NCBI GenBank assembly: GCA_015654675.1
Contig: JAATGM010000020.1
Span: 124,001-188,000 of the forward strand
Origin: Planctomycetota bacterium
GTDB lineage: Bacteria > Planctomycetota > Phycisphaerae > UBA1845 > UTPLA1
Direction of reading: 5' to 3'
Length of the DNA: 64,000 nt
In this document: positions 1-64,000 of the stretch, one piece after another
How positions within the stretch are numbered: the stretch's first letter is position 1
Layout of the letters: each line of letters opens with the position of its first letter
Made by a program: the position numbers and the translations under genes
The notes under the pieces: model-generated
Database searches by the model: none
Told to the model about the DNA's origin: nothing
Seen by the model: the letters and a program-made list of their open reading frames with translations, nothing else

Positions 1-403
1 GCGGGTCATAGATTTCGGATTTAGAGGCACCGGTTCCGTATTCGCCGCCGGCGACGAAGAGGCGGCCGTCCTGAAGGAGGGCGGAGGAGTAGTAGAGGCG
101 GCTATCGATCATCGAGCCGAGGACGGACCAGGTGCCGTTGATAAAGCTGCCGTGGATGTCGGGGGTGAGTCGGAACCAGCCGCGGCCGATGGTGGAGCCG
201 TCGTTCTGAGCGGCGGCGATGGTGCCGTCGGAGAGCTGGATCATGAGATTGACACCGCCGGGGGCGGAGCGGACGAGGGGCGTCCAGGTGCCGGCCATCG
301 CGCGGGGCGAAATGCCTGCGACCAGAAGGGCCAGCAGGCCGAGTTGGCGCATGGCGAACAGTCGGAACGCGGGGGAGGACAAATTGAGAGCGCGATCAAT
401 CAT
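1..403 (-). CDS. Exported kelch-like beta-propeller protein (3' part lies outside window)
   Basis: The minus-strand frame opens with ATG at 403 and is still open at base 1, giving 134 residues of a longer protein. Residues 18-40 form a typical signal peptide (hydrophobic LLALLVAGIS, then AMAG). The rest reads like kelch or galactose-oxidase-type blade sequence, with short motifs such as GRLFVAGGEYGTG and SEIYDP typical of 'plan recorded in a catalogue' propellers. The upstream AGGAAA lies a suitable distance from this ATG. An alternative ATG at 352 would give a shorter but still complete signal peptide. The product is probably secreted or periplasmic; its substrate cannot be told. It is followed in the same direction, going upstream, by the di-haem peroxidase gene. 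The fold assignment rests on a short stretch only. Confidence 0.6.
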   Translation of the reverse strand, partial: MIDRALNLSSPAFRLFAMRQLGLLALLVAGISPRAMAGTWTPLVRSAPGGVNLMIQLSDGTIAAAQNDGSTIGRGWFRLTPDIHGSFINGTWSVLGSMIDSRLYYSSALLQDGRLFVAGGEYGTGASKSEIYDP

Positions 404-451
404 GGCATTTTTTCCTGCACGGGCGGCGTGGCCTGCCGCGCGAACATTCGT

Positions 452-2347
452 TCATTCGTTCAGCAGCGCCGCGACGAACGGCGCGATGTCGTTTGAATCG
501 ACGTGCGCGTCGCTGTTTAAGTCGAACGCGCAGAATGCTGATCCGGGTTGCGGATTTGAATGAAGAATGCGGAGGAAGAGTTGAATGTCGTCGCCGTCGA
601 CGTGGCCGTCTTGATTTCCATCGGCTGATCCGGCGACGAAGGCGATCAGCGACGCGTTGCGAGTGATTTCGGTTCCTGCGTTGTTATGGATTACGCAGTT
701 GTAGTCGGCGGCGGAGTTTTGCGGGCCGACGGGATTGATGGAGAGGACCGGCGTGGCCGCGCCGGAGATTTCGCCGCTGTCGACCAGCAGCGTTGTTCCG
801 CGGTACCACTGATAGAAAAAGGCCGGTGTACCGGAGACTGTGACCGAGAGGGTCGCGGCGCCGCCGATGCAGGCCGCGGTGTCAGCCGGCTGGACTGAGA
901 TGGTGGGCGGCTGATTGATGAAGTAGCCGTCCGAGAGTGTTTTGAGGAACTGGACGATGTGATCTTCTTCGGTGGCAGTGAGGCCGAGGTTGCCAACCTG
1001 GCCGCCGTCATCGCTTGTGGCGCCGGTTGGGTTTTCCATTGAATCGGGCGAGGGAAGTTCGGGCGTCGGCCAAAGGGGGACACCTTTCAGGTTCGCGTAG
1101 GGGTCTTCCTGAGTGAAGTCGATGATTTCGCCGGGCTCGGTGGTGAGATTCCTGGTGTTGTAGAAATGGACGACGTCGTGGAGGTTTTTGAAGACGCCGT
1201 TGTGCATGTAGGGTTTGACGAAGTTGGCGTTGGGGCGTTTGTCGACATTTCGAAGCGTTTGCACGCGGAAGGTGCCGTTGACGGCGAGATAGTCGCCGAA
1301 GTTGTTGCTGCCGGGACCCATGTTTCCGGGCGGGAGCCCGTTGAGTGGATAGAGGAAGTCGCCGAGACCGAGGTCGATGAAGTTTTCGCCCTGCGGGTTA
1401 TAGCCGACGGGGTTGGAAGTGGAGTCGGTCTGGGCGTAGAAGGGATTGTCGAGGTTTTTAGGGAGACCGATGTTGGCGTAGGTGAAGTCGGACCAGATGA
1501 AAGGGCCTTCCTCGGGGAAGTCACCGATGACGTGGCAGGCGATGCACTGGGCATTCTTGTAGAAGGGTGGACCGCTGGGGCGGCCGGTGGAGCTGCCGGT
1601 CATGAGGCAGAGGCCGTCGAATTCTTCCGGGGTCAGGGTGGCCTGTCCGATGAGCCATGCGTCGTATTTCGACGAGAAGGGTGAGACTTCGGGGGTGCGT
1701 TCGTACGCGGCGATGGCTTCGACAAGATTTGTGTAAACGATTTCGGTGGGCTGACTGAAAATTTCCTCGCCGTAGACTTCCTGGAAGAGGCGGGCATTGG
1801 GGCCGTTCATGAGTTTCTGCACGACGAGGGCGGGGTCACCGACGTTGTGGACCAGGTTGTTCATTTCGTTCGGATGGAGGAAGGGGAGGCGGGCCTGATT
1901 TTCGAGTCCGTCGGCGTGGCCATCCCAGAAGAGTCCGCCGGCGAATGCGGCTTCGCCGCGAGGACTGATGTCGGCGGCGAAGCCGACTGCGTGAGGGGGA
2001 CCGTGGAGGACGAAGGCGGCGTAGGTGATGGTGGGGACCGAGCGACTGGTGAAGCGCGTGTTGATCGCGCCGGTGGCGACGCCGAAGTCATGGTTGATGT
2101 CGGAATTGGGGAAGCGGAAGCCGGTTTCGGGGGAATGGCAGCTTCCGCAGGATTGGCCGGGGGGCGATGAGAGCGTTGTATCGAAGAAGAGTTGCTGTCC
2201 GAGGGCTGCCTGCGGCGATTGGCCGCGGGACCGACGGGAGATGACCGGGCGGGTGGCGGAGCGCAGCGCGGGACCGGCGTGCAATCGAGCGGCCGGCAGC
2301 AGGCATGCGGCAGCCGTGAAGGCGATTGTCAGCCGGGGGTTAATCAT
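452..2347 (-). CDS. Di-haem cytochrome c peroxidase (MauG/CCP family) fused to Ig-like and dockerin domains
   Basis: 631 residues. After a signal peptide (residues 1-24) comes a bacterial cytochrome c peroxidase module with two haem c sites: CGSCH at 67-71 and CIACH at 268-272. Conserved family stretches include LGQQLFFDTTLS and YMHNGVFKNLHDVVHFYN. The family reduces peroxide or oxidises protein substrates in the periplasm with electrons from small donors. Unusually, residues ~480-570 look like an immunoglobulin-like domain (ISVQPADTAACIGGAATLSV ... YQWYRGTTLL). The last ~60 residues form a dockerin type I pair with Ca-binding loops DGNQDGHVDGDD and DLNSDAHVDSND. Ordinary CCPs are ~330-450 residues and lack these tails. 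The tail suggests attachment to another extracellular or surface protein. No clear Shine-Dalgarno precedes the ATG. Confidence 0.88.
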   Translation of the reverse strand: MINPRLTIAFTAAACLLPAARLHAGPALRSATRPVISRRSRGQSPQAALGQQLFFDTTLSSPPGQSCGSCHSPETGFRFPNSDINHDFGVATGAINTRFTSRSVPTITYAAFVLHGPPHAVGFAADISPRGEAAFAGGLFWDGHADGLENQARLPFLHPNEMNNLVHNVGDPALVVQKLMNGPNARLFQEVYGEEIFSQPTEIVYTNLVEAIAAYERTPEVSPFSSKYDAWLIGQATLTPEEFDGLCLMTGSSTGRPSGPPFYKNAQCIACHVIGDFPEEGPFIWSDFTYANIGLPKNLDNPFYAQTDSTSNPVGYNPQGENFIDLGLGDFLYPLNGLPPGNMGPGSNNFGDYLAVNGTFRVQTLRNVDKRPNANFVKPYMHNGVFKNLHDVVHFYNTRNLTTEPGEIIDFTQEDPYANLKGVPLWPTPELPSPDSMENPTGATSDDGGQVGNLGLTATEEDHIVQFLKTLSDGYFINQPPTISVQPADTAACIGGAATLSVTVSGTPAFFYQWYRGTTLLVDSGEISGAATPVLSINPVGPQNSAADYNCVIHNNAGTEITRNASLIAFVAGSADGNQDGHVDGDDIQLFLRILHSNPQPGSAFCAFDLNSDAHVDSNDIAPFVAALLNE

Positions 2348-2484
2348 GCGCGATTCGCGATGGAGCGGCCTGTGCTCCGTTTACGCGTCCGTTGTGCATT
2401 ATGCCGCCCCATCAAATCGTTCCCCTCGGCTTCTAGTCCGATTCCACTATCGTATCCGGGCTGGCATGGGGGATTCAACTGCAT

Positions 2485-2844
2485 TTATTGGGCGACGCGG
2501 CTGGTGAGGATCGCCTCGTAGGCGTCTTTGTTGAAGCCGATGAGGAGGGTTGGGCCCACCCGGATTGCCGGGGCGCGGAGGTTTCCGGATGGGCCGAGGA
2601 TGACGGCGAGGATGTCGTCGTCGGTTGGATTGTCCTTTTTCATGTCGAAGGTGATCAGTTTTGCGCCACGAGTGGCTATGAGCTGTGCTGCGCTGCGTGC
2701 GAGTTTTATGGCTTCGGCCGGCCCGAGGCGGGTCTTGCGGGCGTCGACTGTTTCTGTGGGATTGATTTTGTGCTTCGTGAGGAACGCCTGCGACTTCTCG
2801 CAGGTGTCGCAGTTGTTGCGGTGGTAGTACCACATCTTGGCCAC
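2485..2844 (-). CDS. ArsC/Spx-family thioredoxin-fold protein
   Basis: 119 residues, the usual length for the ArsC/YffB/Spx family. The N-terminal beta strand and active-site loop are visible as MWYYHRNNCDTCEKSQAFL with a C-x-x-C pair at residues ~13-16. A later LRAPAIRVGPTLLIGF segment corresponds to the conserved cis-Pro region (RxPxxxxxxxxLxGF) of the family. True glutaredoxin-coupled arsenate reductases carry CxxS or a single Cys, while Spx-type proteins have CxxC, so arsenate reduction cannot be claimed. The family also includes proteins of unknown thiol chemistry. It lies downstream of the NuoG-like gene in the same direction, about 115 bp away, with no ars genes nearby. The function is best left as a cytoplasmic thiol/disulfide protein. 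Confidence 0.75.
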   Translation of the reverse strand: MAKMWYYHRNNCDTCEKSQAFLTKHKINPTETVDARKTRLGPAEAIKLARSAAQLIATRGAKLITFDMKKDNPTDDDILAVILGPSGNLRAPAIRVGPTLLIGFNKDAYEAILTSRVAQ

Positions 2845-2959
2845 AGACTACTGGTTGCACACTGCGGGGAATAGGGGGGGACGGTTGCGTTGCTCGAGGC
2901 AGAGGCGCTTGTGATTGGGGGTCGCGCGCCGCTTACTTACGTGCGCGGCTCTGAAACTC

Positions 2960-4591
2960 TTAGTGCATGTGTTCGGGTGGGGCGGGGGGGATGTGTGGGG
3001 TTTTCATTTCGGGGATTGTGGCGGACATCAGCTCGCGGACTTTGGCGGCGCGGTAGAGGCCGGGGTGGCCTGCGGCGGTGTAAAGGTATTGGCCGTCGCG
3101 CTGGGCTCCCTCCGGTGGTGGGAGGGCGGCGCTGAACGGCTGGAGCTTGTTGTCGTGGTTGATGAAGGTGCCTTCGCGTTCGGCCCAGGCGCAGGCCGGG
3201 AGGACGATGGCGGCGGCGGCGGTGAGGTCGTTGGGGAGGATGTCCTGGGCGACTACCAAACGGATATGGCTTGCGGCGGTGGCCAGATCTTTCGGGACCC
3301 ACGCGGAGGGGTAGCCGCCGACGATCCATGCGGCGGCGAACTCGGCCTTTGCGGCGCGCTTGGTGAAATCTTCGAGTGCGACGATGTCGCCGCCGGCGGC
3401 TTTGAGGATGAGTTCGATTCCGCGGCGGTTGGGGCACTTTTCGGCGCGGATGGTGAACTTGGGCTTGGCGCCGTTGCCGAGCGGGAAGTTCTGGTCTTCG
3501 CCGGCGGTTGGGATCGGGCCCATCGCCAGCGTTGCTGTTGGCGAGAGTGCGCGGATGAACTGGACGAGCAGCCAGGCCTCTTCGCAGCTCATGAAGGGCG
3601 AGAGGACCGCGGCGATCTTGCCGTGGCCGTCGCCGTTGCCATTTCCGGCGACGGCTTGATCGAAGCGCAGCTTGAGGACGGTGGGCAGCTCGGACCAGTC
3701 GGGGTATTCGGCATCGTTGCCGCGGCGGAGCGTGAGCTTTGTGATTCGCTGCGGGTCATTGATGAACTTCCAGCCGAAGCGGCCTTCGTCGCACATCCAG
3801 AAATCGTTGACGCCCGGGCTATAGCGCGGCTTGAGGCGCCAGACCTGGCCTTCGTTGTTGTCGATGTGGATGGCGCAGCCGGTGGAGCAGCCGGTGCAGA
3901 TGGAGTCGGCGGACTTGAGCATCCAGACGCGCTGCTTCATGAGGAAGTCTTTGTCGAGCAGTGAACCGACGGGGCAGATGTCGACGACGTTGCCCTGCAG
4001 CGGGTTTTCGAGGGGGATGCCGGGGAAGCAGTCGATTTCGGAGTGGTTACCTCGGTTGACGACGCAGAGCTCGCCGTGGCCGGCGACTTCGTTGCAGAAG
4101 CGGACGCAGCGTGAGCACATGACGCAGCGGTCCTGGTAGAGGAGCGTTTTGCTGCCGATGTCTTTCTTGGGGTTGACCGTCTTGGCTTCGACCATGCGGC
4201 TGGTGGCGTGGCCGAACTTGAAGCTGTAGTCCTGCAGATAGCATTCGCCGGCCTGGTCGCAGACGGGGCAGTCGAGCGGATGGTTGACGAGGAAGTACTC
4301 CATGCAGTGTTGCTGGTTGGAGACGACCTTCGGCGAGTCGAAGCGGACTTCCATGCCTTCGCGGACGGGGGTCTGGCAGCTTGGGACGAGGCGCGGCGAC
4401 CAGACGAGCTCCTTGGTTTTGGGGTCGGGCTGCTTCATTTCCATGAGGCAGAGACGGCAGGAGGCGACGATGGAGAGAGCGGGGTGGTAGCAGTAGTGGG
4501 GGACGTCCCAGCCGGCTTCGAGTGCGGCCTGGAGGACGGGTACGCCGTCGCGGCAGTCGATGGGTTTACCGTCGATGATGATTTTTGGCAT
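2960..4591 (-). CDS. nuoG: NADH-quinone oxidoreductase subunit G-like iron-sulfur protein
   Basis: The protein is 543 residues from the ATG at 4591; 24 upstream in-frame codons do not look like protein. The N-terminal 2Fe-2S ferredoxin domain has C34, C45, C48 and C72. The characteristic His-ligated 4Fe-4S site follows as H104, C108, C111 and C117. A second 4Fe-4S site uses C156, C159, C162 and C206. A further CTGCSTGC motif (C232, C235, C239) plus C267 matches the N7-type cluster found in some NuoG proteins. The C-terminal ~270 residues are a short molybdopterin-oxidoreductase-like domain, smaller than in the 800-900-residue NuoG of Escherichia coli. In complex I this subunit carries electrons from NADH/FMN toward quinone. 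No other nuo gene is present here, so it may work with a complex encoded elsewhere. Confidence 0.85.
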   Translation of the reverse strand: MPKIIIDGKPIDCRDGVPVLQAALEAGWDVPHYCYHPALSIVASCRLCLMEMKQPDPKTKELVWSPRLVPSCQTPVREGMEVRFDSPKVVSNQQHCMEYFLVNHPLDCPVCDQAGECYLQDYSFKFGHATSRMVEAKTVNPKKDIGSKTLLYQDRCVMCSRCVRFCNEVAGHGELCVVNRGNHSEIDCFPGIPLENPLQGNVVDICPVGSLLDKDFLMKQRVWMLKSADSICTGCSTGCAIHIDNNEGQVWRLKPRYSPGVNDFWMCDEGRFGWKFINDPQRITKLTLRRGNDAEYPDWSELPTVLKLRFDQAVAGNGNGDGHGKIAAVLSPFMSCEEAWLLVQFIRALSPTATLAMGPIPTAGEDQNFPLGNGAKPKFTIRAEKCPNRRGIELILKAAGGDIVALEDFTKRAAKAEFAAAWIVGGYPSAWVPKDLATAASHIRLVVAQDILPNDLTAAAAIVLPACAWAEREGTFINHDNKLQPFSAALPPPEGAQRDGQYLYTAAGHPGLYRAAKVRELMSATIPEMKTPHIPPAPPEHMH

Positions 4592-4773
4592 CGAAGTCTC
4601 GGTGCGGCCGGGCCGTCGCTGCGATCCGCGCGGTTCGCTGGGCGACTTTGTGAAGTTTATCACGAGGAAATGGGTGCCGCTACAACGGGGGTATGGGCGG
4701 TGGCGGATCGCCGCGTGCGAGTGGGGCGGATATGATTTTTTCGACGGTGGCCAGCTACCGGGCGAATCTGTTC
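4592..4773. other. Divergent intergenic region between nuoG-like and thioredoxin-fold genes
   Basis: About 180 bp separate two genes transcribed away from each other, so both promoters should lie here. I could not find a convincing -35/-10 pair or inverted repeat. The in-frame extension of the right-hand gene back to 4693 (ATG after GGGGGT) is possible but lacks protein-like sequence, and the signal peptide begins at 4774. Confidence 0.4.
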
Positions 4774-6120
4774 ATGCAAACTCGATTCATTTCGCTTTGT
4801 TTTTTTGCAGCAACCGCCGCCTGGGGCGGTGAACCGGCATCGACGACGAGCGCTCCGCTCGAGGCGCTTGAGATTGGGGCGATTGCGCCGGATTTCAAGG
4901 TCAAGGATGTGAATGGTCGGGCGGTTTCGTTTGCCACTTGGCCGGATCGGGCGGTTGTGATTTATTTTGGAACCGCGAACGGGGCGAGCGGCTTGCGCGG
5001 AATGCGGCGGTTTGAGTCGCTGGCGAAGTCGATGGTGAAGGATTCGGTTGGGTTCGTGGCCGTTCTGCCGGACGGAGCGGACGAACTTGCAGCCGGAGTT
5101 GAGTACCGCAAGGAGCACCCGACCGAGATTTCGCTGGTGCAGGATGTCGGGGGCGGGCTGGCGCGGGAGTTTGGGGTGCGGCGGCGGCCGTTTGTCGTGA
5201 TCGTGGACAAGGAGCGGTTGGTTCGGGCGACGCATGAGCGATTTGGGATGCTCAGTGCGGCGAGCGTGAAGGAATCGATCCGCAATGCGCTGGCGCGGTC
5301 GTTCGCGGTGGCGACGGTGGCGGCTGCGACGGGTGATCCGGATGCGGACCTGCCGGCGATCACGGAATTTATTCGGAAGCCGACGGTGAAGTTCAAGCTC
5401 GCGGAGTTTCATCCGGAGCTGTTGAAGCGGATTGACCGCGAGGATCGAAAGCTGCACGTCTATACATCCGGATCGGTAGTGGCCTGGGATTTCGATCGTG
5501 ACGGGCGGACGGATTTTTGCTTTCAGCAGCCGAACGGAGTGATGGTCTTGCCGGGGAACGGGGCGGGGACGATGGTCGTTCGCCTGGGTTCGACACGGAA
5601 TGGCGGGCAGGTGACGGCGGTCTGTCCAGCGGAGGAGACCGGTGGGGTGGGGTGGTTTGCGCTGTTGCAAGGGTGGGACGGAACGCAAACGAGTTGGGCG
5701 CTGGCGCTGTTTGGAAAGGACGGGCAATTGCGATGGTCGGCGTCGCCGGTGTTGACGAAGAATGAGAGCTTGTATCCGCGCGGCGTGGTTTCGACAGATC
5801 TCGATGGCGACGGGCGGCCGGAGTATGTGGCCGGGATCGACATCTATAAGGTGAAGAAAGACAAGAAAGGCATGGCAGTAAACGCTTCACAGAAGTCCTA
5901 TCTGATCGTACTGGGAGCTGATGGGCGGCCGATCTGCATTACGGCGGTTGGGGATGAGCGCGTGAACATCGGCTGGATGACGGCGACGGGGGCGCCGAGC
6001 CGGGATCGGCCGGGGCGGATTTTCTGCGCGATCAATGGGACGCTGCAGGCGTTCGAGTTTGTTCGCGGGGCGGGGGCTGCTCCGGCGCCGGTCGGCAGTG
6101 GCGCGTCCGGGAGCGAGTGA
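4774..6120 (+). CDS. Exported thioredoxin-fold protein lacking active-site cysteines, with FG-GAP-like C-terminal domain
   Basis: 448 residues from ATG 4774, chosen because it starts a clean signal peptide (FISLCFFAATAAWGG). Residues ~35-170 resemble the AhpC/TSA-redoxin fold: the IGAIAPDFKVKDVNGRAV opening, a VVIYFGT strand, and RRRPFVVIVDKERLVR near the cis-Pro region. Where a CxxC or peroxidatic Cys would sit, the sequence is GTANGASGLRGM, with no cysteine, so redox activity is unlikely. The C-terminal half contains two acidic loops, WDFDRDGRTD and TDLDGDGRPE, typical of FG-GAP/VCBS Ca-binding propeller repeats. The protein is probably periplasmic or secreted and structural or binding in role. 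It is followed after 40 bp by the amino-acid transporter genes on the same strand. Its exact function is unknown. Confidence 0.65.
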   Translation: MQTRFISLCFFAATAAWGGEPASTTSAPLEALEIGAIAPDFKVKDVNGRAVSFATWPDRAVVIYFGTANGASGLRGMRRFESLAKSMVKDSVGFVAVLPDGADELAAGVEYRKEHPTEISLVQDVGGGLAREFGVRRRPFVVIVDKERLVRATHERFGMLSAASVKESIRNALARSFAVATVAAATGDPDADLPAITEFIRKPTVKFKLAEFHPELLKRIDREDRKLHVYTSGSVVAWDFDRDGRTDFCFQQPNGVMVLPGNGAGTMVVRLGSTRNGGQVTAVCPAEETGGVGWFALLQGWDGTQTSWALALFGKDGQLRWSASPVLTKNESLYPRGVVSTDLDGDGRPEYVAGIDIYKVKKDKKGMAVNASQKSYLIVLGADGRPICITAVGDERVNIGWMTATGAPSRDRPGRIFCAINGTLQAFEFVRGAGAAPAPVGSGASGSE

Positions 6121-6160
6121 TTTACTTGTGGGCTTGCAGGGCGTGATATCATTCGCCGAC

Positions 6161-7672
6161 ATGCGATCGGTTCGAGTGGTCTTGAGTGTCGTTGCGGTGT
6201 TGCTTGGCGCGTCGACCGCGCGCGGCGATGCGCTCGACGAGGTTCGACAACGCGGGACGCTGGTGTGGGGCGCGGATCAGGAAGGCGGAGGGCCGTTTGT
6301 TTTTCCTGATCCGGCTGATCCCAATCGAGTGGTAGGATTCGAGGTTGATCTGGCGAATTTGATTGCTGGGGAACTGGGAGTGCGGGCGGAGTTTTTTCAG
6401 GCGGACTGGAATACGCTGCCTTCATTTCTGGATGCGGGGAAGATCGACGTCATCCTGAACGGGTATGAGCTGACGCCGGGGCGGGCGGCGCAGATGGAGG
6501 CGACACGGCCGTACTACGTCTATGAGTTGCAATTGATCGGGCGGGCTGACGATGATCGCATGCGCTCGTGGGACGATCTGCGGCGCGGGGACGATGGATT
6601 GCGAAAGTCGATCAGTGTTTTGAGGGGGACTTCGTCGGAAGAGTACTTGCGGGATAAGTGGGGCAAAGACGTCGAGATCGTGGGGTACGACGGAAACACG
6701 GACGCAATGATGCAGGTTCGCAATGGCGTGCATGATGCGACGCTCGCAGACTTGTGCGTGGCTGTGTTCTATCGCGGCCAGCCGCAGGAGCAGGGGCTGA
6801 AGTTTGTGGGCGAGCCGGTGGCGCCCGGGTACTACGTGATGTATGTCCGGAAGGGGGAGAAGCGGCTGGCGGAGGCCATCAACGGGGCGCTCGAACGCAT
6901 CTTGAAGGATGGGCGGCTGCGGACCGTGTATGAGAAGTGGGGACTGTGGAACCGTTCGCAGGATCGGTTGGCGGCGGCCGATTCAGGCGTTCGCGATATC
7001 GGGGCAGTGCATGGCTGGGAGGTCATTTCCAAATATGGGCCGACACTGCTTGCCGCGGCCGGCGTGACGGTGCTTATTTCCATTCTGGCGATGCCGATTG
7101 CGGTGGGGCTTGGGATATTGGTGGCGGTCGGGCGATTGTATGGGGCCGCGCCGCTGCGGGCGGCTTTGGCGACGTATGTTGAAGTATTGCGCGGCACGCC
7201 GGTGATGCTTCAGCTCTACGTTATTTTCTTTCTACTGCCATTGGTGCTGCCCTTTCATTTCAGTCCGATCGTGGCGGCGGTGATTGGGCTGGCGATCAAT
7301 TACTCCGCTTATGAGGCGGAAATCTATCGGGCCGGCGTTCAGGCAATACCAGTTGGACAGATGGAGGCGGCGCTGGCGCTGGGGATGACGCGGTCGGCGG
7401 CGGTGCGGCGCGTGATCTTGCCGCAGGCGGTGCGGATTGTTACGCCGGCGGTGACGAATGATTTCATTGCGCTGTTCAAGGATACATCAATTTGCTCGGT
7501 GATCGCCGTCACCGAGTTGACGAAGCGATACAATGTGCTGGCGAACAGCACCGGGGCGATCGTGGAATTGGCGGCGATGACGGCGGTGTTGTACCTGGCG
7601 ATGAGCTATCCGCTGTCGCTGGTGTCGCGATATCTGGAGAAGCGGCTGGGCGTGGCCCGGCCGGTGCATTGA
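6161..7672 (+). CDS. Amino-acid ABC transporter, fused periplasmic binding protein and permease
   Basis: 503 residues from ATG 6161, which begins a signal peptide (VVLSVVAVLLGASTARG). Residues ~20-255 are a family 3 solute-binding domain (RQRGTLVWGADQ, GFEVDLANLIAGELGV, YEKWGLWN). Residues ~275-500 are an HisM/GlnP-type permease with several membrane spans. The cytoplasmic coupling loop reads AALALGMTRSAAVRRVILPQ, equivalent to the EAA motif, and VEVLRGTPVMLQLYVIFF is typical of polar amino-acid permeases. Fused binding protein-permease chains are known in Gram-positive and some other bacteria. They keep the binding domain tethered at the outer face of the inner membrane. The ATPase gene follows 47 bp later. 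The exact substrate (glutamine, arginine or another polar amino acid) cannot be read from the sequence. Confidence 0.92.
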   Translation: MRSVRVVLSVVAVLLGASTARGDALDEVRQRGTLVWGADQEGGGPFVFPDPADPNRVVGFEVDLANLIAGELGVRAEFFQADWNTLPSFLDAGKIDVILNGYELTPGRAAQMEATRPYYVYELQLIGRADDDRMRSWDDLRRGDDGLRKSISVLRGTSSEEYLRDKWGKDVEIVGYDGNTDAMMQVRNGVHDATLADLCVAVFYRGQPQEQGLKFVGEPVAPGYYVMYVRKGEKRLAEAINGALERILKDGRLRTVYEKWGLWNRSQDRLAAADSGVRDIGAVHGWEVISKYGPTLLAAAGVTVLISILAMPIAVGLGILVAVGRLYGAAPLRAALATYVEVLRGTPVMLQLYVIFFLLPLVLPFHFSPIVAAVIGLAINYSAYEAEIYRAGVQAIPVGQMEAALALGMTRSAAVRRVILPQAVRIVTPAVTNDFIALFKDTSICSVIAVTELTKRYNVLANSTGAIVELAAMTAVLYLAMSYPLSLVSRYLEKRLGVARPVH

Positions 7673-7719
7673 CGGTGACAGGAATCGGACAGGGCAATTC
7701 GGAGCACGCGACTGAGTCG

Positions 7720-8466
7720 ATGATTTACGTCGATGAGGTCGTGAAGCGATTCAACGGGACGACGGTGTTGTCGGGCGTGTCGCTCTCGGTGATGCGGGGA
7801 GAGACGGCGGCGATCATCGGGGGGTCGGGGAGCGGGAAGAGCACGCTGCTGCGGTGCATCAACGCGCTGGAGACGTTCGACTCAGGTCGGGTGCGGGTGG
7901 GCGAGCACTCGCTGGCGCCGGGGGATCGCGAGGCGTCGCAGGATGCGGCGCGCCGGCAACTTCGGCTGCGGGTGGGGATGGTTTTTCAGCAGTTCCATCT
8001 TTTTCCGCACATGTCGGTGATGGAAAACGTGATGTGCGGGCCGGTGTTTGCGCAGGGGATTTCGCGCGATGAGGCGGCGGGACGGGCGCGGCGGCTGCTC
8101 GAGCGCGTCGGGCTGGCGGAGAAGGTGGATGCGCGGCCGGGGACGTTGTCGGGCGGGCAACAGCAGCGGGTAGCGATTGCGCGAGCACTGGCGAATGAGC
8201 CGGCGGCGATTTTGTTTGATGAGCCGACCAGCGCGCTTGATCCGCGGATGACCGGCGAGGTGCTGGCGGTGATCGCGGACCTGGCGTCGAGCGGACAGAC
8301 AATGGTGATTGTGAGCCACTCGATGGGGTTTGTGCGGCGGTCGGCGCATCGGGTGCATGTGTTGGCGGGGGGCGAAGTGGTGGAGTCGGGACCTCCCGAG
8401 CAGATATTCGAGGGGGCCGGGCACGCACAGACGCGCGAGTTGCTGGCTCAGGCGCAGCTGGCATAG
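7720..8466 (+). CDS. Polar amino-acid ABC transporter ATPase
   Basis: 248 residues from ATG 7720; an in-frame TTG at 7669 would add 17 residues and overlap the permease stop, but the ATG places the start where the family normally begins (MIYVDEVVKRFNGTTVLSGV). All ABC motifs are present: Walker A GGSGSGKST, Q-loop FQQFHLFPHMSVMENV, signature LSGGQQQR, Walker B AAILFDEPTSALD, and the switch histidine in IVSHSM. FQQFHLFPHM is typical of the GlnQ/HisP/ArtP group. The product should pair as a homodimer with the fused permease upstream to drive import of a polar amino acid. The two genes appear to form one transcript ending before the flagellar cluster. Confidence 0.93.
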   Translation: MIYVDEVVKRFNGTTVLSGVSLSVMRGETAAIIGGSGSGKSTLLRCINALETFDSGRVRVGEHSLAPGDREASQDAARRQLRLRVGMVFQQFHLFPHMSVMENVMCGPVFAQGISRDEAAGRARRLLERVGLAEKVDARPGTLSGGQQQRVAIARALANEPAAILFDEPTSALDPRMTGEVLAVIADLASSGQTMVIVSHSMGFVRRSAHRVHVLAGGEVVESGPPEQIFEGAGHAQTRELLAQAQLA

Positions 8467-8757
8467 ACCGCGCTCCGGGGGCGCAAAAGCCGCTGATTAT
8501 TTGGCCGATCGGCAAGCGTTGCGCGACGGGTGGTGCGCGTCTTGCCTTGGCGGCGCGGATTGGCGGCGCGTCGAACTTCGGGGTGGGGATTCGTAAGCCG
8601 AGTTAGTTCAACGCGCTATGACGTGGGCGCGAAAAGTGTCGTCGCAATTCCGCGAGCAGCGGGGCTGTGGCACGGGGGATGCTCTATTAGTGACGCCTTC
8701 GCCGGGCGGAACTCCCGTCGGCGATGTGCAGGGGATGGATGCGCGTTGGAGCAGCGC
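8467..8757. other. Intergenic region before the flagellar cluster
   Basis: About 290 bp without a convincing gene. Near 8511-8547 there is an imperfect inverted repeat (GGCAAG ... CTTGCC with internal GCGCG pairing) that could end the transporter transcript, although no T-run follows. The main content is the sigma-54-type promoter at 8668-8683, listed separately. Longer frames on both strands through here look like GC-driven shadows. Confidence 0.5.
8668..8683 (+). promoter_or_regulatory. Sigma-54 (RpoN) -24/-12 promoter of the flagellar cluster
   Basis: The sequence is TGGCACGGGGGATGCT. The RpoN consensus is TGGCACG, four free bases, then TTGC(A/T). All bases match except A for the first T of the -12 element, and the GG/GC spacing is exactly ten. 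The motif is on the plus strand about 75 bp before the first possible start (8758) and 280 bp before flgF. Sigma-54 control of rod, hook and junction genes is well established in several flagellated bacteria. An enhancer-binding activator such as FlrC/FleR would be needed; none is encoded in this window. Confidence 0.75.
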
Positions 8758-8964
8758 ATGAGCGAAGTTCGATGGAGCGAACGAATGATGACGCGTCGCA
8801 GCGACGTTGAGACGGCGCCGGCGACGTGGTCGCGCATCGGGGCGCGCGTCCGTGCGGCGGCCTTGCTGGCGGCGACGTTGCACCTGGCGCGGCGCGACGG
8901 CGTCGAGCCGAGCGAGATTCCGAATTCGATGGCCGGGGCGACGGATTGCGAGGCCGGCCGATGA
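8758..8964 (+). CDS. Possible small basic protein upstream of and overlapping flgF
   Basis: A 68-codon frame starts with ATG 8758 after GGAG at a suitable distance. It ends with a TGA that overlaps the flgF start (ATGA at 8961-8964), as expected for translational coupling. It is the first frame after the sigma-54 promoter. The protein is arginine- and alanine-rich, with a hydrophobic stretch around VRAAALLAATLHLA. I recognise no family. In GC-rich DNA such frames arise by chance, and flgF has its own weak GAGG site, so this may be only leader sequence. Confidence 0.3.
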   Translation: MSEVRWSERMMTRRSDVETAPATWSRIGARVRAAALLAATLHLARRDGVEPSEIPNSMAGATDCEAGR

Positions 8965-9716
8965 TTTACGGGATCTACCAATCGGCGGCGGGACTTCAGG
9001 TCCAGGATTACCGCCACACCATTCTTGCAAACAACATCGCGAACGTGAATACGCCGGGGTTCAAGCCCGACCAGGTGGCGGTGGTGGAGCGGCCGGTCGA
9101 GGCGGCTTCGCACGCTGATCGTGGGTCGAAGAACGCGATTCTGGATCGAATGAGCGGCGGGCTCTACGAGACGCCGGTCTATACGGATTTCAGCGCTGGT
9201 CCGATGGAAGTGACGGACCGGCCGTTCGATGTTGCGCTGGCGAAGGACGGATTCTTCCGGGTTCGGACGCCGCAGGGGGATCGGTACACGCGGGACGGCC
9301 GGCTCGAGATGAAGTCGGACGGGACGCTGGTGACGGTGGCGAACGGCGATCCGATTCTAGGGCGCGACGGCAAGGCGATTCGGATCGACACATCGTCGAC
9401 GAAGCCGGTGCAGATTACGCCGGCGGGCTCGGTGCAGCAGGGTGGGGAAGAAATCGCGCAACTGGACGTGGTGGACTTCAAAGACCGGCGCGTGATGCAC
9501 AAGACAGGCAAAAACCTGTTCGAGGCGACGGGCCGGCCACAGAGCATCGCGGCGGAGCTTCGGCAGGGCGCGGTGGAGCAGTCGGGGGCTGATCCGATCA
9601 TGAGCATGGTCAACATGATCGCGGCGACGCGGGCTTACGAGCTGAACGCCACGATGATTCAGATTCAGGATTCGACATTGGGACGAGCGGTGAACGACGT
9701 GGGTCGACTTGGATAG
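8961..9716 (+). CDS. flgF: Flagellar basal-body rod protein FlgF
   Basis: 251 residues from ATG 8961; upstream in-frame sequence is not protein-like. The N-terminus IYGIYQSAAGLQVQDYRHTI with NNIANVNTPGFK is the flagellar rod/hook N-terminal motif. The centre (DVALAKDGFFRVRTPQGDRY, TRDGRLEM) is typical of FlgE/F/G proteins. The C-terminus (DPIMSMVNMIAATRAYELNA) is the matching coiled-coil end. FlgF forms part of the proximal rod, exported through the flagellar type III apparatus. Calling it FlgF rather than another rod protein rests on its position next to flgG and its length. It is the first certain gene of the cluster and lies 33 bp before flgG. Confidence 0.88.
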   Translation: MIYGIYQSAAGLQVQDYRHTILANNIANVNTPGFKPDQVAVVERPVEAASHADRGSKNAILDRMSGGLYETPVYTDFSAGPMEVTDRPFDVALAKDGFFRVRTPQGDRYTRDGRLEMKSDGTLVTVANGDPILGRDGKAIRIDTSSTKPVQITPAGSVQQGGEEIAQLDVVDFKDRRVMHKTGKNLFEATGRPQSIAAELRQGAVEQSGADPIMSMVNMIAATRAYELNATMIQIQDSTLGRAVNDVGRLG

Positions 9717-9749
9717 CCGCAGCGGCGGTAAGTGAAGGGACACTGCTGA

Positions 9750-10559
9750 ATGGGCATGCAGGCACTGTACACGGCCGCGTCGGGCATGAAGGCGTTGGAC
9801 TTCAAGCTCAACGTGGTGGCGAACAACCTCGCCAATGTCGAGACGGTGGGGTTCAAGCGCTCGCGCGTGAACTTCGAGGACCTTTACTACCAGACGATCG
9901 AGGAACCAGGCGAGCGGACGCCGCTGGATTTTCCGAAGCCGGTCGGCAAGCAGGTTGGATTGGGCGTGCAGGTCTCGGATACGCAATTGAATTTTCAGCA
10001 GGGGCCGCTGGATACGACAAACCTTCCGCTGGATCTGGCGATTCAGGGCGAGGGATTGTTCCAGGTCATGTCGGTGGTGAACGGGCAGCAGCAGATCTGC
10101 TATACGCGGGCCGGCAACTTCGGGCGGAACGCGAACGGGGACATCACGTTGCTGAACAGCGTCGGATCGCAGCTCGAGCCGACGATCAATATTCCGCAGG
10201 ACGCGATCGACATCGTGATCGGGGCATCGGGCTTGGTGCAGGTGCGGGTGCAGGGGGCCACGCAGCTCAGCGACCTCGGGCAGATTCAGCTGGCGCGGTT
10301 CATCAACAATCCGGGATTGAAGCAGATCGGGCAGAACCTCTACATCGAGACGGACGCGTCGGGGCCGCCGATTCTGGCGAATCCGACGCAGGACGGGATG
10401 GGCGAGATTCAGCAGGGGCAGTTGGAACTTTCAAACACGGACCCGGTGCGCGAATTGGTTGAGCTGATCAGGACGCAGCGCGGGTTTGAATTGAATTCGC
10501 AGACGATCCAGGCATCGGACCAGTTGTTGCAGACGATTGTCAATTTGCGTCGGTTCTAA
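9750..10559 (+). CDS. flgG: Flagellar distal rod protein FlgG
   Basis: 269 residues, close to the 260-residue norm. The start MGMQALYTAASGMKALDFKL with NNLANVETVGFK and the end VRELVELIRTQRGFELNSQ ... LLQTIVNLRRF match FlgG closely. The conserved YYQTIEEPGE segment after the N-terminal motif resembles the FlgG-specific L-stretch, and LAIQGEGLFQVM is the shared core. FlgG builds the distal rod that passes through the P and L rings. The ribosome-binding site is GAAGGGA, eight bases before ATG 9750; an internal ATG at 9756 is a less likely start. flgA follows 15 bp after the stop. Confidence 0.95.
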   Translation: MGMQALYTAASGMKALDFKLNVVANNLANVETVGFKRSRVNFEDLYYQTIEEPGERTPLDFPKPVGKQVGLGVQVSDTQLNFQQGPLDTTNLPLDLAIQGEGLFQVMSVVNGQQQICYTRAGNFGRNANGDITLLNSVGSQLEPTINIPQDAIDIVIGASGLVQVRVQGATQLSDLGQIQLARFINNPGLKQIGQNLYIETDASGPPILANPTQDGMGEIQQGQLELSNTDPVRELVELIRTQRGFELNSQTIQASDQLLQTIVNLRRF

Positions 10560-10574
10560 ACCTGAGGTGAGCGG

Positions 10575-11693
10575 TTGAAGCTTGCAGCGAAGACAGTTTG
10601 GAGCGGGATGCTGGCGGGGGTGGTTTGCGCCGGCAGCGCGAGCGGGCAGGAGATTCGCGTCTGGCCGACCGGGGCAACGACGGAATCGACGGTTCGGCTG
10701 CGCGACGTAGCGATGATTCGCGGTTTGGATGCGAAGCTCGCGAAAGAGCTAGGCGAGCTGACGATTCGGAGCGGGGCGGGGACAGCGGGCGAAGTGGTGG
10801 TTGGAGCGGACGACATTCGGACGGCCCTGAGCGACGCACGATGGAACATGGCCGAGGTGACGATCAGCGGGTCGTCGCGGTGCATCGTGCGTAAGCCGAA
10901 GGGCGAGGCGGCGGCGGTTGCGAGCGCGACACCGAAGGGCAAGGCGACGCGAATGACGACGACACGGCCGCCGGCGGCGCATGTGAAGCCGGCGACGCAC
11001 GTGGCCGCTTCGGGTGGTGAGCAGCCGGAGTACCGGGCTCCGGGCGAGAACACGCTTGAGAATGCGGTGAGGCGGTATTTGCAGGGCCGGGTGGCATCGC
11101 AGGGCGGTCGGGTTTCGGTGCGGTTCAGTTCGGCCTCGCGCGAAGTTCTGAGCGCGGGCGGACCGGATGCGAAGTTTGAAATTCAGATGCGGGACGGGTC
11201 ATTGCCGGGTCTGGTGGGACTGGACGTCACGATCCTGCGCGCAGAGCAGCAGCCGGAGCATGTGAGCGTTTCGGTGGATGCGTCGGTCACGCGAGCGGTT
11301 GTGGTGGCGCGGCGCGGACTGAATCAGGGGTCGATCATCAAAGCGGGCGACGTGGAGACCGCGGAGCGGACCTTTTCGAAGCGCGATGATGCCGGGATCA
11401 CGGATTTGAGTTCGGTGGTCGGGCGGGAAGTGCGCTCGTTTGTTCGGGCAGGCGACCAGCTCCGGGCTCGCGATTTGCGCGACGCGCCTATGGTGCGACG
11501 CGGCGACTTGGTGACGCTGTGGACGCGGCGGGGCGGGCTGGTCATCAAGAGCGCAGGGCGGGCGGCGGGCAGCGGGTCACTGGGCGACCTGGTTCCAATT
11601 CGAGTTGAAGGGAGCGCCGAGATGATCCAGGGATCGGTCACGGGTCCGAAGACCGTGACGGTGGAAGGGACCACACAGGTGGCGGCGAAGTGA
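10575..11693 (+). CDS. flgA: FlgA, P-ring assembly chaperone
   Basis: 372 residues with a TTG start at 10575, supported by GAGGTGA five bases upstream and an immediate signal peptide (VWSGMLAGVVCAGSASG). The C-terminal ~140 residues are the SAF-like FlgA domain: VVVARRGLNQGSIIKAGDVE, VGREVRSFVRAGDQLRARDL, RRGDLVTLWTRRGGLVIKS and a GSVTGPKTVTVEG end. E. coli FlgA is ~220 residues; this one is larger because of an extended N-terminal half with a low-complexity Ala/Lys/Pro stretch around residues 115-150. FlgA is a periplasmic chaperone helping FlgI polymerise around the rod. Its stop overlaps the flgH start (TGATG), indicating coupled translation. Confidence 0.85.
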   Translation: MKLAAKTVWSGMLAGVVCAGSASGQEIRVWPTGATTESTVRLRDVAMIRGLDAKLAKELGELTIRSGAGTAGEVVVGADDIRTALSDARWNMAEVTISGSSRCIVRKPKGEAAAVASATPKGKATRMTTTRPPAAHVKPATHVAASGGEQPEYRAPGENTLENAVRRYLQGRVASQGGRVSVRFSSASREVLSAGGPDAKFEIQMRDGSLPGLVGLDVTILRAEQQPEHVSVSVDASVTRAVVVARRGLNQGSIIKAGDVETAERTFSKRDDAGITDLSSVVGREVRSFVRAGDQLRARDLRDAPMVRRGDLVTLWTRRGGLVIKSAGRAAGSGSLGDLVPIRVEGSAEMIQGSVTGPKTVTVEGTTQVAAK

Positions 11694-12448
11694 TGAACAA
11701 GCGAACGACAATCTGGACTGGAATGGGATTGATGGCGATCGCGGCGAGCGCTTCGGCGCAGTCGTCGTCGCTCTTTCTGCAGTCGCATTCGGCAAACCAG
11801 GCACGCATGGCCGTGACGACGCAGCCGGTGGGGACGGACGGGATGTTGCTGCCGAGCGCCGGATCGCCGGCCCCGCCCGACCCGAACGCGAATATGGCGC
11901 TGCGGGCGACGTCGCTGATCGCGGTGATACCGGATCAGCCGCGGCGATTCCGGGTTCATGATCTGGTGAACATCGTTGTGCGACACAACATGCAGTATCG
12001 CGCGGACGGCCGGTTGGAGCAGAACCGGACGGGCAAGTTTGACGCGACGCTTTCGGAATGGTTCCGGATTCATGACTGGAAGTGGTATCAGCAGGTCTGG
12101 AACAACGGCGTGCCGGAGGTGAAAGCGGACCTGACGGACAACCGCCGGAGCCAGGGACGGAACCAGCGGCAGGACCAGTTGACGACGCGAATTCAGTGCG
12201 AAGTGATCGACGTGAAGCCGAACGGGACGCTCGTGATTCAGGCGCGGGCGACCTACTTGTACGAGGAAGAGCTGCAGACGATCACGCTCACGGGCGTCAT
12301 TCGAAGCGAAGACATCAGCCAGGATAACTCGATCCTGAGCGACCGTATTTACAGTCTGGACATGCAAACGACGAATGAGGGCGCCGTACGCGACACGACG
12401 AAGCGCGGCTTCATCCCGAGGATCTTTGATGCATTCAAGCCGTTCTGA
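11693..12448 (+). CDS. flgH: FlgH, flagellar L-ring protein (no lipoprotein cysteine)
   Basis: 251 residues from ATG 11693, which overlaps the flgA stop. Conserved FlgH features are present: FRVHDLVNIVVRHNMQYRAD, a TTRIQCEVIDVKPNGTLVIQ strand, and LTGVIRSEDISQDNSILSDR near the C-terminus. FlgH forms the outer-membrane L ring and is normally a lipoprotein with a cysteine at the signal-peptide cleavage site. Here the leader ends ASASAQSSSLFLQ and contains no cysteine; the only Cys is deep inside (RIQCEV). The ring may therefore be anchored differently. The gene overlaps flgI by 20 bp. Confidence 0.9.
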   Translation: MNKRTTIWTGMGLMAIAASASAQSSSLFLQSHSANQARMAVTTQPVGTDGMLLPSAGSPAPPDPNANMALRATSLIAVIPDQPRRFRVHDLVNIVVRHNMQYRADGRLEQNRTGKFDATLSEWFRIHDWKWYQQVWNNGVPEVKADLTDNRRSQGRNQRQDQLTTRIQCEVIDVKPNGTLVIQARATYLYEEELQTITLTGVIRSEDISQDNSILSDRIYSLDMQTTNEGAVRDTTKRGFIPRIFDAFKPF

Positions 12449-13520
12449 TCGCCGGCTGGCTCTTGCTTCGCTCGCACTCGCGCTGACCGCGCTCGCGGTC
12501 GCCGCGCCGGCGTTCGCGACGAAGGTCAGCGACGTGACGCACCTGAAGGGGCGGCGCGAGAACCGCTTGCAAGGGCTTGGCCTTGTGATCGGCTTGGCCG
12601 GCACGGGTGACGGCGGGAAGTATGCGCCGTCAATTCAGGCGCTGGGATCGATGCTGCAAAAGTTCGAGGACACGGTTCCGCTGCTGGCACTTCGCGAAAC
12701 GAAGAACGTGGCAATCGTGTCGGTGGAGGTCGTGCTGCCGGATAACGGCGTGCGGGAGGGCGACCGGGTTGATGTGCAGGTGAGCGCGATTGGGGCCTGC
12801 AAGAGTCTGCAGGGCGGGCGGCTGCTGATCACGCCGATGCAGGGGCCGGATCTCAAGTCAGTCTTCGCGATGGCGAGCGGGCCATTGGAGCTGAATGACA
12901 TCAAAGCGCCGACGACGGCCATCGTTCGGCAGGGGGCCACGATGGAGGCAGACATCTTCCATCATTACATCGATGGCGGGCGAATCACCCTGGTGCTTGA
13001 GGACTCGCAGGCGAGCTGGGCACTGGCATCGACCATCGCTCAGACAATCAACGAAGAGACCTCAGACAGCGGCCGGCTGGATCGGATCGCGCGGGCGATG
13101 GACCCGAAGAACGTTGAAATCTTGATTCCGCAGAACGAATCTCGCGATCCGGCGGCGTTTATCGCGTCAATCGAGGGGATCGAATTGTTCATGCCGGCGA
13201 GCGAGGCGCGGGTCGCCATCAATCGCCGGAAGGGGACGGTGGTCATTACGGGAGAGGTCGAGATCGGGGCGGTGCTGGTCTCGTACAACGGGATGACGAT
13301 CAGCACGGTGCAGCCGGCGCCGGAGGGGACGCCGGACAACCCGGTCGTGACGGACAAGTATGTTTCAGTGCTCGACCCGGAGAAGCGCGGCTCTGCGAAA
13401 TTGCGCGACCTGGTGGACTCGCTGAACGCGCTGCACGTGCCGGCAAAGGACTTGATCAACATCATTGAAGACCTTCAGCGGAGCGGGAAACTGCACGCGA
13501 AGTTGCTGGTGGAGGATTGA
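12429..13520 (+). CDS. flgI: FlgI, flagellar P-ring protein
   Basis: 363 residues from ATG 12429, which lies inside the end of flgH. The length is almost exactly the family norm (~365). It has a signal peptide (LALTALAVAAPAFA). The near-invariant core reads VSDVTHLKGRRENRLQGLGLVIGLAGTGDG, followed by NVAIVSVEVVLP, LLITPMQGPDLKSVFAMA and RVAINRRKGTVVITGEVEIG. The C-terminal LRDLVDSLNALHVPAKDLINI is also diagnostic. FlgI forms the peptidoglycan-associated P ring. I prefer the 12429 start because it gives a proper signal peptide. The rod-binding gene follows after 1 bp. Confidence 0.95.
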   Translation: MHSSRSDRRLALASLALALTALAVAAPAFATKVSDVTHLKGRRENRLQGLGLVIGLAGTGDGGKYAPSIQALGSMLQKFEDTVPLLALRETKNVAIVSVEVVLPDNGVREGDRVDVQVSAIGACKSLQGGRLLITPMQGPDLKSVFAMASGPLELNDIKAPTTAIVRQGATMEADIFHHYIDGGRITLVLEDSQASWALASTIAQTINEETSDSGRLDRIARAMDPKNVEILIPQNESRDPAAFIASIEGIELFMPASEARVAINRRKGTVVITGEVEIGAVLVSYNGMTISTVQPAPEGTPDNPVVTDKYVSVLDPEKRGSAKLRDLVDSLNALHVPAKDLINIIEDLQRSGKLHAKLLVED

Positions 13521-13521
13521 C

Positions 13522-13914
13522 ATGAATCTTCAGCCCGCAGCGAAGGTCCTGACGAAGCCGGCGGCGAATACGAAATTTCCCGAGCGGGACTTTCTGCCGC
13601 TGGACCGCGCGAAGGCGCGAGCGGCCGGGGCGGGTACGAGCCGCGATCACGTGTTGCATAAGCGGGTGGGCGAACTGGTGGGCTCGGTGTTCTACACGAA
13701 CCTGATGAAAGAGATGCAGAAGACGACGTTTGAGACGCCGTTGATGCATGGCGGGCGCGGGGAAGAAGTGTTCAAGGAGCAGATGAACTCGGAGATCGGG
13801 AAGCGGATCGGAACGACGGTGAACAATCCGGCGACCGAGCGGCTCTACCAGGCGATGAAGCGGCTCGCGCACGCGACGCCGGCGGCAAAGCCGACGTTGG
13901 AGGCAGTGGCATGA
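13522..13914 (+). CDS. flgJ: FlgJ-type rod-binding protein (without muramidase domain)
   Basis: 130 residues from ATG 13522, with GGAGG in the end of flgI as the ribosome-binding site. The core HVLHKRVGELVGSVFYTNLM ... GGRGEEVFKEQMNSEIGKRI corresponds to the N-terminal rod-binding (FlgJ_N) domain. E. coli FlgJ carries an additional peptidoglycan hydrolase domain that is absent here. Many bacteria split or lack it, recruiting a separate lytic enzyme. Its likely role is capping or scaffolding rod assembly in the periplasm. The 3' end overlaps the FlgN-like gene by ATGA. Confidence 0.85.
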   Translation: MNLQPAAKVLTKPAANTKFPERDFLPLDRAKARAAGAGTSRDHVLHKRVGELVGSVFYTNLMKEMQKTTFETPLMHGGRGEEVFKEQMNSEIGKRIGTTVNNPATERLYQAMKRLAHATPAAKPTLEAVA

Positions 13915-14426
13915 GCGCGACGGCGACGACGATTGACGCCGGCGGGCTCATGGCGCTGCTGGAAGAGATGCTTGTCCTGCACGACGAGCTGGCGGTGGTG
14001 CTGCGGTCCAAGTTGGAGGCGATGAAGCGATCGAACGTGGGCGGCATGCAGTCGGCGGCGGCGCGCGAGGGGCATCTGGTGCGGAAGATGGCGGAGCTGG
14101 ATCGAAGGCGGGTGGGAGTCATGGCGGGGCTGGGTTCGGCGCTTGAGGCCGGAAGCGGGAAAGGATTGACGATTTCGCGGATGGCGGAAGGCGTCGGGAC
14201 GGCGGAGCGGGAGCGGCTGCTGGCGATGTCGGCCGGGCTGCAACAGCGAATACGGGCGGTGGCGGAGTTGCACCGGGTTATCACAATCGTGAGCGCGGAG
14301 ATGCTGGCGCATTTCCGGAGCGTCTTTACGGTGATGACTCGGGCGGGCGATGAGGCGGGGATCTACACGCGGCGCGGGCGGATGGAATCGAAGGGGTCGA
14401 TGCGCGTTTTGGACGCGGTGGGATAG
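13911..14426 (+). CDS. flgN: FlgN-like flagellar export chaperone
   Basis: 171 residues, strongly helical in appearance with heptad-like hydrophobics (LMALLEEMLVLHDELAVVLR ... LEAMKRSN). Length, position between the rod-binding protein and flgK, and the pattern fit FlgN, the cytoplasmic chaperone that escorts the hook-filament junction proteins FlgK and FlgL to the export gate. Sequence conservation of FlgN is low, so the name depends partly on context. It starts inside the previous gene (ATGA) and stops 4 bp before flgK, consistent with a tightly coupled operon. Confidence 0.75.
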   Translation: MSATATTIDAGGLMALLEEMLVLHDELAVVLRSKLEAMKRSNVGGMQSAAAREGHLVRKMAELDRRRVGVMAGLGSALEAGSGKGLTISRMAEGVGTAERERLLAMSAGLQQRIRAVAELHRVITIVSAEMLAHFRSVFTVMTRAGDEAGIYTRRGRMESKGSMRVLDAVG

Positions 14427-14430
14427 AGCC

Positions 14431-16134
14431 ATGGGACTGTCGGCATCACTGCAGATTGGACGATCGGCGCTGCTGAGCTACCAGGCGGCGCTGCAGGTTG
14501 TCGGCAACAACATTTCGAATGCCGGCAACGCGGGCTACACGCGTCAGTCGGCGGACCTGGCGGCGCTGCCGCCGCCCTACGGCGGGTCGACGGTTCCGAT
14601 CGGCAACGGCGTGACGGTGGCCGGGATTCGGCGAAACATCAGCGAGGCGGTCGAGTCGCGACTGCGGCAGGCACAGTCGGACCAGAGTTCGGCGCAGGCG
14701 GAAGATTCGACGCTGGCGCGGCTGGAGTCGGTGCTGAACGCGCTGGGCGACTCGAACCTCAGCACGCAGATGGAGAAGTTTTTCAAGTCGATCGGCGACG
14801 TTCAGAACTCGCCGGAGAATCTGTCGTTGCGAACGATTGTGCTGAGCAACGGGACGCAGCTAGCGCAGTCGCTGCAGCAGACGCGGCGGGACATCGTGGC
14901 GACGCGGAACGAGGCGAATCAGGAGATTGCGTCGTCGGTTGCGCGGGCGAATCAACTGGCGACGAACATCGCATCGCTGAATGTGCAGATTACGACGCAG
15001 GAGGGGGGAAGTCAGGGGCCGGCGAGCGCGCTGCGCGATCAGCGCGATCAGGCGCTGTCGGAATTGTCGACATTGATGGGGATCACGACGCGCGAGCAGC
15101 CGGGCGGGGCGGTGAATGTGTATGTGGGGAATGAACCGCTGGTGTTTGCGGGGCAGTCGCGCGGGCTGGTGTCGAAGCAAGAGCCCGGGGCGAATGGGCT
15201 GCTTAACAATACGATTCAGTTTGGTGACAACGGGCAACCTGTCACGGTATCCACGGGGAAGCTCGGCGGGCTCGTGGCGTCACGGGATGTGCATGCGGAT
15301 GGGCAGCTGGGGCGACTGGATCAACTGGCGGCGGCGCTGATCTCCGAGGTGAACAAGGTTCATAGCCGGGGGCAGGGATTGAACGGGTTTGCGTCGGTGG
15401 TGGCGGGGAATGGGGTGAGCAATCCGTCGGCCGCGCTGAACGCGGCGGGGCTTTCGCTTTCGCCGAAGTCCGGGACGTTCTACGTCAACGTGAAGGACAA
15501 GGCGACTGGGGCGGTCGTGCAGACGGCGATTCATGTTGATCTGGACGGAATTGGCACGGACACGTCGCTCAATTCGCTGGCGGGGGACTTCAACACGAAC
15601 GTTGCGAACGTGACGGCGACGGTGCAGGCGGATGGGACGCTGAAGCTGACGGCGGCGAGCGGATTCACGTTTGACTTCGCGGATGACAGCTCGGACACGC
15701 TCGCGGCACTGGGGATCAATACGTTTTTCGCGGGGACGAACGCGTCAAACATCGACCTGGCGGCCGGCGTGGCCGGGTCGCCGGAGCGGATCGCGGCGTC
15801 ATCGAGCGGATTGACGGGTGATGGTTCGAACGCGGGCAAGCTGGCGGCAGTGATTGAAAGCGGGGCGGCGAGTCTGGGTGGCTCATCGTTGTCGGACTTT
15901 TACAACGCGAGCGTCGGGATTCACGCGGTGAGCTCGGCGGCGGCGCGGAACCAGGTGGAGGCATCGGACACGATTTTGTCGTCGTTGACGGCGCAGCGCG
16001 AGAGCGTGTCGGGGGTCAATCTGGATGAAGAGGCCGTGAAGCTTGTGACGTACCAGCGGGCGTATGAGGGGGCGGCTCGGTACATCACGGTCGTGGACGA
16101 GATGTTGCAGACGCTGCTGGCGATGGCGAGCTAG
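14431..16134 (+). CDS. flgK: FlgK, hook-filament junction protein 1
   Basis: 567 residues from ATG 14431. The N-terminus (SLQIGRSALLSYQAALQVVG, NNISNAGNAGYTRQ) is the flagellin/hook-associated coiled-coil start. The helical region that follows (ALNALGDSNLSTQMEKFFKS) is conserved in FlgK. The C-terminus includes SGVNLDEEAVKLVTYQRAYE and VVDEMLQTLLAMAS, diagnostic for FlgK. The protein joins the hook to the first junction layer and is exported with FlgN help. Length is close to the E. coli protein (547). It is followed 11 bp later by flgL. Confidence 0.95.
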   Translation: MGLSASLQIGRSALLSYQAALQVVGNNISNAGNAGYTRQSADLAALPPPYGGSTVPIGNGVTVAGIRRNISEAVESRLRQAQSDQSSAQAEDSTLARLESVLNALGDSNLSTQMEKFFKSIGDVQNSPENLSLRTIVLSNGTQLAQSLQQTRRDIVATRNEANQEIASSVARANQLATNIASLNVQITTQEGGSQGPASALRDQRDQALSELSTLMGITTREQPGGAVNVYVGNEPLVFAGQSRGLVSKQEPGANGLLNNTIQFGDNGQPVTVSTGKLGGLVASRDVHADGQLGRLDQLAAALISEVNKVHSRGQGLNGFASVVAGNGVSNPSAALNAAGLSLSPKSGTFYVNVKDKATGAVVQTAIHVDLDGIGTDTSLNSLAGDFNTNVANVTATVQADGTLKLTAASGFTFDFADDSSDTLAALGINTFFAGTNASNIDLAAGVAGSPERIAASSSGLTGDGSNAGKLAAVIESGAASLGGSSLSDFYNASVGIHAVSSAAARNQVEASDTILSSLTAQRESVSGVNLDEEAVKLVTYQRAYEGAARYITVVDEMLQTLLAMAS

Positions 16135-16145
16135 GACCGGGACGA

Positions 16146-18095
16146 ATGGCGATCAATCCGATCACAACAACTCGCGTCTCGAACGGCATGCAGAGCCAGG
16201 CGCTGCTGGATCAGTTCCGGGCGAACCAGGTGCGGCTGTTCCAGTTGCAGCAGCAGCTTTCGACGGGGAAGCGGCTGCTTTCGACGCGCGATGACCCGCT
16301 GGGCGCTGGACGGGCGATTGACTACGGGCAGATTCTAGATCGCCAGTCGCAGATTCTGACGAACATTCGCTCGGCTGACAGCTTCCTTGGGGCGACGGAC
16401 AGCGCGATTTCGGACATCAGCGGGATGCTGATCCAGGCGACGGGGATCGCGAGCGAGCAGGTTAACTCGTTCACGAGCGCGGATCAGCGGGCCGCTGCGG
16501 CGACGATTATCGATGGGATCATCGGGCAACTACAGGCGGTGGGGAATCGGCAGTTCAACGGGCGATTCCTTTTCTCGGGGCGAACGACGGCGACCGCGCC
16601 GCTGAACACGGCGCTGGGGCAGGTGACGCATGTCGGGGACGACGGCGATCTGTTGGCGCGAATTTCGAGCGGGGCTTCGTTTGGGACGGAGACGACGGCG
16701 GCGATCAATCTGACCGTCAGCGAATTGTTTGACCTGCAGTCGAGCGCAGTGAGCGACGGGGCTGATCTCGATCCGGCACTGAGCGCGGGGACGCGGTTGA
16801 GCGATCTGGGCGGGGCGGTCGGGCGCGGGATTCGGGCCGGCACGATTCGGGTCACGCAGCACGCGGGGCCTGACAAGACGTTTGATTTGGATCTGTCGTC
16901 AGTGGATACGGTCGGCGACCTGGTGGCGCGGTTCAATTCGGCGGCGTCGGCGGCGGGGGCTTCGCTGACGATTTCGATTGTCGGCGACCACCTGGAGATT
17001 GCGTCGGGCGGGGGAAATGTTTCGGTGGCCGACGTCGGCACCGGGGCGGCGGCCGCAGACCTGGGGTTGCGAGCGACCAATGTCGCGACGCCGGTGATGG
17101 GGCAGGACGTAAATCCGCGGGTGTTGCTGACGACGAAGCTGACGGACCTGAACGGCGGGGCGGGAGTGACGCTGACGAGCGGAATTGTGATCAGCAACGG
17201 CTCGCTGTCGGCGACGGTGAATTTCTCCGGGGCGAAGACGGTGCAGGATGTGCTTAACGCCCTGAACGGGGCCGGGGTTGGGATTCGGGCGCGGATCAAT
17301 GATTCCGGGACGGGGATTGACGTCGTCAATGGATTGTCGGGATCGGAACTGAAGATTGGAGAGAATGGCGGGAGCGATGCGACATTGCTGGGGATTCGAT
17401 CGCTGCACGGCGGGACGACGCTGGCCAATTTGAACGGCGGGCGTGGGGTGGGGACGGTGGCGGGGGATGATATTTCGATCACGGATGGCAACGGCGTGAC
17501 GTTCACGGTGGACGTGGACGGGGCGACGACGGTGGGGGACGTGATTGCGAAGATCAATACAGCGGCGTCGGCGGCGGGCTCGACGCTGACGGCGGGGCTG
17601 GCACAGAACGGAAATGGTATCCGGCTTTCGCAGGCGAGCGGCACGACGCCGATTGTGGTGTCGCGAGCGAATCTCTCGCCGGCGATTGATGACCTGGGGC
17701 TTTCCGGAGTGGCGGGGAGCACGACAGAGCTGGCGGGGCGCGACGTCAATCCGAACAAAGCGAGCGGTGCGTTTACGGCGCTGTATGAGTTGCGCGACGC
17801 GCTGATGGCGAATGACACGGCCCGAATCACGGCGGCGGGGGCGAAGATCGAAGCGGCGCAGCGGCACGTCGCGGCGGTGCAGGGGCAGGTGGGGGCGCGT
17901 TCGGCGGCGATGCAGCAGCGGCTGCAGCGGACCGAGGACGCGGTGGCTTCGACGCAGGAATTATTGTCGCAGATCACCGACGTGGACTACACGGAGGCGA
18001 TCACCAAGTTTCAACAGGCACAAACCGCTTTGCAGGCGAACCTGCAGAGCGGATCTCAGTTGCTCGGTCTCTCGTTGCTGGATTTCTTGCGATGA
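16146..18095 (+). CDS. flgL: FlgL, hook-filament junction protein 3 with enlarged central region
   Basis: 649 residues, about twice the E. coli FlgL (317). Ends are conserved: SNGMQSQALLDQFRANQVRL with QQQLSTGKRLLSTRDDPLG at the N-terminus, and QITDVDYTEAITKFQQAQTA with QSGSQLLGLSLLDFLR at the C-terminus. The extra middle part contains at least three related units of the flagellin 'IN' type: VGDLVARFNSAASAAGASLT, VQDVLNALNGAGVGIRARI and VGDVIAKINTAASAAGSTLT, each followed by a strand pair with a GNGIRL-like motif. These likely form surface-exposed domains. FlgL links FlgK to the filament. The gene ends the hook-junction part of the cluster; fliW follows after 74 bp. Confidence 0.92.
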   Translation: MAINPITTTRVSNGMQSQALLDQFRANQVRLFQLQQQLSTGKRLLSTRDDPLGAGRAIDYGQILDRQSQILTNIRSADSFLGATDSAISDISGMLIQATGIASEQVNSFTSADQRAAAATIIDGIIGQLQAVGNRQFNGRFLFSGRTTATAPLNTALGQVTHVGDDGDLLARISSGASFGTETTAAINLTVSELFDLQSSAVSDGADLDPALSAGTRLSDLGGAVGRGIRAGTIRVTQHAGPDKTFDLDLSSVDTVGDLVARFNSAASAAGASLTISIVGDHLEIASGGGNVSVADVGTGAAAADLGLRATNVATPVMGQDVNPRVLLTTKLTDLNGGAGVTLTSGIVISNGSLSATVNFSGAKTVQDVLNALNGAGVGIRARINDSGTGIDVVNGLSGSELKIGENGGSDATLLGIRSLHGGTTLANLNGGRGVGTVAGDDISITDGNGVTFTVDVDGATTVGDVIAKINTAASAAGSTLTAGLAQNGNGIRLSQASGTTPIVVSRANLSPAIDDLGLSGVAGSTTELAGRDVNPNKASGAFTALYELRDALMANDTARITAAGAKIEAAQRHVAAVQGQVGARSAAMQQRLQRTEDAVASTQELLSQITDVDYTEAITKFQQAQTALQANLQSGSQLLGLSLLDFLR

Positions 18096-18169
18096 ATGGA
18101 CGCATCGCAGGCGCGAGGACGAGCGGTTAACGACGGGCGCGCCATGAGGGCGGCCAGGAGTAAGAGAAC

Positions 18170-18622
18170 ATGGTCATTCAAACGTCCCGGTTCGGCGGCA
18201 TCGACGTGGATGCGCAGCGGTTTCTCCACTTTCCGAAGGGCCTGCTGGGCTTCCCGGACGATCGCGAGTTTGCCCTGATTCAGACGGGCGAGAACAGCGC
18301 GTTCTACTGGATGCAGAGCGTGAGCCGGCCGGACCTGGCGTTCGTGGTATGCGATCCGCGGCTGTTCGTGAACGACTTCAAGCTGGCCATCAAGCCGGAC
18401 GATTTGACGTCGATCGGCCTCACGGACGCGGACGGCAGCCAGGTATTTGTCGTCGTGAACAAGGTGGATGAGACGTTGACCGGCAATCTGCAAGGCCCGC
18501 TGGTCATCAATGTGGGTACGCGAATCGGGCGGCAGCTCGTTCTCTCGGACAAGCGATATTCGACGCGTTACCCGTTGATGCAGCTTCCGACGCGTGCGGC
18601 AGCGGTGTCAAAGACGGCGTAG
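18170..18622 (+). CDS. fliW: FliW, flagellar assembly factor and CsrA antagonist
   Basis: 150 residues, the family length. Diagnostic elements are the opening TSRFGGIDVDAQRFLHFPKG with LLGFPDDREFALI, then FYWMQSVSRPDLAFVVCDP and TGNLQGPLVIN. In Bacillus subtilis FliW binds CsrA and flagellin alternately, freeing flagellin translation once secretion lowers cytoplasmic flagellin. Here fliW is directly followed by csrA and fliC, an arrangement that supports the same partner-switch circuit. AGGAG lies nine bases before ATG 18170. Confidence 0.93.
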   Translation: MVIQTSRFGGIDVDAQRFLHFPKGLLGFPDDREFALIQTGENSAFYWMQSVSRPDLAFVVCDPRLFVNDFKLAIKPDDLTSIGLTDADGSQVFVVVNKVDETLTGNLQGPLVINVGTRIGRQLVLSDKRYSTRYPLMQLPTRAAAVSKTA

Positions 18623-18630
18623 GTCGTGGG

Positions 18631-18660
18631 TCGAAACGGAGCCGATCGGACGCCTATAAT
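18631..18660 (+). promoter_or_regulatory. Candidate sigma-70-type promoter for csrA
   Basis: A perfect -10 hexamer TATAAT lies at 18655-18660, preceded at 18 bp spacing by TCGAAA (four of six matches to TTGACA). It sits in the 196-bp gap between fliW and csrA, which is otherwise empty. In such GC-rich DNA a perfect TATAAT is noteworthy, but the -35 is weak. It would allow csrA and perhaps fliC to be expressed apart from the sigma-54-driven genes. Confidence 0.4.
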
Positions 18661-18818
18661 TGGCAGTCAGAAACGGTCCGACGGCCACGTTACGCGTCAC
18701 GGGGCCCCCGCATTGCCGGCGTCATTGGATGTGCGCGCCGGCGCGGGCCCGACCGCCCGCCCCAACGGTCCCCGTGTGACATCATCGCGCATCGGCATGG
18801 CCAAGGAAGGAGCCGCGG

Positions 18819-19076
18819 ATGTTGGTGCTTTCGAGACAACGAGACGAGACGATCATGATCGGCGACGACGTCGAGGTCACGGTCGTCGATATACGCGGAG
18901 ACAAGGTGCGACTCGGGATTACGGCCCCGGCGCATATCGCGGTCCACCGCAAGGAAGTTTATGACGCGATTCAGCGCGAGAATCGCGAGGCCGCAAATGT
19001 GCAGCCGAAGGATCTCCCGCCACGCGGGGGACCGAATCAGCCGCCGGCCGGGCCTGACACGCCTCGCCGCCGGTAA
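18819..19076 (+). CDS. csrA: CsrA, RNA-binding translational regulator
   Basis: 85 residues. The 60-residue CsrA core is intact: [39 protein letters not shown] and [13 protein letters not shown], including the RNA-contacting R44-type residue region and the start MLVLSR. A Pro/Arg-rich tail of ~25 residues extends beyond the usual E. coli length (61). CsrA dimers bind GGA motifs in mRNA leaders, often blocking the ribosome site. The gene sits between fliW, whose product antagonises CsrA, and flagellin, whose leader has suitable GGA motifs. AAGGAAGGA precedes the ATG. Confidence 0.96.
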
Positions 19077-19092
19077 GAACGAGTTTGCTGTC

Positions 19093-19123
19093 CGCCCGCA
19101 TCGTCCGGGACACGATGCGGGCG
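19093..19123 (+). promoter_or_regulatory. Flagellin leader hairpin with GGA in loop, candidate CsrA site
   Basis: A perfect 12-bp stem, CGCCCGCATCGT paired with ACGATGCGGGCG, encloses the 7-base loop CCGGGAC. GGA in a hairpin loop is the preferred CsrA target. The hairpin lies 59 bp before the flagellin start and 16 bp after csrA. No T-run follows, so it is a poor intrinsic terminator, though slowing of RNA polymerase or mRNA protection are alternatives. Confidence 0.6.
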
Positions 19124-19166
19124 TCGGCGGAGCCCAGCAGGGCTTCGCACGAGCCGTTGGACAATC

Positions 19167-19175
19167 AAGGAGGAT
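19167..19175 (+). promoter_or_regulatory. Flagellin Shine-Dalgarno overlapping a second GGA motif
   Basis: AAGGAGGAT lies seven bases before ATG 19182 and contains two GGA triplets. In B. subtilis hag one CsrA site overlaps the ribosome-binding site and another lies in an upstream hairpin; this leader shows the same pair. Binding here would block flagellin translation. Confidence 0.55.
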
Positions 19176-19181
19176 TGCCAC

Positions 19182-20624
19182 ATGACCCGGATTAATTCGA
19201 ACATTCCCGCGTTGCTGGCGCAGCGCCAGCTCAACCGCTCGCAGAACAAACTGTCGACCAGTCTCGAACGGCTGGCGACCGGACTGCGGATCAACCGGGG
19301 GGCCGATGACCCCGCTGGACTGATCGTCTCGGAGACACTGCGCTCCGAGATCGCCGGCGTGAACCAGGCGGTGAACAACTCGCAACGCGCGTCGAACGTC
19401 GTCGGAACGACGGAAGCGGCGCTGAACGAGGTTGCGGCGCTGCTCAACGACGTGCAGAACCTGGTGGTCGAGGCGGCCAACCGCGGGGCGGTGTCGGACG
19501 ATGAAATCCGGGCGAATCAGTTGCAGATTGACTCTGCGGTTGAGTCAATCACGCGGATCGCGAATACGTCTAGCTTTGCCGGGCGGAAGCTGCTGGATGG
19601 ATCGCTTGATTACATTACCAGCGGGGTGGTGAAGAGCGATCTGGAGTCGTTGGAGATCGTTGGGGCGACGTTTGGTAATCAGAATTACATCCCCGTGACC
19701 GTGAATGTCACCCAGTCGGCGCAGCACGGTCTGTTGCGGTTCACGACCAGCCAGATCGGGCAGGCAATCAGCATCGAAGTGGCGGGAAATAACGGAGTTG
19801 TGTCGCTTTCGTTCATCTCCGGGACGCGCGCGAGTGCGATTGCGGCGGCGATCAATGTCGTGGCGGACGCGACCGGGATTTCGGCGGGATTGATTAACAG
19901 CGGAAATGCGAATTCCGGGATCGTCCTGCAGTCGAAGGGGTATGGATCGAACTCGTTTGTCCAGGTCGACGTGTTGCCGAGTTCGGCGGGAACGTTTGCC
20001 CTGACGGACGCGACGGGGAGCACTACGAAGCGGGACATCGGGCGCGACGCGGCGGCGACGATCAACGGGGCAACGTCGATCGGTCGCGGGCGCGATTTGA
20101 TCCTGAATACGACCGGCCTGAACGTCGCGCTGACACTCACGGAGGCGTTCAACAAACCGGGAAGTACGACGTTTGCGATCACCGGCGGCGGGGCGCTCTT
20201 CCAGCTTGGGCCCGGGATCAATACGAATCAGCAGGTGAATGTGGGCGTTCGATCAATTGCGGCTTCGCGACTCGGGAATGGTACGCTCGGATTCCTGTCG
20301 CAGATCACAACCGGGCAGGAATTCTCGCTGGTCAACGGGCAGGCGGAACAATCGTCCAAGATCATCGAGGAGGCGATTCGACAGGTGTCGCTGCTTCGCG
20401 GACGGCTGGGTGCATTTGAGAAGAACACGCTGCAGACGAACGTGAGCCAGTTGCAGATCACACTAGAGAATCTGACGTCGAGCGAGTCGACCATCCGGGA
20501 CGTGGATTTCGCGGCGGAGACGAGCGAGCTGACGCGGAACCAGATTCTGGTGCAGGCCGGGACGAGCGTGCTGGGCATCGCGAATACGACGCCGCAGAAC
20601 GTATTGGCCCTGCTGCGGCAGTAG
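19182..20624 (+). CDS. fliC: Flagellin
   Basis: 480 residues. The N-terminal D0/D1 region is classical: RINSNIPALLAQRQLNRSQN, LERLATGLRINRGADDPAGL and SETLRSEIAGVNQAVNNSQR. The C-terminal D1/D0 region contains LENLTSSESTIRDVDFAAET and QILVQAGTSVLGIANTTPQN, ending VLALLRQ. Around 150-350 lies a variable outer domain with a flagellin-IN-like segment (GQAISIEVAGNNGVVSLSF). The product is exported and polymerises into the filament. A strong AAGGAGG site and the leader hairpin point to translational control by CsrA/FliW. It is the only flagellin gene in the window and closes the flagellar cluster. Confidence 0.96.
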   Translation: MTRINSNIPALLAQRQLNRSQNKLSTSLERLATGLRINRGADDPAGLIVSETLRSEIAGVNQAVNNSQRASNVVGTTEAALNEVAALLNDVQNLVVEAANRGAVSDDEIRANQLQIDSAVESITRIANTSSFAGRKLLDGSLDYITSGVVKSDLESLEIVGATFGNQNYIPVTVNVTQSAQHGLLRFTTSQIGQAISIEVAGNNGVVSLSFISGTRASAIAAAINVVADATGISAGLINSGNANSGIVLQSKGYGSNSFVQVDVLPSSAGTFALTDATGSTTKRDIGRDAAATINGATSIGRGRDLILNTTGLNVALTLTEAFNKPGSTTFAITGGGALFQLGPGINTNQQVNVGVRSIAASRLGNGTLGFLSQITTGQEFSLVNGQAEQSSKIIEEAIRQVSLLRGRLGAFEKNTLQTNVSQLQITLENLTSSESTIRDVDFAAETSELTRNQILVQAGTSVLGIANTTPQNVLALLRQ

Positions 20625-20657
20625 GAAGTCATTCAGCGCGGCAGACTCGCCCGGGCG

Positions 20658-20682
20658 GCGGCTTGGGATTAGCATAAGCCGC
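20658..20682 (+). terminator. Weak hairpin after flagellin
   Basis: GCGGCTT and AAGCCGC form a 7-bp stem with an 11-base loop in the 62-bp gap between fliC and the next gene. No U-run follows. It may end some flagellin transcripts or simply be part of the leader of the VWA gene. Confidence 0.3.
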
Positions 20683-20686
20683 TGGG

Positions 20687-23671
20687 ATGATACTCGCCGT
20701 CGCACTCCGAGATCGGTTCGACCATCCGCTGGCGCTGTGGTTGATTCTCGCGCCAATCGGATTATGGTGGCTCTCGCGGCGGTCGCTGTCCGGACTCTCG
20801 CCGGGGCGGCGTTGGGCGGCGCTGGGGGCGCGGACGCTCGTCATCATTCTTCTGGCCCTGGCTCTGGCCGGGCTTAACAAGATACGCACCAACAAAGACC
20901 TGTCGGTCATCTTGTTGCTGGACCAGTCCCGGTCGATCCGGCCGGACGAGCAGGATGAAGCGCGGCGCTATGCGAAGGCAGCGGTCAAGAAGCCACCCGC
21001 TGACGATCGGGTTGGCGCGATCACGTTCGACGGGGACGCCTACATTGAGCAGCTTCCGAGCAAGCCGGGACCGGACGGGGGCATTTTCTCGGATGTGAAG
21101 CTGATCTCGCCGAACAATCGGCCGGACCGGACGAACGTCGCGGCGGCGGTTCGGCTGGCGCTGGCCTGCTTCCCGCAGGATACGGCGAAGCGAATCGTTC
21201 TAATGTCGGATGGGAATCAGAACGTCGGCGACGTGATGACCGAGGTGCAATCGGCGGCGGCCGCGGGAGTGACGGTCGATGTGGTTCCGATCCGCTATGA
21301 GTATGAAGACGAGGTGATGTTCGAGCGATTGTCGGCGCCGGCTTATGCACGCGAGCAGGAAGTGGCGACGATCCGGTTGACGCTGCGATCGCGGTCGACG
21401 AAGCCGACCAGTGGGCGGATTCAACTATTTCATGACGGACGTCTGGTGGGGGACGATGCAAAGACGGGCGGTCAGCACGTCGAGCTTCAGCCGGGACTCA
21501 ACACGTATGTGATTCGGCTTCCGATGGACCACACCGGGGCACATCGGTTCGAGGCGCGGTTCACTCCGGATGACCGGTCGATGGACAAGATCGCGGCGAA
21601 CAACGTCGCGACTGGGTTCACGACGGTGGAGGGGCCGGCGACGGTATTGATGATCTCCGGCCGGCCGGAGGACGATGTTCCGCTGGTCGAGGCGCTGGAT
21701 CGCGAGCAGATTCGCGTGGACGTGAAGCGTCCGGGCGACGCGGGCGTCGACGCGGTGACGTTGCAGCAGTACGCGGCGGTGATTCTCTCGAACGTCGCGG
21801 CGGATCAATTTAACGAGACGCAACACAAGGCGCTGGCGAGTTACGTCCGCGATCTGGGCGGCGGCTTGATCATGACTGGCGGGGATGAGGGGTTCGGCGC
21901 GGGCGGATGGCAGTCATCGGTGGTTGAGGCGGTGATGCCGGTTCGGTTTGACGTGGATTCGATCCGTCAGATACCGCGGGGGGCACTGGCGATTGTGATG
22001 CATGCGTGCGAGATGCCGCAGGGCAACACCATGGCGGTTGAGACGGCGATTGCGGCGATGCGGACGCTGAGCAGTCTCGACTATTTCGGCGTGGTGGCAT
22101 ACCTGGGGATGGGGCCGGCATGGGCGGTGGCGATGCGACTGTGCGATGACAAGAACTCGATCGCCAACCAGATTCGCAAGATGGGGCATGGCGATGCGCC
22201 GAGCTTCGATGAGCTGATGGACATCGGCTACAAGGGACTGATTACGCGGCGCGACGCGGCGCAGCGGCACATGATTGTGATGTCGGATGGCGATCCCGCG
22301 CCGCCCAGCCCTTCGCTGATTAACAAGCTGGTCGCGGCGAAAATTACCGTGTCGACCATCAGCGTTTTTCCGCATGGGGGAATGGAAATCGCGACGCTGA
22401 AAAACATCGCGAAGCAGACAAAGGGGAACTATTACGACATCAGCACGCCGGGAGATGAGAAGAAGCTGCCGCAAATCTTCATCAAGGAAGCGAAGGTCGT
22501 GCGGCGGCCGCTGCTGCGCGAGGAGCAGTTCACGCCGCGGGTGAAATATCGGCTGAGCGATCTACTGGCGGGATTGAGCAGCGGGTTCCCGACATTGGGC
22601 GGGTATGTGGTAACCACGCCGCGGTCGCCTTCGGAGATCGAGCTGCCGCTGGTGTCGGACAAGGGCGATCCGATCCTGGCGAACTGGCAGTGCGGGCTGG
22701 GGCGGAGCGTGGCGTTCACGAGCGGGTGGTGGAACTACTGGGCTCCGAACTGGGTGAATTGGCCGGCGTTTCCAAAGCTGTGGGCACAGACGGTTCGCTG
22801 GTGCATGGCGCAGGGGTCGGCGAAGGATTTCGAAGTCAATACGTTTGTCGATGGGAATCGCGCGCGGGTCGTGGTCGAGGCGTTGAATAAGGATGCAGAC
22901 TATCTGAACTTCTTGCAGATGCAGGGGCTGGTCTTGAATCCGTCGGGTGAGAGTCAGCCGATTCGGCTGGAGCAGACGGGTCCCGGGCGCTACGAGGGCG
23001 GCTTCGCCATGAACGAGGCAGGCAACTTTGTGGTGAACCTGCAGGCGCTGGGGGCCAGCGACAAGCCGGTGATGATTCGGACGGGCGTCAGTCAGGCGTA
23101 TTCGCCGGAGTTCAAGGAACTGGCCACGAACGAGTCGCTGTTGCGGCGGGTGGTCGAAGCGACGGGCGGTCGGTGGATTGATGGGCCGCCGGAGGACGCG
23201 AAGCTCTTCCTGCACAATCTGCCCGAGTCTTTCTCGCGGCAGCCGCTGTGGTCGCTGCTGCTAGAGCTGGCGGTGATCTGCTTTTTGATCGATGTCGCGG
23301 TGCGACGAATCGCGGTCGATCCCCGGAAGATTGCGGCGACCGTGCGGGCGTATATTGCAGACATGGCCGGCCGTATGGGGGCTGGGCGGCAGGCGGAAGT
23401 GGTCTTGACGGATTTGAAGGGTGTGCGGGAGAAGGTGCGGGCGGAGAAGACGGCTGCCGGTGATGCACCGGCGGAACCATATTCGGCATCGGGCCGTAAG
23501 TATGAGGCGGCGGGTGACGCGACGAAGCCGAGCGGCGATTTGACTTCGGCGCTGGGTGGGGCTGACTCGACTGCCAAGCCGGCAGAAAAGAAGCCGACGG
23601 CCGACGCGCCTCCGGAGGATACGACTTCGCGGCTCCTAAAGTCGAAGAAACGGCGACAGGACGGCACGTAA
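20687..23671 (+). CDS. Large membrane protein with two VWA-type domains and a glutamine-amidotransferase-like region (second MIDAS degenerate)
   Basis: 994 residues. Two N-terminal membrane spans (~16-30 and 47-62) precede a VWA domain (~73-230) with intact metal site: DQSRS at 79-83, RTNVAAA, and IVLMSDGNQN. A middle region (~320-420) with ISGRPEDDVPLVEAL and DLGGGLIMTGGDEGFGAGGW resembles class I glutamine-amidotransferase-like domains found in such proteins. A second VWA-like domain (~430-600) has lost its DxSxS site: the equivalent stretch is H439-A-C-E-M. A C-terminal span (~855-875) is followed by a charged Ala/Lys-rich cytoplasmic tail ending RLLKSKKRRQ. It lies immediately before a paralogue and a MoxR ATPase. 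MoxR-VWA sets are generally thought to assist folding or activation of partner proteins at the membrane; the client is unknown. Confidence 0.75.
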   Translation: MILAVALRDRFDHPLALWLILAPIGLWWLSRRSLSGLSPGRRWAALGARTLVIILLALALAGLNKIRTNKDLSVILLLDQSRSIRPDEQDEARRYAKAAVKKPPADDRVGAITFDGDAYIEQLPSKPGPDGGIFSDVKLISPNNRPDRTNVAAAVRLALACFPQDTAKRIVLMSDGNQNVGDVMTEVQSAAAAGVTVDVVPIRYEYEDEVMFERLSAPAYAREQEVATIRLTLRSRSTKPTSGRIQLFHDGRLVGDDAKTGGQHVELQPGLNTYVIRLPMDHTGAHRFEARFTPDDRSMDKIAANNVATGFTTVEGPATVLMISGRPEDDVPLVEALDREQIRVDVKRPGDAGVDAVTLQQYAAVILSNVAADQFNETQHKALASYVRDLGGGLIMTGGDEGFGAGGWQSSVVEAVMPVRFDVDSIRQIPRGALAIVMHACEMPQGNTMAVETAIAAMRTLSSLDYFGVVAYLGMGPAWAVAMRLCDDKNSIANQIRKMGHGDAPSFDELMDIGYKGLITRRDAAQRHMIVMSDGDPAPPSPSLINKLVAAKITVSTISVFPHGGMEIATLKNIAKQTKGNYYDISTPGDEKKLPQIFIKEAKVVRRPLLREEQFTPRVKYRLSDLLAGLSSGFPTLGGYVVTTPRSPSEIELPLVSDKGDPILANWQCGLGRSVAFTSGWWNYWAPNWVNWPAFPKLWAQTVRWCMAQGSAKDFEVNTFVDGNRARVVVEALNKDADYLNFLQMQGLVLNPSGESQPIRLEQTGPGRYEGGFAMNEAGNFVVNLQALGASDKPVMIRTGVSQAYSPEFKELATNESLLRRVVEATGGRWIDGPPEDAKLFLHNLPESFSRQPLWSLLLELAVICFLIDVAVRRIAVDPRKIAATVRAYIADMAGRMGAGRQAEVVLTDLKGVREKVRAEKTAAGDAPAEPYSASGRKYEAAGDATKPSGDLTSALGGADSTAKPAEKKPTADAPPEDTTSRLLKSKKRRQDGT

Positions 23672-23673
23672 AC

Positions 23674-26637
23674 ATGGGGATCGAAATTCTCCGATTTCTG
23701 CACCTGGACGCACTGTCGATCGGCGGGCCGTTGGCGCTGGTGTTGCTGCTGTCGGTGCCGTTGGTGTTTGTACTCGGGGCGGGATCGTTGTCGGGGATGG
23801 GGGCGATTCGGCATCATCTGGCGACGGCCGTTCGTTGTCTGCTGATCGTTTGTCTTGTGCTGGCGCTTTCGCATGCAGAGTGCATTCGATCGAGTTATGA
23901 CCAGACGGTGATTTTCCTGATCGATCATTCAAAGAGCATCCGGGCGACGGAGGAGGACGAAGCGACCAAGTTCGTGCAGCGGTCGCAGGCGAAAATTCGA
24001 GCGGGGAAGGATCGGATCGGCGTGGTGCGGTTCGACGGCGAGGCGGCGATCGAGCAACTGCCGGCTGAGCGGTTGCAGGGCGGGGCGCCGGCGCAGCCCC
24101 TTCGGCCGCATCAGACGAACATTGCGAAGGCGCTGCGCCTGGCGATGGCGATGTTTCCGGCCGATACGGCGCGGCGCGTGGTCGTGATTTCGGATGGCAA
24201 TGAAAATGCGGGTCGCGCGGTTGACGAGCTGCGAGCGTTTGAGGCGAACGAGGTTTCGATCGACGTCGCGCCGGCGCGTTATGAACGCGCGGCGGAGGTG
24301 CTGATTGAGAAGGTGGTATGCCCGTCGGCGGCGTCGCTGAATTCGGTGATGACGCTCACAGCGGTTATCCGTTCGCAGCAGGCGACTGCGGGGCGAGTGG
24401 CCGTCTATCTGGACGATGTGCAATTGCCGCTGGAGTCGTCCGACTCCGTGAAGTTGAACGCCGGACTGAATACGCTGGCGTGGAAGATTCCGTTGCATCA
24501 TGGGGGCGCGAATCGATTCCGGGTGGCCTTCGTTCCGGACCACGCGGCGGACGACACGATGCCGGAGAACAACCAGGCGACCGGATTTACGCTGGTGGGC
24601 GACCCAAACCGAACGCTGCTGCTCGCGAATCCGGACGAGATGGCTTCGGCGGGAGTGCTGCGCGAGGCACTTGAGGCCGAGGATGTGCGCGTGGATGCGC
24701 AGGCGGTCGGCTCGATGTCGATCGATCCGCTTTCGCTGCTGCCTTACTCGCTCGTGATCCTCCAGAATGTGCCGGCCTACTCGTTGGCGGGCGACTCGCT
24801 CCGAACTATCTCATCGTATGTGCATGAACAGGGCGGCGGGCTTATTGCGATCGGCGGCGATCGGTCGTTCAGCGTGGGTGGGTACTTCCAGACGCCGCTG
24901 GAAGACGTATTGCCGGTGGAAACGAATCGCGACCAGGTACGGATGTTGCAGCTTGCGCTGGTGCTGATCATCGATCGTTCGGGATCGATGGCGGGGGATA
25001 AGCTCGAGCTTGCAAAGAAGGCAGGCGCGGCGTCGGCCGATCTGCTGTCGCGTCTGGATGAGCTGGGCGTAATTGCGTTTGCATCGGATGTGGAATGGAT
25101 CTCGCCGCTGGCGAAGTGTTCGAACAAGGCGGCGGTGAAGACGCGGATCGCGAACATCGGGCTTGGCGGAGGGACTGAGCTGGCACCGGCCATGTCCGCG
25201 GCGACGCAGGCAATGCGCGGGTCGGGCGCCGCGACAAAACACGTCATTATCCTGACAGACGGGCGATCGCAGTGGGCAGACTTCGATTCGCTGGCGCGGG
25301 GACTCGCGGTGGGTGGGGTGACGATCACGACGGTGGGCGTCGGGCCGGATGTGGATGCCGATCTTTTGCGGCGGATCGCGAAGCTGGGAAAGGGACGCTA
25401 CTACCCGGTGACCGACCCGAAGCACGTTCCGCAGATATTCGCGCGGGAGACGATGCTGGTCAGCCGGTCGAACCTGAGCGATGAGCCGTTTGTTCCGCAG
25501 GTGCGGGCCGACCTGAATCGGCTGATGAGCGGCGTGACGGAATCGGAGATCCCGGCGCTGGGCGGATACGTCGTCACTGTGGCGAAGCCGGGCGTGGACG
25601 TGACTTTGCTGCGGCAGACGAAGGATCGAGCCGATCCGGTGCTTGCGAGCTGGCAGGCGGGTCTCGGTCGCGCGGTTGCATTTACGAGCGGCGGATGGGC
25701 GAGTAATTGGGGTCACGATTGGGCCGGGTGGCCGCAATTTGGGCGGATCTGGGCGCAGATCTGCCGGTGGACATCGCGGACGGCGGATGCGCGGGGCTTC
25801 GAGATTCATTCAGAAGTGGACGCGGGGAAGGTCCGAATGCGACTGGAGGCCGCAGACCGCGCGAATGCACCGCTGAAATTCCTGACGATCGCCGGGCAGG
25901 CGATTGGTCCGAAGTTTGTGAGCCAACCGCTCACGGTTCGGCAGACCGGGACGGGGCTGTATGAGACGGAGTTTGAAGCGGGCGAGCCGGGGAGCTACGT
26001 CGTTCAGTTGGCGTATCAGGGATCGCAAGCAGATGGTGAATCGGTGGGAGGCGTCGTGCGGACGGGTGTGTCGGTCGCGTATTCTCCCGAATTTCGATCG
26101 CTGCGATCGAATGAGCCGCTGATGAACGAGATGGCGCGGCGAACCGGCGGGCGAACGCTGGCGATGAGCGATGCGGAGAACGTTTTTGATGCGTCGCTAA
26201 TCAGGCCGATGCGAACGAGCCGGCCGATTTGGTCAGCCCTGTTGAAGCTGGCGGTGATTCTCTTCCTGCTGGATGTGGCGATTCGACGAGTCGCGATTGA
26301 CCCGCGGAAGATTGCAGCCACGATTCGCGGATATGTGGCCGACATGAGCGGGCGAATTGGGAACGAGCGGCAGTCGGAGGTTGTCCTGACGGACCTCAAG
26401 GGCGTGCGAGAGAAGGTGCGTGCGGAGAAGACTGGGGCGGGCGACGCGGCGGTGTCCGAGCCGTATGTGGCATCGGCATCGGGCGGCGTTCAATCGGACG
26501 AACGTGACATGATTTCCAGCGCGCTCGAATCTGAGCGAGTGGGCGAGCCGCGGAGCGAGAACGTAGTCGATGCGGGCGGGGCATCGGATGAGACGACGGC
26601 GCGATTGTTGAAGTCGAAGAAGCGAAGGCAGAATTGA
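23674..26637 (+). CDS. Paralogous large membrane protein with two intact VWA domains
   Basis: 987 residues, starting 2 bp after the previous stop. The architecture is the same as that of its neighbour: two N-terminal spans, VWA1 with DHSKS at 84-88 and VVISDGNENAG, an amidotransferase-like region (EQGGGLIAIGGDRSFSVGGY), then VWA2 with a canonical metal site DRSGS at 434-438 plus GGGTELAPA and VIILTDGRS. A C-terminal span and an almost identical tail (LKGVREKVRAEKT ... RLLKSKKRRQ) follow. Similarity along the full length shows tandem duplication; the copy upstream has lost the VWA2 metal residues. The two proteins may form a heteromer. They act presumably in the inner membrane with domains facing the periplasm. 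Confidence 0.75.
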   Translation: MGIEILRFLHLDALSIGGPLALVLLLSVPLVFVLGAGSLSGMGAIRHHLATAVRCLLIVCLVLALSHAECIRSSYDQTVIFLIDHSKSIRATEEDEATKFVQRSQAKIRAGKDRIGVVRFDGEAAIEQLPAERLQGGAPAQPLRPHQTNIAKALRLAMAMFPADTARRVVVISDGNENAGRAVDELRAFEANEVSIDVAPARYERAAEVLIEKVVCPSAASLNSVMTLTAVIRSQQATAGRVAVYLDDVQLPLESSDSVKLNAGLNTLAWKIPLHHGGANRFRVAFVPDHAADDTMPENNQATGFTLVGDPNRTLLLANPDEMASAGVLREALEAEDVRVDAQAVGSMSIDPLSLLPYSLVILQNVPAYSLAGDSLRTISSYVHEQGGGLIAIGGDRSFSVGGYFQTPLEDVLPVETNRDQVRMLQLALVLIIDRSGSMAGDKLELAKKAGAASADLLSRLDELGVIAFASDVEWISPLAKCSNKAAVKTRIANIGLGGGTELAPAMSAATQAMRGSGAATKHVIILTDGRSQWADFDSLARGLAVGGVTITTVGVGPDVDADLLRRIAKLGKGRYYPVTDPKHVPQIFARETMLVSRSNLSDEPFVPQVRADLNRLMSGVTESEIPALGGYVVTVAKPGVDVTLLRQTKDRADPVLASWQAGLGRAVAFTSGGWASNWGHDWAGWPQFGRIWAQICRWTSRTADARGFEIHSEVDAGKVRMRLEAADRANAPLKFLTIAGQAIGPKFVSQPLTVRQTGTGLYETEFEAGEPGSYVVQLAYQGSQADGESVGGVVRTGVSVAYSPEFRSLRSNEPLMNEMARRTGGRTLAMSDAENVFDASLIRPMRTSRPIWSALLKLAVILFLLDVAIRRVAIDPRKIAATIRGYVADMSGRIGNERQSEVVLTDLKGVREKVRAEKTGAGDAAVSEPYVASASGGVQSDERDMISSALESERVGEPRSENVVDAGGASDETTARLLKSKKRRQN

Positions 26638-26684
26638 TCTGTAGAACCCCGGCCGCCCTGAGAGCGGCTTGAAATGAGGCATGC

Positions 26685-27701
26685 ATGGCGACGATCGATC
26701 CCGGGATTCAGAAGGCGACGGACGAGTTTCGCCGGAAGTTTGCGACGGTGAAGGCCGAAATCGGCAAGGCAATCGTCGGTCACGAGGAAATCGTGGAGGG
26801 GGTGCTGACGTGCCTGTTTACGGGCGGGCATGCGCTGTTGGAGGGCGTGCCGGGACTGGGCAAGACCTACCTGGTGCGGACGCTCTCGCAGGCACTCACT
26901 CTGAAGTTTTCGCGGGTGCAGTTCACGCCCGATCTCATGCCGGCGGACATCATCGGGACGAACATCATTTCGGAGGACCCGACGACCGGGCGGCGCGGAT
27001 TTCAGTTTCAGCAGGGGCCGCTGTTTGCGCAGATTGTGCTCGCCGACGAAATCAACCGGGCGACGCCTAAGACGCAATCGGCGCTGCTGGAGGCAATGCA
27101 GGAGCACACGGTGACGGTGGCGGGCAAGCGGCACCAGCTCGAGGAGCCGTTCTTCGTGATGGCGACGCAAAATCCAATTGAGCAAGAGGGGACCTATCCG
27201 TTGCCGGAGGCGCAGCTTGATCGATTTTTCTACAAGCTGATCGTGCGGCCGTCGGGGCGGGAGGAGTTGAAGACGATTCTGGATCGGACGACCACGGGAC
27301 ATAAGGCGGAGATCAAGCCGGTGATGTCGGGAGACGAGATCATCGGCAGCCAGGCGCTGGTGCAGCGGGTGGTGGTTGCGCCGCATGTGCAGGATTATGC
27401 GATCCGGCTGGTGCTGGCGACGACGCCGCAGTGCGAGTTCGCGACGGAGCAGACGAATCGGTATGTGCGGTGGGGCAGTTCACCGCGCGGGGCGCAGGCG
27501 CTGTCTTTGGCGGCCAAGGTGCGGGCGCTGTTGGAGGGGCGGTTCAACGTAGGATTCGAGGATGTGCGGGCGGTGTACCTGCCGGCTTTGCGGCATCGCG
27601 TGTTGTTGAATTTCGAGGCGCAGGCCGAGGGGCTGGAGCCGGACAAGGTGCTGGCGGACATCCTGGACAAGACGCCGCAGATGGCGGAGAAGGCGGCGTA
27701 A
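26685..27701 (+). CDS. MoxR-family AAA+ ATPase
   Basis: 338 residues, a normal MoxR length. Walker A is GVPGLGKT (53-60), Walker B IVLADEINRA, followed by TPKTQSALLEAMQE, the MoxR insertion MATQNPIEQEGTYPLPEAQL with DRF, and sensor/arginine elements in the C-terminal lid (GFEDVRAVYLPALRHRVLLN). MoxR ATPases work with VWA-domain proteins in cofactor insertion, stress or cell-surface assembly. In many genomes a DUF58 gene and BatA-like VWA genes follow moxR; here the VWA genes come first and DUF58 is missing. ATG 26685 lies 47 bp after the VWA gene, and a strong terminator ends the set. Confidence 0.92.
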   Translation: MATIDPGIQKATDEFRRKFATVKAEIGKAIVGHEEIVEGVLTCLFTGGHALLEGVPGLGKTYLVRTLSQALTLKFSRVQFTPDLMPADIIGTNIISEDPTTGRRGFQFQQGPLFAQIVLADEINRATPKTQSALLEAMQEHTVTVAGKRHQLEEPFFVMATQNPIEQEGTYPLPEAQLDRFFYKLIVRPSGREELKTILDRTTTGHKAEIKPVMSGDEIIGSQALVQRVVVAPHVQDYAIRLVLATTPQCEFATEQTNRYVRWGSSPRGAQALSLAAKVRALLEGRFNVGFEDVRAVYLPALRHRVLLNFEAQAEGLEPDKVLADILDKTPQMAEKAA

Positions 27702-27724
27702 TTCGATCGCCGGGGAAAAGAAGA

Positions 27725-27771
27725 AGCCGCGAGTGCCGGTAGTTGACCGACGCTCGCGGCTTTTTGTTTTT
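27725..27771 (+). terminator. Rho-independent terminator after moxR
   Basis: The perfect 9-bp stem AGCCGCGAG / CTCGCGGCT with a 19-base loop is followed by TTTTTGTTTTTG. It lies 24 bp after the MoxR stop, ends the VWA-MoxR transcript and separates it from the convergent small genes. Confidence 0.85.
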
Positions 27772-27784
27772 GCGTAACGGTCGG

Positions 27785-28018
27785 CTAAGAGCCGAAGCCG
27801 CCGTTGAAGCTGCCGCCTGACTGGAAGAGGAAGCTGCTGGTGCCGTTCAGGATGCTGATGATGAGCTGCAGTCCTGAGTTGAAGATGGTGGCCGGGGCGT
27901 TATTGGCGAACGACTGAAAGGCCGAGTTGCCAAAGCTTGCACAGCCGGCCTGCATCAGGGGCAGGGCGGCGAAGACGAGCATCACTTTCTTGGCCAATCG
28001 CACTTGCTTTGTGGTCAT
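27785..28018 (-). CDS. Small exported protein, lipoprotein-like (paralogue of next gene)
   Basis: 77 residues. A basic start (TTKQVRLAKK) and hydrophobic core VMLVFAALPLMQAGC form a signal peptide ending in GC, suggestive of a lipoprotein although the -3 residue is Q rather than the usual Leu. The mature part is short, Ser/Phe/Gly-rich and uncharged (SFLFQSGGSFNGGFGS). It shares the layout KxxRxAKKxxLVxAALPLxQAxGC with the neighbouring gene 13 bp upstream, so the two arose by duplication. AAGGAC precedes the start. No known family; location probably envelope. Confidence 0.6.
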   Translation of the reverse strand: MTTKQVRLAKKVMLVFAALPLMQAGCASFGNSAFQSFANNAPATIFNSGLQLIISILNGTSSFLFQSGGSFNGGFGS

Positions 28019-28031
28019 GATCAGTCGGTCC

Positions 28032-28289
28032 TTATTGAACGCCCGGGAAGAAGCCGGCGTTTCCGAACATCAGGCGGATCAGGTTGGAACCCGGGAAGGT
28101 TCCGACCAGGGTCCGCGCGACGGAACTGACCAGGGTGGAGGTCAGCGAGTTGATGACGATGGAACCGAAGCCGGTCGCGACCTGGGTGACGGTTCCGAAC
28201 GGGTCGCAGCCGCCGGCGGCCTGGCAGAGCGGCAGGGCCGCCACGACCAGGGCAATCTTTCGAGCGACGCGATGGGTTTTCAAAAGCAT
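28032..28289 (-). CDS. Small exported protein, lipoprotein-like (paralogue of previous gene)
   Basis: 85 residues with a basic start (LLKTHRVARK), hydrophobic segment IALVVAALPLCQAAGGC and a Cys at the presumed processing site. The mature part (SIVINSLTSTLVSSVARTLV) is mildly hydrophobic and could form an amphipathic helix. GGGAGT lies about nine bases before ATG 28289. It shares its signal-peptide pattern with the following gene in the same transcript. Function unknown; no domain recognised. Confidence 0.6.
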   Translation of the reverse strand: MLLKTHRVARKIALVVAALPLCQAAGGCDPFGTVTQVATGFGSIVINSLTSTLVSSVARTLVGTFPGSNLIRLMFGNAGFFPGVQ

Positions 28290-28423
28290 GGTGTAGACTC
28301 CCGCGAGGTTGGTCGCGCCTTGGGCCCGCGCCTGCGCAACGCGGGGAGTTTATGATCTGGCGAAGTTGATTGCAACCCGGCTGCTTGAGAGCCGTTTGAG
28401 TTGATTGCGCGCGGGGAGCTGGA

Positions 28424-29899
28424 ATGGCGCAAGACGGTACCCATACAGGTTCATCGGCCCGGAAGGGCGGCTGGCTGGACTGGATTGAGCGGCATCCGAA
28501 GGTCGTCGGGGCGGCCTGTGTTTTGGTGGTGCTGGCGGGGGTTTGGTTCGCACTGGAGGCGGCGGGGAACGCGCGGCTGAGGCGGGCGATGGCGGCGATT
28601 CGGGCGAAGGGGGAGCCGCTGACGGTGGAGGACCTGCGGAAGCGGGTGCTCGTGCTTCCGGATGAAAAGAACATGGCGCTGGGGTTGCAGGAATTGGGGA
28701 CGAGGATACAGCAATCGTCGTCGTCGCAACCAGCGAACGGCTGGATGCAGAGACTTCCGATCGCTGGGAATGCGATTGCGCCGCCAGTCGGCGTTCGCTA
28801 CTCGGAGGTATTAGTCGAGGACGGCCGGCGCTTTGTGGCGTTGAACGCGGTGCCAATCGAGGGAATCGTCCGAGCGACACGGATGGAGGCGGGGGTTTAT
28901 CCGATCCAGTGGACGACCCCCGCCGTCATGGTGTTGCTGCCGAACTTGTCGGCGCATCGCGAGGTGGTGAAGTCGCTGATCCTTGCTGCGACGCTTGCCG
29001 CGCATGATGGCCGCGCCGACGAGTGCACGCGACAACTCACGGCGGCTGCCGCGACGGACCGCACGATCCGCCACTCGCCGTTCCTGATTTCGATGCTCGT
29101 TCGCGTTGCATGCCAGTCACTCATCTGCGACACGATGTTGCGTTCGGTCGCACTGACGACGTTTACAGATGATGAGCTGCGAATGCTCGATGGCGCGATC
29201 GGGGCATTTGGCGGAGGGCAATCGCTGCATGACGCGATGATCGCGGAGCGCGCGACGACACTTGACACGATTGTCTGGGCCTATGGAAAAGGCAGCATTG
29301 GTGCGATCGCGCCGGGCGTCGGTCCGTCGTCTGGAATTCTCAAACTCGTCCCCGGGATGCGTGGGGCGGACTCGGCGAATTTCCTGGAGCAAATGACACG
29401 AATTTGCGATGCGGCGGGCAAGCGCCCGCGCGAGGCCATGGCAGACATGGGGATCATCGAAGCCGACAGCGGCAACATGCCGTTCTATGCGTTGATTACG
29501 AAGATGATGACGCCATCGGTATCACGGGCATTTGCAGTTTCGTTTCGATCCGAGGCTGTCGTGCGGGCGACGCGCGCGGCGCTCGCAGCCGAGCGGTATC
29601 GGCTGAAACATGAGGCGTGGCCGGGGACGATTGATCTGGTGTCGCCCGAGTTTGTCCCGGCCGATGCGATTGTGGATCCGTTCAGCGGGAAGCCGCTCGT
29701 GTATCGGCGCGATGCGGATGGGATTCGGATTTATTCGGTGGGAGAGGACGGCGTAGATGATGGGGGGATCATGGATCGGGAGCAGACGCGCGGGATGCGG
29801 GTTGCGTTTGATCCGGGCGTGTATTTGCCGAATCCGGAGTTACGGAATCGGGCGGCGACGACGAAAGGCACACGAGATGATGATCAATCCAAGCCCTAA
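28424..29899 (+). CDS. Membrane-anchored protein of unknown function
   Basis: 491 residues. A single N-terminal membrane span (VVGAACVLVVLAGVWFALEA, ~27-46) anchors a large, mostly helical domain. The C-terminal ~100 residues have the pattern ATRAALAAERYRLKHEAWPG ... DPFSGKPLVYRRDADGIRIY with SVGEDGVDDGG, seen in a set of planctomycete hypothetical proteins and reminiscent of the C-terminal part of pseudopilin-like G-domain proteins. No catalytic motif is visible. Its TAA stop overlaps the stop of the convergent metalloprotease gene (bases 29896-29899 shared). The gene starts 134 bp from the divergent small exported genes. Confidence 0.6.
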   Translation: MAQDGTHTGSSARKGGWLDWIERHPKVVGAACVLVVLAGVWFALEAAGNARLRRAMAAIRAKGEPLTVEDLRKRVLVLPDEKNMALGLQELGTRIQQSSSSQPANGWMQRLPIAGNAIAPPVGVRYSEVLVEDGRRFVALNAVPIEGIVRATRMEAGVYPIQWTTPAVMVLLPNLSAHREVVKSLILAATLAAHDGRADECTRQLTAAAATDRTIRHSPFLISMLVRVACQSLICDTMLRSVALTTFTDDELRMLDGAIGAFGGGQSLHDAMIAERATTLDTIVWAYGKGSIGAIAPGVGPSSGILKLVPGMRGADSANFLEQMTRICDAAGKRPREAMADMGIIEADSGNMPFYALITKMMTPSVSRAFAVSFRSEAVVRATRAALAAERYRLKHEAWPGTIDLVSPEFVPADAIVDPFSGKPLVYRRDADGIRIYSVGEDGVDDGGIMDREQTRGMRVAFDPGVYLPNPELRNRAATTKGTRDDDQSKP

Positions 29900-32697
29900 G
29901 GGATGAGCGAATCGACGAACGCGCGGATGTCGGCGCCGTTTACCTTGCCGTCACGATTCACATCTGCCAAATTGATGGGGCAGCCGGGATAGTTGGACGC
30001 GTAGGCGGTCGGATTCACCAGTGCGAGTGCGAAAGCGGCGGCATCTGCGGCGGTGAGCCGGCCATCGCAGTTCGAGTCGGGGAAGACGAAGGCCTGCATG
30101 GTGCCGACGCCGCCGGTCGCGGCGGTCCAATGGGACGTGAAGGCGGATCGAATTCCGCGAAGGCGTTGCTGAAGGATTGCGGTGGGGGTTGCGCCTGGTT
30201 GGACAAGCCCGACGAGACCGACGTTGAAAATGCGCTGTGACTGGGCGAACGCCGGCACACGAGGGCCCTTGGCCGCGATGATGTCGTTGATCGTGAAGTT
30301 GACGCGGGTGCCGGTGTAAATCGGATGGTTCAGCGGATCGTACCCAACTAGATTCAGGTTTTGCAGGATGAACATCGAGGCGACTGACTGGGGCGGAAGC
30401 AGGCCAAGCGCGTAGAGGTCCAACTGGGAATAGCCGGCATTGGCGAAGAAAGCAGGCGAGAGATTTGTATAGGTGCCGTTGCCATTGTCCTGCCAGTAGG
30501 AGCCACCCATGTAGGAGACGTCGTTCGGCGTGGAGAAGACGGCCGGGGCGTGCAGACCGAAAAGCCAGTGCGGGCCAGAGTCGCCGATCGAGAGAGGATT
30601 GCCGCCGACCATTGCCTGTACAAGCGAAAGCCAACGGTGCCCCAACTCGTGCGCGAGCAGCGTTACCTCGCGGGCATAGTTGGTGTACGAACCGGAGAGA
30701 TCGGTTCCGCTCGGAGCGGCCATGGGTGTATCGATGAAGGTGACACCCTGTATGCTTTGAAGCTGACCGGCGCTGCAGTAGTCGATCGGGTTTCGATTTG
30801 AAGGGGTCACGCCGCTGACCAAATTGCCGATAGCGCCGGTGCCCGGAGCGCCACTCTCCTGCCAGTCGGTTCGAAAGTCAGAATAAAAGGCGAGGAAGTC
30901 GAATCGGTCGCCCAGGGCGCCGAGAACGTCGCAAGCGAGCTGCGTCTCGTCTGGAACGTCGGGGTAGGAGAAAGCTTCATAGACGAGCGGCCGGGCGGGG
31001 TCGGCTATTGTTGAGGCGGACAGATCGATCCGGGGCGATGGGAGCGGAGGAAGGACGACTGTGAGCGGATCGGCTTGATCGAAGGGGGCGGGATCTTCGC
31101 TGAAGTCGACGGCGTCGGCGAAGAATGCGAATGAACTAGCGCCATTCAAGCTTGCCAAGGGAACGGTGAATGACATCGTGCGCCCGTCGATTTCTATGGG
31201 TGCGGTGATGTCACCACCGTCCATGGCGACGTGATACTGCAGATCGGAGCCGCCGTAGATGTAAATCTGACGGTCGACGTCGGAGAAATCGATTGCGGCG
31301 GGAAAAGGGGCCTCGAGATCCAGATATATCCGGTAGATCAGGCCATCAATGACAGGATCACCCGGCGTGGGCGGGGCACCGCGGAGACCAAACGAGAAAC
31401 GGATGGAGTGATTGTCCGTGCGAGACACCAGGATTCGCTGGATGTCGATGTAGGAGGGGAGGGCGTTGTCGGTCGGGTCGGTGATCGTTCCCAGGACCTC
31501 GGGTAGACGGGCCTGGCTGGCAGCGGCTTGGTCGAAGTTCGGCGAGACGGCGTCAAAATCGACGGAGTCAATAAAGAATGCGAAGCGCGTGGCCCCATTG
31601 AGAATGGCGGTGTTGACCTCGAAGGAGATGGTGTTTCCGCTACGGGCGAGCGTGCTCATGTCCACGTTTGAGTTGTATGTGGCGTACTGAAGACTGGCGT
31701 TACCGAAGACGCCAAAGTCGACGTCCGAGTCGGCGAAGTCTGCGAAGGTCGCATAGGGGGCATCCGTGTCGAGATACACGCGATAGAGCATGTTGTTGAG
31801 CCGCGGATCGCCCGGGGCGAGCACGGGGCCGCGGGTGGTGAAGGTGATCCGGAGGCGGCTGGCCGAAACAACCTCGGCGGTGACGGAGGTCACGTCGATG
31901 TAGTCGGGCAGGGTGGGATCGATCGGGTCGGTCAGCGTCCAAGAGACGCGGTTGGCGGGGTCACGCGGAAAGACGCCAACGATGCCATCCTTGACCGCAA
32001 CTGTGTGATAGGAGAGCTCGATGACGCCGGTGTTGTAGAGGGTCGCCTGAAATCGATTGATAAGAGGATTACTCGTGAAGGTGTAAATGTCGCGATAGGG
32101 TTCGCTGGCGATCCAGGTAACCAGGACGCGGTCAGCGCTCTCTTTCACATAGCGGGCATATACGTTGTCGGGGTCGGAGCCTCCGAGCTTGCGGAAGAGC
32201 GGGGCGATGATAGGGACGGTATTGAGCATCGAGTCGGCGTAGGTGCGAAAGAGCAGGAAGCGGTCGCGGCCCGGGTTGTAGAAGGCCGATTCGTCGGCGC
32301 CGAAGGTGATGTTGCCGTTCGTGCCGACGAAGAAACCGGGCCAGGACTGGCCGGCGAAGGGGAACTGGAAGTTTGCAAGGTTGACGGAAGCCGAAGGGGA
32401 GCCGGTGATGGGCGTGCCGAAGGCCGCGTCCCACTGGAGAGGCAAGTTCGCTGCACGAAAGCCATTTGAGTCGGGCGTGAAGCGGATGGTGTGGCCCTGT
32501 AGGTCAAGCAGGTTGCCGGGGGTAATTTCGGAGGGTGCGAGTTCGAGCACGATGACGTGGTCGTCCGTCGAGAGCACGGTTTGAGCCGCGGCGGTGGAAA
32601 GATGGGCGGCAAGTAAAATCAATGCGAGTAAACGGACTGGCGTGAGCGCCGCACGACGCCGGCGCAAAAAGCCCAAACCGAAGATGCGCGTTGACAT
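29896..32697 (-). CDS. Secreted HELGH metalloprotease-like protein with duplicated beta domain and dockerin
   Basis: 933 residues from ATG 32697, supported by GAGAGGAAG directly upstream; 43 further in-frame upstream codons are not protein-like. After a signal peptide (LLALILLAAHLSTAAA) comes an N-terminal beta-rich region. Two related units follow: PDYIDVTSVTAEVV ... MLYRVYLDTDAP (~264-400) and PSYIDIQRILVS ... LIYRIYLDLEAP (~416-545). A zinc-protease-like segment has LLAHELGHRW near 682 and a downstream GYSQLDLYALGLLP, similar to regions around secreted metallopeptidase active sites. The last ~60 residues are a dockerin-like pair (DSNCDGRLTAADA and DVNRDGKVNGADI). It is probably a secreted protease or adhesin acting at the cell surface; the third zinc ligand is not certain. 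Confidence 0.7.
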   Translation of the reverse strand: MSTRIFGLGFLRRRRAALTPVRLLALILLAAHLSTAAAQTVLSTDDHVIVLELAPSEITPGNLLDLQGHTIRFTPDSNGFRAANLPLQWDAAFGTPITGSPSASVNLANFQFPFAGQSWPGFFVGTNGNITFGADESAFYNPGRDRFLLFRTYADSMLNTVPIIAPLFRKLGGSDPDNVYARYVKESADRVLVTWIASEPYRDIYTFTSNPLINRFQATLYNTGVIELSYHTVAVKDGIVGVFPRDPANRVSWTLTDPIDPTLPDYIDVTSVTAEVVSASRLRITFTTRGPVLAPGDPRLNNMLYRVYLDTDAPYATFADFADSDVDFGVFGNASLQYATYNSNVDMSTLARSGNTISFEVNTAILNGATRFAFFIDSVDFDAVSPNFDQAAASQARLPEVLGTITDPTDNALPSYIDIQRILVSRTDNHSIRFSFGLRGAPPTPGDPVIDGLIYRIYLDLEAPFPAAIDFSDVDRQIYIYGGSDLQYHVAMDGGDITAPIEIDGRTMSFTVPLASLNGASSFAFFADAVDFSEDPAPFDQADPLTVVLPPLPSPRIDLSASTIADPARPLVYEAFSYPDVPDETQLACDVLGALGDRFDFLAFYSDFRTDWQESGAPGTGAIGNLVSGVTPSNRNPIDYCSAGQLQSIQGVTFIDTPMAAPSGTDLSGSYTNYAREVTLLAHELGHRWLSLVQAMVGGNPLSIGDSGPHWLFGLHAPAVFSTPNDVSYMGGSYWQDNGNGTYTNLSPAFFANAGYSQLDLYALGLLPPQSVASMFILQNLNLVGYDPLNHPIYTGTRVNFTINDIIAAKGPRVPAFAQSQRIFNVGLVGLVQPGATPTAILQQRLRGIRSAFTSHWTAATGGVGTMQAFVFPDSNCDGRLTAADAAAFALALVNPTAYASNYPGCPINLADVNRDGKVNGADIRAFVDSLIP

Positions 32698-32834
32698 GCT
32701 TCCTCTCGCGTTGCGTTTGATGAAACCCCAGCCGTGTCCGATGGTTAATGCCCCAACACACACTATCGTACCCATCGCAACCAATCGGGCGAAGCCCACC
32801 GGCGTTGGGGGCGATGGCGATGCCAACTTAACGC

Positions 32835-34598
32835 CTATTGCTGACGGGCGAGCCAGGCCTTCATCCGGGCCTGGAGTTTGTCCAGGGGGATGGGGCCTTC
32901 GGCTAATAGTTCGTCGTGGAAGCTGCGGATGTCGAACTTCGGCCCCAGCTTTTGTTCGGCTTCGGACCGCATTCTTGCGATTTCCAATTGGCCGACTTTG
33001 TAGGCGAGCGCTTGGCCGGGCCAGGCGATGTAGCGGTCGATTTCGTTTTCGATATCGAGTTGGGGGAGAGCGGTGTTGGCTTTCATAAAGTCGATGGCCT
33101 GCTGGCGGGTCCAGCCCTTGTCATGCATGCCGGTATCGACGACGAGGCGGCAGGCGCGCCAGGCGTCGAAGCAGAGGCGGCCGAACTCCTGGTAGCGGTC
33201 CTGGTAGCCGCCGAGCTCTTTACCGAGGCATTCGGAGTAGAGGCCCCAGCCCTCGATGAAGACGGTGAAGTCGGCGTGGCGGCGAAACTCGGGGAGAGAT
33301 TTGTTTTCCTGGGCGAGGGCGATCTGGAGGTGGTGGCCAGGCATGGCTTCGTGGTAGGAGAGGGCTTCCATCGTGAAGCGCGGGCGTTTCTCGGGGTGCC
33401 AGGTGTTCACGTAGTAGTAGGCGGGGCGGGTGCCGACGTCGGGGGCCTGATAGTAATAGGCGGCCGGGGCGGCCTGGGCGCGGAAGGATTCAATCTCTTT
33501 CAGCTCGTAAGGCGTTTTGGGGAGCTTTCCAAAGACTTTGGGGAGGTTGGCATCGCTGCGGCGGAGGGTGGCGGCGAAGTCGGTCATCATTTCGTTGGCC
33601 GAGTTGAAGTGCTGGTCGGGGCGTTCGCGGAGGACTTCGCAGAATTCGGCGACGGAGCCGGTGAAGTTCTCGGCGTTCATGATGGCCTGCATCTCGGCGT
33701 TGATGCGTTTGACCTCGTTGAGGCCGATCTGGTGGAGCTCGTCGGGAGTTTTGGTGGTCGTTGTGTGGAGGCGGGCGGCGTCGGCGTACCATTTTTTGCC
33801 GTTGGGGAGGTGGCCGATGCCGACGGTGTCGGTGCAGGCGGGGAGGTATTCCGTGCGGACGAATTGGCGGAGCTTCTTGTAGCCGTCGATGGCTTTCTTG
33901 GTGCCGTCGAGGACGAGTTCGTCGGTTTTCGATTCGACCGTGGCCGGAGCGGACGGGCGTTTGTCGGCGTAGGTGCGATAGAGGTCGCTGGACTTGGGGT
34001 CGTCGGTGATTTGTGCTTCGAGCTGGGGGAGGACTTTTTCCATGAGGACTTTGGGGGCGACGATGCCGCGCTTCATGCCTTCGCGCATCTGGCTGATGGC
34101 CTGGTCGGCTTGGGCAGGGAAGGCGGCCAGGCGGGCGGCGTAGCGGCGGCACTCGGTTTCGTTGGACATGGGCTGACTGAGGCGGAGGAGCGGCAGCGTG
34201 ATGTGCGGGCCATTTTGCTGGAGAACGGGCATGAAGTGGGCGGGAAGTTCGGATTCTTCGATGTCGTCTTCGAGGGTGCGGCGAAGGATTTCGGCGGAAT
34301 AGCGATTGGCGGACGACGCGTCGGCGAGGTTGATCGCGTCGAGCTGCTTGAGCATCGCTCGACGCTGGTTGATGCCGATGATGCGAGCGGATTCGGAGAA
34401 GTCGTCGAGTTGGTCGTCGTAGCGGTGGTCGCCGAGGTAGGTGGCGCGAGTGGGGGACTCCTTCATCTTGAGTTGCCAGTAGTTGTTAAAAAGGGTCTGA
34501 AGCTGGGCGTCCGGACTGCCTGCGGGGAGCGAGCGCGAGTCCGTACAAGCCAAATTCGATGCGAACAAACAGAGGGCGACGATCGATGCGTGTTTCAT
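32835..34598 (-). CDS. DUF885 family metallopeptidase-like protein
   Basis: 587 residues from ATG 34598. The leader KHASIVALCLFASNLAC ends in a Cys and may be processed as a lipoprotein. DUF885 hallmarks are clear: the zinc motif HEAMPGHH near residue 416 preceded by RFTMEALSYHEAMPGH, then FIEGWGLYSECLGKELG, and YIAWPGQALAYKVGQLEIAR towards the C-terminus. Characterised DUF885 members are gluzincin-like peptidases or enzymes of unknown substrate. The normal family length is ~550-600. It is located at the end of a minus-strand gene run and probably sits in the periplasm. Substrate cannot be inferred. Confidence 0.85.
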   Translation of the reverse strand: MKHASIVALCLFASNLACTDSRSLPAGSPDAQLQTLFNNYWQLKMKESPTRATYLGDHRYDDQLDDFSESARIIGINQRRAMLKQLDAINLADASSANRYSAEILRRTLEDDIEESELPAHFMPVLQQNGPHITLPLLRLSQPMSNETECRRYAARLAAFPAQADQAISQMREGMKRGIVAPKVLMEKVLPQLEAQITDDPKSSDLYRTYADKRPSAPATVESKTDELVLDGTKKAIDGYKKLRQFVRTEYLPACTDTVGIGHLPNGKKWYADAARLHTTTTKTPDELHQIGLNEVKRINAEMQAIMNAENFTGSVAEFCEVLRERPDQHFNSANEMMTDFAATLRRSDANLPKVFGKLPKTPYELKEIESFRAQAAPAAYYYQAPDVGTRPAYYYVNTWHPEKRPRFTMEALSYHEAMPGHHLQIALAQENKSLPEFRRHADFTVFIEGWGLYSECLGKELGGYQDRYQEFGRLCFDAWRACRLVVDTGMHDKGWTRQQAIDFMKANTALPQLDIENEIDRYIAWPGQALAYKVGQLEIARMRSEAEQKLGPKFDIRSFHDELLAEGPIPLDKLQARMKAWLARQQ

Positions 34599-34639
34599 AA
34601 CGCTCCCGTTCGAGGTTTCGGCCCGCAGTTCGGGCGGGG

Positions 34640-35062
34640 TCACTGATGGTGCAGGAGGTTGCGGATGAAATCAATCGTGAAGAAGACGGTGAGGAATCCG
34701 AGGACGACGAGCGCGAGTGTGGCGATGACGCCGACAATGGTGGCGCCGCTGACATTGCTGTCGCCGTAGGCGGCGAGGATGAGCGGGCGGGCGAGGGTGA
34801 GCATCGCGAGCAGGATCATGGCAATGGTGGGCCAGATGGAGATGGAGTGGGCGTAGCTGTAGATCCAGACGGCGCGGCTGACTTCGTGTTCACGGCCTTC
34901 GCTGGTGATGTAGTGGCCGCCGACGTAGTACTTGCCGTTGGCGATGTGGCCGTTTGCGGCGTCGCCGTTGATGTAGGCGTAGATGATGGTGTACGAAAGG
35001 AAATTGACAAGGCCGATGAGGATGAGCCAGATGCAGAGTTTGGTGCGCGTGCGTCGGTTCAT
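34640..35062 (-). CDS. Small integral membrane protein, unknown function
   Basis: 140 residues with about three membrane spans: LCIWLILIGLVNFLSYTIIY (~9-28), SIWPTIAMILLAMLTLARPL and TIVGVIATLALVVLGFLTVF. A polar loop between span 1 and 2 (NGKYYVGGHYITSEG) may lie outside. I recognise no family. It lies 18 bp after thiG in the same direction, so it is probably co-transcribed with the thiamin genes, but nothing else links it to that pathway. Confidence 0.6.
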   Translation of the reverse strand: MNRRTRTKLCIWLILIGLVNFLSYTIIYAYINGDAANGHIANGKYYVGGHYITSEGREHEVSRAVWIYSYAHSISIWPTIAMILLAMLTLARPLILAAYGDSNVSGATIVGVIATLALVVLGFLTVFFTIDFIRNLLHHQ

Positions 35063-35080
35063 GCGGCGTGTCGGTCGTCG

Positions 35081-35896
35081 TTAGTAGACAATCGTTCCTT
35101 CGGTCGGCGAGGAGGCGGTGGCGTAGAGTTTGCGGGGGATTCGACCGGCGCGGGCGGCGAGGTAGCCGGCGTCGATCGCGTGGGCCATGGCTTTCGCCAT
35201 CGCCACGGGATCCTTTGCCGAGGCGATGCCGGTGTTGAGCAGAACGCCGTCGGCGCCGAGTTCCATGGCAATCGTGACGTCGCTGGCGGTGCCGACGCCG
35301 GCGTCGACGATGACGGGGTAGTCCGGGTCACCGGCTTTCAGCATCTCAAGAATGATGCGGATGTTGTTGGGGTTCAGCACGCCCTGACCGGAGCCGATCG
35401 GTGAGCCGGCGGGCATAACGCTGGTGGCGCCGGCTTCTTTCAGGCGACGAGCCATGGCTGGGTCATCTGAGGTGTAGACGAGGACGTCGAAGCCGTCGCG
35501 CTTGAGCGTTGTGAGGGCTTCAAGAGTGCCGACAGGTTCTGGGAGCAGTGTCTTGGGGTCGCTAAGAACTTCGAGCTTCACCCAGGACGCGCCGGGGTTG
35601 TTGATCTGTTCGAGAATGTCGCGGCCGAGGCGGGCGACGCGGACGGCGTCTTCGGCAGTAAAGCAGCCGGCCGTGTTGGGGAGAATTGTGTAGCGCTTGG
35701 CGTCAATGAAATCGAGGATGTTGCGATTCTCTTTGTCGTATAGGCGCTCGCGGCGAACGGCGACGGTGACGACATCGCAGCCGCTGGCGGTGTGGCATTC
35801 GCGCATGAGTTCGTAAGTTGGGTATTTGCCAGTTCCGACAAAGAGGCGGGAGCGGAAGGAGCGATTACCAATCTTGATCGGGGCCGGGTCGATCAT
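35081..35896 (-). CDS. thiG: Thiazole synthase ThiG
   Basis: 271 residues from ATG 35896, which has GGAGG eight bases upstream (inside the end of thiS); a TTG six codons earlier would overlap thiS. The sequence is a close match to Thi[56 protein letters not shown] with the Schiff-base lysine K107, and APSIGSGQG-like [15 protein letters not shown]. ThiG condenses deoxyxylulose phosphate, dehydroglycine and ThiS thiocarboxylate to the thiazole of thiamin, in the cytoplasm. It follows thiS by 4 bp, a normal pairing. thiH/thiO and thiF are not in the window. Confidence 0.96.
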
Positions 35897-35900
35897 CGCG

Positions 35901-36116
35901 TCAACCTCCGCCAACCAGGGTGACGATTTCGATTTTGTCGCCCGGGTTCAGGGCGATGTTGGCGTATTCAGTGCGGCGGATGTGGCGCTTGTTGATCTCG
36001 GCGGCGAAGGGTGGGCGGGGTTGGCGAATGGCAATGAGACGCGCGAGGTTGGCGCCCGCTTCAAGCGGGACGGTCTCGCCGTTTACTGTGACTTCGATCT
36101 GTTCGGAGACGTTCAT
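35901..36116 (-). CDS. thiS: Sulfur-carrier protein ThiS
   Basis: 71 residues. The beta-grasp fold pattern ([52 protein letters not shown]) fits ThiS. The C-terminal glycine is adenylated and converted to a thiocarboxylate that donates sulfur to ThiG. The family ends in GG; here three glycines are encoded. The gene is placed directly before thiG. Only 33 bp separate it from the gene upstream, so there is no room for a TPP riboswitch here. Confidence 0.9.
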
Positions 36117-36149
36117 TGGGTCGGATTATAGAGGCGGGGCAGGGGGGCG

Positions 36150-36509
36150 TCATTCGCGGAGAATAACGCGGCGATAGGCCCAGTAGCAAAAGGTGAGAAA
36201 GGCGGCTTCGAGCGCGAGCCCCATGATTGCGTGAATCGGTTTCTGAAGAGCGAAGAGCAAGATGGCGAAGCTCAGACTGTTGATGACGATGGAAGCGACG
36301 GCCTGCATGCGCTGGCCGGCGACGCCGGGTTCGTCGGGGCGGCGGTGGCGGAGTCCCCACAGGACCGCGGCGGCGAGTGTGGCGGAGAGGGCGAGCGTGT
36401 AGGGCAGCAGGGTTACGACCGCATCGGCGCCGGGTGTTGGCCAGCAGACGACTGCGATCGAGGTGATCAGGGCGCCGAGGGCGATCCAGACGGAGAGGAC
36501 GGCTGACAC
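36150..36509 (-). CDS. Small integral membrane protein, unknown function
   Basis: 119 residues with about four hydrophobic spans (LSVWIALGALITSIAVVCWP, VVTLLPYTLALSATLAAAVL, VASIVINSLSFAILLFAL, AIMGLALEAAFLTFCYWAY). A short basic loop (GLRHRRPDEPG) lies between spans 2 and 3. No family recognised. It sits between the agmatinase and thiS genes in the same direction with gaps of 46 and 33 bp, consistent with one transcript. Confidence 0.6.
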   Translation of the reverse strand: MSAVLSVWIALGALITSIAVVCWPTPGADAVVTLLPYTLALSATLAAAVLWGLRHRRPDEPGVAGQRMQAVASIVINSLSFAILLFALQKPIHAIMGLALEAAFLTFCYWAYRRVILRE

Positions 36510-36555
36510 CGTCGCATTCTGGCCGGGCCGTGGAAGGGCGTCGAGGGTGGAAACG

Positions 36556-37437
36556 TCAGCTTTGCTTTGCGCCAGCCTGGTGATAGGCGATGAGTTTGTA
36601 GATCAGCTTGGCGGCGAGGAACTCAGTTTGCATCGAGCCCGGGATGGGCATGACTTCGACCACGTCGGCGGCGATGACGCGGTGGGCGCGGCATACTTCT
36701 CGAAGCAGCTCGGTAATTTGGTACCAGTCGAGGCCGCCAGGTTCTGGGGTGCCGGTGCCGGGCGCATAGGCGGGGTCGAGGCCGTCGATGTCGATCGTGA
36801 CATAGACCGGCGAGTGGAGCATGGAGACGGCGTGGCTGATCCATTCGGTGCCGCGGCGGCACTCGCGGGCAGAGATCGGCGTGAAGCCGCGGGCTTTCAT
36901 GAATTGGTGCTCTTCCTGCGAGTAATTGCGGATTCCGACGGGGACGATTGAGGCACCGAGGTCGAGCACGCGACGCATGGCGCTGGCGTGGGAATAGGGC
37001 GTGCCTTCGTATTCGTCGCGGAGGTCGGCGTGGGCGTCTATCTGAAGGACGCTGAGCTTTTTGTATTTTTCCATGACGGCGCGGACGAGGCCGCTGGTGA
37101 TTGAGTGTTCGCCGCCGAGGCCGATGAGAAACTTTCCGTCGGCGACGGGCTTCTTGGCGGCGGCGAAGACGGCATGGACCTGGTCCTTGGGGCCGGACAT
37201 TTCCGGTGCGACTTGCTCAAGCGTGGCGATTCCGGGCGACGTGAATTCGCAACCCAATTCCTCGTCAAAGAGTTCCACTTGTTGGCTGGCGGTGATAATG
37301 GCGCGCGGGCCGTTGCGCGTGCCAACCTGGAAGCTGGTGGTGCTGTCGTAGGGGATTGGCAGAATGGCGTAGCGCGCGCGGCGGTAGTCGCTTTGGGAGG
37401 GCGGGAGGCCGAGAAAGTTGTCCGGGATGGTCGGCAT
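36556..37437 (-). CDS. speB: Agmatinase (ureohydrolase family)
   Basis: 293 residues, typical size. All binuclear manganese ligands are visible: H111 in GLGGEHS, D134-A-H136-A-D138 in LQIDAHADLRD, and D216-I-D218 in YVTIDIDGLDP. The agmatinase-like DPAYAPGTGTPEPGG follows. The family includes agmatinase, arginase, guanidinobutyrase and formiminoglutamase; GTRNGPRAI and EPGGL favour agmatinase-type enzymes. The reaction is agmatine to putrescine and urea, in the cytoplasm. The gene starts 3 bp after the deoxyhypusine-synthase homologue, making a polyamine operon likely. Acting on an aminopropyl-agmatine instead is a reasonable alternative. Confidence 0.88.
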   Translation of the reverse strand: MPTIPDNFLGLPPSQSDYRRARYAILPIPYDSTTSFQVGTRNGPRAIITASQQVELFDEELGCEFTSPGIATLEQVAPEMSGPKDQVHAVFAAAKKPVADGKFLIGLGGEHSITSGLVRAVMEKYKKLSVLQIDAHADLRDEYEGTPYSHASAMRRVLDLGASIVPVGIRNYSQEEHQFMKARGFTPISARECRRGTEWISHAVSMLHSPVYVTIDIDGLDPAYAPGTGTPEPGGLDWYQITELLREVCRAHRVIAADVVEVMPIPGSMQTEFLAAKLIYKLIAYHQAGAKQS

Positions 37438-37440
37438 GGC

Positions 37441-38634
37441 TTAGCGCTTTGTCGTGAGAAGATGGTCGGCGCCGGCCTTTTTCAGCTCGGCGAGGAGCGT
37501 GCGGTTGCCGCGTGCGTCGGCAGTCAGCGCTCGCACGAGTTCGTTGATTCGCGGGTAGAGGCGGCGCGGTTTGCGTGGTTTGTTCCGAATGAGGACGTAT
37601 TGGGCGAGGAGCGGCAGGGTGAGCGACGCGCAGGAATAGACGACGACGTTGTCACGGTGCGCGTCTTTGATTTTGCCCCAACTGCGGGCTTCCTGCGGCG
37701 TCGCACCGGACAGTCCGCCCCAGTGCGGCGAATCGGTTGTGAGCTGGATGAAGTAGTCGTGGCCGCCGCCGGTGCGGTCGTGCAGGATTTGGTGAAGGGT
37801 GGGCTGCGTTTGAAGGTAGAAATTCTTGGGCGAGCCACCGCCGACTTCGATGACGCCGTTCTTCTCTGCGTCGCGGACGATGGCCGCTGATTCGATCACA
37901 TCGGCAATGGGGTCGACCATCAAGTCGCGACCGAAAAGACGGGGGACGATGAGGTTCATGCCGATCGAGCTATCGCCGGGCGAACTCGTGTAGACCGGGA
38001 CGTCATAACGGTGGGCGGCTGCGACGAGCGACTTGGCGGCTGACGGGGCGTGCTTTTGGATGAAGCGGCCGAGGTGCCAATGGAGGTAGGCCGTCGACAT
38101 CGGCTGCGAGTGATCAATCTCGCGCAGGGCGCGGAGGATGATCTTGTCGGTGGCTTCGAGCGTGCCGAGTTCCTCGATGTAGGTGTCGTAAATGCGGGCG
38201 ACGCCGGCGTCGGCCAGGTCGTTGTCGTCGACCGACCAATTGCCCTGGCGAACGGGAAGATTGAACGTGCGATGCATGTCGTGATAGAGGTTGGCACCGG
38301 TGGCGATGATCCAGTCGATGAAGCCGGCTTCGATGAGGGAGATGAGGACGCCCTGCATGCCGATCGGGGTCATGGCGCCGCTGAGGGTCAGGCCGACGGT
38401 TGCGCCGGCTTTGAGCATGCGCGAGTAGAGCTCGCAGGCCTCGGCGAGACGGCGACCGTTGAAGCCGCTGCCACCGAAGCAGTTGTCGATCATGTCGGCG
38501 ACGTCTTCGTTGCCGCGAAGGTGGAGCGGCTCGACTTGCTTGCCGGTCATGAAGTGCCCGCACTTGTGCTTGCCCGGCGAATGGCCGGTTGGATGTTTCG
38601 ATGCTCCGTTGTGATGTCCGTGCTTCTTCGCCAT
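37441..38634 (-). CDS. Deoxyhypusine synthase homologue (bacterial polyamine-modifying enzyme)
   Basis: 397 residues from ATG 38634, with GGAGG five bases upstream; 169 upstream in-frame codons are not protein-like. The NAD-binding/DHS fold is obvious: LTLSGAMTPIGMQGVLISLI, DWIIATGANLYHDMH, VPVYTSSPGDSSIGMNL, VIEVGGGSPKNF, and TDSPHWGGLSGATPQEARSW with GKIK, carrying the catalytic lysine K321. Archaeal and eukaryotic enzymes transfer the aminobutyl group of spermidine to eIF5A; bacteria lack eIF5A, and some bacterial homologues make homospermidine instead. The first ~30 residues are an unusual histidine-rich extension (HGHHNGASKHPTGHSPGKHK). Co-location with agmatinase supports a polyamine role; the precise product is uncertain. 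Confidence 0.88.
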   Translation of the reverse strand: MAKKHGHHNGASKHPTGHSPGKHKCGHFMTGKQVEPLHLRGNEDVADMIDNCFGGSGFNGRRLAEACELYSRMLKAGATVGLTLSGAMTPIGMQGVLISLIEAGFIDWIIATGANLYHDMHRTFNLPVRQGNWSVDDNDLADAGVARIYDTYIEELGTLEATDKIILRALREIDHSQPMSTAYLHWHLGRFIQKHAPSAAKSLVAAAHRYDVPVYTSSPGDSSIGMNLIVPRLFGRDLMVDPIADVIESAAIVRDAEKNGVIEVGGGSPKNFYLQTQPTLHQILHDRTGGGHDYFIQLTTDSPHWGGLSGATPQEARSWGKIKDAHRDNVVVYSCASLTLPLLAQYVLIRNKPRKPRRLYPRINELVRALTADARGNRTLLAELKKAGADHLLTTKR

Positions 38635-39079
38635 TTCGCCTCCGGTGCGTTCGTCGCGCGGTTCAGACTTTGAGTCGCGGATTATACGGGCGTGCGGAGA
38701 TGCGGCTACGGATGGAGTTGAAGTGAGTAAAAGTGTGGAACCGGCTGCCGTTGCGGCAGCCGGTTCCACGGCGCGGTGTTGGGAAGGAAAGAAAGGATTG
38801 CGTTTTGTCGAACCGGGCTCGAAGCTAACTTCGTATCGTCCGGCTGACGTGGGGGTAATTAGCAAAGAGTGTGCCAAACTCGCGAGCGGCATTGGCCCGT
38901 TGAAAAGCGGTAATTGCGGCGGTTTTGGGGACATGACTGCGTAAGCGTTGGGTAAACTTGCATATTTGACTGGTAGCAAATGCGCAGGAATTACCCATGC
39001 GCAGCTCAGGTGGCAGGATGGCATTGGCAGACGGCAGTTTCTCGGGCTTGCGCAGATCCTGGGAATTCGGAGCGCGTGG
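38635..39079. other. Divergent 445-bp intergenic region
   Basis: The region lies between the minus-strand polyamine/thiamin genes and the plus-strand HyuB gene. It contains a very stable hairpin at 38735-38769 (separate entry) and, near 38980-39005, the short inverted repeat TGCGCA around GGAATTACCCA. It is less GC-rich on the right side, where promoters for hyuB would lie. No gene is supported; the in-frame extension of hyuB back to 38948 is not protein-like. Confidence 0.5.
38735..38769. repeat. Perfect 16-bp inverted repeat with 3-base loop
   Basis: GTGGAACCGGCTGCCG and CGGCAGCCGGTTCCAC are exact complements separated by TTG. On the minus strand the stem is followed by ACTTTTAC, a weak U-tract, so it could be a terminator or attenuator in the leader of the deoxyhypusine-synthase transcript, about 100 bp before its start. 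On the plus strand no U-run follows. Alternatively it is a dispersed REP-like element. Confidence 0.7.
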
Positions 39080-40651
39080 ATGAGCGAAGTGACGCAGAGT
39101 GCGGGACAGCTCGAAGTGTTTCGCCATCGGCTGGAAGCCATCGCGGAGCAAATGGGCGAGACACTCGCGCGGACGGCTTACTCTGCAAATATTAAAGAGC
39201 GGCGTGATCATTCGTGCGCGGTGTTTGATGCGAACGGGCGCTTGCTTGCTCAGGCAGCGCACATTCCGGTTCACCTTGGATCGATGCCGGCGAGCGTGGC
39301 GGCGGCGTTGGAGATGGCGCGGCCACAGGCGGGCGATGTCATCCTGCTCAATGATCCGTACGCCGGCGGGACACATCTACCGGATGTCACGGTGGTGTCG
39401 CCTGTCGTGTGGGGCGAGCGGATTGTCGGCTTTGTTGCGAATCGGGCGCATCATGCGGACATTGGCGGGAGCGTGCCGGGATCGATGGGCGTCACGACCA
39501 GCATTGAGCAGGAAGGTGTGCGGCTCGGACCAACGCGGTGGTTTCAAGCTGGTCGCGAAGACGTGGCATTTCGCGAGCGGTTTCTCGGGGCAGTCCGCGG
39601 TCCGGTTGAGCGGCTTGGGGATTTGCGGGCGCAACTTGCGGCGAATGAGATCGGGCAGCGGCAGATGGGCGGCTTGTTTGATCGCTATGGCGCGATCGCG
39701 TTCGAATCGCTTTCAGCGGAATTGATGGCGTATGCGGAGCGGCTGGTGCGTGCGACGCTGGCTTCGATTCCGGCAGGGAGCTACTCGGCAGAGGACTATC
39801 TGGATGGCGATGGGTTGACGGATGCGAGGATTCGAATCGCGGTCCGGCTGGATGTTTCGCATGACGGCATCCTGGCGGACTTCGAGGGGACGTCGGCGCA
39901 GGTGGCCGGTTGCGTGAACTGTCCATTAGCCGTGACGCGCTCGGCGGTAGGGTACGTAATTGCGTGCCTCGTCGGGGATCGGTTGCCGCACAACGCTGGT
40001 ATGTTTGCGCCGATTACGGTGCGCGCGCCGCGCGGCTGCGTCGTGAACGCGGAGTATCCGGCGGCGGTGGCGGCGGGAAACGTGGAGACGAGCCAGCGGA
40101 TTGTGGATGTTGTGTTGCGAGCGCTTTCGACCGCCGTGCCGGAGCGGATTCCGGCAGGTGCGGCGGGGACGATGGCGTCGATTTCATTTGGCGGCGTCGA
40201 TCCGACGACTGGGCGGGAGTTCACCTATTACGAGACAGTCGGCGGCGGAATGGGGGCGTGGTCGGAGGGCGACGGCGAATCGGCCGTGCATACGCACATG
40301 ACGAACACGTTGAACACGCCGATTGAGGCACTCGAATCGGCGTTTCCGGTTCGGGCGATTTGCTACGCGATTCGACGAGGGAGCGGCGGCGCGGGGGGAC
40401 AGTGCGGCGGAGATGGAATCGTGCGCGAAATTGAAGCGCTGGTACCGCTGACGGCGTCGGTGTTGGCGGACCGGGGTCGCGGTGGCGGCGGTGGTTTGCA
40501 GCGGGGCGGCGACGGGGCTGCGTTGCGGGTGGCGGTGGCTTCACGCGACGGCCGCGTGCGAGAATTACCATCCAAGGCGACGTTTGAGCTCGGCGTTGGG
40601 GATCGATTGCGGATCGAAACGCCCGGCGGCGGCGGATTCGGATCGATATAG
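39080..40651 (+). CDS. hyuB: Hydantoinase B/oxoprolinase subunit (HyuB family)
   Basis: 523 residues from ATG 39080, typical for HyuB (500-590). Characteristic stretches are FRHRLEAIAEQMGETLARTA, SANIKERRDHSCAVFDANGR, GDVILLNDPYAGGTHLPDVT, FVANRAHHADIGGSVPGSMG and AGNVETSQRIVDVVLRAL, ending with GDRLRIETPGGGGFG. HyuA/HyuB pairs hydrolyse N-methylhydantoin, 5-oxoproline or acetone-type substrates with ATP; HyuB needs its HyuA partner. No hyuA is adjacent. ATP-dependent oxoprolinase exists also as fused chains, but this one is not fused. Role: cytoplasmic amide or lactam metabolism with an undetermined substrate. Confidence 0.88.
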   Translation: MSEVTQSAGQLEVFRHRLEAIAEQMGETLARTAYSANIKERRDHSCAVFDANGRLLAQAAHIPVHLGSMPASVAAALEMARPQAGDVILLNDPYAGGTHLPDVTVVSPVVWGERIVGFVANRAHHADIGGSVPGSMGVTTSIEQEGVRLGPTRWFQAGREDVAFRERFLGAVRGPVERLGDLRAQLAANEIGQRQMGGLFDRYGAIAFESLSAELMAYAERLVRATLASIPAGSYSAEDYLDGDGLTDARIRIAVRLDVSHDGILADFEGTSAQVAGCVNCPLAVTRSAVGYVIACLVGDRLPHNAGMFAPITVRAPRGCVVNAEYPAAVAAGNVETSQRIVDVVLRALSTAVPERIPAGAAGTMASISFGGVDPTTGREFTYYETVGGGMGAWSEGDGESAVHTHMTNTLNTPIEALESAFPVRAICYAIRRGSGGAGGQCGGDGIVREIEALVPLTASVLADRGRGGGGGLQRGGDGAALRVAVASRDGRVRELPSKATFELGVGDRLRIETPGGGGFGSI

Positions 40652-40656
40652 CGCAA

Positions 40657-40694
40657 GAAAAAAGCCCGCCGGTGGATTAACCATCGGCGGGCTT
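40657..40694 (-). terminator. Rho-independent terminator (mainly minus strand) between hyuB and the Cys-rich gene
   Basis: AAGCCCGCCGGTGG pairs with CCATCGGCGGGCTT (one G-T pair) around an ATTAA loop. On the minus strand the stem is followed by TTTTTTC, giving a good terminator for the convergent Cys-rich gene; on the plus strand the tail TTGATT is poor but may still end hyuB. Confidence 0.8.
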
Positions 40695-40719
40695 GATTGG
40701 CTTGAATTGAATTCGAGCG

Positions 40720-41481
40720 TCAGGCCTTGGCCATGCTCTCGACGGCCTTCTTGCAGGCCTCAACCTGGGCCTTGGCCAGCTTGACCTTTGCATCGTACGG
40801 GCACTGGGTCTTCTGCTCGCCGACGACGAACTGGACCTTGCCTTCCTTCATCGCGGTCGGGCAGACCTTGTCGCATGACTCGACGGTCTTGCCATCAACG
40901 ACGTAGGCCATCTTGACCTGCTTCATTGACTCCTGGGCGCGGGCCGAGGCCTTCACGGCGTCATCCCAGCTGTTGTAGGTGTGGCCGGCGACGCGGAATT
41001 TCTTGGCGGACTTAAAGGCGTCGGCCGACAGGGTCTTGTTCTGATCCTTGGCGCAACCCGAGGCCATCTTGACTTCGGTGCCCTTGCAGCATGTCGGGCT
41101 GACGTAGGACATCTTGCCATCCTGCTCAACACCGATCGAGGAGAAGTTCTTCGCGTAGCACTCGGCGGCGCAGGCGTAGGCGGCCCAGGCCTTCTCCTGG
41201 TCGTCGAACTTGTCGCCGGAGACGACGTACATGACTTTGGCGTTGGCGGCCTTGGCAGCGGCGCCCGCTTCAACCGGGCACTCGAAAGACTTCTCGCCAA
41301 CCATCATGGACATTGCGGGGAACGAATCGGCGTTGCCACCACAGGTCTTGGAGCAGCCCTCGCCGCTCTTGGCCATGGCGTCGCCCTTCTTCGAGGCGCA
41401 GCATGCGCCGCCTGCGAACGCCGACGATACGGCGAAGCTACACATGCAGGCGACGGCCGCGAAAGTTCCAAACTTCTTCAT
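40720..41481 (-). CDS. Exported cysteine-rich repeat protein, unknown function
   Basis: 253 residues from ATG 41481, supported by TTAGGAGAA six bases upstream. A signal peptide (KKFGTFAAVACMCSFAVSSAFA) precedes a mature protein with 14 cysteines, including paired CC (GACC, PTCC), CSKTC, and CDKVC motifs. Several units look related: VMYVVSGDKFDDQEKAWAAY, KFRVAGHTYNSWDDAVKASA and VKMAYVVDGKTVESC, suggesting a repeated ~80-residue fold. The cysteine clusters could bind metals or form disulfides in the periplasm. I recognise no family with certainty. It has its own terminator and no co-directional close neighbour (the aldo/keto reductase ends 197 bp upstream). Confidence 0.6.
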   Translation of the reverse strand: MKKFGTFAAVACMCSFAVSSAFAGGACCASKKGDAMAKSGEGCSKTCGGNADSFPAMSMMVGEKSFECPVEAGAAAKAANAKVMYVVSGDKFDDQEKAWAAYACAAECYAKNFSSIGVEQDGKMSYVSPTCCKGTEVKMASGCAKDQNKTLSADAFKSAKKFRVAGHTYNSWDDAVKASARAQESMKQVKMAYVVDGKTVESCDKVCPTAMKEGKVQFVVGEQKTQCPYDAKVKLAKAQVEACKKAVESMAKA

Positions 41482-41678
41482 ACGATTTCTCCTAAATGCT
41501 CGCATTCTTGGGGAGTCGGCAAGTCGAGACCTTCCCGGCCTGTCCGCCCCGGCAATTCATATTGATTGGAGACAGTTTAGCATGCATTGGTTACACGAGC
41601 GAGGATTCGCCGGTCGGTCGATTTTCGTCCGCACCCGATTAACCCGCATCCGCGCTGGATTATTCCGACACTCCAATC

Positions 41679-42839
41679 TCAGGCCCGCCCCTGAGAAAGG
41701 ATACGTTTGGCGCGGGAGATTAGTTTTGTGAGCGGTACGTCTCTGGGGCAGGCGGCCGAAGCGACCTGCAAATCATTTTCGCTCCAAGACTTAGATGAAT
41801 CGGCCAAGGCTGAAAACTCGGCGTGGGCCTGACCCCGCTGGCCATAACTGTCGTGGTACATGAGATAGCGCAGCGTATCGGCGAAGGCGAATTTGCCGGC
41901 GGTGGCCGATTCGCACTCCCGGCGGCAGCCGCCGCATCCACCCGGGCAATAGTGAGATTCGGTGGCTTCCGCGTAGTGGCGAAGCATTTCGTCCTCGATG
42001 GCGGTGAGTTTTTGGCCGGCCGCGACGGCGTTTTGATCGAGCACTTGAATCGAGGGCATGCAGGAGACAGCGGCGGCGAGACGGTCGTCCTTCCAAACTG
42101 CTTTGAGGACGGCCTGATGTTTTGAAAACCCCTGGGACTGGAACGGGTTGACGCGTTCAGAAAAACTGATCGCGGAGCCCTGGGTTTTCATGGCAATCAG
42201 GCCGATGCCGGCCTTATGGGCGACATCGATGGCGCGGTTGAGGTCGGCGTCGCCGTAACTGCGAAAATTGTATTTGAGCATGATGACGTCGATGAACCCG
42301 CCCTTGGCGGCCTCGTTCAGCAAGGGGATGAGTTTGTCATTGTGGCAGGAGAAGCCAAAGAAGCGGATTTTGTTTTCGCGTTTGAGGGCTTCGGCGGCGG
42401 CCTTCCAGGCGGGGTCTGTAACGCGTTCGACTTTATCGAGGTCGTGCATGTAGTAGATGTCGATCGTGTCGAATCCGAGGCGTTCGCTCGAGGTGTTGAC
42501 GTCGACGGCGAGACTCTCGGGGTGTTTGTGATAGCCCTTCGTGACGACGGTGACTCGTTTGCGCGCGTCGAGGGCCTTGATCGACTGGCCGAGCGTCTTC
42601 TCGCTCCAGCCGTTGACGTATTCGGCGGCGGTGTCGAAGAAGTTGCAACCGAGGGTGAGTGCGCGTTCGACGTAGCGCTTCGTGAAGCGATAGGTTCCGC
42701 CCACTTCGAGAATCGGCACTCTGAGTCCGGTGCGGCCGAGGACGCGCGTAGGCATAGAGGCGGGCTCGTCGGCGCGGGCGAATCGGGTTGCGGTGGCGGC
42801 CAGCGCGGCAGCGGTGATGAATTGTCGTCTAGAAGTCAT
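41679..42839 (-). CDS. Tat-exported aldo/keto reductase with C-terminal Cys cluster
   Basis: 386 residues from ATG 42839. The N-terminus TSRRQFITAAALAATA is a twin-arginine signal. The AKR fold follows with the catalytic tetrad: Asp and Tyr in FFDTAAEYVNGWSEKTLG, Lys in VTVVTKGYHK, His in DIYYMHDLD. LGRTGLRVPILEVGG opens the barrel. After the barrel, YCPGGCGGCRREC offers four cysteines suited to a 4Fe-4S cluster, as in the ferredoxin-tailed subgroup of AKRs. It probably reduces a carbonyl substrate in the periplasm after folding with cofactor in the cytoplasm. It is divergent from the LuxR-type gene over a 240-bp AT-richer promoter region. Confidence 0.87.
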   Translation of the reverse strand: MTSRRQFITAAALAATATRFARADEPASMPTRVLGRTGLRVPILEVGGTYRFTKRYVERALTLGCNFFDTAAEYVNGWSEKTLGQSIKALDARKRVTVVTKGYHKHPESLAVDVNTSSERLGFDTIDIYYMHDLDKVERVTDPAWKAAAEALKRENKIRFFGFSCHNDKLIPLLNEAAKGGFIDVIMLKYNFRSYGDADLNRAIDVAHKAGIGLIAMKTQGSAISFSERVNPFQSQGFSKHQAVLKAVWKDDRLAAAVSCMPSIQVLDQNAVAAGQKLTAIEDEMLRHYAEATESHYCPGGCGGCRRECESATAGKFAFADTLRYLMYHDSYGQRGQAHAEFSALADSSKSWSENDLQVASAACPRDVPLTKLISRAKRILSQGRA

Positions 42840-43079
42840 AGAGCGAAGCTCCGTCGGCGCTGGCGGTCCGCCATCTCGCACTGGTGCAGTTTGATCGAGA
42901 TGCCATCGAGTTCGCAAGTAGCGGGCTGTTTAGGGTTTTTCGCGGTCACGCGCGGGATTTCCCTCGCGAATTGTAGTAGCCGTCGTGGCGCGCCATCCGT
43001 CTTACGGTACAGAGAATGTCGTGATTGAATTTGGTTCGAATTCGGCACTCGGCGAATGAAAATTGATTGAGTTAATTCA

Positions 43080-43433
43080 ATGATGCAGGATAATGGCGTT
43101 CCTAATCTTGAGCCGGCGGTCGACATAGCATGGGATCCGACGATGGCCCGGCAACCCGGAACGAAGCAATTGGTTTCGACAGCGAATGGCGATCGCCTAT
43201 TCACGGAGCGGCAGTGGTCCGCAATCGCTGAAAATCTTCGGCTCTCGGAGCGTGAGTTTCAAATTGTCCGGTGCTGTTTTGAGGACTTGAAGGAGTCGGC
43301 CATTGCGCGGCGACTGGGGATCTCGTACCACACTGTCCATACGCATCTCGAGCGGCTGTACAAGAAGCTGGGTGTGTGCAGCCGGCCGGCGATGATGGTC
43401 CAAATCTTTTCCGCCTATATCGCTCTGAATTAG
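43080..43433 (+). CDS. LuxR-type HTH transcriptional regulator (DNA-binding domain only)
   Basis: 117 residues. The C-terminal ~65 residues form a LuxR/GerE HTH: LSEREFQIVRCCFEDLKESA, IARRLGISYHTVHTHLERLY and KKLGVCSRPAMMVQI. No receiver or ligand-binding domain precedes it, only ~50 polar residues, so input must come from another protein or the factor is constitutive. ATG codons at 43080 and 43083 are both possible. Upstream is an AT-rich promoter-like stretch; downstream comes a long inverted repeat and a PEP-CTERM gene it may control. Confidence 0.85.
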   Translation: MMQDNGVPNLEPAVDIAWDPTMARQPGTKQLVSTANGDRLFTERQWSAIAENLRLSEREFQIVRCCFEDLKESAIARRLGISYHTVHTHLERLYKKLGVCSRPAMMVQIFSAYIALN

Positions 43434-43474
43434 GGAAAATATCGTCGCTCCCTCGACTGACGGTCGAAAATGCG

Positions 43475-43519
43475 ACTGACTTCGGCGCGCGCATCGCGGG
43501 TACGCTAATCGAAGTCAGT
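43475..43519. repeat. Inverted repeat between LuxR-type gene and PEP-CTERM gene
   Basis: ACTGACTTCG and CGAAGTCAGT are exact complements, 10 bp each, separated by 25 bases. The element starts 42 bp after the regulator stop and ends about 100 bp before the PEP-CTERM gene. It could be a terminator without U-run or an operator for the adjacent regulator. Confidence 0.55.
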
Positions 43520-43621
43520 TCGTCGCATTGCGCGGATTTCGGCATCGGGACCGCTGTGGCGGCCGAGGCGCGGACGGGGGGCGGTGCGACGGGCGGCAGT
43601 CATGTCCAAGGGAGGTGCGAA

Positions 43622-44416
43622 ATGCGGAGAAAACTTCGAGCGGTGCTGGGCGTCGTGTTTGTTTTGTCGGGCGTTCGTGCGGCCGCCGCGGACTGGAGTC
43701 CCGGCGACCCGTTCAAGATGCACTACCCGCAGCTTCCGGAGCCGAATGGAATCGACGTCAAGGCGTCGTATCCGAAGATTCTCGCGGATGACTGGCAGTG
43801 CACCGAGACCGGGCCGGTGAGCGACATTCACATCTGGGGATCGTGGTGGGACGACCTGAAGTATTCGGGGGCATACATTCACACGAGCATACATCAGGAC
43901 ATCCCGGCATCACCCAACAATCCGTACAGCCGACCCGGTGATCTGCTTTGGTCGCGCGATTTTGCGCCCGGCGCATACACGCAGCGGCTTTATGGTCCAC
44001 CGAATCAACAGACCTGGTGGGACCCGAAGCTGCCGTACGACCCGATTCCGAATCACGTCAACACCTGGCAGTACAACATGGTCGATATCCCGCAGCCATT
44101 CATTCAAAACGTGGGGCAGATCTACTGGCTCGATATTTCATTCTTCGCGGGATACGACGCGCTGGGTAATGCGATTCCACTGCCCGATCCGTTCATGTTT
44201 GGATGGAAGACGTCGGGGTCGCCGCACTTCGGAGATGACGCGGTTTGGATGCATTTGCAGGATCCGGCGCCGACGTGGCGGCCGCTGGACGATCCGCGCA
44301 TACCGCCGGGCGTTCCACCGGTCAGTCTTGACCTCGCGTTTGTGATCACACCGGAACCGTCGGCGATCGTCATGCTGGGCGTCGGAGCGCTGTTGCTGAT
44401 TCGACGACGGCGTTAG
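43622..44416 (+). CDS. PEP-CTERM exported protein
   Basis: 264 residues from ATG 43622, with GGGAGGTG upstream. A signal peptide (LRAVLGVVFVLSGVRAAAA) opens the chain and a PEP-CTERM sorting tag closes it: TPEPSAIVMLGVGALLLIRR. Between them is a Trp- and Pro-rich beta-type domain (DIHIWGSWWDDLKYSGAYIH, YNMVDIPQPFIQNVGQIYWL), similar to planctomycete exported proteins of unknown role. PEP-CTERM tags are processed by exosortase during export to the cell surface. No exosortase is in this window. Function is unknown. Confidence 0.8.
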   Translation: MRRKLRAVLGVVFVLSGVRAAAADWSPGDPFKMHYPQLPEPNGIDVKASYPKILADDWQCTETGPVSDIHIWGSWWDDLKYSGAYIHTSIHQDIPASPNNPYSRPGDLLWSRDFAPGAYTQRLYGPPNQQTWWDPKLPYDPIPNHVNTWQYNMVDIPQPFIQNVGQIYWLDISFFAGYDALGNAIPLPDPFMFGWKTSGSPHFGDDAVWMHLQDPAPTWRPLDDPRIPPGVPPVSLDLAFVITPEPSAIVMLGVGALLLIRRRR

Positions 44417-44506
44417 CTGGAATTGGATTGGAATGGGGTGGGAAGGGGCCGTCCGGCGGCGAGTCGAACGGCCTCTATTTGCTTGCCGGCAGACGCGCTT
44501 TGCGGG

Positions 44507-45502
44507 ATGGCGGCGGAGATCGTTAGAATCGGCCGCGTGCCGGACTACAAGGTTCAACTCGATATCTATAACGGGCCGCTCGAGCTGCTGCTCTATCTGA
44601 TTCGACGCAGCGAACTCGACATCTACGACATTCCCATTTCGGAGGTGACGCGGCAGTACTGCGAATACGTCACCTGCCTCCAACACATCGATCCCGATTC
44701 GGCGGCTGAATTCCTTGTGCTTGCCGCAACGCTGATGGAGATCAAGTCGCGCATGCTGTTGCCGCGGCCTCCGGCGGAGGAAGGGGGCGAGGTCGAGGAC
44801 TTGTCTGATCCGCGGATGGACCTTGTTCGGCAGTTGCTGGCTTACAAGAAATTTAAGGACGCATCGCTGGAATTGAGCGCGGCGGCGGCCGAGCAGTCGG
44901 CGCGGTGGCCGCGGACACCGGTGATGGCGCTGGCCACGAACGCTCCGGCGTACGATCTCGAGGATGTGCAGATCTGGGATCTGGTTGCGGCGTTCAACCA
45001 GCTGATGGTGGCCGTCGGCCGCGACAAGGCGACGCACGATATTGTTTTTGACGATACGCCGATTGCCCTGCATGCGACTGACATCCAGGATCGCTTAACG
45101 CGCGAGGGATCGGTCGCGTTCGCGGCGATCTTCATGGGGCGCAGCCGGGCGGAGATGATCGGACTGTTCCTGGCGCTGCTGGAGCTGATCCGGCAGCGGC
45201 GGGTGCGAGTGGAACAGTCGGATGGCATGGGGCCGATTTTCTTGGTGCCGTTGAACGCCGATCCCATCACGGTTGGCAATGAGTGGGAATATCGGCTGGC
45301 GCCCGATGAAGCGGCGGAGGGCACCGACCAGATTGGTGCGGAAGAACTGGAAGCTCGGCGGCAGGTATCGGAACCTGCAGGCGATGTCGCGATACAGGAT
45401 GACGAAGACGACGAGAACGATGAGACGATGCGGCAGCTCCGCGAGATTCGGACAGACGTCGACATCGATCTGGGCAAGGGAACGGCAAATGGGGACGAGT
45501 GA
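44507..45502 (+). CDS. scpA: Segregation and condensation protein A
   Basis: 331 residues from ATG 44507 (GTG 44537 would also be plausible, beginning just before DYKVQLDIYNGP). ScpA features are clear: YNGPLELLLYLIRRSELDIY, DIPISEVTRQYCEYV, SAAEFLVLAATLMEIKSRML with LP, and a C-terminal FLALLELIRQRRVRVEQ winged-helix part. The end carries an additional acidic tail (IQDDEDDENDETM). ScpA is the kleisin of the SMC-ScpAB complex that compacts chromosomes. scpB is not adjacent. ridA follows 9 bp later. Confidence 0.92.
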   Translation: MAAEIVRIGRVPDYKVQLDIYNGPLELLLYLIRRSELDIYDIPISEVTRQYCEYVTCLQHIDPDSAAEFLVLAATLMEIKSRMLLPRPPAEEGGEVEDLSDPRMDLVRQLLAYKKFKDASLELSAAAAEQSARWPRTPVMALATNAPAYDLEDVQIWDLVAAFNQLMVAVGRDKATHDIVFDDTPIALHATDIQDRLTREGSVAFAAIFMGRSRAEMIGLFLALLELIRQRRVRVEQSDGMGPIFLVPLNADPITVGNEWEYRLAPDEAAEGTDQIGAEELEARRQVSEPAGDVAIQDDEDDENDETMRQLREIRTDVDIDLGKGTANGDE

Positions 45503-45511
45503 GATGGTTCG

Positions 45512-45970
45512 ATGAGCGCGTCGCAGAGACTTGTCGAATTGGGGATCACGTTGCCGCCTCCGCCGAAGCCGGTAGCGTCATACATTCCCGGGATACGGGT
45601 CGGCAATCTGGTGATGTGCAGCGGGCAGCTTCCGTTTGTCGACGGAAAACTGACGGCGACGGGTAAAGTCGGGCGCGACGTGACGCTGGAGGCAGCACAG
45701 GCGGCGGCGCGGCAGGCGGGGTTGAATGCACTTGCGATATTGGCGGAGTCGGCGGGCGGGATCGATCGGATCGCGCGGCTCGTGCGGCTGTGCGTGTTTG
45801 TGAACAGCGCCGCGGGCTTTACGGATCAGCCGAAAGTCGCGAATGGGGCTAGCGAGCTGATGACGGAAGTATTCGGGGAAGCGGGGAAGCACGTGCGGGC
45901 CGCGGTGGGAGCGGCAGAGCTGCCGTTGAACGCGTGTGTCGAGGTCGAGGCGGTTGCCGAAGTGAAGTAG
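45512..45970 (+). CDS. RidA/YjgF family enamine-imine deaminase-like protein
   Basis: 152 residues. The family core is present: GNLVMCSGQLPFVDGKL, LEAAQAAARQAGLNALAILA, RLVRLCVFVNSAAGFTDQPK and the C-terminal VRAAVGAAELPLNACVEVEA with the RidA signature arginine. RidA proteins hydrolyse reactive enamines/imines such as 2-aminoacrylate; the YjgF family also includes members with other roles. It sits between scpA and mtnA, in a likely operon. Confidence 0.88.
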   Translation: MSASQRLVELGITLPPPPKPVASYIPGIRVGNLVMCSGQLPFVDGKLTATGKVGRDVTLEAAQAAARQAGLNALAILAESAGGIDRIARLVRLCVFVNSAAGFTDQPKVANGASELMTEVFGEAGKHVRAAVGAAELPLNACVEVEAVAEVK

Positions 45971-45981
45971 TCGGGGGAAGC

Positions 45982-47061
45982 ATGGCGGTACCAACAAAAC
46001 TAGAATCGCCGCTTCGCCCGCTGCAATGGCGCGGCGGGACGGATGGGCATCTTGAATTGCTCGATCAGACGCGGCTGCCGACTGAGGTGGTCCGCTTGGC
46101 GTGCCGGGATGTCGAGACATTGTGGGAAGCGATTCGAAGCTTGCGCGTGCGCGGCGCGCCGGCCATCGGATGTGCTGCGGCATACGGTGCGGTGCTGGCG
46201 TTTCAGTCGGCGTCACGGGGCTCGGCGGCCGAGTGGATGGAGGCGGTTGAGCGCGGGTGCAAGCGGTTAGCGGAGTCGCGCCCGACGGCGGTGAACCTTT
46301 TCTGGGCGTTGGATCGAATGCGGCGACGGGCAGAGAGCTTGCGAGGCGCCGCAGCGCGCGACGCGGGCGAGGCGCTGATGGCCGAGGCGCACGCAATTCG
46401 CGATGAGGACGCAGCCATGTGCCGCGCAATCGGGCGGCATGGCGCCGAACTGATCGGGGATGGGGTTGGCGTATTGACGCACTGCAACGCCGGGGCATTG
46501 GCGACGTCGGAGTATGGGACGGCGCTGGCGTTGATTTATGCGGCGCACGAACAGGGGCGGCGGTTCAAGGTGTTCGCCGACGAGACGCGTCCACTGCTGC
46601 AGGGGGCGCGGCTGACGGCGTGGGAATTGCAACAGGCCGGGATCGATGTGACGCTGATCTGTGACAACATGGCCGCGCAGGTCATGCGCGAAGGACGGAT
46701 TCAGTTGGTTGTGGTGGGGGCGGATCGGATCGCCGCGAACGGAGACGCGGCGAACAAAATTGGGACCTACGGAGTGGCGGTGATCGCACACGCGCACAAA
46801 GTGCCGATGTACGTTGCGGCTCCGCGAACGACTTTTGACCTTTCGACTCCGAATGGGGCGGCGATCCCGATCGAACAGCGTGGCGCGGACGAGATTTCAC
46901 ACGGATTTGGGCGAGTGACCGGGCCTCCGGGGGTTGCGTGCTACAACCCGGCGTTTGATGTGACTCCGGCAGAACTGTTAGCGGGAATCGTCACGGAACG
47001 GGGAATCATTCGGCCTGTAAACCGAGAAACGGTTTCCAAGATGTTGTCGGAAAAGGGTTAG
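45982..47061 (+). CDS. mtnA: Methylthioribose-1-phosphate isomerase
   Basis: 359 residues from ATG 45982 (GGGGGAA upstream). MtnA signatures are LRVRGAPAIGCAAAYGAVLA, TAVNLFWALDRM, GVLTHCNAGALATSEYGTAL with catalytic Cys168, DNMAAQVMREGRIQLVVVGA with DRIAANGDAANKIGT including catalytic Asp248, and TPNGAAIPIEQR. It converts 5-methylthioribose-1-phosphate to the ribulose form in the methionine salvage pathway in the cytoplasm. The related eIF2B alpha-like isomerases share the fold, but residues fit MtnA. No other mtn gene lies near. Methylthioadenosine comes from polyamine synthesis, but the link to the DHS/SpeB genes here is only by function. Confidence 0.93.
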   Translation: MAVPTKLESPLRPLQWRGGTDGHLELLDQTRLPTEVVRLACRDVETLWEAIRSLRVRGAPAIGCAAAYGAVLAFQSASRGSAAEWMEAVERGCKRLAESRPTAVNLFWALDRMRRRAESLRGAAARDAGEALMAEAHAIRDEDAAMCRAIGRHGAELIGDGVGVLTHCNAGALATSEYGTALALIYAAHEQGRRFKVFADETRPLLQGARLTAWELQQAGIDVTLICDNMAAQVMREGRIQLVVVGADRIAANGDAANKIGTYGVAVIAHAHKVPMYVAAPRTTFDLSTPNGAAIPIEQRGADEISHGFGRVTGPPGVACYNPAFDVTPAELLAGIVTERGIIRPVNRETVSKMLSEKG

Positions 47062-47181
47062 CGAAACGAGGCCGGTCACGATCGGCAAAAGTTGGAGGTT
47101 TACTTCCCCCGCTGTGCGTGCCGATGAACGAGGGGGCGTCCTTGCGCCGCGGTCGCGCGATTGGTATGGATGGCTGTCGAC

Positions 47182-47210
47182 TTGAATCAAATGGGCGAGA
47201 TGGGTAATAT
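47182..47210 (+). promoter_or_regulatory. Candidate sigma-70-type promoter for the small exported gene pair
   Basis: TTGAAT (47182-47187) and TAATAT (47205-47210) are spaced by exactly 17 bases. Each matches four of six consensus positions. The element is about 85 bp before ATG 47295 in the 233-bp gap after mtnA, an AT-richer patch in GC-rich surroundings. Confidence 0.45.
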
Positions 47211-47294
47211 TCTTCGTATCGACACGCCTCCCAAGTGTCGCGCAGCGACCGGCATGGGACGAATCCCGCCTCCCTCGCCGTGGAGTATCACCTG

Positions 47295-47588
47295 ATGCAT
47301 CGTAAGAGACGACGAGTCCTCGTTGTGACGGCCTGCCTGTTTGGCGGCGGGGTCGTGTTGCAACTGGCTGCGTGCGGGTCGTTAGCGGCGAACCTGGCGC
47401 TCGGAGCGCTTGATTTCTGCTCGCTGACCTTCAATTCGGATTGCACAGTGGGGCCTTTTGCTCCATGCGGAATTCCGGACACTCAGACAATTGACCCCAG
47501 CGGGAATCTTGGACCGGTTCTCAACACAGAGGATGACCTGTTGCTCGATTGTCCGATCACGCTGATTCCCATAACGACCGGTACGTAA
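47295..47588 (+). CDS. Small exported Cys-containing protein, lipoprotein-like
   Basis: 97 residues from ATG 47295. A strongly basic start (HRKRRR) and hydrophobic VLVVTACLFGGGVVLQLAAC form a signal peptide, with LAAC a good lipobox. The mature chain has six further cysteines in pattern CGSL, DFC, DC, PC, DC and a polar end (LIPITTGT). It resembles the next gene in N-terminal pattern (RRVL xxTA xxxGGG xVL xxx C), implying duplication. Envelope location likely; function unknown. Confidence 0.6.
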   Translation: MHRKRRRVLVVTACLFGGGVVLQLAACGSLAANLALGALDFCSLTFNSDCTVGPFAPCGIPDTQTIDPSGNLGPVLNTEDDLLLDCPITLIPITTGT

Positions 47589-47644
47589 GTCTGGTGCGGC
47601 CGCTTGAACGCGGGCCTGAACTGATCTGTGGAGGTTGCGGAACC

Positions 47645-47992
47645 ATGACTCGAAATTCGACAATACGACGGGTGCTTCTCGCGACGGCCGCGGTAGCCGG
47701 CGGGGGCATGGTATTGAACAACGGCTGCGCGAACTTCGCGATGTCGGTGACGCCGTGCGGCACAGTCGTTCCCGTGACGATTTGCACGCCTGCCGATCAG
47801 GCAAACCTGCTTTTCCCATACTTGAATATTCCAGACTACAACTCGGATCCATCGTGTTCGATTCCGCGCGGTTGCGGTACACAGGACGTTCTTCCGCCGC
47901 TTCCTGGAGGGCCGGGTGGCGATGGCGTTGTCCAGCCGACCAACGGTAACAGCGGCGGCGGCAACGGCGGGGGTGGTGGTACCGGTACCTAA
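47645..47992 (+). CDS. Small exported protein with glycine-rich tail, lipoprotein-like
   Basis: 115 residues from ATG 47645, with GGAGG upstream. Leader RRVLLATAAVAGGGMVLNNGC ends in Cys; mature part holds five more Cys (TPCG, TICTP, PSCSIPRGCG). The last ~35 residues are low-complexity Gly/Pro/Asn (GGNGGGGGTGT). It is 56 bp after its paralogue and is closed by a strong terminator. The Cys-containing body and Gly tail suggest an envelope structural role, but no family is recognised. Confidence 0.6.
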   Translation: MTRNSTIRRVLLATAAVAGGGMVLNNGCANFAMSVTPCGTVVPVTICTPADQANLLFPYLNIPDYNSDPSCSIPRGCGTQDVLPPLPGGPGGDGVVQPTNGNSGGGNGGGGGTGT

Positions 47993-48024
47993 ACGGACGC
48001 CAAAGCTCGAGTTCGAGTCATAAC

Positions 48025-48066
48025 AAAAAGGGCGGTTGCGGGCATTCGCTCGCAACCGCCCTTTTT
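48025..48066. terminator. Bidirectional terminator
   Basis: AAAAAGGGCGGTTGCG and CGCAACCGCCCTTTTTT form a long near-perfect stem with a 10-base loop; both strands carry a U-run. It ends the small exported genes on the plus strand and the tRNA-Glu transcript on the minus strand, whose 3' end is 4 bp away. Confidence 0.9.
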
Positions 48067-48069
48067 TCA

Positions 48070-48142
48070 TACCCCCACGGGGATTTGAACCCCGGTCTCC
48101 AGGATGAGAACCTGATATCCTAGGCCACTAGACGATGGGGGC
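48070..48142 (-). tRNA. tRNA-Glu (anticodon CUC)
   Basis: On the minus strand the 73 bases fold as a cloverleaf: acceptor stem GCCCCCA against TGGGGGT (with a G1-U72 wobble), D arm starting GTCTAGTGGCCTAGGA, anticodon stem TCAGG/CCTGG with loop TTCTCAT giving anticodon CUC at 34-36, and T arm CGGGG TTCAAAT CCCCG. The D arm and overall layout closely resemble bacterial tRNA-Glu. CCA is not encoded. Confidence 0.95.
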
Positions 48143-48329
48143 CGGATAGCCCCGACGAACGCCTGACGACGGTCGAACGGGGAGACTCAAGAGGGACCGA
48201 AGAATCTAGCAGATGGGCGGCGGATTGCAAGCATCGGGCGAGCCAGCGGTCGCTCGGCGGATTGTTGTGCGAATGGGTCGCCGCTAGACTGGGCCGCTCG
48301 CGGCGAAGGCCCGCATTTGGGAATCGTTG

Positions 48330-48548
48330 ATGCCGATCTTTGAATACATTTGCCAGTCTTGTGAACACGAGTTCGAGGAGTTGATTCGCGCAGCCGATGA
48401 CGGCGCTTCGCCTTGCCCCAAGTGCGGTAAGCAAAAGGTGGAACGCCGAGTCAGCGTTTTTGCGGCGCGCCAGGGCAGTGCTTCACGTCCGGCGCTGGGC
48501 GGCGGTTGCGGCCGGTGCGGCGATCCGAGCGGCCCCTGCAGCATGTAA
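48330..48548 (+). CDS. FmdB-type zinc ribbon protein
   Basis: 72 residues, ATG 48330 (a TTG directly before is less likely). The N-terminus PIFEYICQSCEHEFEELI and the second pair CPKCGKQKVERR match the FmdB/CxxC zinc-ribbon family. A Gly/Cys tail (GGGCGRCGDPSGPC) adds further Cys. The family is widespread and of uncertain function, sometimes linked to regulation of amidase genes. A membrane-protein gene follows 5 bp later. Confidence 0.85.
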   Translation: MPIFEYICQSCEHEFEELIRAADDGASPCPKCGKQKVERRVSVFAARQGSASRPALGGGCGRCGDPSGPCSM

Positions 48549-48553
48549 GCACA

Positions 48554-49033
48554 ATGACGACGCTTCGAACATCTCCGCAGGCACCGGTTGAGACGATGGA
48601 ACGATCGACTCCGTTGGCAGCGGTGTTGGCGTGGCTGGTGCCGGGGCTTGGGCACTGGTATCTGGGATATCGCGATCGTGCAATCGTGTTTTTCGTAGCG
48701 ATCACGGTGACTTTTTGGGGCGGCGTGGCGCTGGGCGGGGTGCGGAGCACGGTGAACGCGGGAGAGAATGGACCGTGGCTGGCAGCGCAGTTGTGCGCCG
48801 GACCACAAACGTTCGCGGCATTGATGTGGGGCAAGAGTCTGCCGCGTCCGAGTGCGAATTCGCAATCATACGATCGATACGAGGCGTCTTACCCAGCGTC
48901 TGACATTTCCGTGGTCTATGCGGGGATTGCCGGGTTGCTCAATCTGCTGGTGATCATCGATGCGCTGGCGCGATCGGAGGCGCCGCCGAGGTCCGAGGGG
49001 GCGCGGTCTCCGCCTTCCGGTGCCCGGGCATGA
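48554..49033 (+). CDS. Small membrane protein (DUF6677-like)
   Basis: 159 residues from ATG 48554. The stretch AAVLAWLVPGLGHWYLGYRD RA (broken here for length) and IVFFVAITVTFWGGVALGG is reminiscent of TM2-like/planctomycete DUF6677 membrane proteins. A second hydrophobic segment VVYAGIAGLLNLLVIIDAL lies near the C-terminus. The polar tail is Pro/Ser/Arg rich. It overlaps the next small membrane gene by ATGA, suggesting a coupled pair. Function unknown. Confidence 0.65.
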   Translation: MTTLRTSPQAPVETMERSTPLAAVLAWLVPGLGHWYLGYRDRAIVFFVAITVTFWGGVALGGVRSTVNAGENGPWLAAQLCAGPQTFAALMWGKSLPRPSANSQSYDRYEASYPASDISVVYAGIAGLLNLLVIIDALARSEAPPRSEGARSPPSGARA

Positions 49034-49272
49034 ACGCCGCATCCACCATGTTGGCGATGCTGTTTGTCGATCCAATGCAGATCGGGAGCGGGGCGCGATT
49101 CGCGATGCTGCTTCCGCTGGCCGCAAGCGTCAGCGTGGTCTACAAGACCATTCGCGTGGACTCGCTTCGCAGCATGCCGCGCGCGGCGATGGTGCTGTGG
49201 ATGACCATTCTTCTGGGGATGTTTGCAGTCGGAGTCGGGCTCCTGATCGTCTTCCGACTGTTTCTTGCCTGA
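49030..49272 (+). CDS. Small membrane protein, unknown function
   Basis: 80 residues with two probable spans (ARFAMLLPLAASVSVVYKTI and AMVLWMTILLGMFAVGVGLL). Starts inside the end of the previous gene and stops immediately before the end of the convergent PEP-CTERM gene. The tight overlap with the DUF6677-like gene suggests a shared complex. Confidence 0.6.
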   Translation: MNAASTMLAMLFVDPMQIGSGARFAMLLPLAASVSVVYKTIRVDSLRSMPRAAMVLWMTILLGMFAVGVGLLIVFRLFLA

Positions 49273-50004
49273 TCAGCGTTTGCGTCGGAGTAACAACGCA
49301 CCCAGGGCGACGAGCGCGGCCGTGGCCGGCTCGGGGGTGTAATTGATTCCGATGTTGTCGACAGCGACGTCAAAATCGGCGAATCCGAAGAAGAAGCCGG
49401 GGACGAGCGTGCTGAAAGCAATTTCGTCGACGCTGCTGAGGACGCTGGTAAAGGTCCGGCCCGGGGGCAGAATCGGCTCGAAGGTGTTGGGGTCTTCCGC
49501 GCCATAGCCACCCCAGCCGGGCGGGAGCGAGGTCGACGAAGTGTCGGCAATTGTTACCGACCAGCTATGCCAGCCGGGCTGGCTCTCATCAAGCGTGCCA
49601 AGGATGTAGTAGACACTGGTCCAGGGATAGCCGGGTGCGGGGTTATCAAAGTCACGGAGATCGACCATCAGATCGCGTGGGGCCGGCAGGCCGAAAAACT
49701 CAAGAAAGCGGGTGTTGACGTCAACTCGGAGGGTGACGCTGGGGGCCTGGGTATAGTCGCCGAGGAAGGCCGAGTTCGTTTGCGTTGTGAACTCGATTCC
49801 AAAGTCGTTGAATTGCGTGCGCAACGAAGGGGCGGGGTTACCTTCCGCGTTGTCGATGAAGGTTGCACCGCCGATGCCCTGCGGGCCGACGAAGCCATCT
49901 GCGCCATTGTCGAATGTGACGAGGGCGTCGCCCAGCGCGGGGCCGGCAGCCAGGACGAGAACGGTCATTGTGGCCGCGAGAACTTGATTTCGTCGCTTCG
50001 GCAT
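49273..50004 (-). CDS. PEP-CTERM exported protein
   Basis: 243 residues from ATG 50004, preceded by GAGG (GGAGGTTTC). A signal peptide (VLAATMTVLVLAAGPALG) precedes a beta-type domain (ALVTFDNGADGFVGPQGIGG, SVTIADTSSTSLPPGWGGYG) and the C-terminal tag TPEPATAALVALGALLLRRK. The tag directs exosortase-dependent processing at the cell surface. Function unknown. It abuts the convergent membrane gene end-to-end. Confidence 0.8.
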   Translation of the reverse strand: MPKRRNQVLAATMTVLVLAAGPALGDALVTFDNGADGFVGPQGIGGATFIDNAEGNPAPSLRTQFNDFGIEFTTQTNSAFLGDYTQAPSVTLRVDVNTRFLEFFGLPAPRDLMVDLRDFDNPAPGYPWTSVYYILGTLDESQPGWHSWSVTIADTSSTSLPPGWGGYGAEDPNTFEPILPPGRTFTSVLSSVDEIAFSTLVPGFFFGFADFDVAVDNIGINYTPEPATAALVALGALLLRRKR

Positions 50005-50350
50005 TTCGAAACCTCCTTCAATTGCTATTCGAATCGATCCCCAACTTCGAACTGCGATTGTACACTTTTGAACGGCAGCGTTCCAGATCATCATTCATTC
50101 TTGCTTGACGATCCTATGACTCTACGTCAAACTATTTGATTGGAGATGCACAGTATGTGTGCGAAGGCGAACAGTTTGATGTGTCACACCAGCCGACTGG
50201 TCAGTCGGAATCGCGGGCCGCACTCGTAGGCCCTGATCTGGCCGACCCCGGCCGGGAATGCACTCGAATCGTTGTTGTAAACGAGGTTTTTTTGCAGGGC
50301 CGCCGTGCGTCCGCTTCTGAGCACGCGGGCGGTCGCGCGCCATTTGGTCT
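50005..50350. other. 346-bp intergenic region
   Basis: Between the minus-strand PEP-CTERM gene and the plus-strand gene at 50351. It is AT-richer from 50030 to 50170 and should hold promoters for both. A TTGACG at about 50106 on the plus strand is the best -35-like hexamer, but no clear -10 follows at the right distance. No gene or strong repeat seen. Confidence 0.45.
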
Positions 50351-50716
50351 ATGGATGAGGATCGTACATCTTGCCCGGTCGCCCCGGAGGACATCCGGCG
50401 AGGTGACTACATCGCCATACTGCAACTTGTTTGCGAATATGTGCCGCTGTTCGGACTGGGTCCGGATGACGGGGATTTGCCGCGCCGAATGCTGGTGCTG
50501 CCCAAAGAGGGTGGCATCCCGATGCGCGTCATCGAACAGTGTCTGCCCTTTGTGCTGGTAGAGAAGGCAGGCGGGTCGCACACGACGCTCGACACCCGCC
50601 GGCACCGATTGGCGCGGCTGTCTGAAGAATGCGCGCGACTCGCGCTGAAGCGCATTCGCAGCGACAAGAAGCGAAAGGCATCCTCGGACGGTTCGTCGCC
50701 GGACGACCCGGTCTAA
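50351..50716 (+). CDS. Conserved-looking protein of unknown function
   Basis: 121 residues from ATG 50351. The core DYIAILQLVCEYVPLFGLGP and RMLVLPKEGGIPMRVIEQCL is mixed alpha/beta and ends in a basic-then-acidic tail (KKRKASSDGSSPDDP). No signal peptide or membrane span; cytoplasmic. I recognise no family. It is convergent with clpB: its TAA stop directly abuts the clpB stop with no spacer. Confidence 0.5.
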   Translation: MDEDRTSCPVAPEDIRRGDYIAILQLVCEYVPLFGLGPDDGDLPRRMLVLPKEGGIPMRVIEQCLPFVLVEKAGGSHTTLDTRRHRLARLSEECARLALKRIRSDKKRKASSDGSSPDDPV

Positions 50717-53347
<2,631 letters not shown>

Positions 53348-53480
53348 GCGGTTCCTGGTTCCTTCCTTCCGGCGCGCGAATTTGCCTCGCGCCGCGCCTC
53401 GACAGGGCAAACATCGTACCAGCGCTGTGCGGGCCGGGAATTGCCCGTTATTCTAGGGATTCTAAGTGCCGTGATTCGCC

Positions 53481-53499
53481 ACCTGTCGATTTGACAGGT
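53481..53499. repeat. Short palindrome between clpB and the zinc-ribbon gene
   Basis: ACCTGTC and GACAGGT, 7 bp each, with a GATTT centre, 28 bp before ATG 53527 and 134 bp before the divergent clpB start. It could be an operator shared by the two divergent genes. The overlap with TTGACA at 53491-53496 is probably fortuitous, as no -10 follows. Confidence 0.45.
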
Positions 53500-53526
53500 C
53501 GAAACGGCTGATTTGGATTGGAAAAC

Positions 53527-53727
53527 ATGCAAGTGCGCTTTACGTGTCCGGCCTGCAAGGGCAGTCATATTCTCGACATGCCCGAGACGACGATCCACAT
53601 GACCTGCTCGCGGACCGGTAAACACCTGTCGCTCAAGCTTGGGCTTGGGGGCGAAGTGAAGGCCAAGATTGTGACGGATGAAGTGGGGGCTTCGACGGAC
53701 GGCGGGGATCAGCAGGAAGAGGAATAG
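53527..53727 (+). CDS. Small zinc-ribbon-like protein
   Basis: 66 residues from ATG 53527; an in-frame TTG at 53518 is less likely. The start QVRFTCPACKGSHILDMPET and a later single Cys in HMTCSRTGKH suggest a metal-binding or zinc-ribbon fold with C-x-x-C plus His/Cys. The C-terminus is acidic (DGGDQQEEE). Divergent from clpB over a 179-bp region. Function unknown; cytoplasmic. Confidence 0.6.
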   Translation: MQVRFTCPACKGSHILDMPETTIHMTCSRTGKHLSLKLGLGGEVKAKIVTDEVGASTDGGDQQEEE

Positions 53728-53751
53728 CCTCTATAGGCCCCGGTGCGGAGA

Positions 53752-54816
53752 TTAGCGGCCCGCGCCGGTTGCCGCGGCAGCGCCGGCTCCTGAGGCCGGA
53801 GCGGTGGTAGGGGCGGCTGCGTGCTGTGCACGGCGCGCGGCGAGTTTCTTGGCCAGATATTCGTCAATATCGCTCGATTCGTACGCGGCGATCCAAAGGC
53901 CGGACAGGCTGGCCGCGCCGTCGAGGAAGCAATTCTCAATAAATTCCTTGCCGGGCTGCTTCTTGAGGTCGCCTGATTTCTCAAGCTGGTAGAGCGGTTC
54001 GACGCGCGAGAAGGTGACCTGAAGCATTTCGGCGATCTGCTTCCAGTCGTCGCGGCGATTGAAGTGTTTCGGTTTGCGGAGGCGGTCCTTCAGCGAGCTG
54101 TCCGAGATGTGGTGGAGCGAAACCACGCCGCCATCGATGAACTGATGAAATGCGCGATCGGCGGTGTAGCCATTGGGGTTGGCACCAACCCAGCCATGGT
54201 GGTGGCGCGTCAGATGCAGCGGTTGGGACGAGTCACCGACAAAGTGGCTGATTATTCCCATCCATTCGATTACATCGTTTCGCGCTGCAGCGAGTTCGGC
54301 TTCGGTGGCGACGTCGGGGTAGGCCTCGAAGGTGCGGAGGGTGGACCAGCTTGAGGCGATCTTCCAGCGCAATTCTTCGATGGCATAAGGAAGCATGCCG
54401 GGGATTGTCTGGGTGTGGTCCTTATCCTTTTCCGGTTTTAGCGGCGGGGCCTTGTCCGGGTGATTGGCGCGGAAGAGGGTAATCTGCTCAATGAACTCAT
54501 TGCGAAATCGCGGAAGGTTGTCGAGATGCATGCCGTATGCCTCGACATCCTCGACATCGAGATAGTGATCGGGGCCATTGACATGATCTAGAACAGGCGA
54601 TTTCTGCCCGCGCCAGCGGTCGGGTTCGGCGGAGAGATAGCACAGTCGGGCGCGGTTTTCGGGAGTTCGCACCCAGGCCGGGATGCTGTCGGGGAGCGAG
54701 TCGAAGGCGAGGCCGGCGATGGACACGTGGCCGGATTCGTCCCATGCGACTGCGGCAGTCAGGGCGATCAGTGTGGCGGCGGCGACTGTGAATGTTTGAA
54801 GTTTTTTTCGTGACAT
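53752..54816 (-). CDS. Exported S1/P1-type nuclease
   Basis: 354 residues. After signal-peptide cleavage the mature chain would begin WDESGH, where the N-terminal Trp and His are zinc ligands in S1/P1 nucleases. Further ligands appear in SPVLDHVNGPDHYLDVEDVE and HFVGDSSQPLHLTRH, the trinuclear zinc motif of the family. The C-terminal ~35 residues are a low-complexity Ala/Thr/Pro tail. The enzyme cleaves single-stranded nucleic acids or 3'-nucleotides outside the cytoplasm; a phospholipase C-like role is less likely but within the fold. Confidence 0.87.
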   Translation of the reverse strand: MSRKKLQTFTVAAATLIALTAAVAWDESGHVSIAGLAFDSLPDSIPAWVRTPENRARLCYLSAEPDRWRGQKSPVLDHVNGPDHYLDVEDVEAYGMHLDNLPRFRNEFIEQITLFRANHPDKAPPLKPEKDKDHTQTIPGMLPYAIEELRWKIASSWSTLRTFEAYPDVATEAELAAARNDVIEWMGIISHFVGDSSQPLHLTRHHHGWVGANPNGYTADRAFHQFIDGGVVSLHHISDSSLKDRLRKPKHFNRRDDWKQIAEMLQVTFSRVEPLYQLEKSGDLKKQPGKEFIENCFLDGAASLSGLWIAAYESSDIDEYLAKKLAARRAQHAAAPTTAPASGAGAAAATGAGR

Positions 54817-54919
54817 GATTTGTCTAGTTTAACGCGAAGGGCGGTCTGTGAAAAGCGCGGCGATGGGTTGATCGGGCGGCTGTTGCGAGGGGAGGCAGGC
54901 ATGTACGATCGCCCGGCTC

Positions 54920-55735
54920 ATGCTTTATGTCGCGCTGGCGGGTCTTGGTTTGTTGGTGGGGGCGTACGGAACGCTGATTGGCGCCGGCGGCGGGTTCGTG
55001 CTCGTTCCGGTGTTGCTGCTTCTGTATCCCGAATTGTCGCCCGTGACGATCACCTGCATCACTTTGGCAGTGGTGTTCTTCAACGCACTTTCTGGGTCGG
55101 TAGCGTATGCGCGGATGGGGCGGATCGACTATCGATCGGCGATGCTGTTTTGCTGGACCATGATTCCCGGGTCGATTCTGGGGGTTTGGACGACGTCGCA
55201 CATTCCGCGCGAGTTGTTCACGTTGATATTTGGTTTGCTCCTACTGGCGATCTGCATCTATCTGCTGGCTCGGCCGGGCGGGCCAAAGGGCAAGTCGAGC
55301 GGAGAGGCGTCGGGGCGGATGCGGCGGTTTGTCGTTGAGCGCGACGGGACGATTCACACCTATTCATATAGCCCGCGATTGGCGGTGGTGCTGAGCGGCG
55401 TCATCGGGTTCGTCGCGAGCATGACGGGTGTGGGCGGGGGGATCTTTCATGTTCCGGTGTTGACGCAGTTGCTCTCGTTTCCGGTGCATATCGCCACGGC
55501 GACTTCGCACTTTGTGCTGACGATCATGTGCGGGACGGCGACGCTGGTGCATATTTTGAACGGATCGTTTGAACACGGGGGGGTCCGACGGACGATTGCG
55601 CTTTCGGTCGGTGTCGTCATTGGGGCGCAGTTCGGGGCGCGCTTGTCGAGCCGCATTCGGGGGGATTGGATTATTCGCGGACTGGCGATTGCGCTCGGAC
55701 TGGTGGCGGTTCGGATTCTCTGGCTGGCGCGGTGA
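54920..55735 (+). CDS. TauE/SafE family membrane transporter
   Basis: 271 residues with about eight spans arranged as two similar halves. Repeat motifs AYGTLIGAGGGFVLVPVLLL and VASMTGVGGGIFHVPVLTQL are the paired signature of the TauE/SafE sulfite-exporter-like family. A hydrophilic loop near residues 120-155 (RPGGPKGKSSGEASG ... RFVVERDGTIHTYSYSP) separates the halves. Members export sulfite, sulfoacetate or other organic anions, and the substrate cannot be inferred. No sulfur metabolism genes adjoin it except thiS/thiG far away. Confidence 0.88.
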   Translation: MLYVALAGLGLLVGAYGTLIGAGGGFVLVPVLLLLYPELSPVTITCITLAVVFFNALSGSVAYARMGRIDYRSAMLFCWTMIPGSILGVWTTSHIPRELFTLIFGLLLLAICIYLLARPGGPKGKSSGEASGRMRRFVVERDGTIHTYSYSPRLAVVLSGVIGFVASMTGVGGGIFHVPVLTQLLSFPVHIATATSHFVLTIMCGTATLVHILNGSFEHGGVRRTIALSVGVVIGAQFGARLSSRIRGDWIIRGLAIALGLVAVRILWLAR

Positions 55736-55808
55736 TGGCGTTCGGGCTGATTGGACCGTCCGGCCGACAACCGTATGATTCGATGAGAGTGAGGAGGCCG
55801 ATCAACCC

Positions 55809-57221
55809 ATGCCATTTGTCCGATCCATCGCGGTGTTTCTCGTTTTGAGTTTGTCTGCACTTCGGACCGTCTGGGCGGACGAGCCGGGCGATGTGGTTCA
55901 GCGATTGCATACGCGCTATGAGGCCACACTATGCGTTGTCAGCGTTGCGCTGGAGACGGAGGACTCGAAGCGGGCGGAGGTTTCGTACCCTGGGGTGACG
56001 ATTGCGCCGTCCGGTCTGGCGATGATTCCGCTGCCGCCGGAGATGTTTGATTATCCGCGGAGCTACTTCAAGCAGATGGAGCTGATGCGGCCCGGGCAGC
56101 CGGCCGAGGGCGAGCCGGCGCGAATGATCGGCGTGAACGAGCTGTATAACCTGGCGTTTGTGGAGCCGAGTTCGCCGGCGACTTCGCAGCCGTTCATTGA
56201 TTTTTCTCTGATCGGCGATTTGCCTGCGATGGGACAGCCGCTGGTTTGTCTCGGGCTACTGGATGAGGATCTGGGGTATCGGTGCAGCTTTGAGTTGGGG
56301 CGGATGGGGCCGCTGGTTGGGTCGGACGATTTCACGATCAGCGGCGTGCCGACCGACGCGTCGGGGACACTTTTGTTTGACATCTCGGCGCGGCTGGTGG
56401 GGATCGCGCGGCCGCCGGCGCGGGGCGATGAGGACTTTCTTTCGCGGCAAAACCGGGCGTCGGGTGGGTTCATCGTCCAGCCGCGGGCGACGCGGGCGGC
56501 GGCGTTGCGGCGGGCGGTTGCGTTTGCGTTGAAGGAGCGGCGGGACTGGCCCGATCCGTGGATCGGCGTGGCCGGTCTGCAGGTCGCGGATCGGGACATC
56601 TGCGAGGCGTATGGACTGGCGCCCGGCACGGTCGCGGTGATTGTCGGGGCGGTGGTGGATGGGTATCCGGCGCAGCAGGCGGGATTGCGGCCGAAAGATT
56701 TTATCGTGCGGTTCAACGGACAGCCGCTGAGTCGTGGGGCGACGGACGAGGAGACGCTGGACATCTGGACGGCGCGGATGAAGCACCTGAATGTTGGCGA
56801 CGAGGTGACGCTCGGGGTTTGGCGCGACAAGGGTGAGCGGGCGGTGACGGCTAAGCTGGCGGAAGCGCCGCTGTCGGAGACGAAGGCGGATCGCGAGTTC
56901 ACGCCATCGCTGGGGATGGCAGTGCGGGACATTGTGTTTCGGGACCGGTTCGATCGGCGGCTGGACAAGACGGTGCGCGGGGTGGTGGTGGCGCACCTTG
57001 TGCAGTCGGGACCGGCGGAGACGGCGGAGCTGGAGGAGGGGGACATTATCGAACGGATCGATGAGACGCCGGTTCCGGACCTGGCGACTTATCGCAAGGT
57101 GGTTGCGAAGCGGGAGTCGGGGAACCCGAATGACCTGGTGTTTTCGGTGTTGCGCGGGTCGAGCCAGCAGCTGGTGGCGCGGGTGGATTTGACGACCAGT
57201 CGGCCGGCGGATGGGCCTTAG
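55809..57221 (+). CDS. HtrA-like protein with two PDZ domains and no recognisable catalytic serine motif
   Basis: 470 residues. Signal peptide (SIAVFLVLSLSALRTVWA) then a trypsin-like fold (~30-225) in which the usual GNSGGP is replaced by the region PTDASGTLLFDISARLVGIA and no catalytic His motif (TAAHV) is visible. Two PDZ domains follow: one ~255-350 (WIGVAGLQVADRDICEAYGL ... AGLRPKDFIVRFNGQPLS) and one ~370-460 (VAHLVQSGPAETAELEEGDI). Probably a periplasmic chaperone or scaffold rather than an active protease. Follows the TauE gene by 73 bp. Confidence 0.75.
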   Translation: MPFVRSIAVFLVLSLSALRTVWADEPGDVVQRLHTRYEATLCVVSVALETEDSKRAEVSYPGVTIAPSGLAMIPLPPEMFDYPRSYFKQMELMRPGQPAEGEPARMIGVNELYNLAFVEPSSPATSQPFIDFSLIGDLPAMGQPLVCLGLLDEDLGYRCSFELGRMGPLVGSDDFTISGVPTDASGTLLFDISARLVGIARPPARGDEDFLSRQNRASGGFIVQPRATRAAALRRAVAFALKERRDWPDPWIGVAGLQVADRDICEAYGLAPGTVAVIVGAVVDGYPAQQAGLRPKDFIVRFNGQPLSRGATDEETLDIWTARMKHLNVGDEVTLGVWRDKGERAVTAKLAEAPLSETKADREFTPSLGMAVRDIVFRDRFDRRLDKTVRGVVVAHLVQSGPAETAELEEGDIIERIDETPVPDLATYRKVVAKRESGNPNDLVFSVLRGSSQQLVARVDLTTSRPADGP

Positions 57222-57437
57222 GAACCCCTGAGGCGATCGTTTCGGAGTGGGCAGCGGCCTCCGGGGTGGCTGGCGTGGGATTCGTTGGACGATAGTGGAT
57301 GTCGGAAATCGAAGTTTAACCCTCTGTTTTGACGCATGTTAGCGCATCGTTTGGTACGGTTGAGCCGCGTCTCGTGAGATTTTTGAGATTTGGGGCGGTC
57401 CGGTTTCTGTGTCGCCTTTTAAGCGTCGGCGGGCGCG

Positions 57438-57504
57438 GTGATAAAAGTGATAATTGGTGATAGGGGCCAGCCACTGAGGCACAAAGGGTGCGGGCCGGGT
57501 GATA
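57438..57504 (+). repeat. Cluster of four GTGATA repeats
   Basis: GTGATA occurs at 57438, 57447, 57457 and 57499; the first three are 9-10 bp apart, near one helical turn. This could be a protein-binding array, but the element is short and may be chance. Confidence 0.5.
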
Positions 57505-57520
57505 ATGGTGACCCTTCGAC

Positions 57521-57537
57521 CCTTCGACAGGCTCAGG
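57521..57537 (+). repeat. Interspersed repeat CCTTCGACAGGCTCAGG, copy 1
   Basis: An exact 17-bp copy of the sequence at 61798. The element is in intergenic DNA and is preceded by a partial copy (ACCCTTCGAC). Similar short repeats are common between genes in many bacterial genomes. Confidence 0.75.
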
Positions 57538-57728
57538 ACTGCGCAGGCTCAGGGCAAGTAATCGGCTCCTGGCCTTCCGGATTTACTTTTCAAAGATCGG
57601 CCTTCGTTGGGCGGGGAGTCGGCGCTTCCCTTTGGGTTGGGATTTTGCGCACGGAGACCCAAGATTGCTTTCGCCCTGCTTTTGGCGAAGCATGTTCGGA
57701 CAATGTTTAGTACTTCGAAAACGGAAAG

Positions 57729-58300
57729 TCAAGTTGGTTTGAGGTGGGTTTCCTGGCTGACCAGGTTTCGCGACTTGGCGTAGTCGGCGACTACTGGTTT
57801 GGGGATGACGTGGTAGCCGTTGCTGGGTTCGAACGGCCGGGTTTCGCGGGTGGGCTCGAGGTGGACGTGGTAGCCATCGACCTCGGCGATTTCGAGGCAA
57901 TCGTCGACGTCGTAGAGGTCGTCGGTGTGGAGCTGTTGCGTGCCGCGCAGCAGCTCGCCCTTGGCGCGGAGCTTTACCTGTCGCTCGCTTTCAGCGATGA
58001 CGAAGGTGTTGGCATGCAGTTCGGTGAACTGGCCGGGCAGGTAGGCGCCGAGGTTGATGAAGAACAGCTTTTTTGCGTCGTCGGCCGGTTCGGGGCCCAG
58101 GATAATCTGGTGGCCATCGATGATACCTAGTTCGATCCAGGAATCGATGTGGACGCGGAGGGGGTTGCCGAACCACTTGTCCATGAGCTGGTGGTAGGTG
58201 TCTTTCAGGACGCTCCGACGACGAAGACGACGTCGTGCAATTCGGTGTTGCATTTGGGGGCCCGGCCGCCGAGGTAGACTGCGAAGAGTTTTGGTTTCAT
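57729..58300 (-). pseudogene. DUF1543 family protein, frameshifted
   Basis: The family start (KLFAVYLGGRAP, NTELHDVVFVVGAS) is read from ATG 58300 but hits TGA at 58205-58207. The rest (KDTYHQLMDKWFGNPLRVHI, DSWIELGIIDGHQIILG, EIAEVDGYHVHLEP) continues in another minus frame that joins at about 58206. Inserting one base near GCGTCC-TGAAAGAC restores a single ~190-residue protein. The C-terminal ~80 residues extend past the usual domain length. Function of DUF1543 proteins is unknown. The frameshift may be a real mutation, a programmed shift or an assembly error. Confidence 0.8.
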
Positions 58301-58580
58301 GTTGGGTTCCGGCTGGATTGTGGATGATTTTTTGCGACGGCGTGATTTTAGCTGCGGTGGGGGGCGCGGATAGGATGAGAACGGGGATGATTGATTGCGG
58401 TGGGGTGATGCGAGTTGGCGGCGAACATTCTGGGGCGGTAGGGTGCTTTGCATCTTGTGTACGAAACGCTGGCCTGGCGATGGGGGGCGGAAAGGCGTTC
58501 GCTTCATGCCGTTCGTGGCTGTCTTGGGTTTCGTGGTCTCACACAAAAGTCACGGTAATCTAGTACAAAGGAGAGTTCGC
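58301..58580. other. 280-bp intergenic region
   Basis: Divergent space between the frameshifted gene and the HD-domain gene. It is G-rich at 58350-58500 and AT-richer just before 58581, where TAATCT could be a -10 element. No gene or repeat stands out. Confidence 0.4.
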
Positions 58581-59237
58581 ATGGTTTCCAGTACCGCTGC
58601 CAACCTCGTCATTCCCGATTCCTTGCTCGCGAAAGAGGCCACCGGCATTTTGCGTGAGCACTCCACAGAACTCCTCTTTAATCACTCCGTGCGCGTCTAT
58701 CTCTTCGCGGCAGAGCAGGGTCGACAACGAAAGCTGCGCTTCGACGCGGAGCTTCTGTACGTCGCCGCGGCATTTCATGATTTGGGTCTCATCAAGAAGT
58801 TCTCGAGCCAGGACGAACGCTTTGAGGTCGATAGCGCGAATGCTGCCCGTCAGTTCCTGAGCGCGCACGACATTCCTGAAGAGCAGATTCAAACCGTCTG
58901 GCAAGCCATTGCGTTGCACACCACGCCCGGCCTCACTCAGCACATGCGGCCGGAGGTAGCGCTCCTTTATTCGGGTGTCGGTCTCGATGTACTCGGAAGA
59001 GGATTCGAGCAGTTTTCTACAGAATTACGCGAGGAGATTGTCGCCAGGTACCCGCGTACGAATTTCAAAGAAGAATTTCTCCAGCAGTACTTCCGGGGCT
59101 TTGCGCACAAGCCCGGCACGACAACCGGCACCGTCAACGCCCATGTTTGTGAGCGTTTCATTCCCGGCTATAAGAGTCCCAACACCTGCGACTTGATTGC
59201 ATCTTCTCCGTTCCCGAATTCCGATTCGCTGGTCTGA
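58581..59237 (+). CDS. HD-domain hydrolase (cyanamide-hydratase-like)
   Basis: 218 residues from ATG 58581, preceded by AAAGGAGAG. HD-type metal ligands are visible: His in LLFNHSVRVYLFA, the His-Asp pair in AAFHDLGLIKK, a distal His in IALHTTPGLTQHM. LLAKEATGILREHSTELLFN is typical of the cyanamide hydratase/HD family found in fungi and bacteria. Codons are C-ending (CTC, ATC, GCC) in contrast to most genes of the window, suggesting transfer. Likely cytoplasmic, small-molecule hydrolase. Possibly co-transcribed with the two oxidoreductases downstream (15 bp gap). Confidence 0.82.
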   Translation: MVSSTAANLVIPDSLLAKEATGILREHSTELLFNHSVRVYLFAAEQGRQRKLRFDAELLYVAAAFHDLGLIKKFSSQDERFEVDSANAARQFLSAHDIPEEQIQTVWQAIALHTTPGLTQHMRPEVALLYSGVGLDVLGRGFEQFSTELREEIVARYPRTNFKEEFLQQYFRGFAHKPGTTTGTVNAHVCERFIPGYKSPNTCDLIASSPFPNSDSLV

Positions 59238-59252
59238 ACGCAAAGGGAGTTG

Positions 59253-60254
59253 ATGTCACAGCCGCCTGATGCGGGCTGCCCACACAGAGTTCCCATGAAA
59301 GCCGTCCGTCAACACGGCCGAGGTGGTGCTGAGTCGCTCCGATTCGAGGACGCGCCTAAGCCATCGCCCGGGCCGGGCGAGGTGCTGGTCCGCGTCCGCG
59401 CCGCCGGGGTGACTCCAACCGAGTTACGCTGGGCGACCAGCCGGACGACGCGGTCTCGCACGCCTCGGCCATTGCCTTTCATCCCAGGGCATGAGTTCTC
59501 GGGCGAAGTGGCGGAACTGGGAGAGGGAGTTACGACGGTCAGTGTGGGCGAGGCGATGTACGGGATGAACGACTGGTTCAACGACGGGGCCCAGGCCGAA
59601 TACTGCCTGGCTCGCATCACCGACATCGCTCGCAAACCGGCATCCATCGACCACCTCTATGCGTCGGTCACGCCGATCTCCGCCCTCACGGCGTGGCAAG
59701 GCTTGTTTGAGCGCGCCTCAATTGGCGCGGGGCAGCATGTGCTCATCCACGGAGCAGCCGGCAGCGTGGGCAGCTTCGCCGTGCAGCTCGCACGCTGGCG
59801 AGGTGCCCACGTTACGGCGACCGCTTCGGCTGCGAACATCGGGTTCGTGCGAGAACTCGGAGCCCACGACGTGATCGACTATCGCGCTGTAAGGTTCGAA
59901 GAGCGGATTCGAGGCCTGGACGTGGTGTTCGATACCGTCGGCGGCGACACCCTGCGGCGGTCCTGGAGCGTGCTCAAGCTCGGCGGCCGACTCGTTACGA
60001 TTGCCGCGTCCGGGGAGGATTCGCAGGACCGGCGTACCCGGGAAGCGTTCTTCATTGTCGAGCCGCGTCGCGGAGATCTAGAGGCGATCGCTCAACTAAT
60101 CGACGCCGGCCAAGTGCGCCCGATTGTTGGGGCGGAATTTCCGCTGGCCGACGCTGCTCTCGCGTACGGTACGAGACCGGTCCGCGGAAAAGTCGCGCTA
60201 CGAGCGGGTGGCCCTAGTAATGACGCGGCGCCTCATACGCTGAGCAAGCCATAG
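59253..60254 (+). CDS. NADP-dependent quinone-oxidoreductase-like enzyme (zinc-free ADH family)
   Basis: 333 residues from ATG 59253 (GGGAG upstream); ATG 59295, which begins KAVRQHGRGGAESLRF, is an alternative. The MDR fold is clear: PGPGEVLVRVRAAGVTPTEL, FIPGHEFSGEVAELGEGVTT, then nucleotide-binding HVLIHGAAGSVGSFAVQLAR. Structural zinc cysteines are absent, matching quinone-oxidoreductase-type members. Likely NADPH-dependent reduction of quinones or alkenals in the cytoplasm. Base usage similar to its neighbours in the putative transferred block. Confidence 0.88.
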   Translation: MSQPPDAGCPHRVPMKAVRQHGRGGAESLRFEDAPKPSPGPGEVLVRVRAAGVTPTELRWATSRTTRSRTPRPLPFIPGHEFSGEVAELGEGVTTVSVGEAMYGMNDWFNDGAQAEYCLARITDIARKPASIDHLYASVTPISALTAWQGLFERASIGAGQHVLIHGAAGSVGSFAVQLARWRGAHVTATASAANIGFVRELGAHDVIDYRAVRFEERIRGLDVVFDTVGGDTLRRSWSVLKLGGRLVTIAASGEDSQDRRTREAFFIVEPRRGDLEAIAQLIDAGQVRPIVGAEFPLADAALAYGTRPVRGKVALRAGGPSNDAAPHTLSKP

Positions 60255-60302
60255 TGACCGCTTTGTAAGTCGTCACGGGAAACAAAATCCAAGGAGGATC
60301 TG

Positions 60303-61691
60303 ATGAGCCACACTGAACAATATGACGCAGTCATTCTCGGAAGCGGCGCACCGGGCAAGCTGATTGCCTGGTCGCTGGCCTCACAGGGCAAGAAGGCGGC
60401 CGTCGTTGAGCGACGGTACGTCGGCGGCTCCTGCCCGAATATCGCCTGCCTGCCGAGCAAAAACGAGATTCACAGTGCGAAAGTTGCCAACCTCTTGTAT
60501 CGCCGCGGCGAGTTCGGCATCGAGGCGGAGGGCGTCAGAATCAACATGGCCGTGGTTCGTGAGCGCAAGCGAAAAATGGTCGACCACCTGATCGCACTGC
60601 ATCTTCGGAAATACAAGGAGAGTGGCGCCGAGTTGATCATGGGAAATGGCCGCTTCGTTGGGCCCGGGACAATTGAGGTGACACTCAACGCCGGTGGGAC
60701 ACGCACGCTGAAAGGGCAGACCGTCGTCATCAATACAGGGTCGCGCGCTCGTATCGATGAGACGCCCGGCATTTCCGATGCTCAACCGCTGACGCACATC
60801 GAGGCACTGGAATTAGCAGAAGTGCCTGACCACCTGATTGTGCTCGGCGGCGGGTATGTGGGCTTGGAGCTTGCGCAAGCATTTCGGCGATTCGGTAGCC
60901 GCGTTACGGTCATCGAGCGAAGCAGTGCGCTGATCCATCGCGAGGATCCGGATGTTACGGAATCGATGGAACAGCTTTTCCGTGATGAGGGAATTGAAGT
61001 CAAAACGGATACGGTCGTTGAGCAAGTCGCGGGAAAATCCGGCGCGTCAGTCCGTCTGCGCACAACGCGCGGCAATGTTGAAGGGACGCATTTGCTGGTG
61101 GCCGGTGGGCGCACGCCAAACACCGACGGCATCGGTCTGGAAAAGACCGGCGTCGAGGTTGACCAGCGCGGGCATGTCAAAGTCAATGAGCGGCTGCAAA
61201 CTGGCGTGAAAGACATATGGGCGGTAGGCGATTGCGCTGGTAGTCCATATTTCACGCATATCGGAGAAGACGACGCGCGGGTCGTGCTCGCGGGTCTTTC
61301 GGGAGGGAATCGAACAACTGCCGGGCGACAGGTACCGTTCTGTTTGTTTACCGATCCGGAGCTGGCGCGCGTCGGGTTGAACGAACGAGAGGCAAATGAG
61401 CGCGGCATTCGATATCGATTGGCGAAGACTCCGATGTCCGGTGTGCTTCGAGCAATCACGATTTCCGAGACGCGTGGATTCTTGAAGGCGCTCATTGAAG
61501 ATCGCGGCGATCGCGTACTCGGTTTCACTGCTCTCGGGCCCGGCGCCGGGGAATTGCTGCCTGTGATGCAACTTACTATGCAATCGCAGTTGCCCTGCAC
61601 GGCTATCAGCGAGTTGATCCTGACTCATCCAACGATGGCAGAGAGATTCGGTAACCTTTTCAATTCTTTATCCACAGCACGAGCGGATTAA
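60303..61691 (+). CDS. FAD-dependent pyridine nucleotide-disulfide oxidoreductase (mercuric reductase/LPD-like)
   Basis: 462 residues with AAGGAGGA before ATG 60303. FAD-binding (YDAVILGSGAPGKLIAWSLA), redox-active disulfide in GGSCPNIACLPSKNEIH (C-x4-C), NAD-binding (LIVLGGGYVGLELAQAFRRF), IWAVGDCAGSPYFTHI, and the C-terminal ILTHPTMAERFGNLF with the HPT-x-x-E catalytic base region are all present. The N-terminal GXGXXG is GSGAPG. There is no heavy-metal domain or terminal Cys pair, so true mercuric reductase activity is unproven; dihydrolipoyl dehydrogenase-like or soluble pyridine transhydrogenase-type oxidoreductase are alternatives. Confidence 0.88.
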   Translation: MSHTEQYDAVILGSGAPGKLIAWSLASQGKKAAVVERRYVGGSCPNIACLPSKNEIHSAKVANLLYRRGEFGIEAEGVRINMAVVRERKRKMVDHLIALHLRKYKESGAELIMGNGRFVGPGTIEVTLNAGGTRTLKGQTVVINTGSRARIDETPGISDAQPLTHIEALELAEVPDHLIVLGGGYVGLELAQAFRRFGSRVTVIERSSALIHREDPDVTESMEQLFRDEGIEVKTDTVVEQVAGKSGASVRLRTTRGNVEGTHLLVAGGRTPNTDGIGLEKTGVEVDQRGHVKVNERLQTGVKDIWAVGDCAGSPYFTHIGEDDARVVLAGLSGGNRTTAGRQVPFCLFTDPELARVGLNEREANERGIRYRLAKTPMSGVLRAITISETRGFLKALIEDRGDRVLGFTALGPGAGELLPVMQLTMQSQLPCTAISELILTHPTMAERFGNLFNSLSTARAD

Positions 61692-61797
61692 GGGGTAGAG
61701 TTCGCGGCAGCTGAATGTGCACCGATCCACGAAGCCTCTCAGATCCGGCGAACTGTCGCCATGGCCGCTGCGGCGACTCGCGTCCGTGCGAGTAGGC

Positions 61798-61814
61798 CCT
61801 TCGACAGGCTCAGG
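61798..61814 (+). repeat. Interspersed repeat CCTTCGACAGGCTCAGG, copy 2
   Basis: Identical to the copy at 57521-57537 and in the same orientation, so the two are direct repeats about 4.3 kb apart flanking the DUF1543/HD/oxidoreductase block. Both extend by matching C and A flanks only partly. Confidence 0.75.
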
Positions 61815-61860
61815 GACCGCGAATTGGTCGTGCTGGCGCGTGCGCTGGCTCTCACCCTTT

Positions 61861-61879
61861 CCTCTCCCATGGGGAGAGG
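61861..61879. repeat. REP-like hairpin
   Basis: CCTCTCCC and GGGAGAGG form an 8-bp stem with a 3-base loop (ATG). It sits between the two convergent genes, after TTT, and may end either transcript. Similar CTCTCCC/GGGAGAG hairpins are common interspersed elements in many bacteria. Confidence 0.6.
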
Positions 61880-61893
61880 GGATGCGCGGTGCG

Positions 61894-62919
61894 CTAGTCG
61901 GCCATTTTCAGGACTACTCGGAAGCGGGCGTCGCCGCTTAGCATTCGCTCGTATGCCTCTTTGGCGCGCTCCAGCGGATAAACCTCATTCATTGATTTCA
62001 CGCCGGTTTGTTTGCTGAATGCGAGGGTTTCTTCGGCGTCTATTGATGCGCCTGAGTACCAGCCGGTTACGCTGCGCTCGCCCATGATGAGGGCCAGCGG
62101 GGGGACCGGGATGGGGTCGTTGGCTGCGCCGATGACCATGAGCCGGCCGCGGGGGGCGAGGCCGCCGATGGTGGAGGCCATGGCCGATCCGTTGGTGATG
62201 GTGGCGAGGACGGCGGCGGCGCCGCCCAGCTTGGTGAGCTCGACGGCGGGGTCGGTGGCCGCGCTGTCGATGTAGTGGGCTGCGCCGAGTTGTTTGGCGA
62301 GCGCGGCCTTGTCGGCTCCGCGGGCGATGGCGGCGGTGCGGAAGCCCATTCGAGCGGCGTATTGGATGCCGAGATGGCCGAGGCCGCCGATGCCGAAGAT
62401 GGCGACGAGGTCGCCGGGTTTTGCGCCGCTGTTGCGCAGGGCGTTGAAGGTGGTGAGGCCGGCGCACATGAGCGGGGCCGAGTCGACGGCGGGCATGCCG
62501 GCGGGGGTCAGGGCGAGAGCCGTTGCGGGGGCGATCATGAAGTCGGCGTAGCCGCCGTCGAAGGCGATGCCGGTGACTTTGATGCCGGTATGGCAGGCGA
62601 AGTAATCGTTTCGGCGGCAGGGATTGCAGTAGCCGCAGTGCCATGCGTGCCAGCCGACGCCGACCTGCTGGCCGACGGTCCAGCGGGGCGGGACGTCTTT
62701 GCCGAGGGCGTCGATGACGCCGATGACCTCGTGGCCGGGGACGCGCGGGAACTGGATGCCGGGCCAGGTGCCGTCGACGGTGAGGACATCGCTGTGGCAG
62801 ATGCCGCAGGCGCGGACCTTGAGGCGGACGTGTCCGGCGGGCGGGTCGGGGATCGGGCGTTCGACGAGTTCGAGCGGGCCGCCGGGGCGGGAGATTTGGA
62901 TGGTGCGCATGGATGGCAT
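61894..62919 (-). CDS. Zinc-dependent alcohol dehydrogenase
   Basis: 341 residues from ATG 62919, with AAGGAGCC upstream; ATG 62910 is close by. Catalytic zinc ligands: Cys in ACGICHSDVL, His-Glu in VPGHEVIGVI; structural zinc: CGYCNPCRRNDYFAC. NAD(P) fold: VAIFGIGGLGHLGIQYAARM. Closest to AdhA/AdhT-type alcohol dehydrogenases that oxidise primary alcohols; length is the family norm. It is transcribed towards the FAD reductase gene (convergent). Confidence 0.93.
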   Translation of the reverse strand: MPSMRTIQISRPGGPLELVERPIPDPPAGHVRLKVRACGICHSDVLTVDGTWPGIQFPRVPGHEVIGVIDALGKDVPPRWTVGQQVGVGWHAWHCGYCNPCRRNDYFACHTGIKVTGIAFDGGYADFMIAPATALALTPAGMPAVDSAPLMCAGLTTFNALRNSGAKPGDLVAIFGIGGLGHLGIQYAARMGFRTAAIARGADKAALAKQLGAAHYIDSAATDPAVELTKLGGAAAVLATITNGSAMASTIGGLAPRGRLMVIGAANDPIPVPPLALIMGERSVTGWYSGASIDAEETLAFSKQTGVKSMNEVYPLERAKEAYERMLSGDARFRVVLKMAD

Positions 62920-63047
62920 GGGTTGGCTCCTTGGTAAGTTGGCGGTGGCATCATGGAGTGGTGCGGGCGGGTTCGTCAATTGTGGTGATGAGGGGGAATG
63001 ATTGCGGCGCGTGCGTACCGTTTTCGGGTTCGCGCATGGGGCGCGGG

Positions 63048-64000
63048 TTAGCGTGGAGGGGTGATGATGTGGCGGAAGATGGCGGGGTCTATGTAGGGGT
63101 CGGTTTGGTTCAGGTAGCAGTCGGGGACGGTGAGGATGACGTCGCCGCGGTTTTGGTTTTTTAGTTCTTCCTGCAGGATGTCGATCCATTCGTCGAGGTG
63201 GGCGGCGGTGAACGAGTTGACGTGCATGAGGACGTCGATGACGTCGTGGTTGTTGTTGGCGGCCGCGCCGTCCTTGAGACGCTGGCGGACGAAATTGTGG
63301 AGGTCGTCGAGTGTTCTGACGGGGAGGCGACCGGTGACGCCGGGGTCGGAGTTGAGGTTGACGGTCCAGTCGCCGCTGTCGATGTGGTAGCCGTGGTAGC
63401 TCCAGCCCATGTGGCCGGCGGCCTCGAAGCCCTCGTGGGCGCAGATTCCGTCGCCGCCGAAGGGCTGGCGGAAGACGGGGGTGAAGAGTTCGTTTTGAGT
63501 GCGGCCGGTGGGGGCGAGGGCGGTGTCGATAAAATCCTGGAGTTGATTGAGGTCGGCCTCCATGCGGGCCTGGGCGAGGGGCGGAATGGGGATCGGGTTG
63601 GCCCAGATGCTGCCGGCATGATTGAAGGCGTGGTAGCCGAGGATGTGGCCGGCGTCGTGAACGGATTGGAGTCCGGCGGCGAAGATGTCGGCGCGTTGTT
63701 CGACGACGGAGTTGTTGACGGGCTCGGCGACGTGGGCGGCGATGAAGAAGACGGCCTGGGCGTGGTGGCGATCTAGTGCGGCGAGAATGTTGTTGAGGGA
63801 GGCGAGGACGGTTTCGGGGGTGTCATCGGCGACGAAGCGCTGATCGGCGGGGAGTGGGCCGTCGTCGAACGTCAGGACGAGGTTGATTTGGTTTGGGTCG
63901 GGGCGAGCGCAATCCATCTGGATGAGTTTGAAGGGGGGCCAGCCGAGACCGCAGCCGACGACGGCGCATGCGCCGGTGAGCAGCGATAGGAAGAGCAGGG
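63048..64000 (-). CDS. Polysaccharide deacetylase family protein (5' end outside window)
   Basis: The frame is open from 63048 to the right edge; the ATG at 63917 is internal because the preceding codons encode a hydrophobic leader (LLFLSLLTGACAVVGCGLG). NodB homology motifs are LVLTFDDGPLP (catalytic and metal-binding Asp) and GYHAFNHAG (His-x3-His), plus HVNSFTAAHLDEW near the end. The family removes acetyl or related groups from chitin-like or peptidoglycan polymers outside the cytoplasm. The leader suggests export, with possible lipidation. The true start lies beyond base 64000. Confidence 0.85.
   Translation of the reverse strand, partial: LLFLSLLTGACAVVGCGLGWPPFKLIQMDCARPDPNQINLVLTFDDGPLPADQRFVADDTPETVLASLNNILAALDRHHAQAVFFIAAHVAEPVNNSVVEQRADIFAAGLQSVHDAGHILGYHAFNHAGSIWANPIPIPPLAQARMEADLNQLQDFIDTALAPTGRTQNELFTPVFRQPFGGDGICAHEGFEAAGHMGWSYHGYHIDSGDWTVNLNSDPGVTGRLPVRTLDDLHNFVRQRLKDGAAANNNHDVIDVLMHVNSFTAAHLDEWIDILQEELKNQNRGDVILTVPDCYLNQTDPYIDPAIFRHIITPPR

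Follow-up and report, generated by a model that had tools for sequence, protein, structure and literature searches.

SpeY is a bacterial homospermidine synthase that resembles deoxyhypusine synthase (DHS). Burnat et al. 2018 (cited in PMC9992855) described it in Anabaena, and it converts putrescine to homospermidine (PMC9992855). The speY gene clusters with speB, and one planctomycete speY has been described (PMC10407285). Some genomes or clusters with relatives of SpeY form putrescine via aguA/aguB, with no ureohydrolase involved (PMC9992855, PMC10407285). In Thermus, CdmS couples two agmatines and SpeB turns the product into homospermidine via N1-aminobutylagmatine (PMC10981699). Human DHS binds spermidine via Asp243, Asp316, Glu323 and Trp327, with catalysis by Lys329 and His288 (PMC9117371). 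Archaeal DHS has Thr and Leu at the positions of human Asp243 and Asp316 and still uses spermidine (PMC7773846). Sym-homospermidine is a major polyamine in Pirellula staleyi, Gimesia and other planctomycetes, all from lineages outside the class studied here (PMC3035237, PMC4334474). SpeY homospermidine synthases, speB-speY clusters and the agmatine-coupling variant, caldomycin synthase, are already published. A bacterial speY-speB pair is therefore ordinary and well explained, such pairs being common and already described. The novelty implied by the original prediction did not hold, as bacterial SpeY (PMC9992855, PMC10407285) and the route from CdmS and a ureohydrolase via N1-aminobutylagmatine (PMC10981699) had both been reported.

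The window, a 64,000-nucleotide stretch of a planctomycete contig, contains a speY-like gene (37441..38634, minus strand) encoding a putative DHS-fold homospermidine synthase of 397 aa with a catalytic Lys321. Directly downstream is speB (36556..37437, minus strand), which encodes an agmatine ureohydrolase (agmatinase) of 293 aa with all six Mn-ligand positions present. The stop-to-start gap is exactly 3 bp, and the two genes are thus arranged as originally described. Pfam matches to Deoxyhypusine synthase (E 2.8e-76) and to the Arginase family (E 2.2e-72) exclude a chance match for either gene. The DHS homologue starts with the ATG at 38634, which is preceded by GGAGG-CGAA. A longer frame of 566 aa (37441-39141) was also in the ORF listing, but the start at 38634 is favored by sequence conservation and by the ribosome-binding site. 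The N-terminal ~27 residues (38554-38634, minus strand) are His/Lys-rich, and residues 1-19 had a pLDDT below 50 in the AlphaFold model. This N-terminus is possibly metal binding or disordered. Downstream of speB are genes for ThiG (35081-35914, minus strand) and for a 140-aa protein with no Pfam match (34640-35062, minus strand). This block is conserved, as speB of the relative L007 also precedes genes for ThiG and the 140-aa protein.

The top NCBIfam model for the DHS homologue was NF001980, "homospermidine biosynthesis protein", with a score of 424 bits against a cut-off of 450. The lead of this model was wide, as the best DHS model reached 257 bits and CdmS (NF002699) 169 bits. The clade mates L007 (416 bits) and L010 (424 bits) also fell below the cut-off while the main-group SpeY proteins L017 (506 bits) and L039 (524 bits) passed it. 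As these three clade proteins scored under 450 bits and the two main-group proteins above, the protein was classed as SpeY-like, from a sister clade, and not as a strict equivalog. A tree built from 67 relatives put it in a ten-member clade (SH-aLRT 98) beside the main SpeY-type group. CdmS proteins formed their own clade (support 98) and true DHS structures a separate branch. Only the clade itself was relied on due to weak deep branches and the presence of long branches. The clade is Phycisphaerae-centered and SpeY-like, and is slightly new. Three metagenome-assembled genomes titled Actinomycetota or Actinomycetes (L010, L012, L013) carry the clade gene. These titles look wrong, as the core sequences are identical to those of L122, L125 and L127, whose genomes are assigned to the class of the window. 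The AlphaFold model of the protein had a mean pLDDT of 84.5 and matched human DHS with a Z of 34 over 306 residues. A sequence search of solved structures gave no match named SpeY or CdmS.

The original prediction stated that both enzymes keep their catalytic residues, and this was confirmed. Lys321, in the WGK motif, is the counterpart of human Lys329 in the alignment. Human Glu323 and Trp327 are also retained (Glu315 and Trp319), while Asp243, Asp316 and His288 are replaced by Met226, Leu308 and Asn271. The changes at Asp243 and Asp316 alone are not diagnostic, given that the archaeal enzyme with Thr and Leu there still uses spermidine. Loss of His288 was common to the properly aligned bacterial SpeY-type and CdmS-type sequences, and the archaeal and human DHS structures retain this residue. 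The active site has the SpeY pattern, which in human numbering is Met/Leu at 243, Asn at 288, Gln at 292 and 305, Leu at 316, Glu323, Trp327 and Lys329. In a 24-sequence alignment these positions all fall in invariant columns. The protein shares the fold, the catalytic Lys and the GGGSPKNFYLQTQP and GGLSGAT motifs with SpeY (NF001980), as well as Met and Leu at the Asp243 and Asp316 positions and a frequent speB neighbor. It differs from the main SpeY group in its separate clade, in an identity of ~41-51% to the rest and at the position of human Asp342, which we take to be an NAD contact. All 23 distinct clade members have Cys here (motif YSC[AST]S), whereas Asp is present in the rest of the properly aligned SpeY-type sequences. 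The clade residue at human D313 is Trp. The genome also encodes, at another locus (L002:883-1845, C51), a 320-aa DHS-fold paralogue of GSU2086 type, which had no equivalents of human Glu323 and Trp327 in the alignment.

SpeB scored 263.6 bits on the agmatinase model TIGR01230 (cut-off 174.3). Its metal ligands, at all six positions used by the family, are H111, D134, H136, D138, D216 and D218. The genome encodes one further PF00491 protein, which is arginase-like, leaving SpeB as the sole agmatinase. Its predicted physiological substrate is agmatine, and its sequence may also be compatible with caldomycin or another guanidine.

Of the genomes sampled, 94 of 149 from the phylum and 109 of 150 from the same class had DHS-fold homologues, and such a gene is therefore not unusual in a bacterium. 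At the 23 distinct clade loci, speB was directly downstream in 12, a pyruvoyl-dependent arginine decarboxylase gene was directly upstream in 14, and both were present in 10. The three-gene operon of pyruvoyl arginine decarboxylase, DHS homologue and SpeB is frequent in the clade. Of this arrangement, only the DHS-SpeB part is retained in the window and in L007/L113, its nearest relative. The two-gene core is shared with published speB-speY clusters containing a SpeD-derived arginine decarboxylase (PMC10407285). Those clusters have SpeDA, whereas relatives of the window have PvlArgDC and the window's own genome carries SpeA at an unlinked site. In the main SpeY group (L039-L086; Verrucomicrobia, Acidobacteria, Phycisphaerae) a PLP-dependent LysA/ODC-fold decarboxylase of ~379 aa usually follows speY. 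At L043:3971-7056 one speB lies between two different DHS-type genes, whose products share 45 and 32% identity with the window protein, and a pyruvoyl arginine decarboxylase gene is located upstream.

The polyamine genes of the genome were surveyed in an assembly of 4.93 Mb that is 96% complete, on which all gene absences rest. SpeA (647 aa, L004) is encoded at a site unlinked to the pair and is one of two PF02784 proteins, the other being LysA-like. The names SpeA, LysA and arginase were assigned by reading the translated sequences rather than by running a family scan on each protein. No SpeD, NspC, CASDH/HSS-type dehydrogenase, OKR/AAT-fold decarboxylase or pyruvoyl arginine decarboxylase was found in the 96%-complete genome. 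A single weak PF03435 match was rejected as a CASDH/HSS enzyme as it lay inside a sugar-nucleotide gene. A SpeE-like match was weak and partial, in an 812-codon frame, and the usual spermidine route was ruled out for it as SpeD was not found. The full alternative spermidine route raised as counter-evidence in the original prediction was therefore looked for in the genome and not found. An agmatine deiminase route was also rejected. The only PF04371 protein, of agmatine-deiminase/PAD type (L088:1192-2952, C28), is unlikely to be a cytosolic AguA, given its putative signal peptide and its C terminus, which has a long extension with a repeat-like end. With SpeD, CASDH/HSS, NspC and the other decarboxylase routes not found, the speY-speB pair is the only triamine route seen.

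The pair probably makes sym-homospermidine, with SpeB acting first and SpeY second. From the family, residues, genome content and published relatives we infer the substrates, step order and product, and action of the DHS homologue on a small amine to give homospermidine, as originally proposed, is the best-supported reading. SpeA would decarboxylate arginine to agmatine, and SpeB would remove urea to give putrescine. The SpeY-type enzyme would then dehydrogenate one putrescine using bound NAD. Lys321 would hold the butyl-imine, which would pass to a second putrescine, and the enzyme would reduce the coupled product to homospermidine. The SpeB-first order is favored because the protein is SpeY-like and SpeY relatives also adjoin aguA/aguB, which supply putrescine without a ureohydrolase. 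Counting against this route are the score of 424 against 450 bits on NF001980, the clade-wide Cys at Asp342, the clade members with no adjacent speB and the origin of the published polyamine data in other planctomycete lineages. The pair points to triamine synthesis being possible in bacteria of planctomycete classes without SpeD or carboxyspermidine genes. The predicted route fits the long use of homospermidine as a chemotaxonomic marker in the phylum. The clade offers a clean comparison of which residues set the choice between putrescine and agmatine in DHS-fold enzymes.

A reversed, Thermus-like order is unlikely but is the best placed of the alternatives. The DHS homologue would couple two agmatines, or agmatine and putrescine, before the ureohydrolase acts. 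The product of two agmatines would be 1,9-bis(guanidino)-5-azanonane (caldomycin), whose guanidino groups would be removed via N1-aminobutylagmatine to give homospermidine. This order has been demonstrated for CdmS and SpeB of T. thermophilus (PMC10981699), where a DHS fold is likewise paired with a ureohydrolase and leads from agmatine to homospermidine. Agmatine would be the local feedstock, since the operon here pairs the gene with one for a ureohydrolase and in relatives also includes an arginine decarboxylase gene. Met226 and Leu308 are nonpolar, as are the corresponding Phe and Leu of CdmS. However, membership of the CdmS family was rejected as the protein scored 169 bits against a cut-off of 500 and fell outside the CdmS clade in the tree. 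Identity to CdmS-family proteins was ~27-34% and the pocket differs, with Met in place of Phe, Gln in place of Asp at human Asn292 and Trp in place of Asp at human Asp313. The SpeY relatives associated with aguA/aguB and lacking a ureohydrolase suggest that the family takes putrescine (PMC9992855, PMC10407285).

A further idea, also unlikely, is that the Phycisphaerae clade is not plain SpeY but independently became an enzyme that couples agmatine ahead of ureohydrolysis, or changed its nicotinamide-nucleotide binding (Asp342 to Cys). This would have occurred in an arginine decarboxylase-DHS-SpeB operon running from arginine to homospermidine via guanidino intermediates.

Use of another amine pair (imported spermidine and putrescine, or diaminopropane) to give a different polyamine, with SpeB merely supplying putrescine, is improbable. 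Trp at human D313 and Cys at D342, which set this clade apart, would fit such a change, but an internal spermidine route was not found in the genome, and the relatives and the chemistry of the lineage favor homospermidine. That the protein is a true deoxyhypusine synthase, acquired from archaea or eukaryotes and acting to modify a translation factor, is highly improbable and a hypusination role was rejected, since the protein shares the fold and the catalytic Lys, Trp and Glu but has Asn for His288, ~23% identity to human DHS, scores far under the cut-offs of the DHS family models and a position apart from the branch of DHS structures, and no TIGR00037 match for eIF5A was found in the 96%-complete genome, in line with the eIF5A absence originally assumed.

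The region upstream of speY was also searched. No riboswitch was matched in Rfam and a promoter scan upstream of speY found nothing useful. A hairpin with a perfect 16-bp stem and a short T run (38735..38769, minus strand) lies ~100 nt upstream of speY between divergent genes. Its RNA fold was -34.9 kcal/mol (z -8.3). The next gene upstream reads away from speY in both the window and L007 and is not the same gene, being of hydantoinase B type in the window and a carbonic-anhydrase-like ORF in L007. The position of the hairpin is kept in L007/L113 with compensated stem changes, and an imperfect one is present in L115. The hairpin may be a leader terminator or attenuator, a lead that comes from two genomes.
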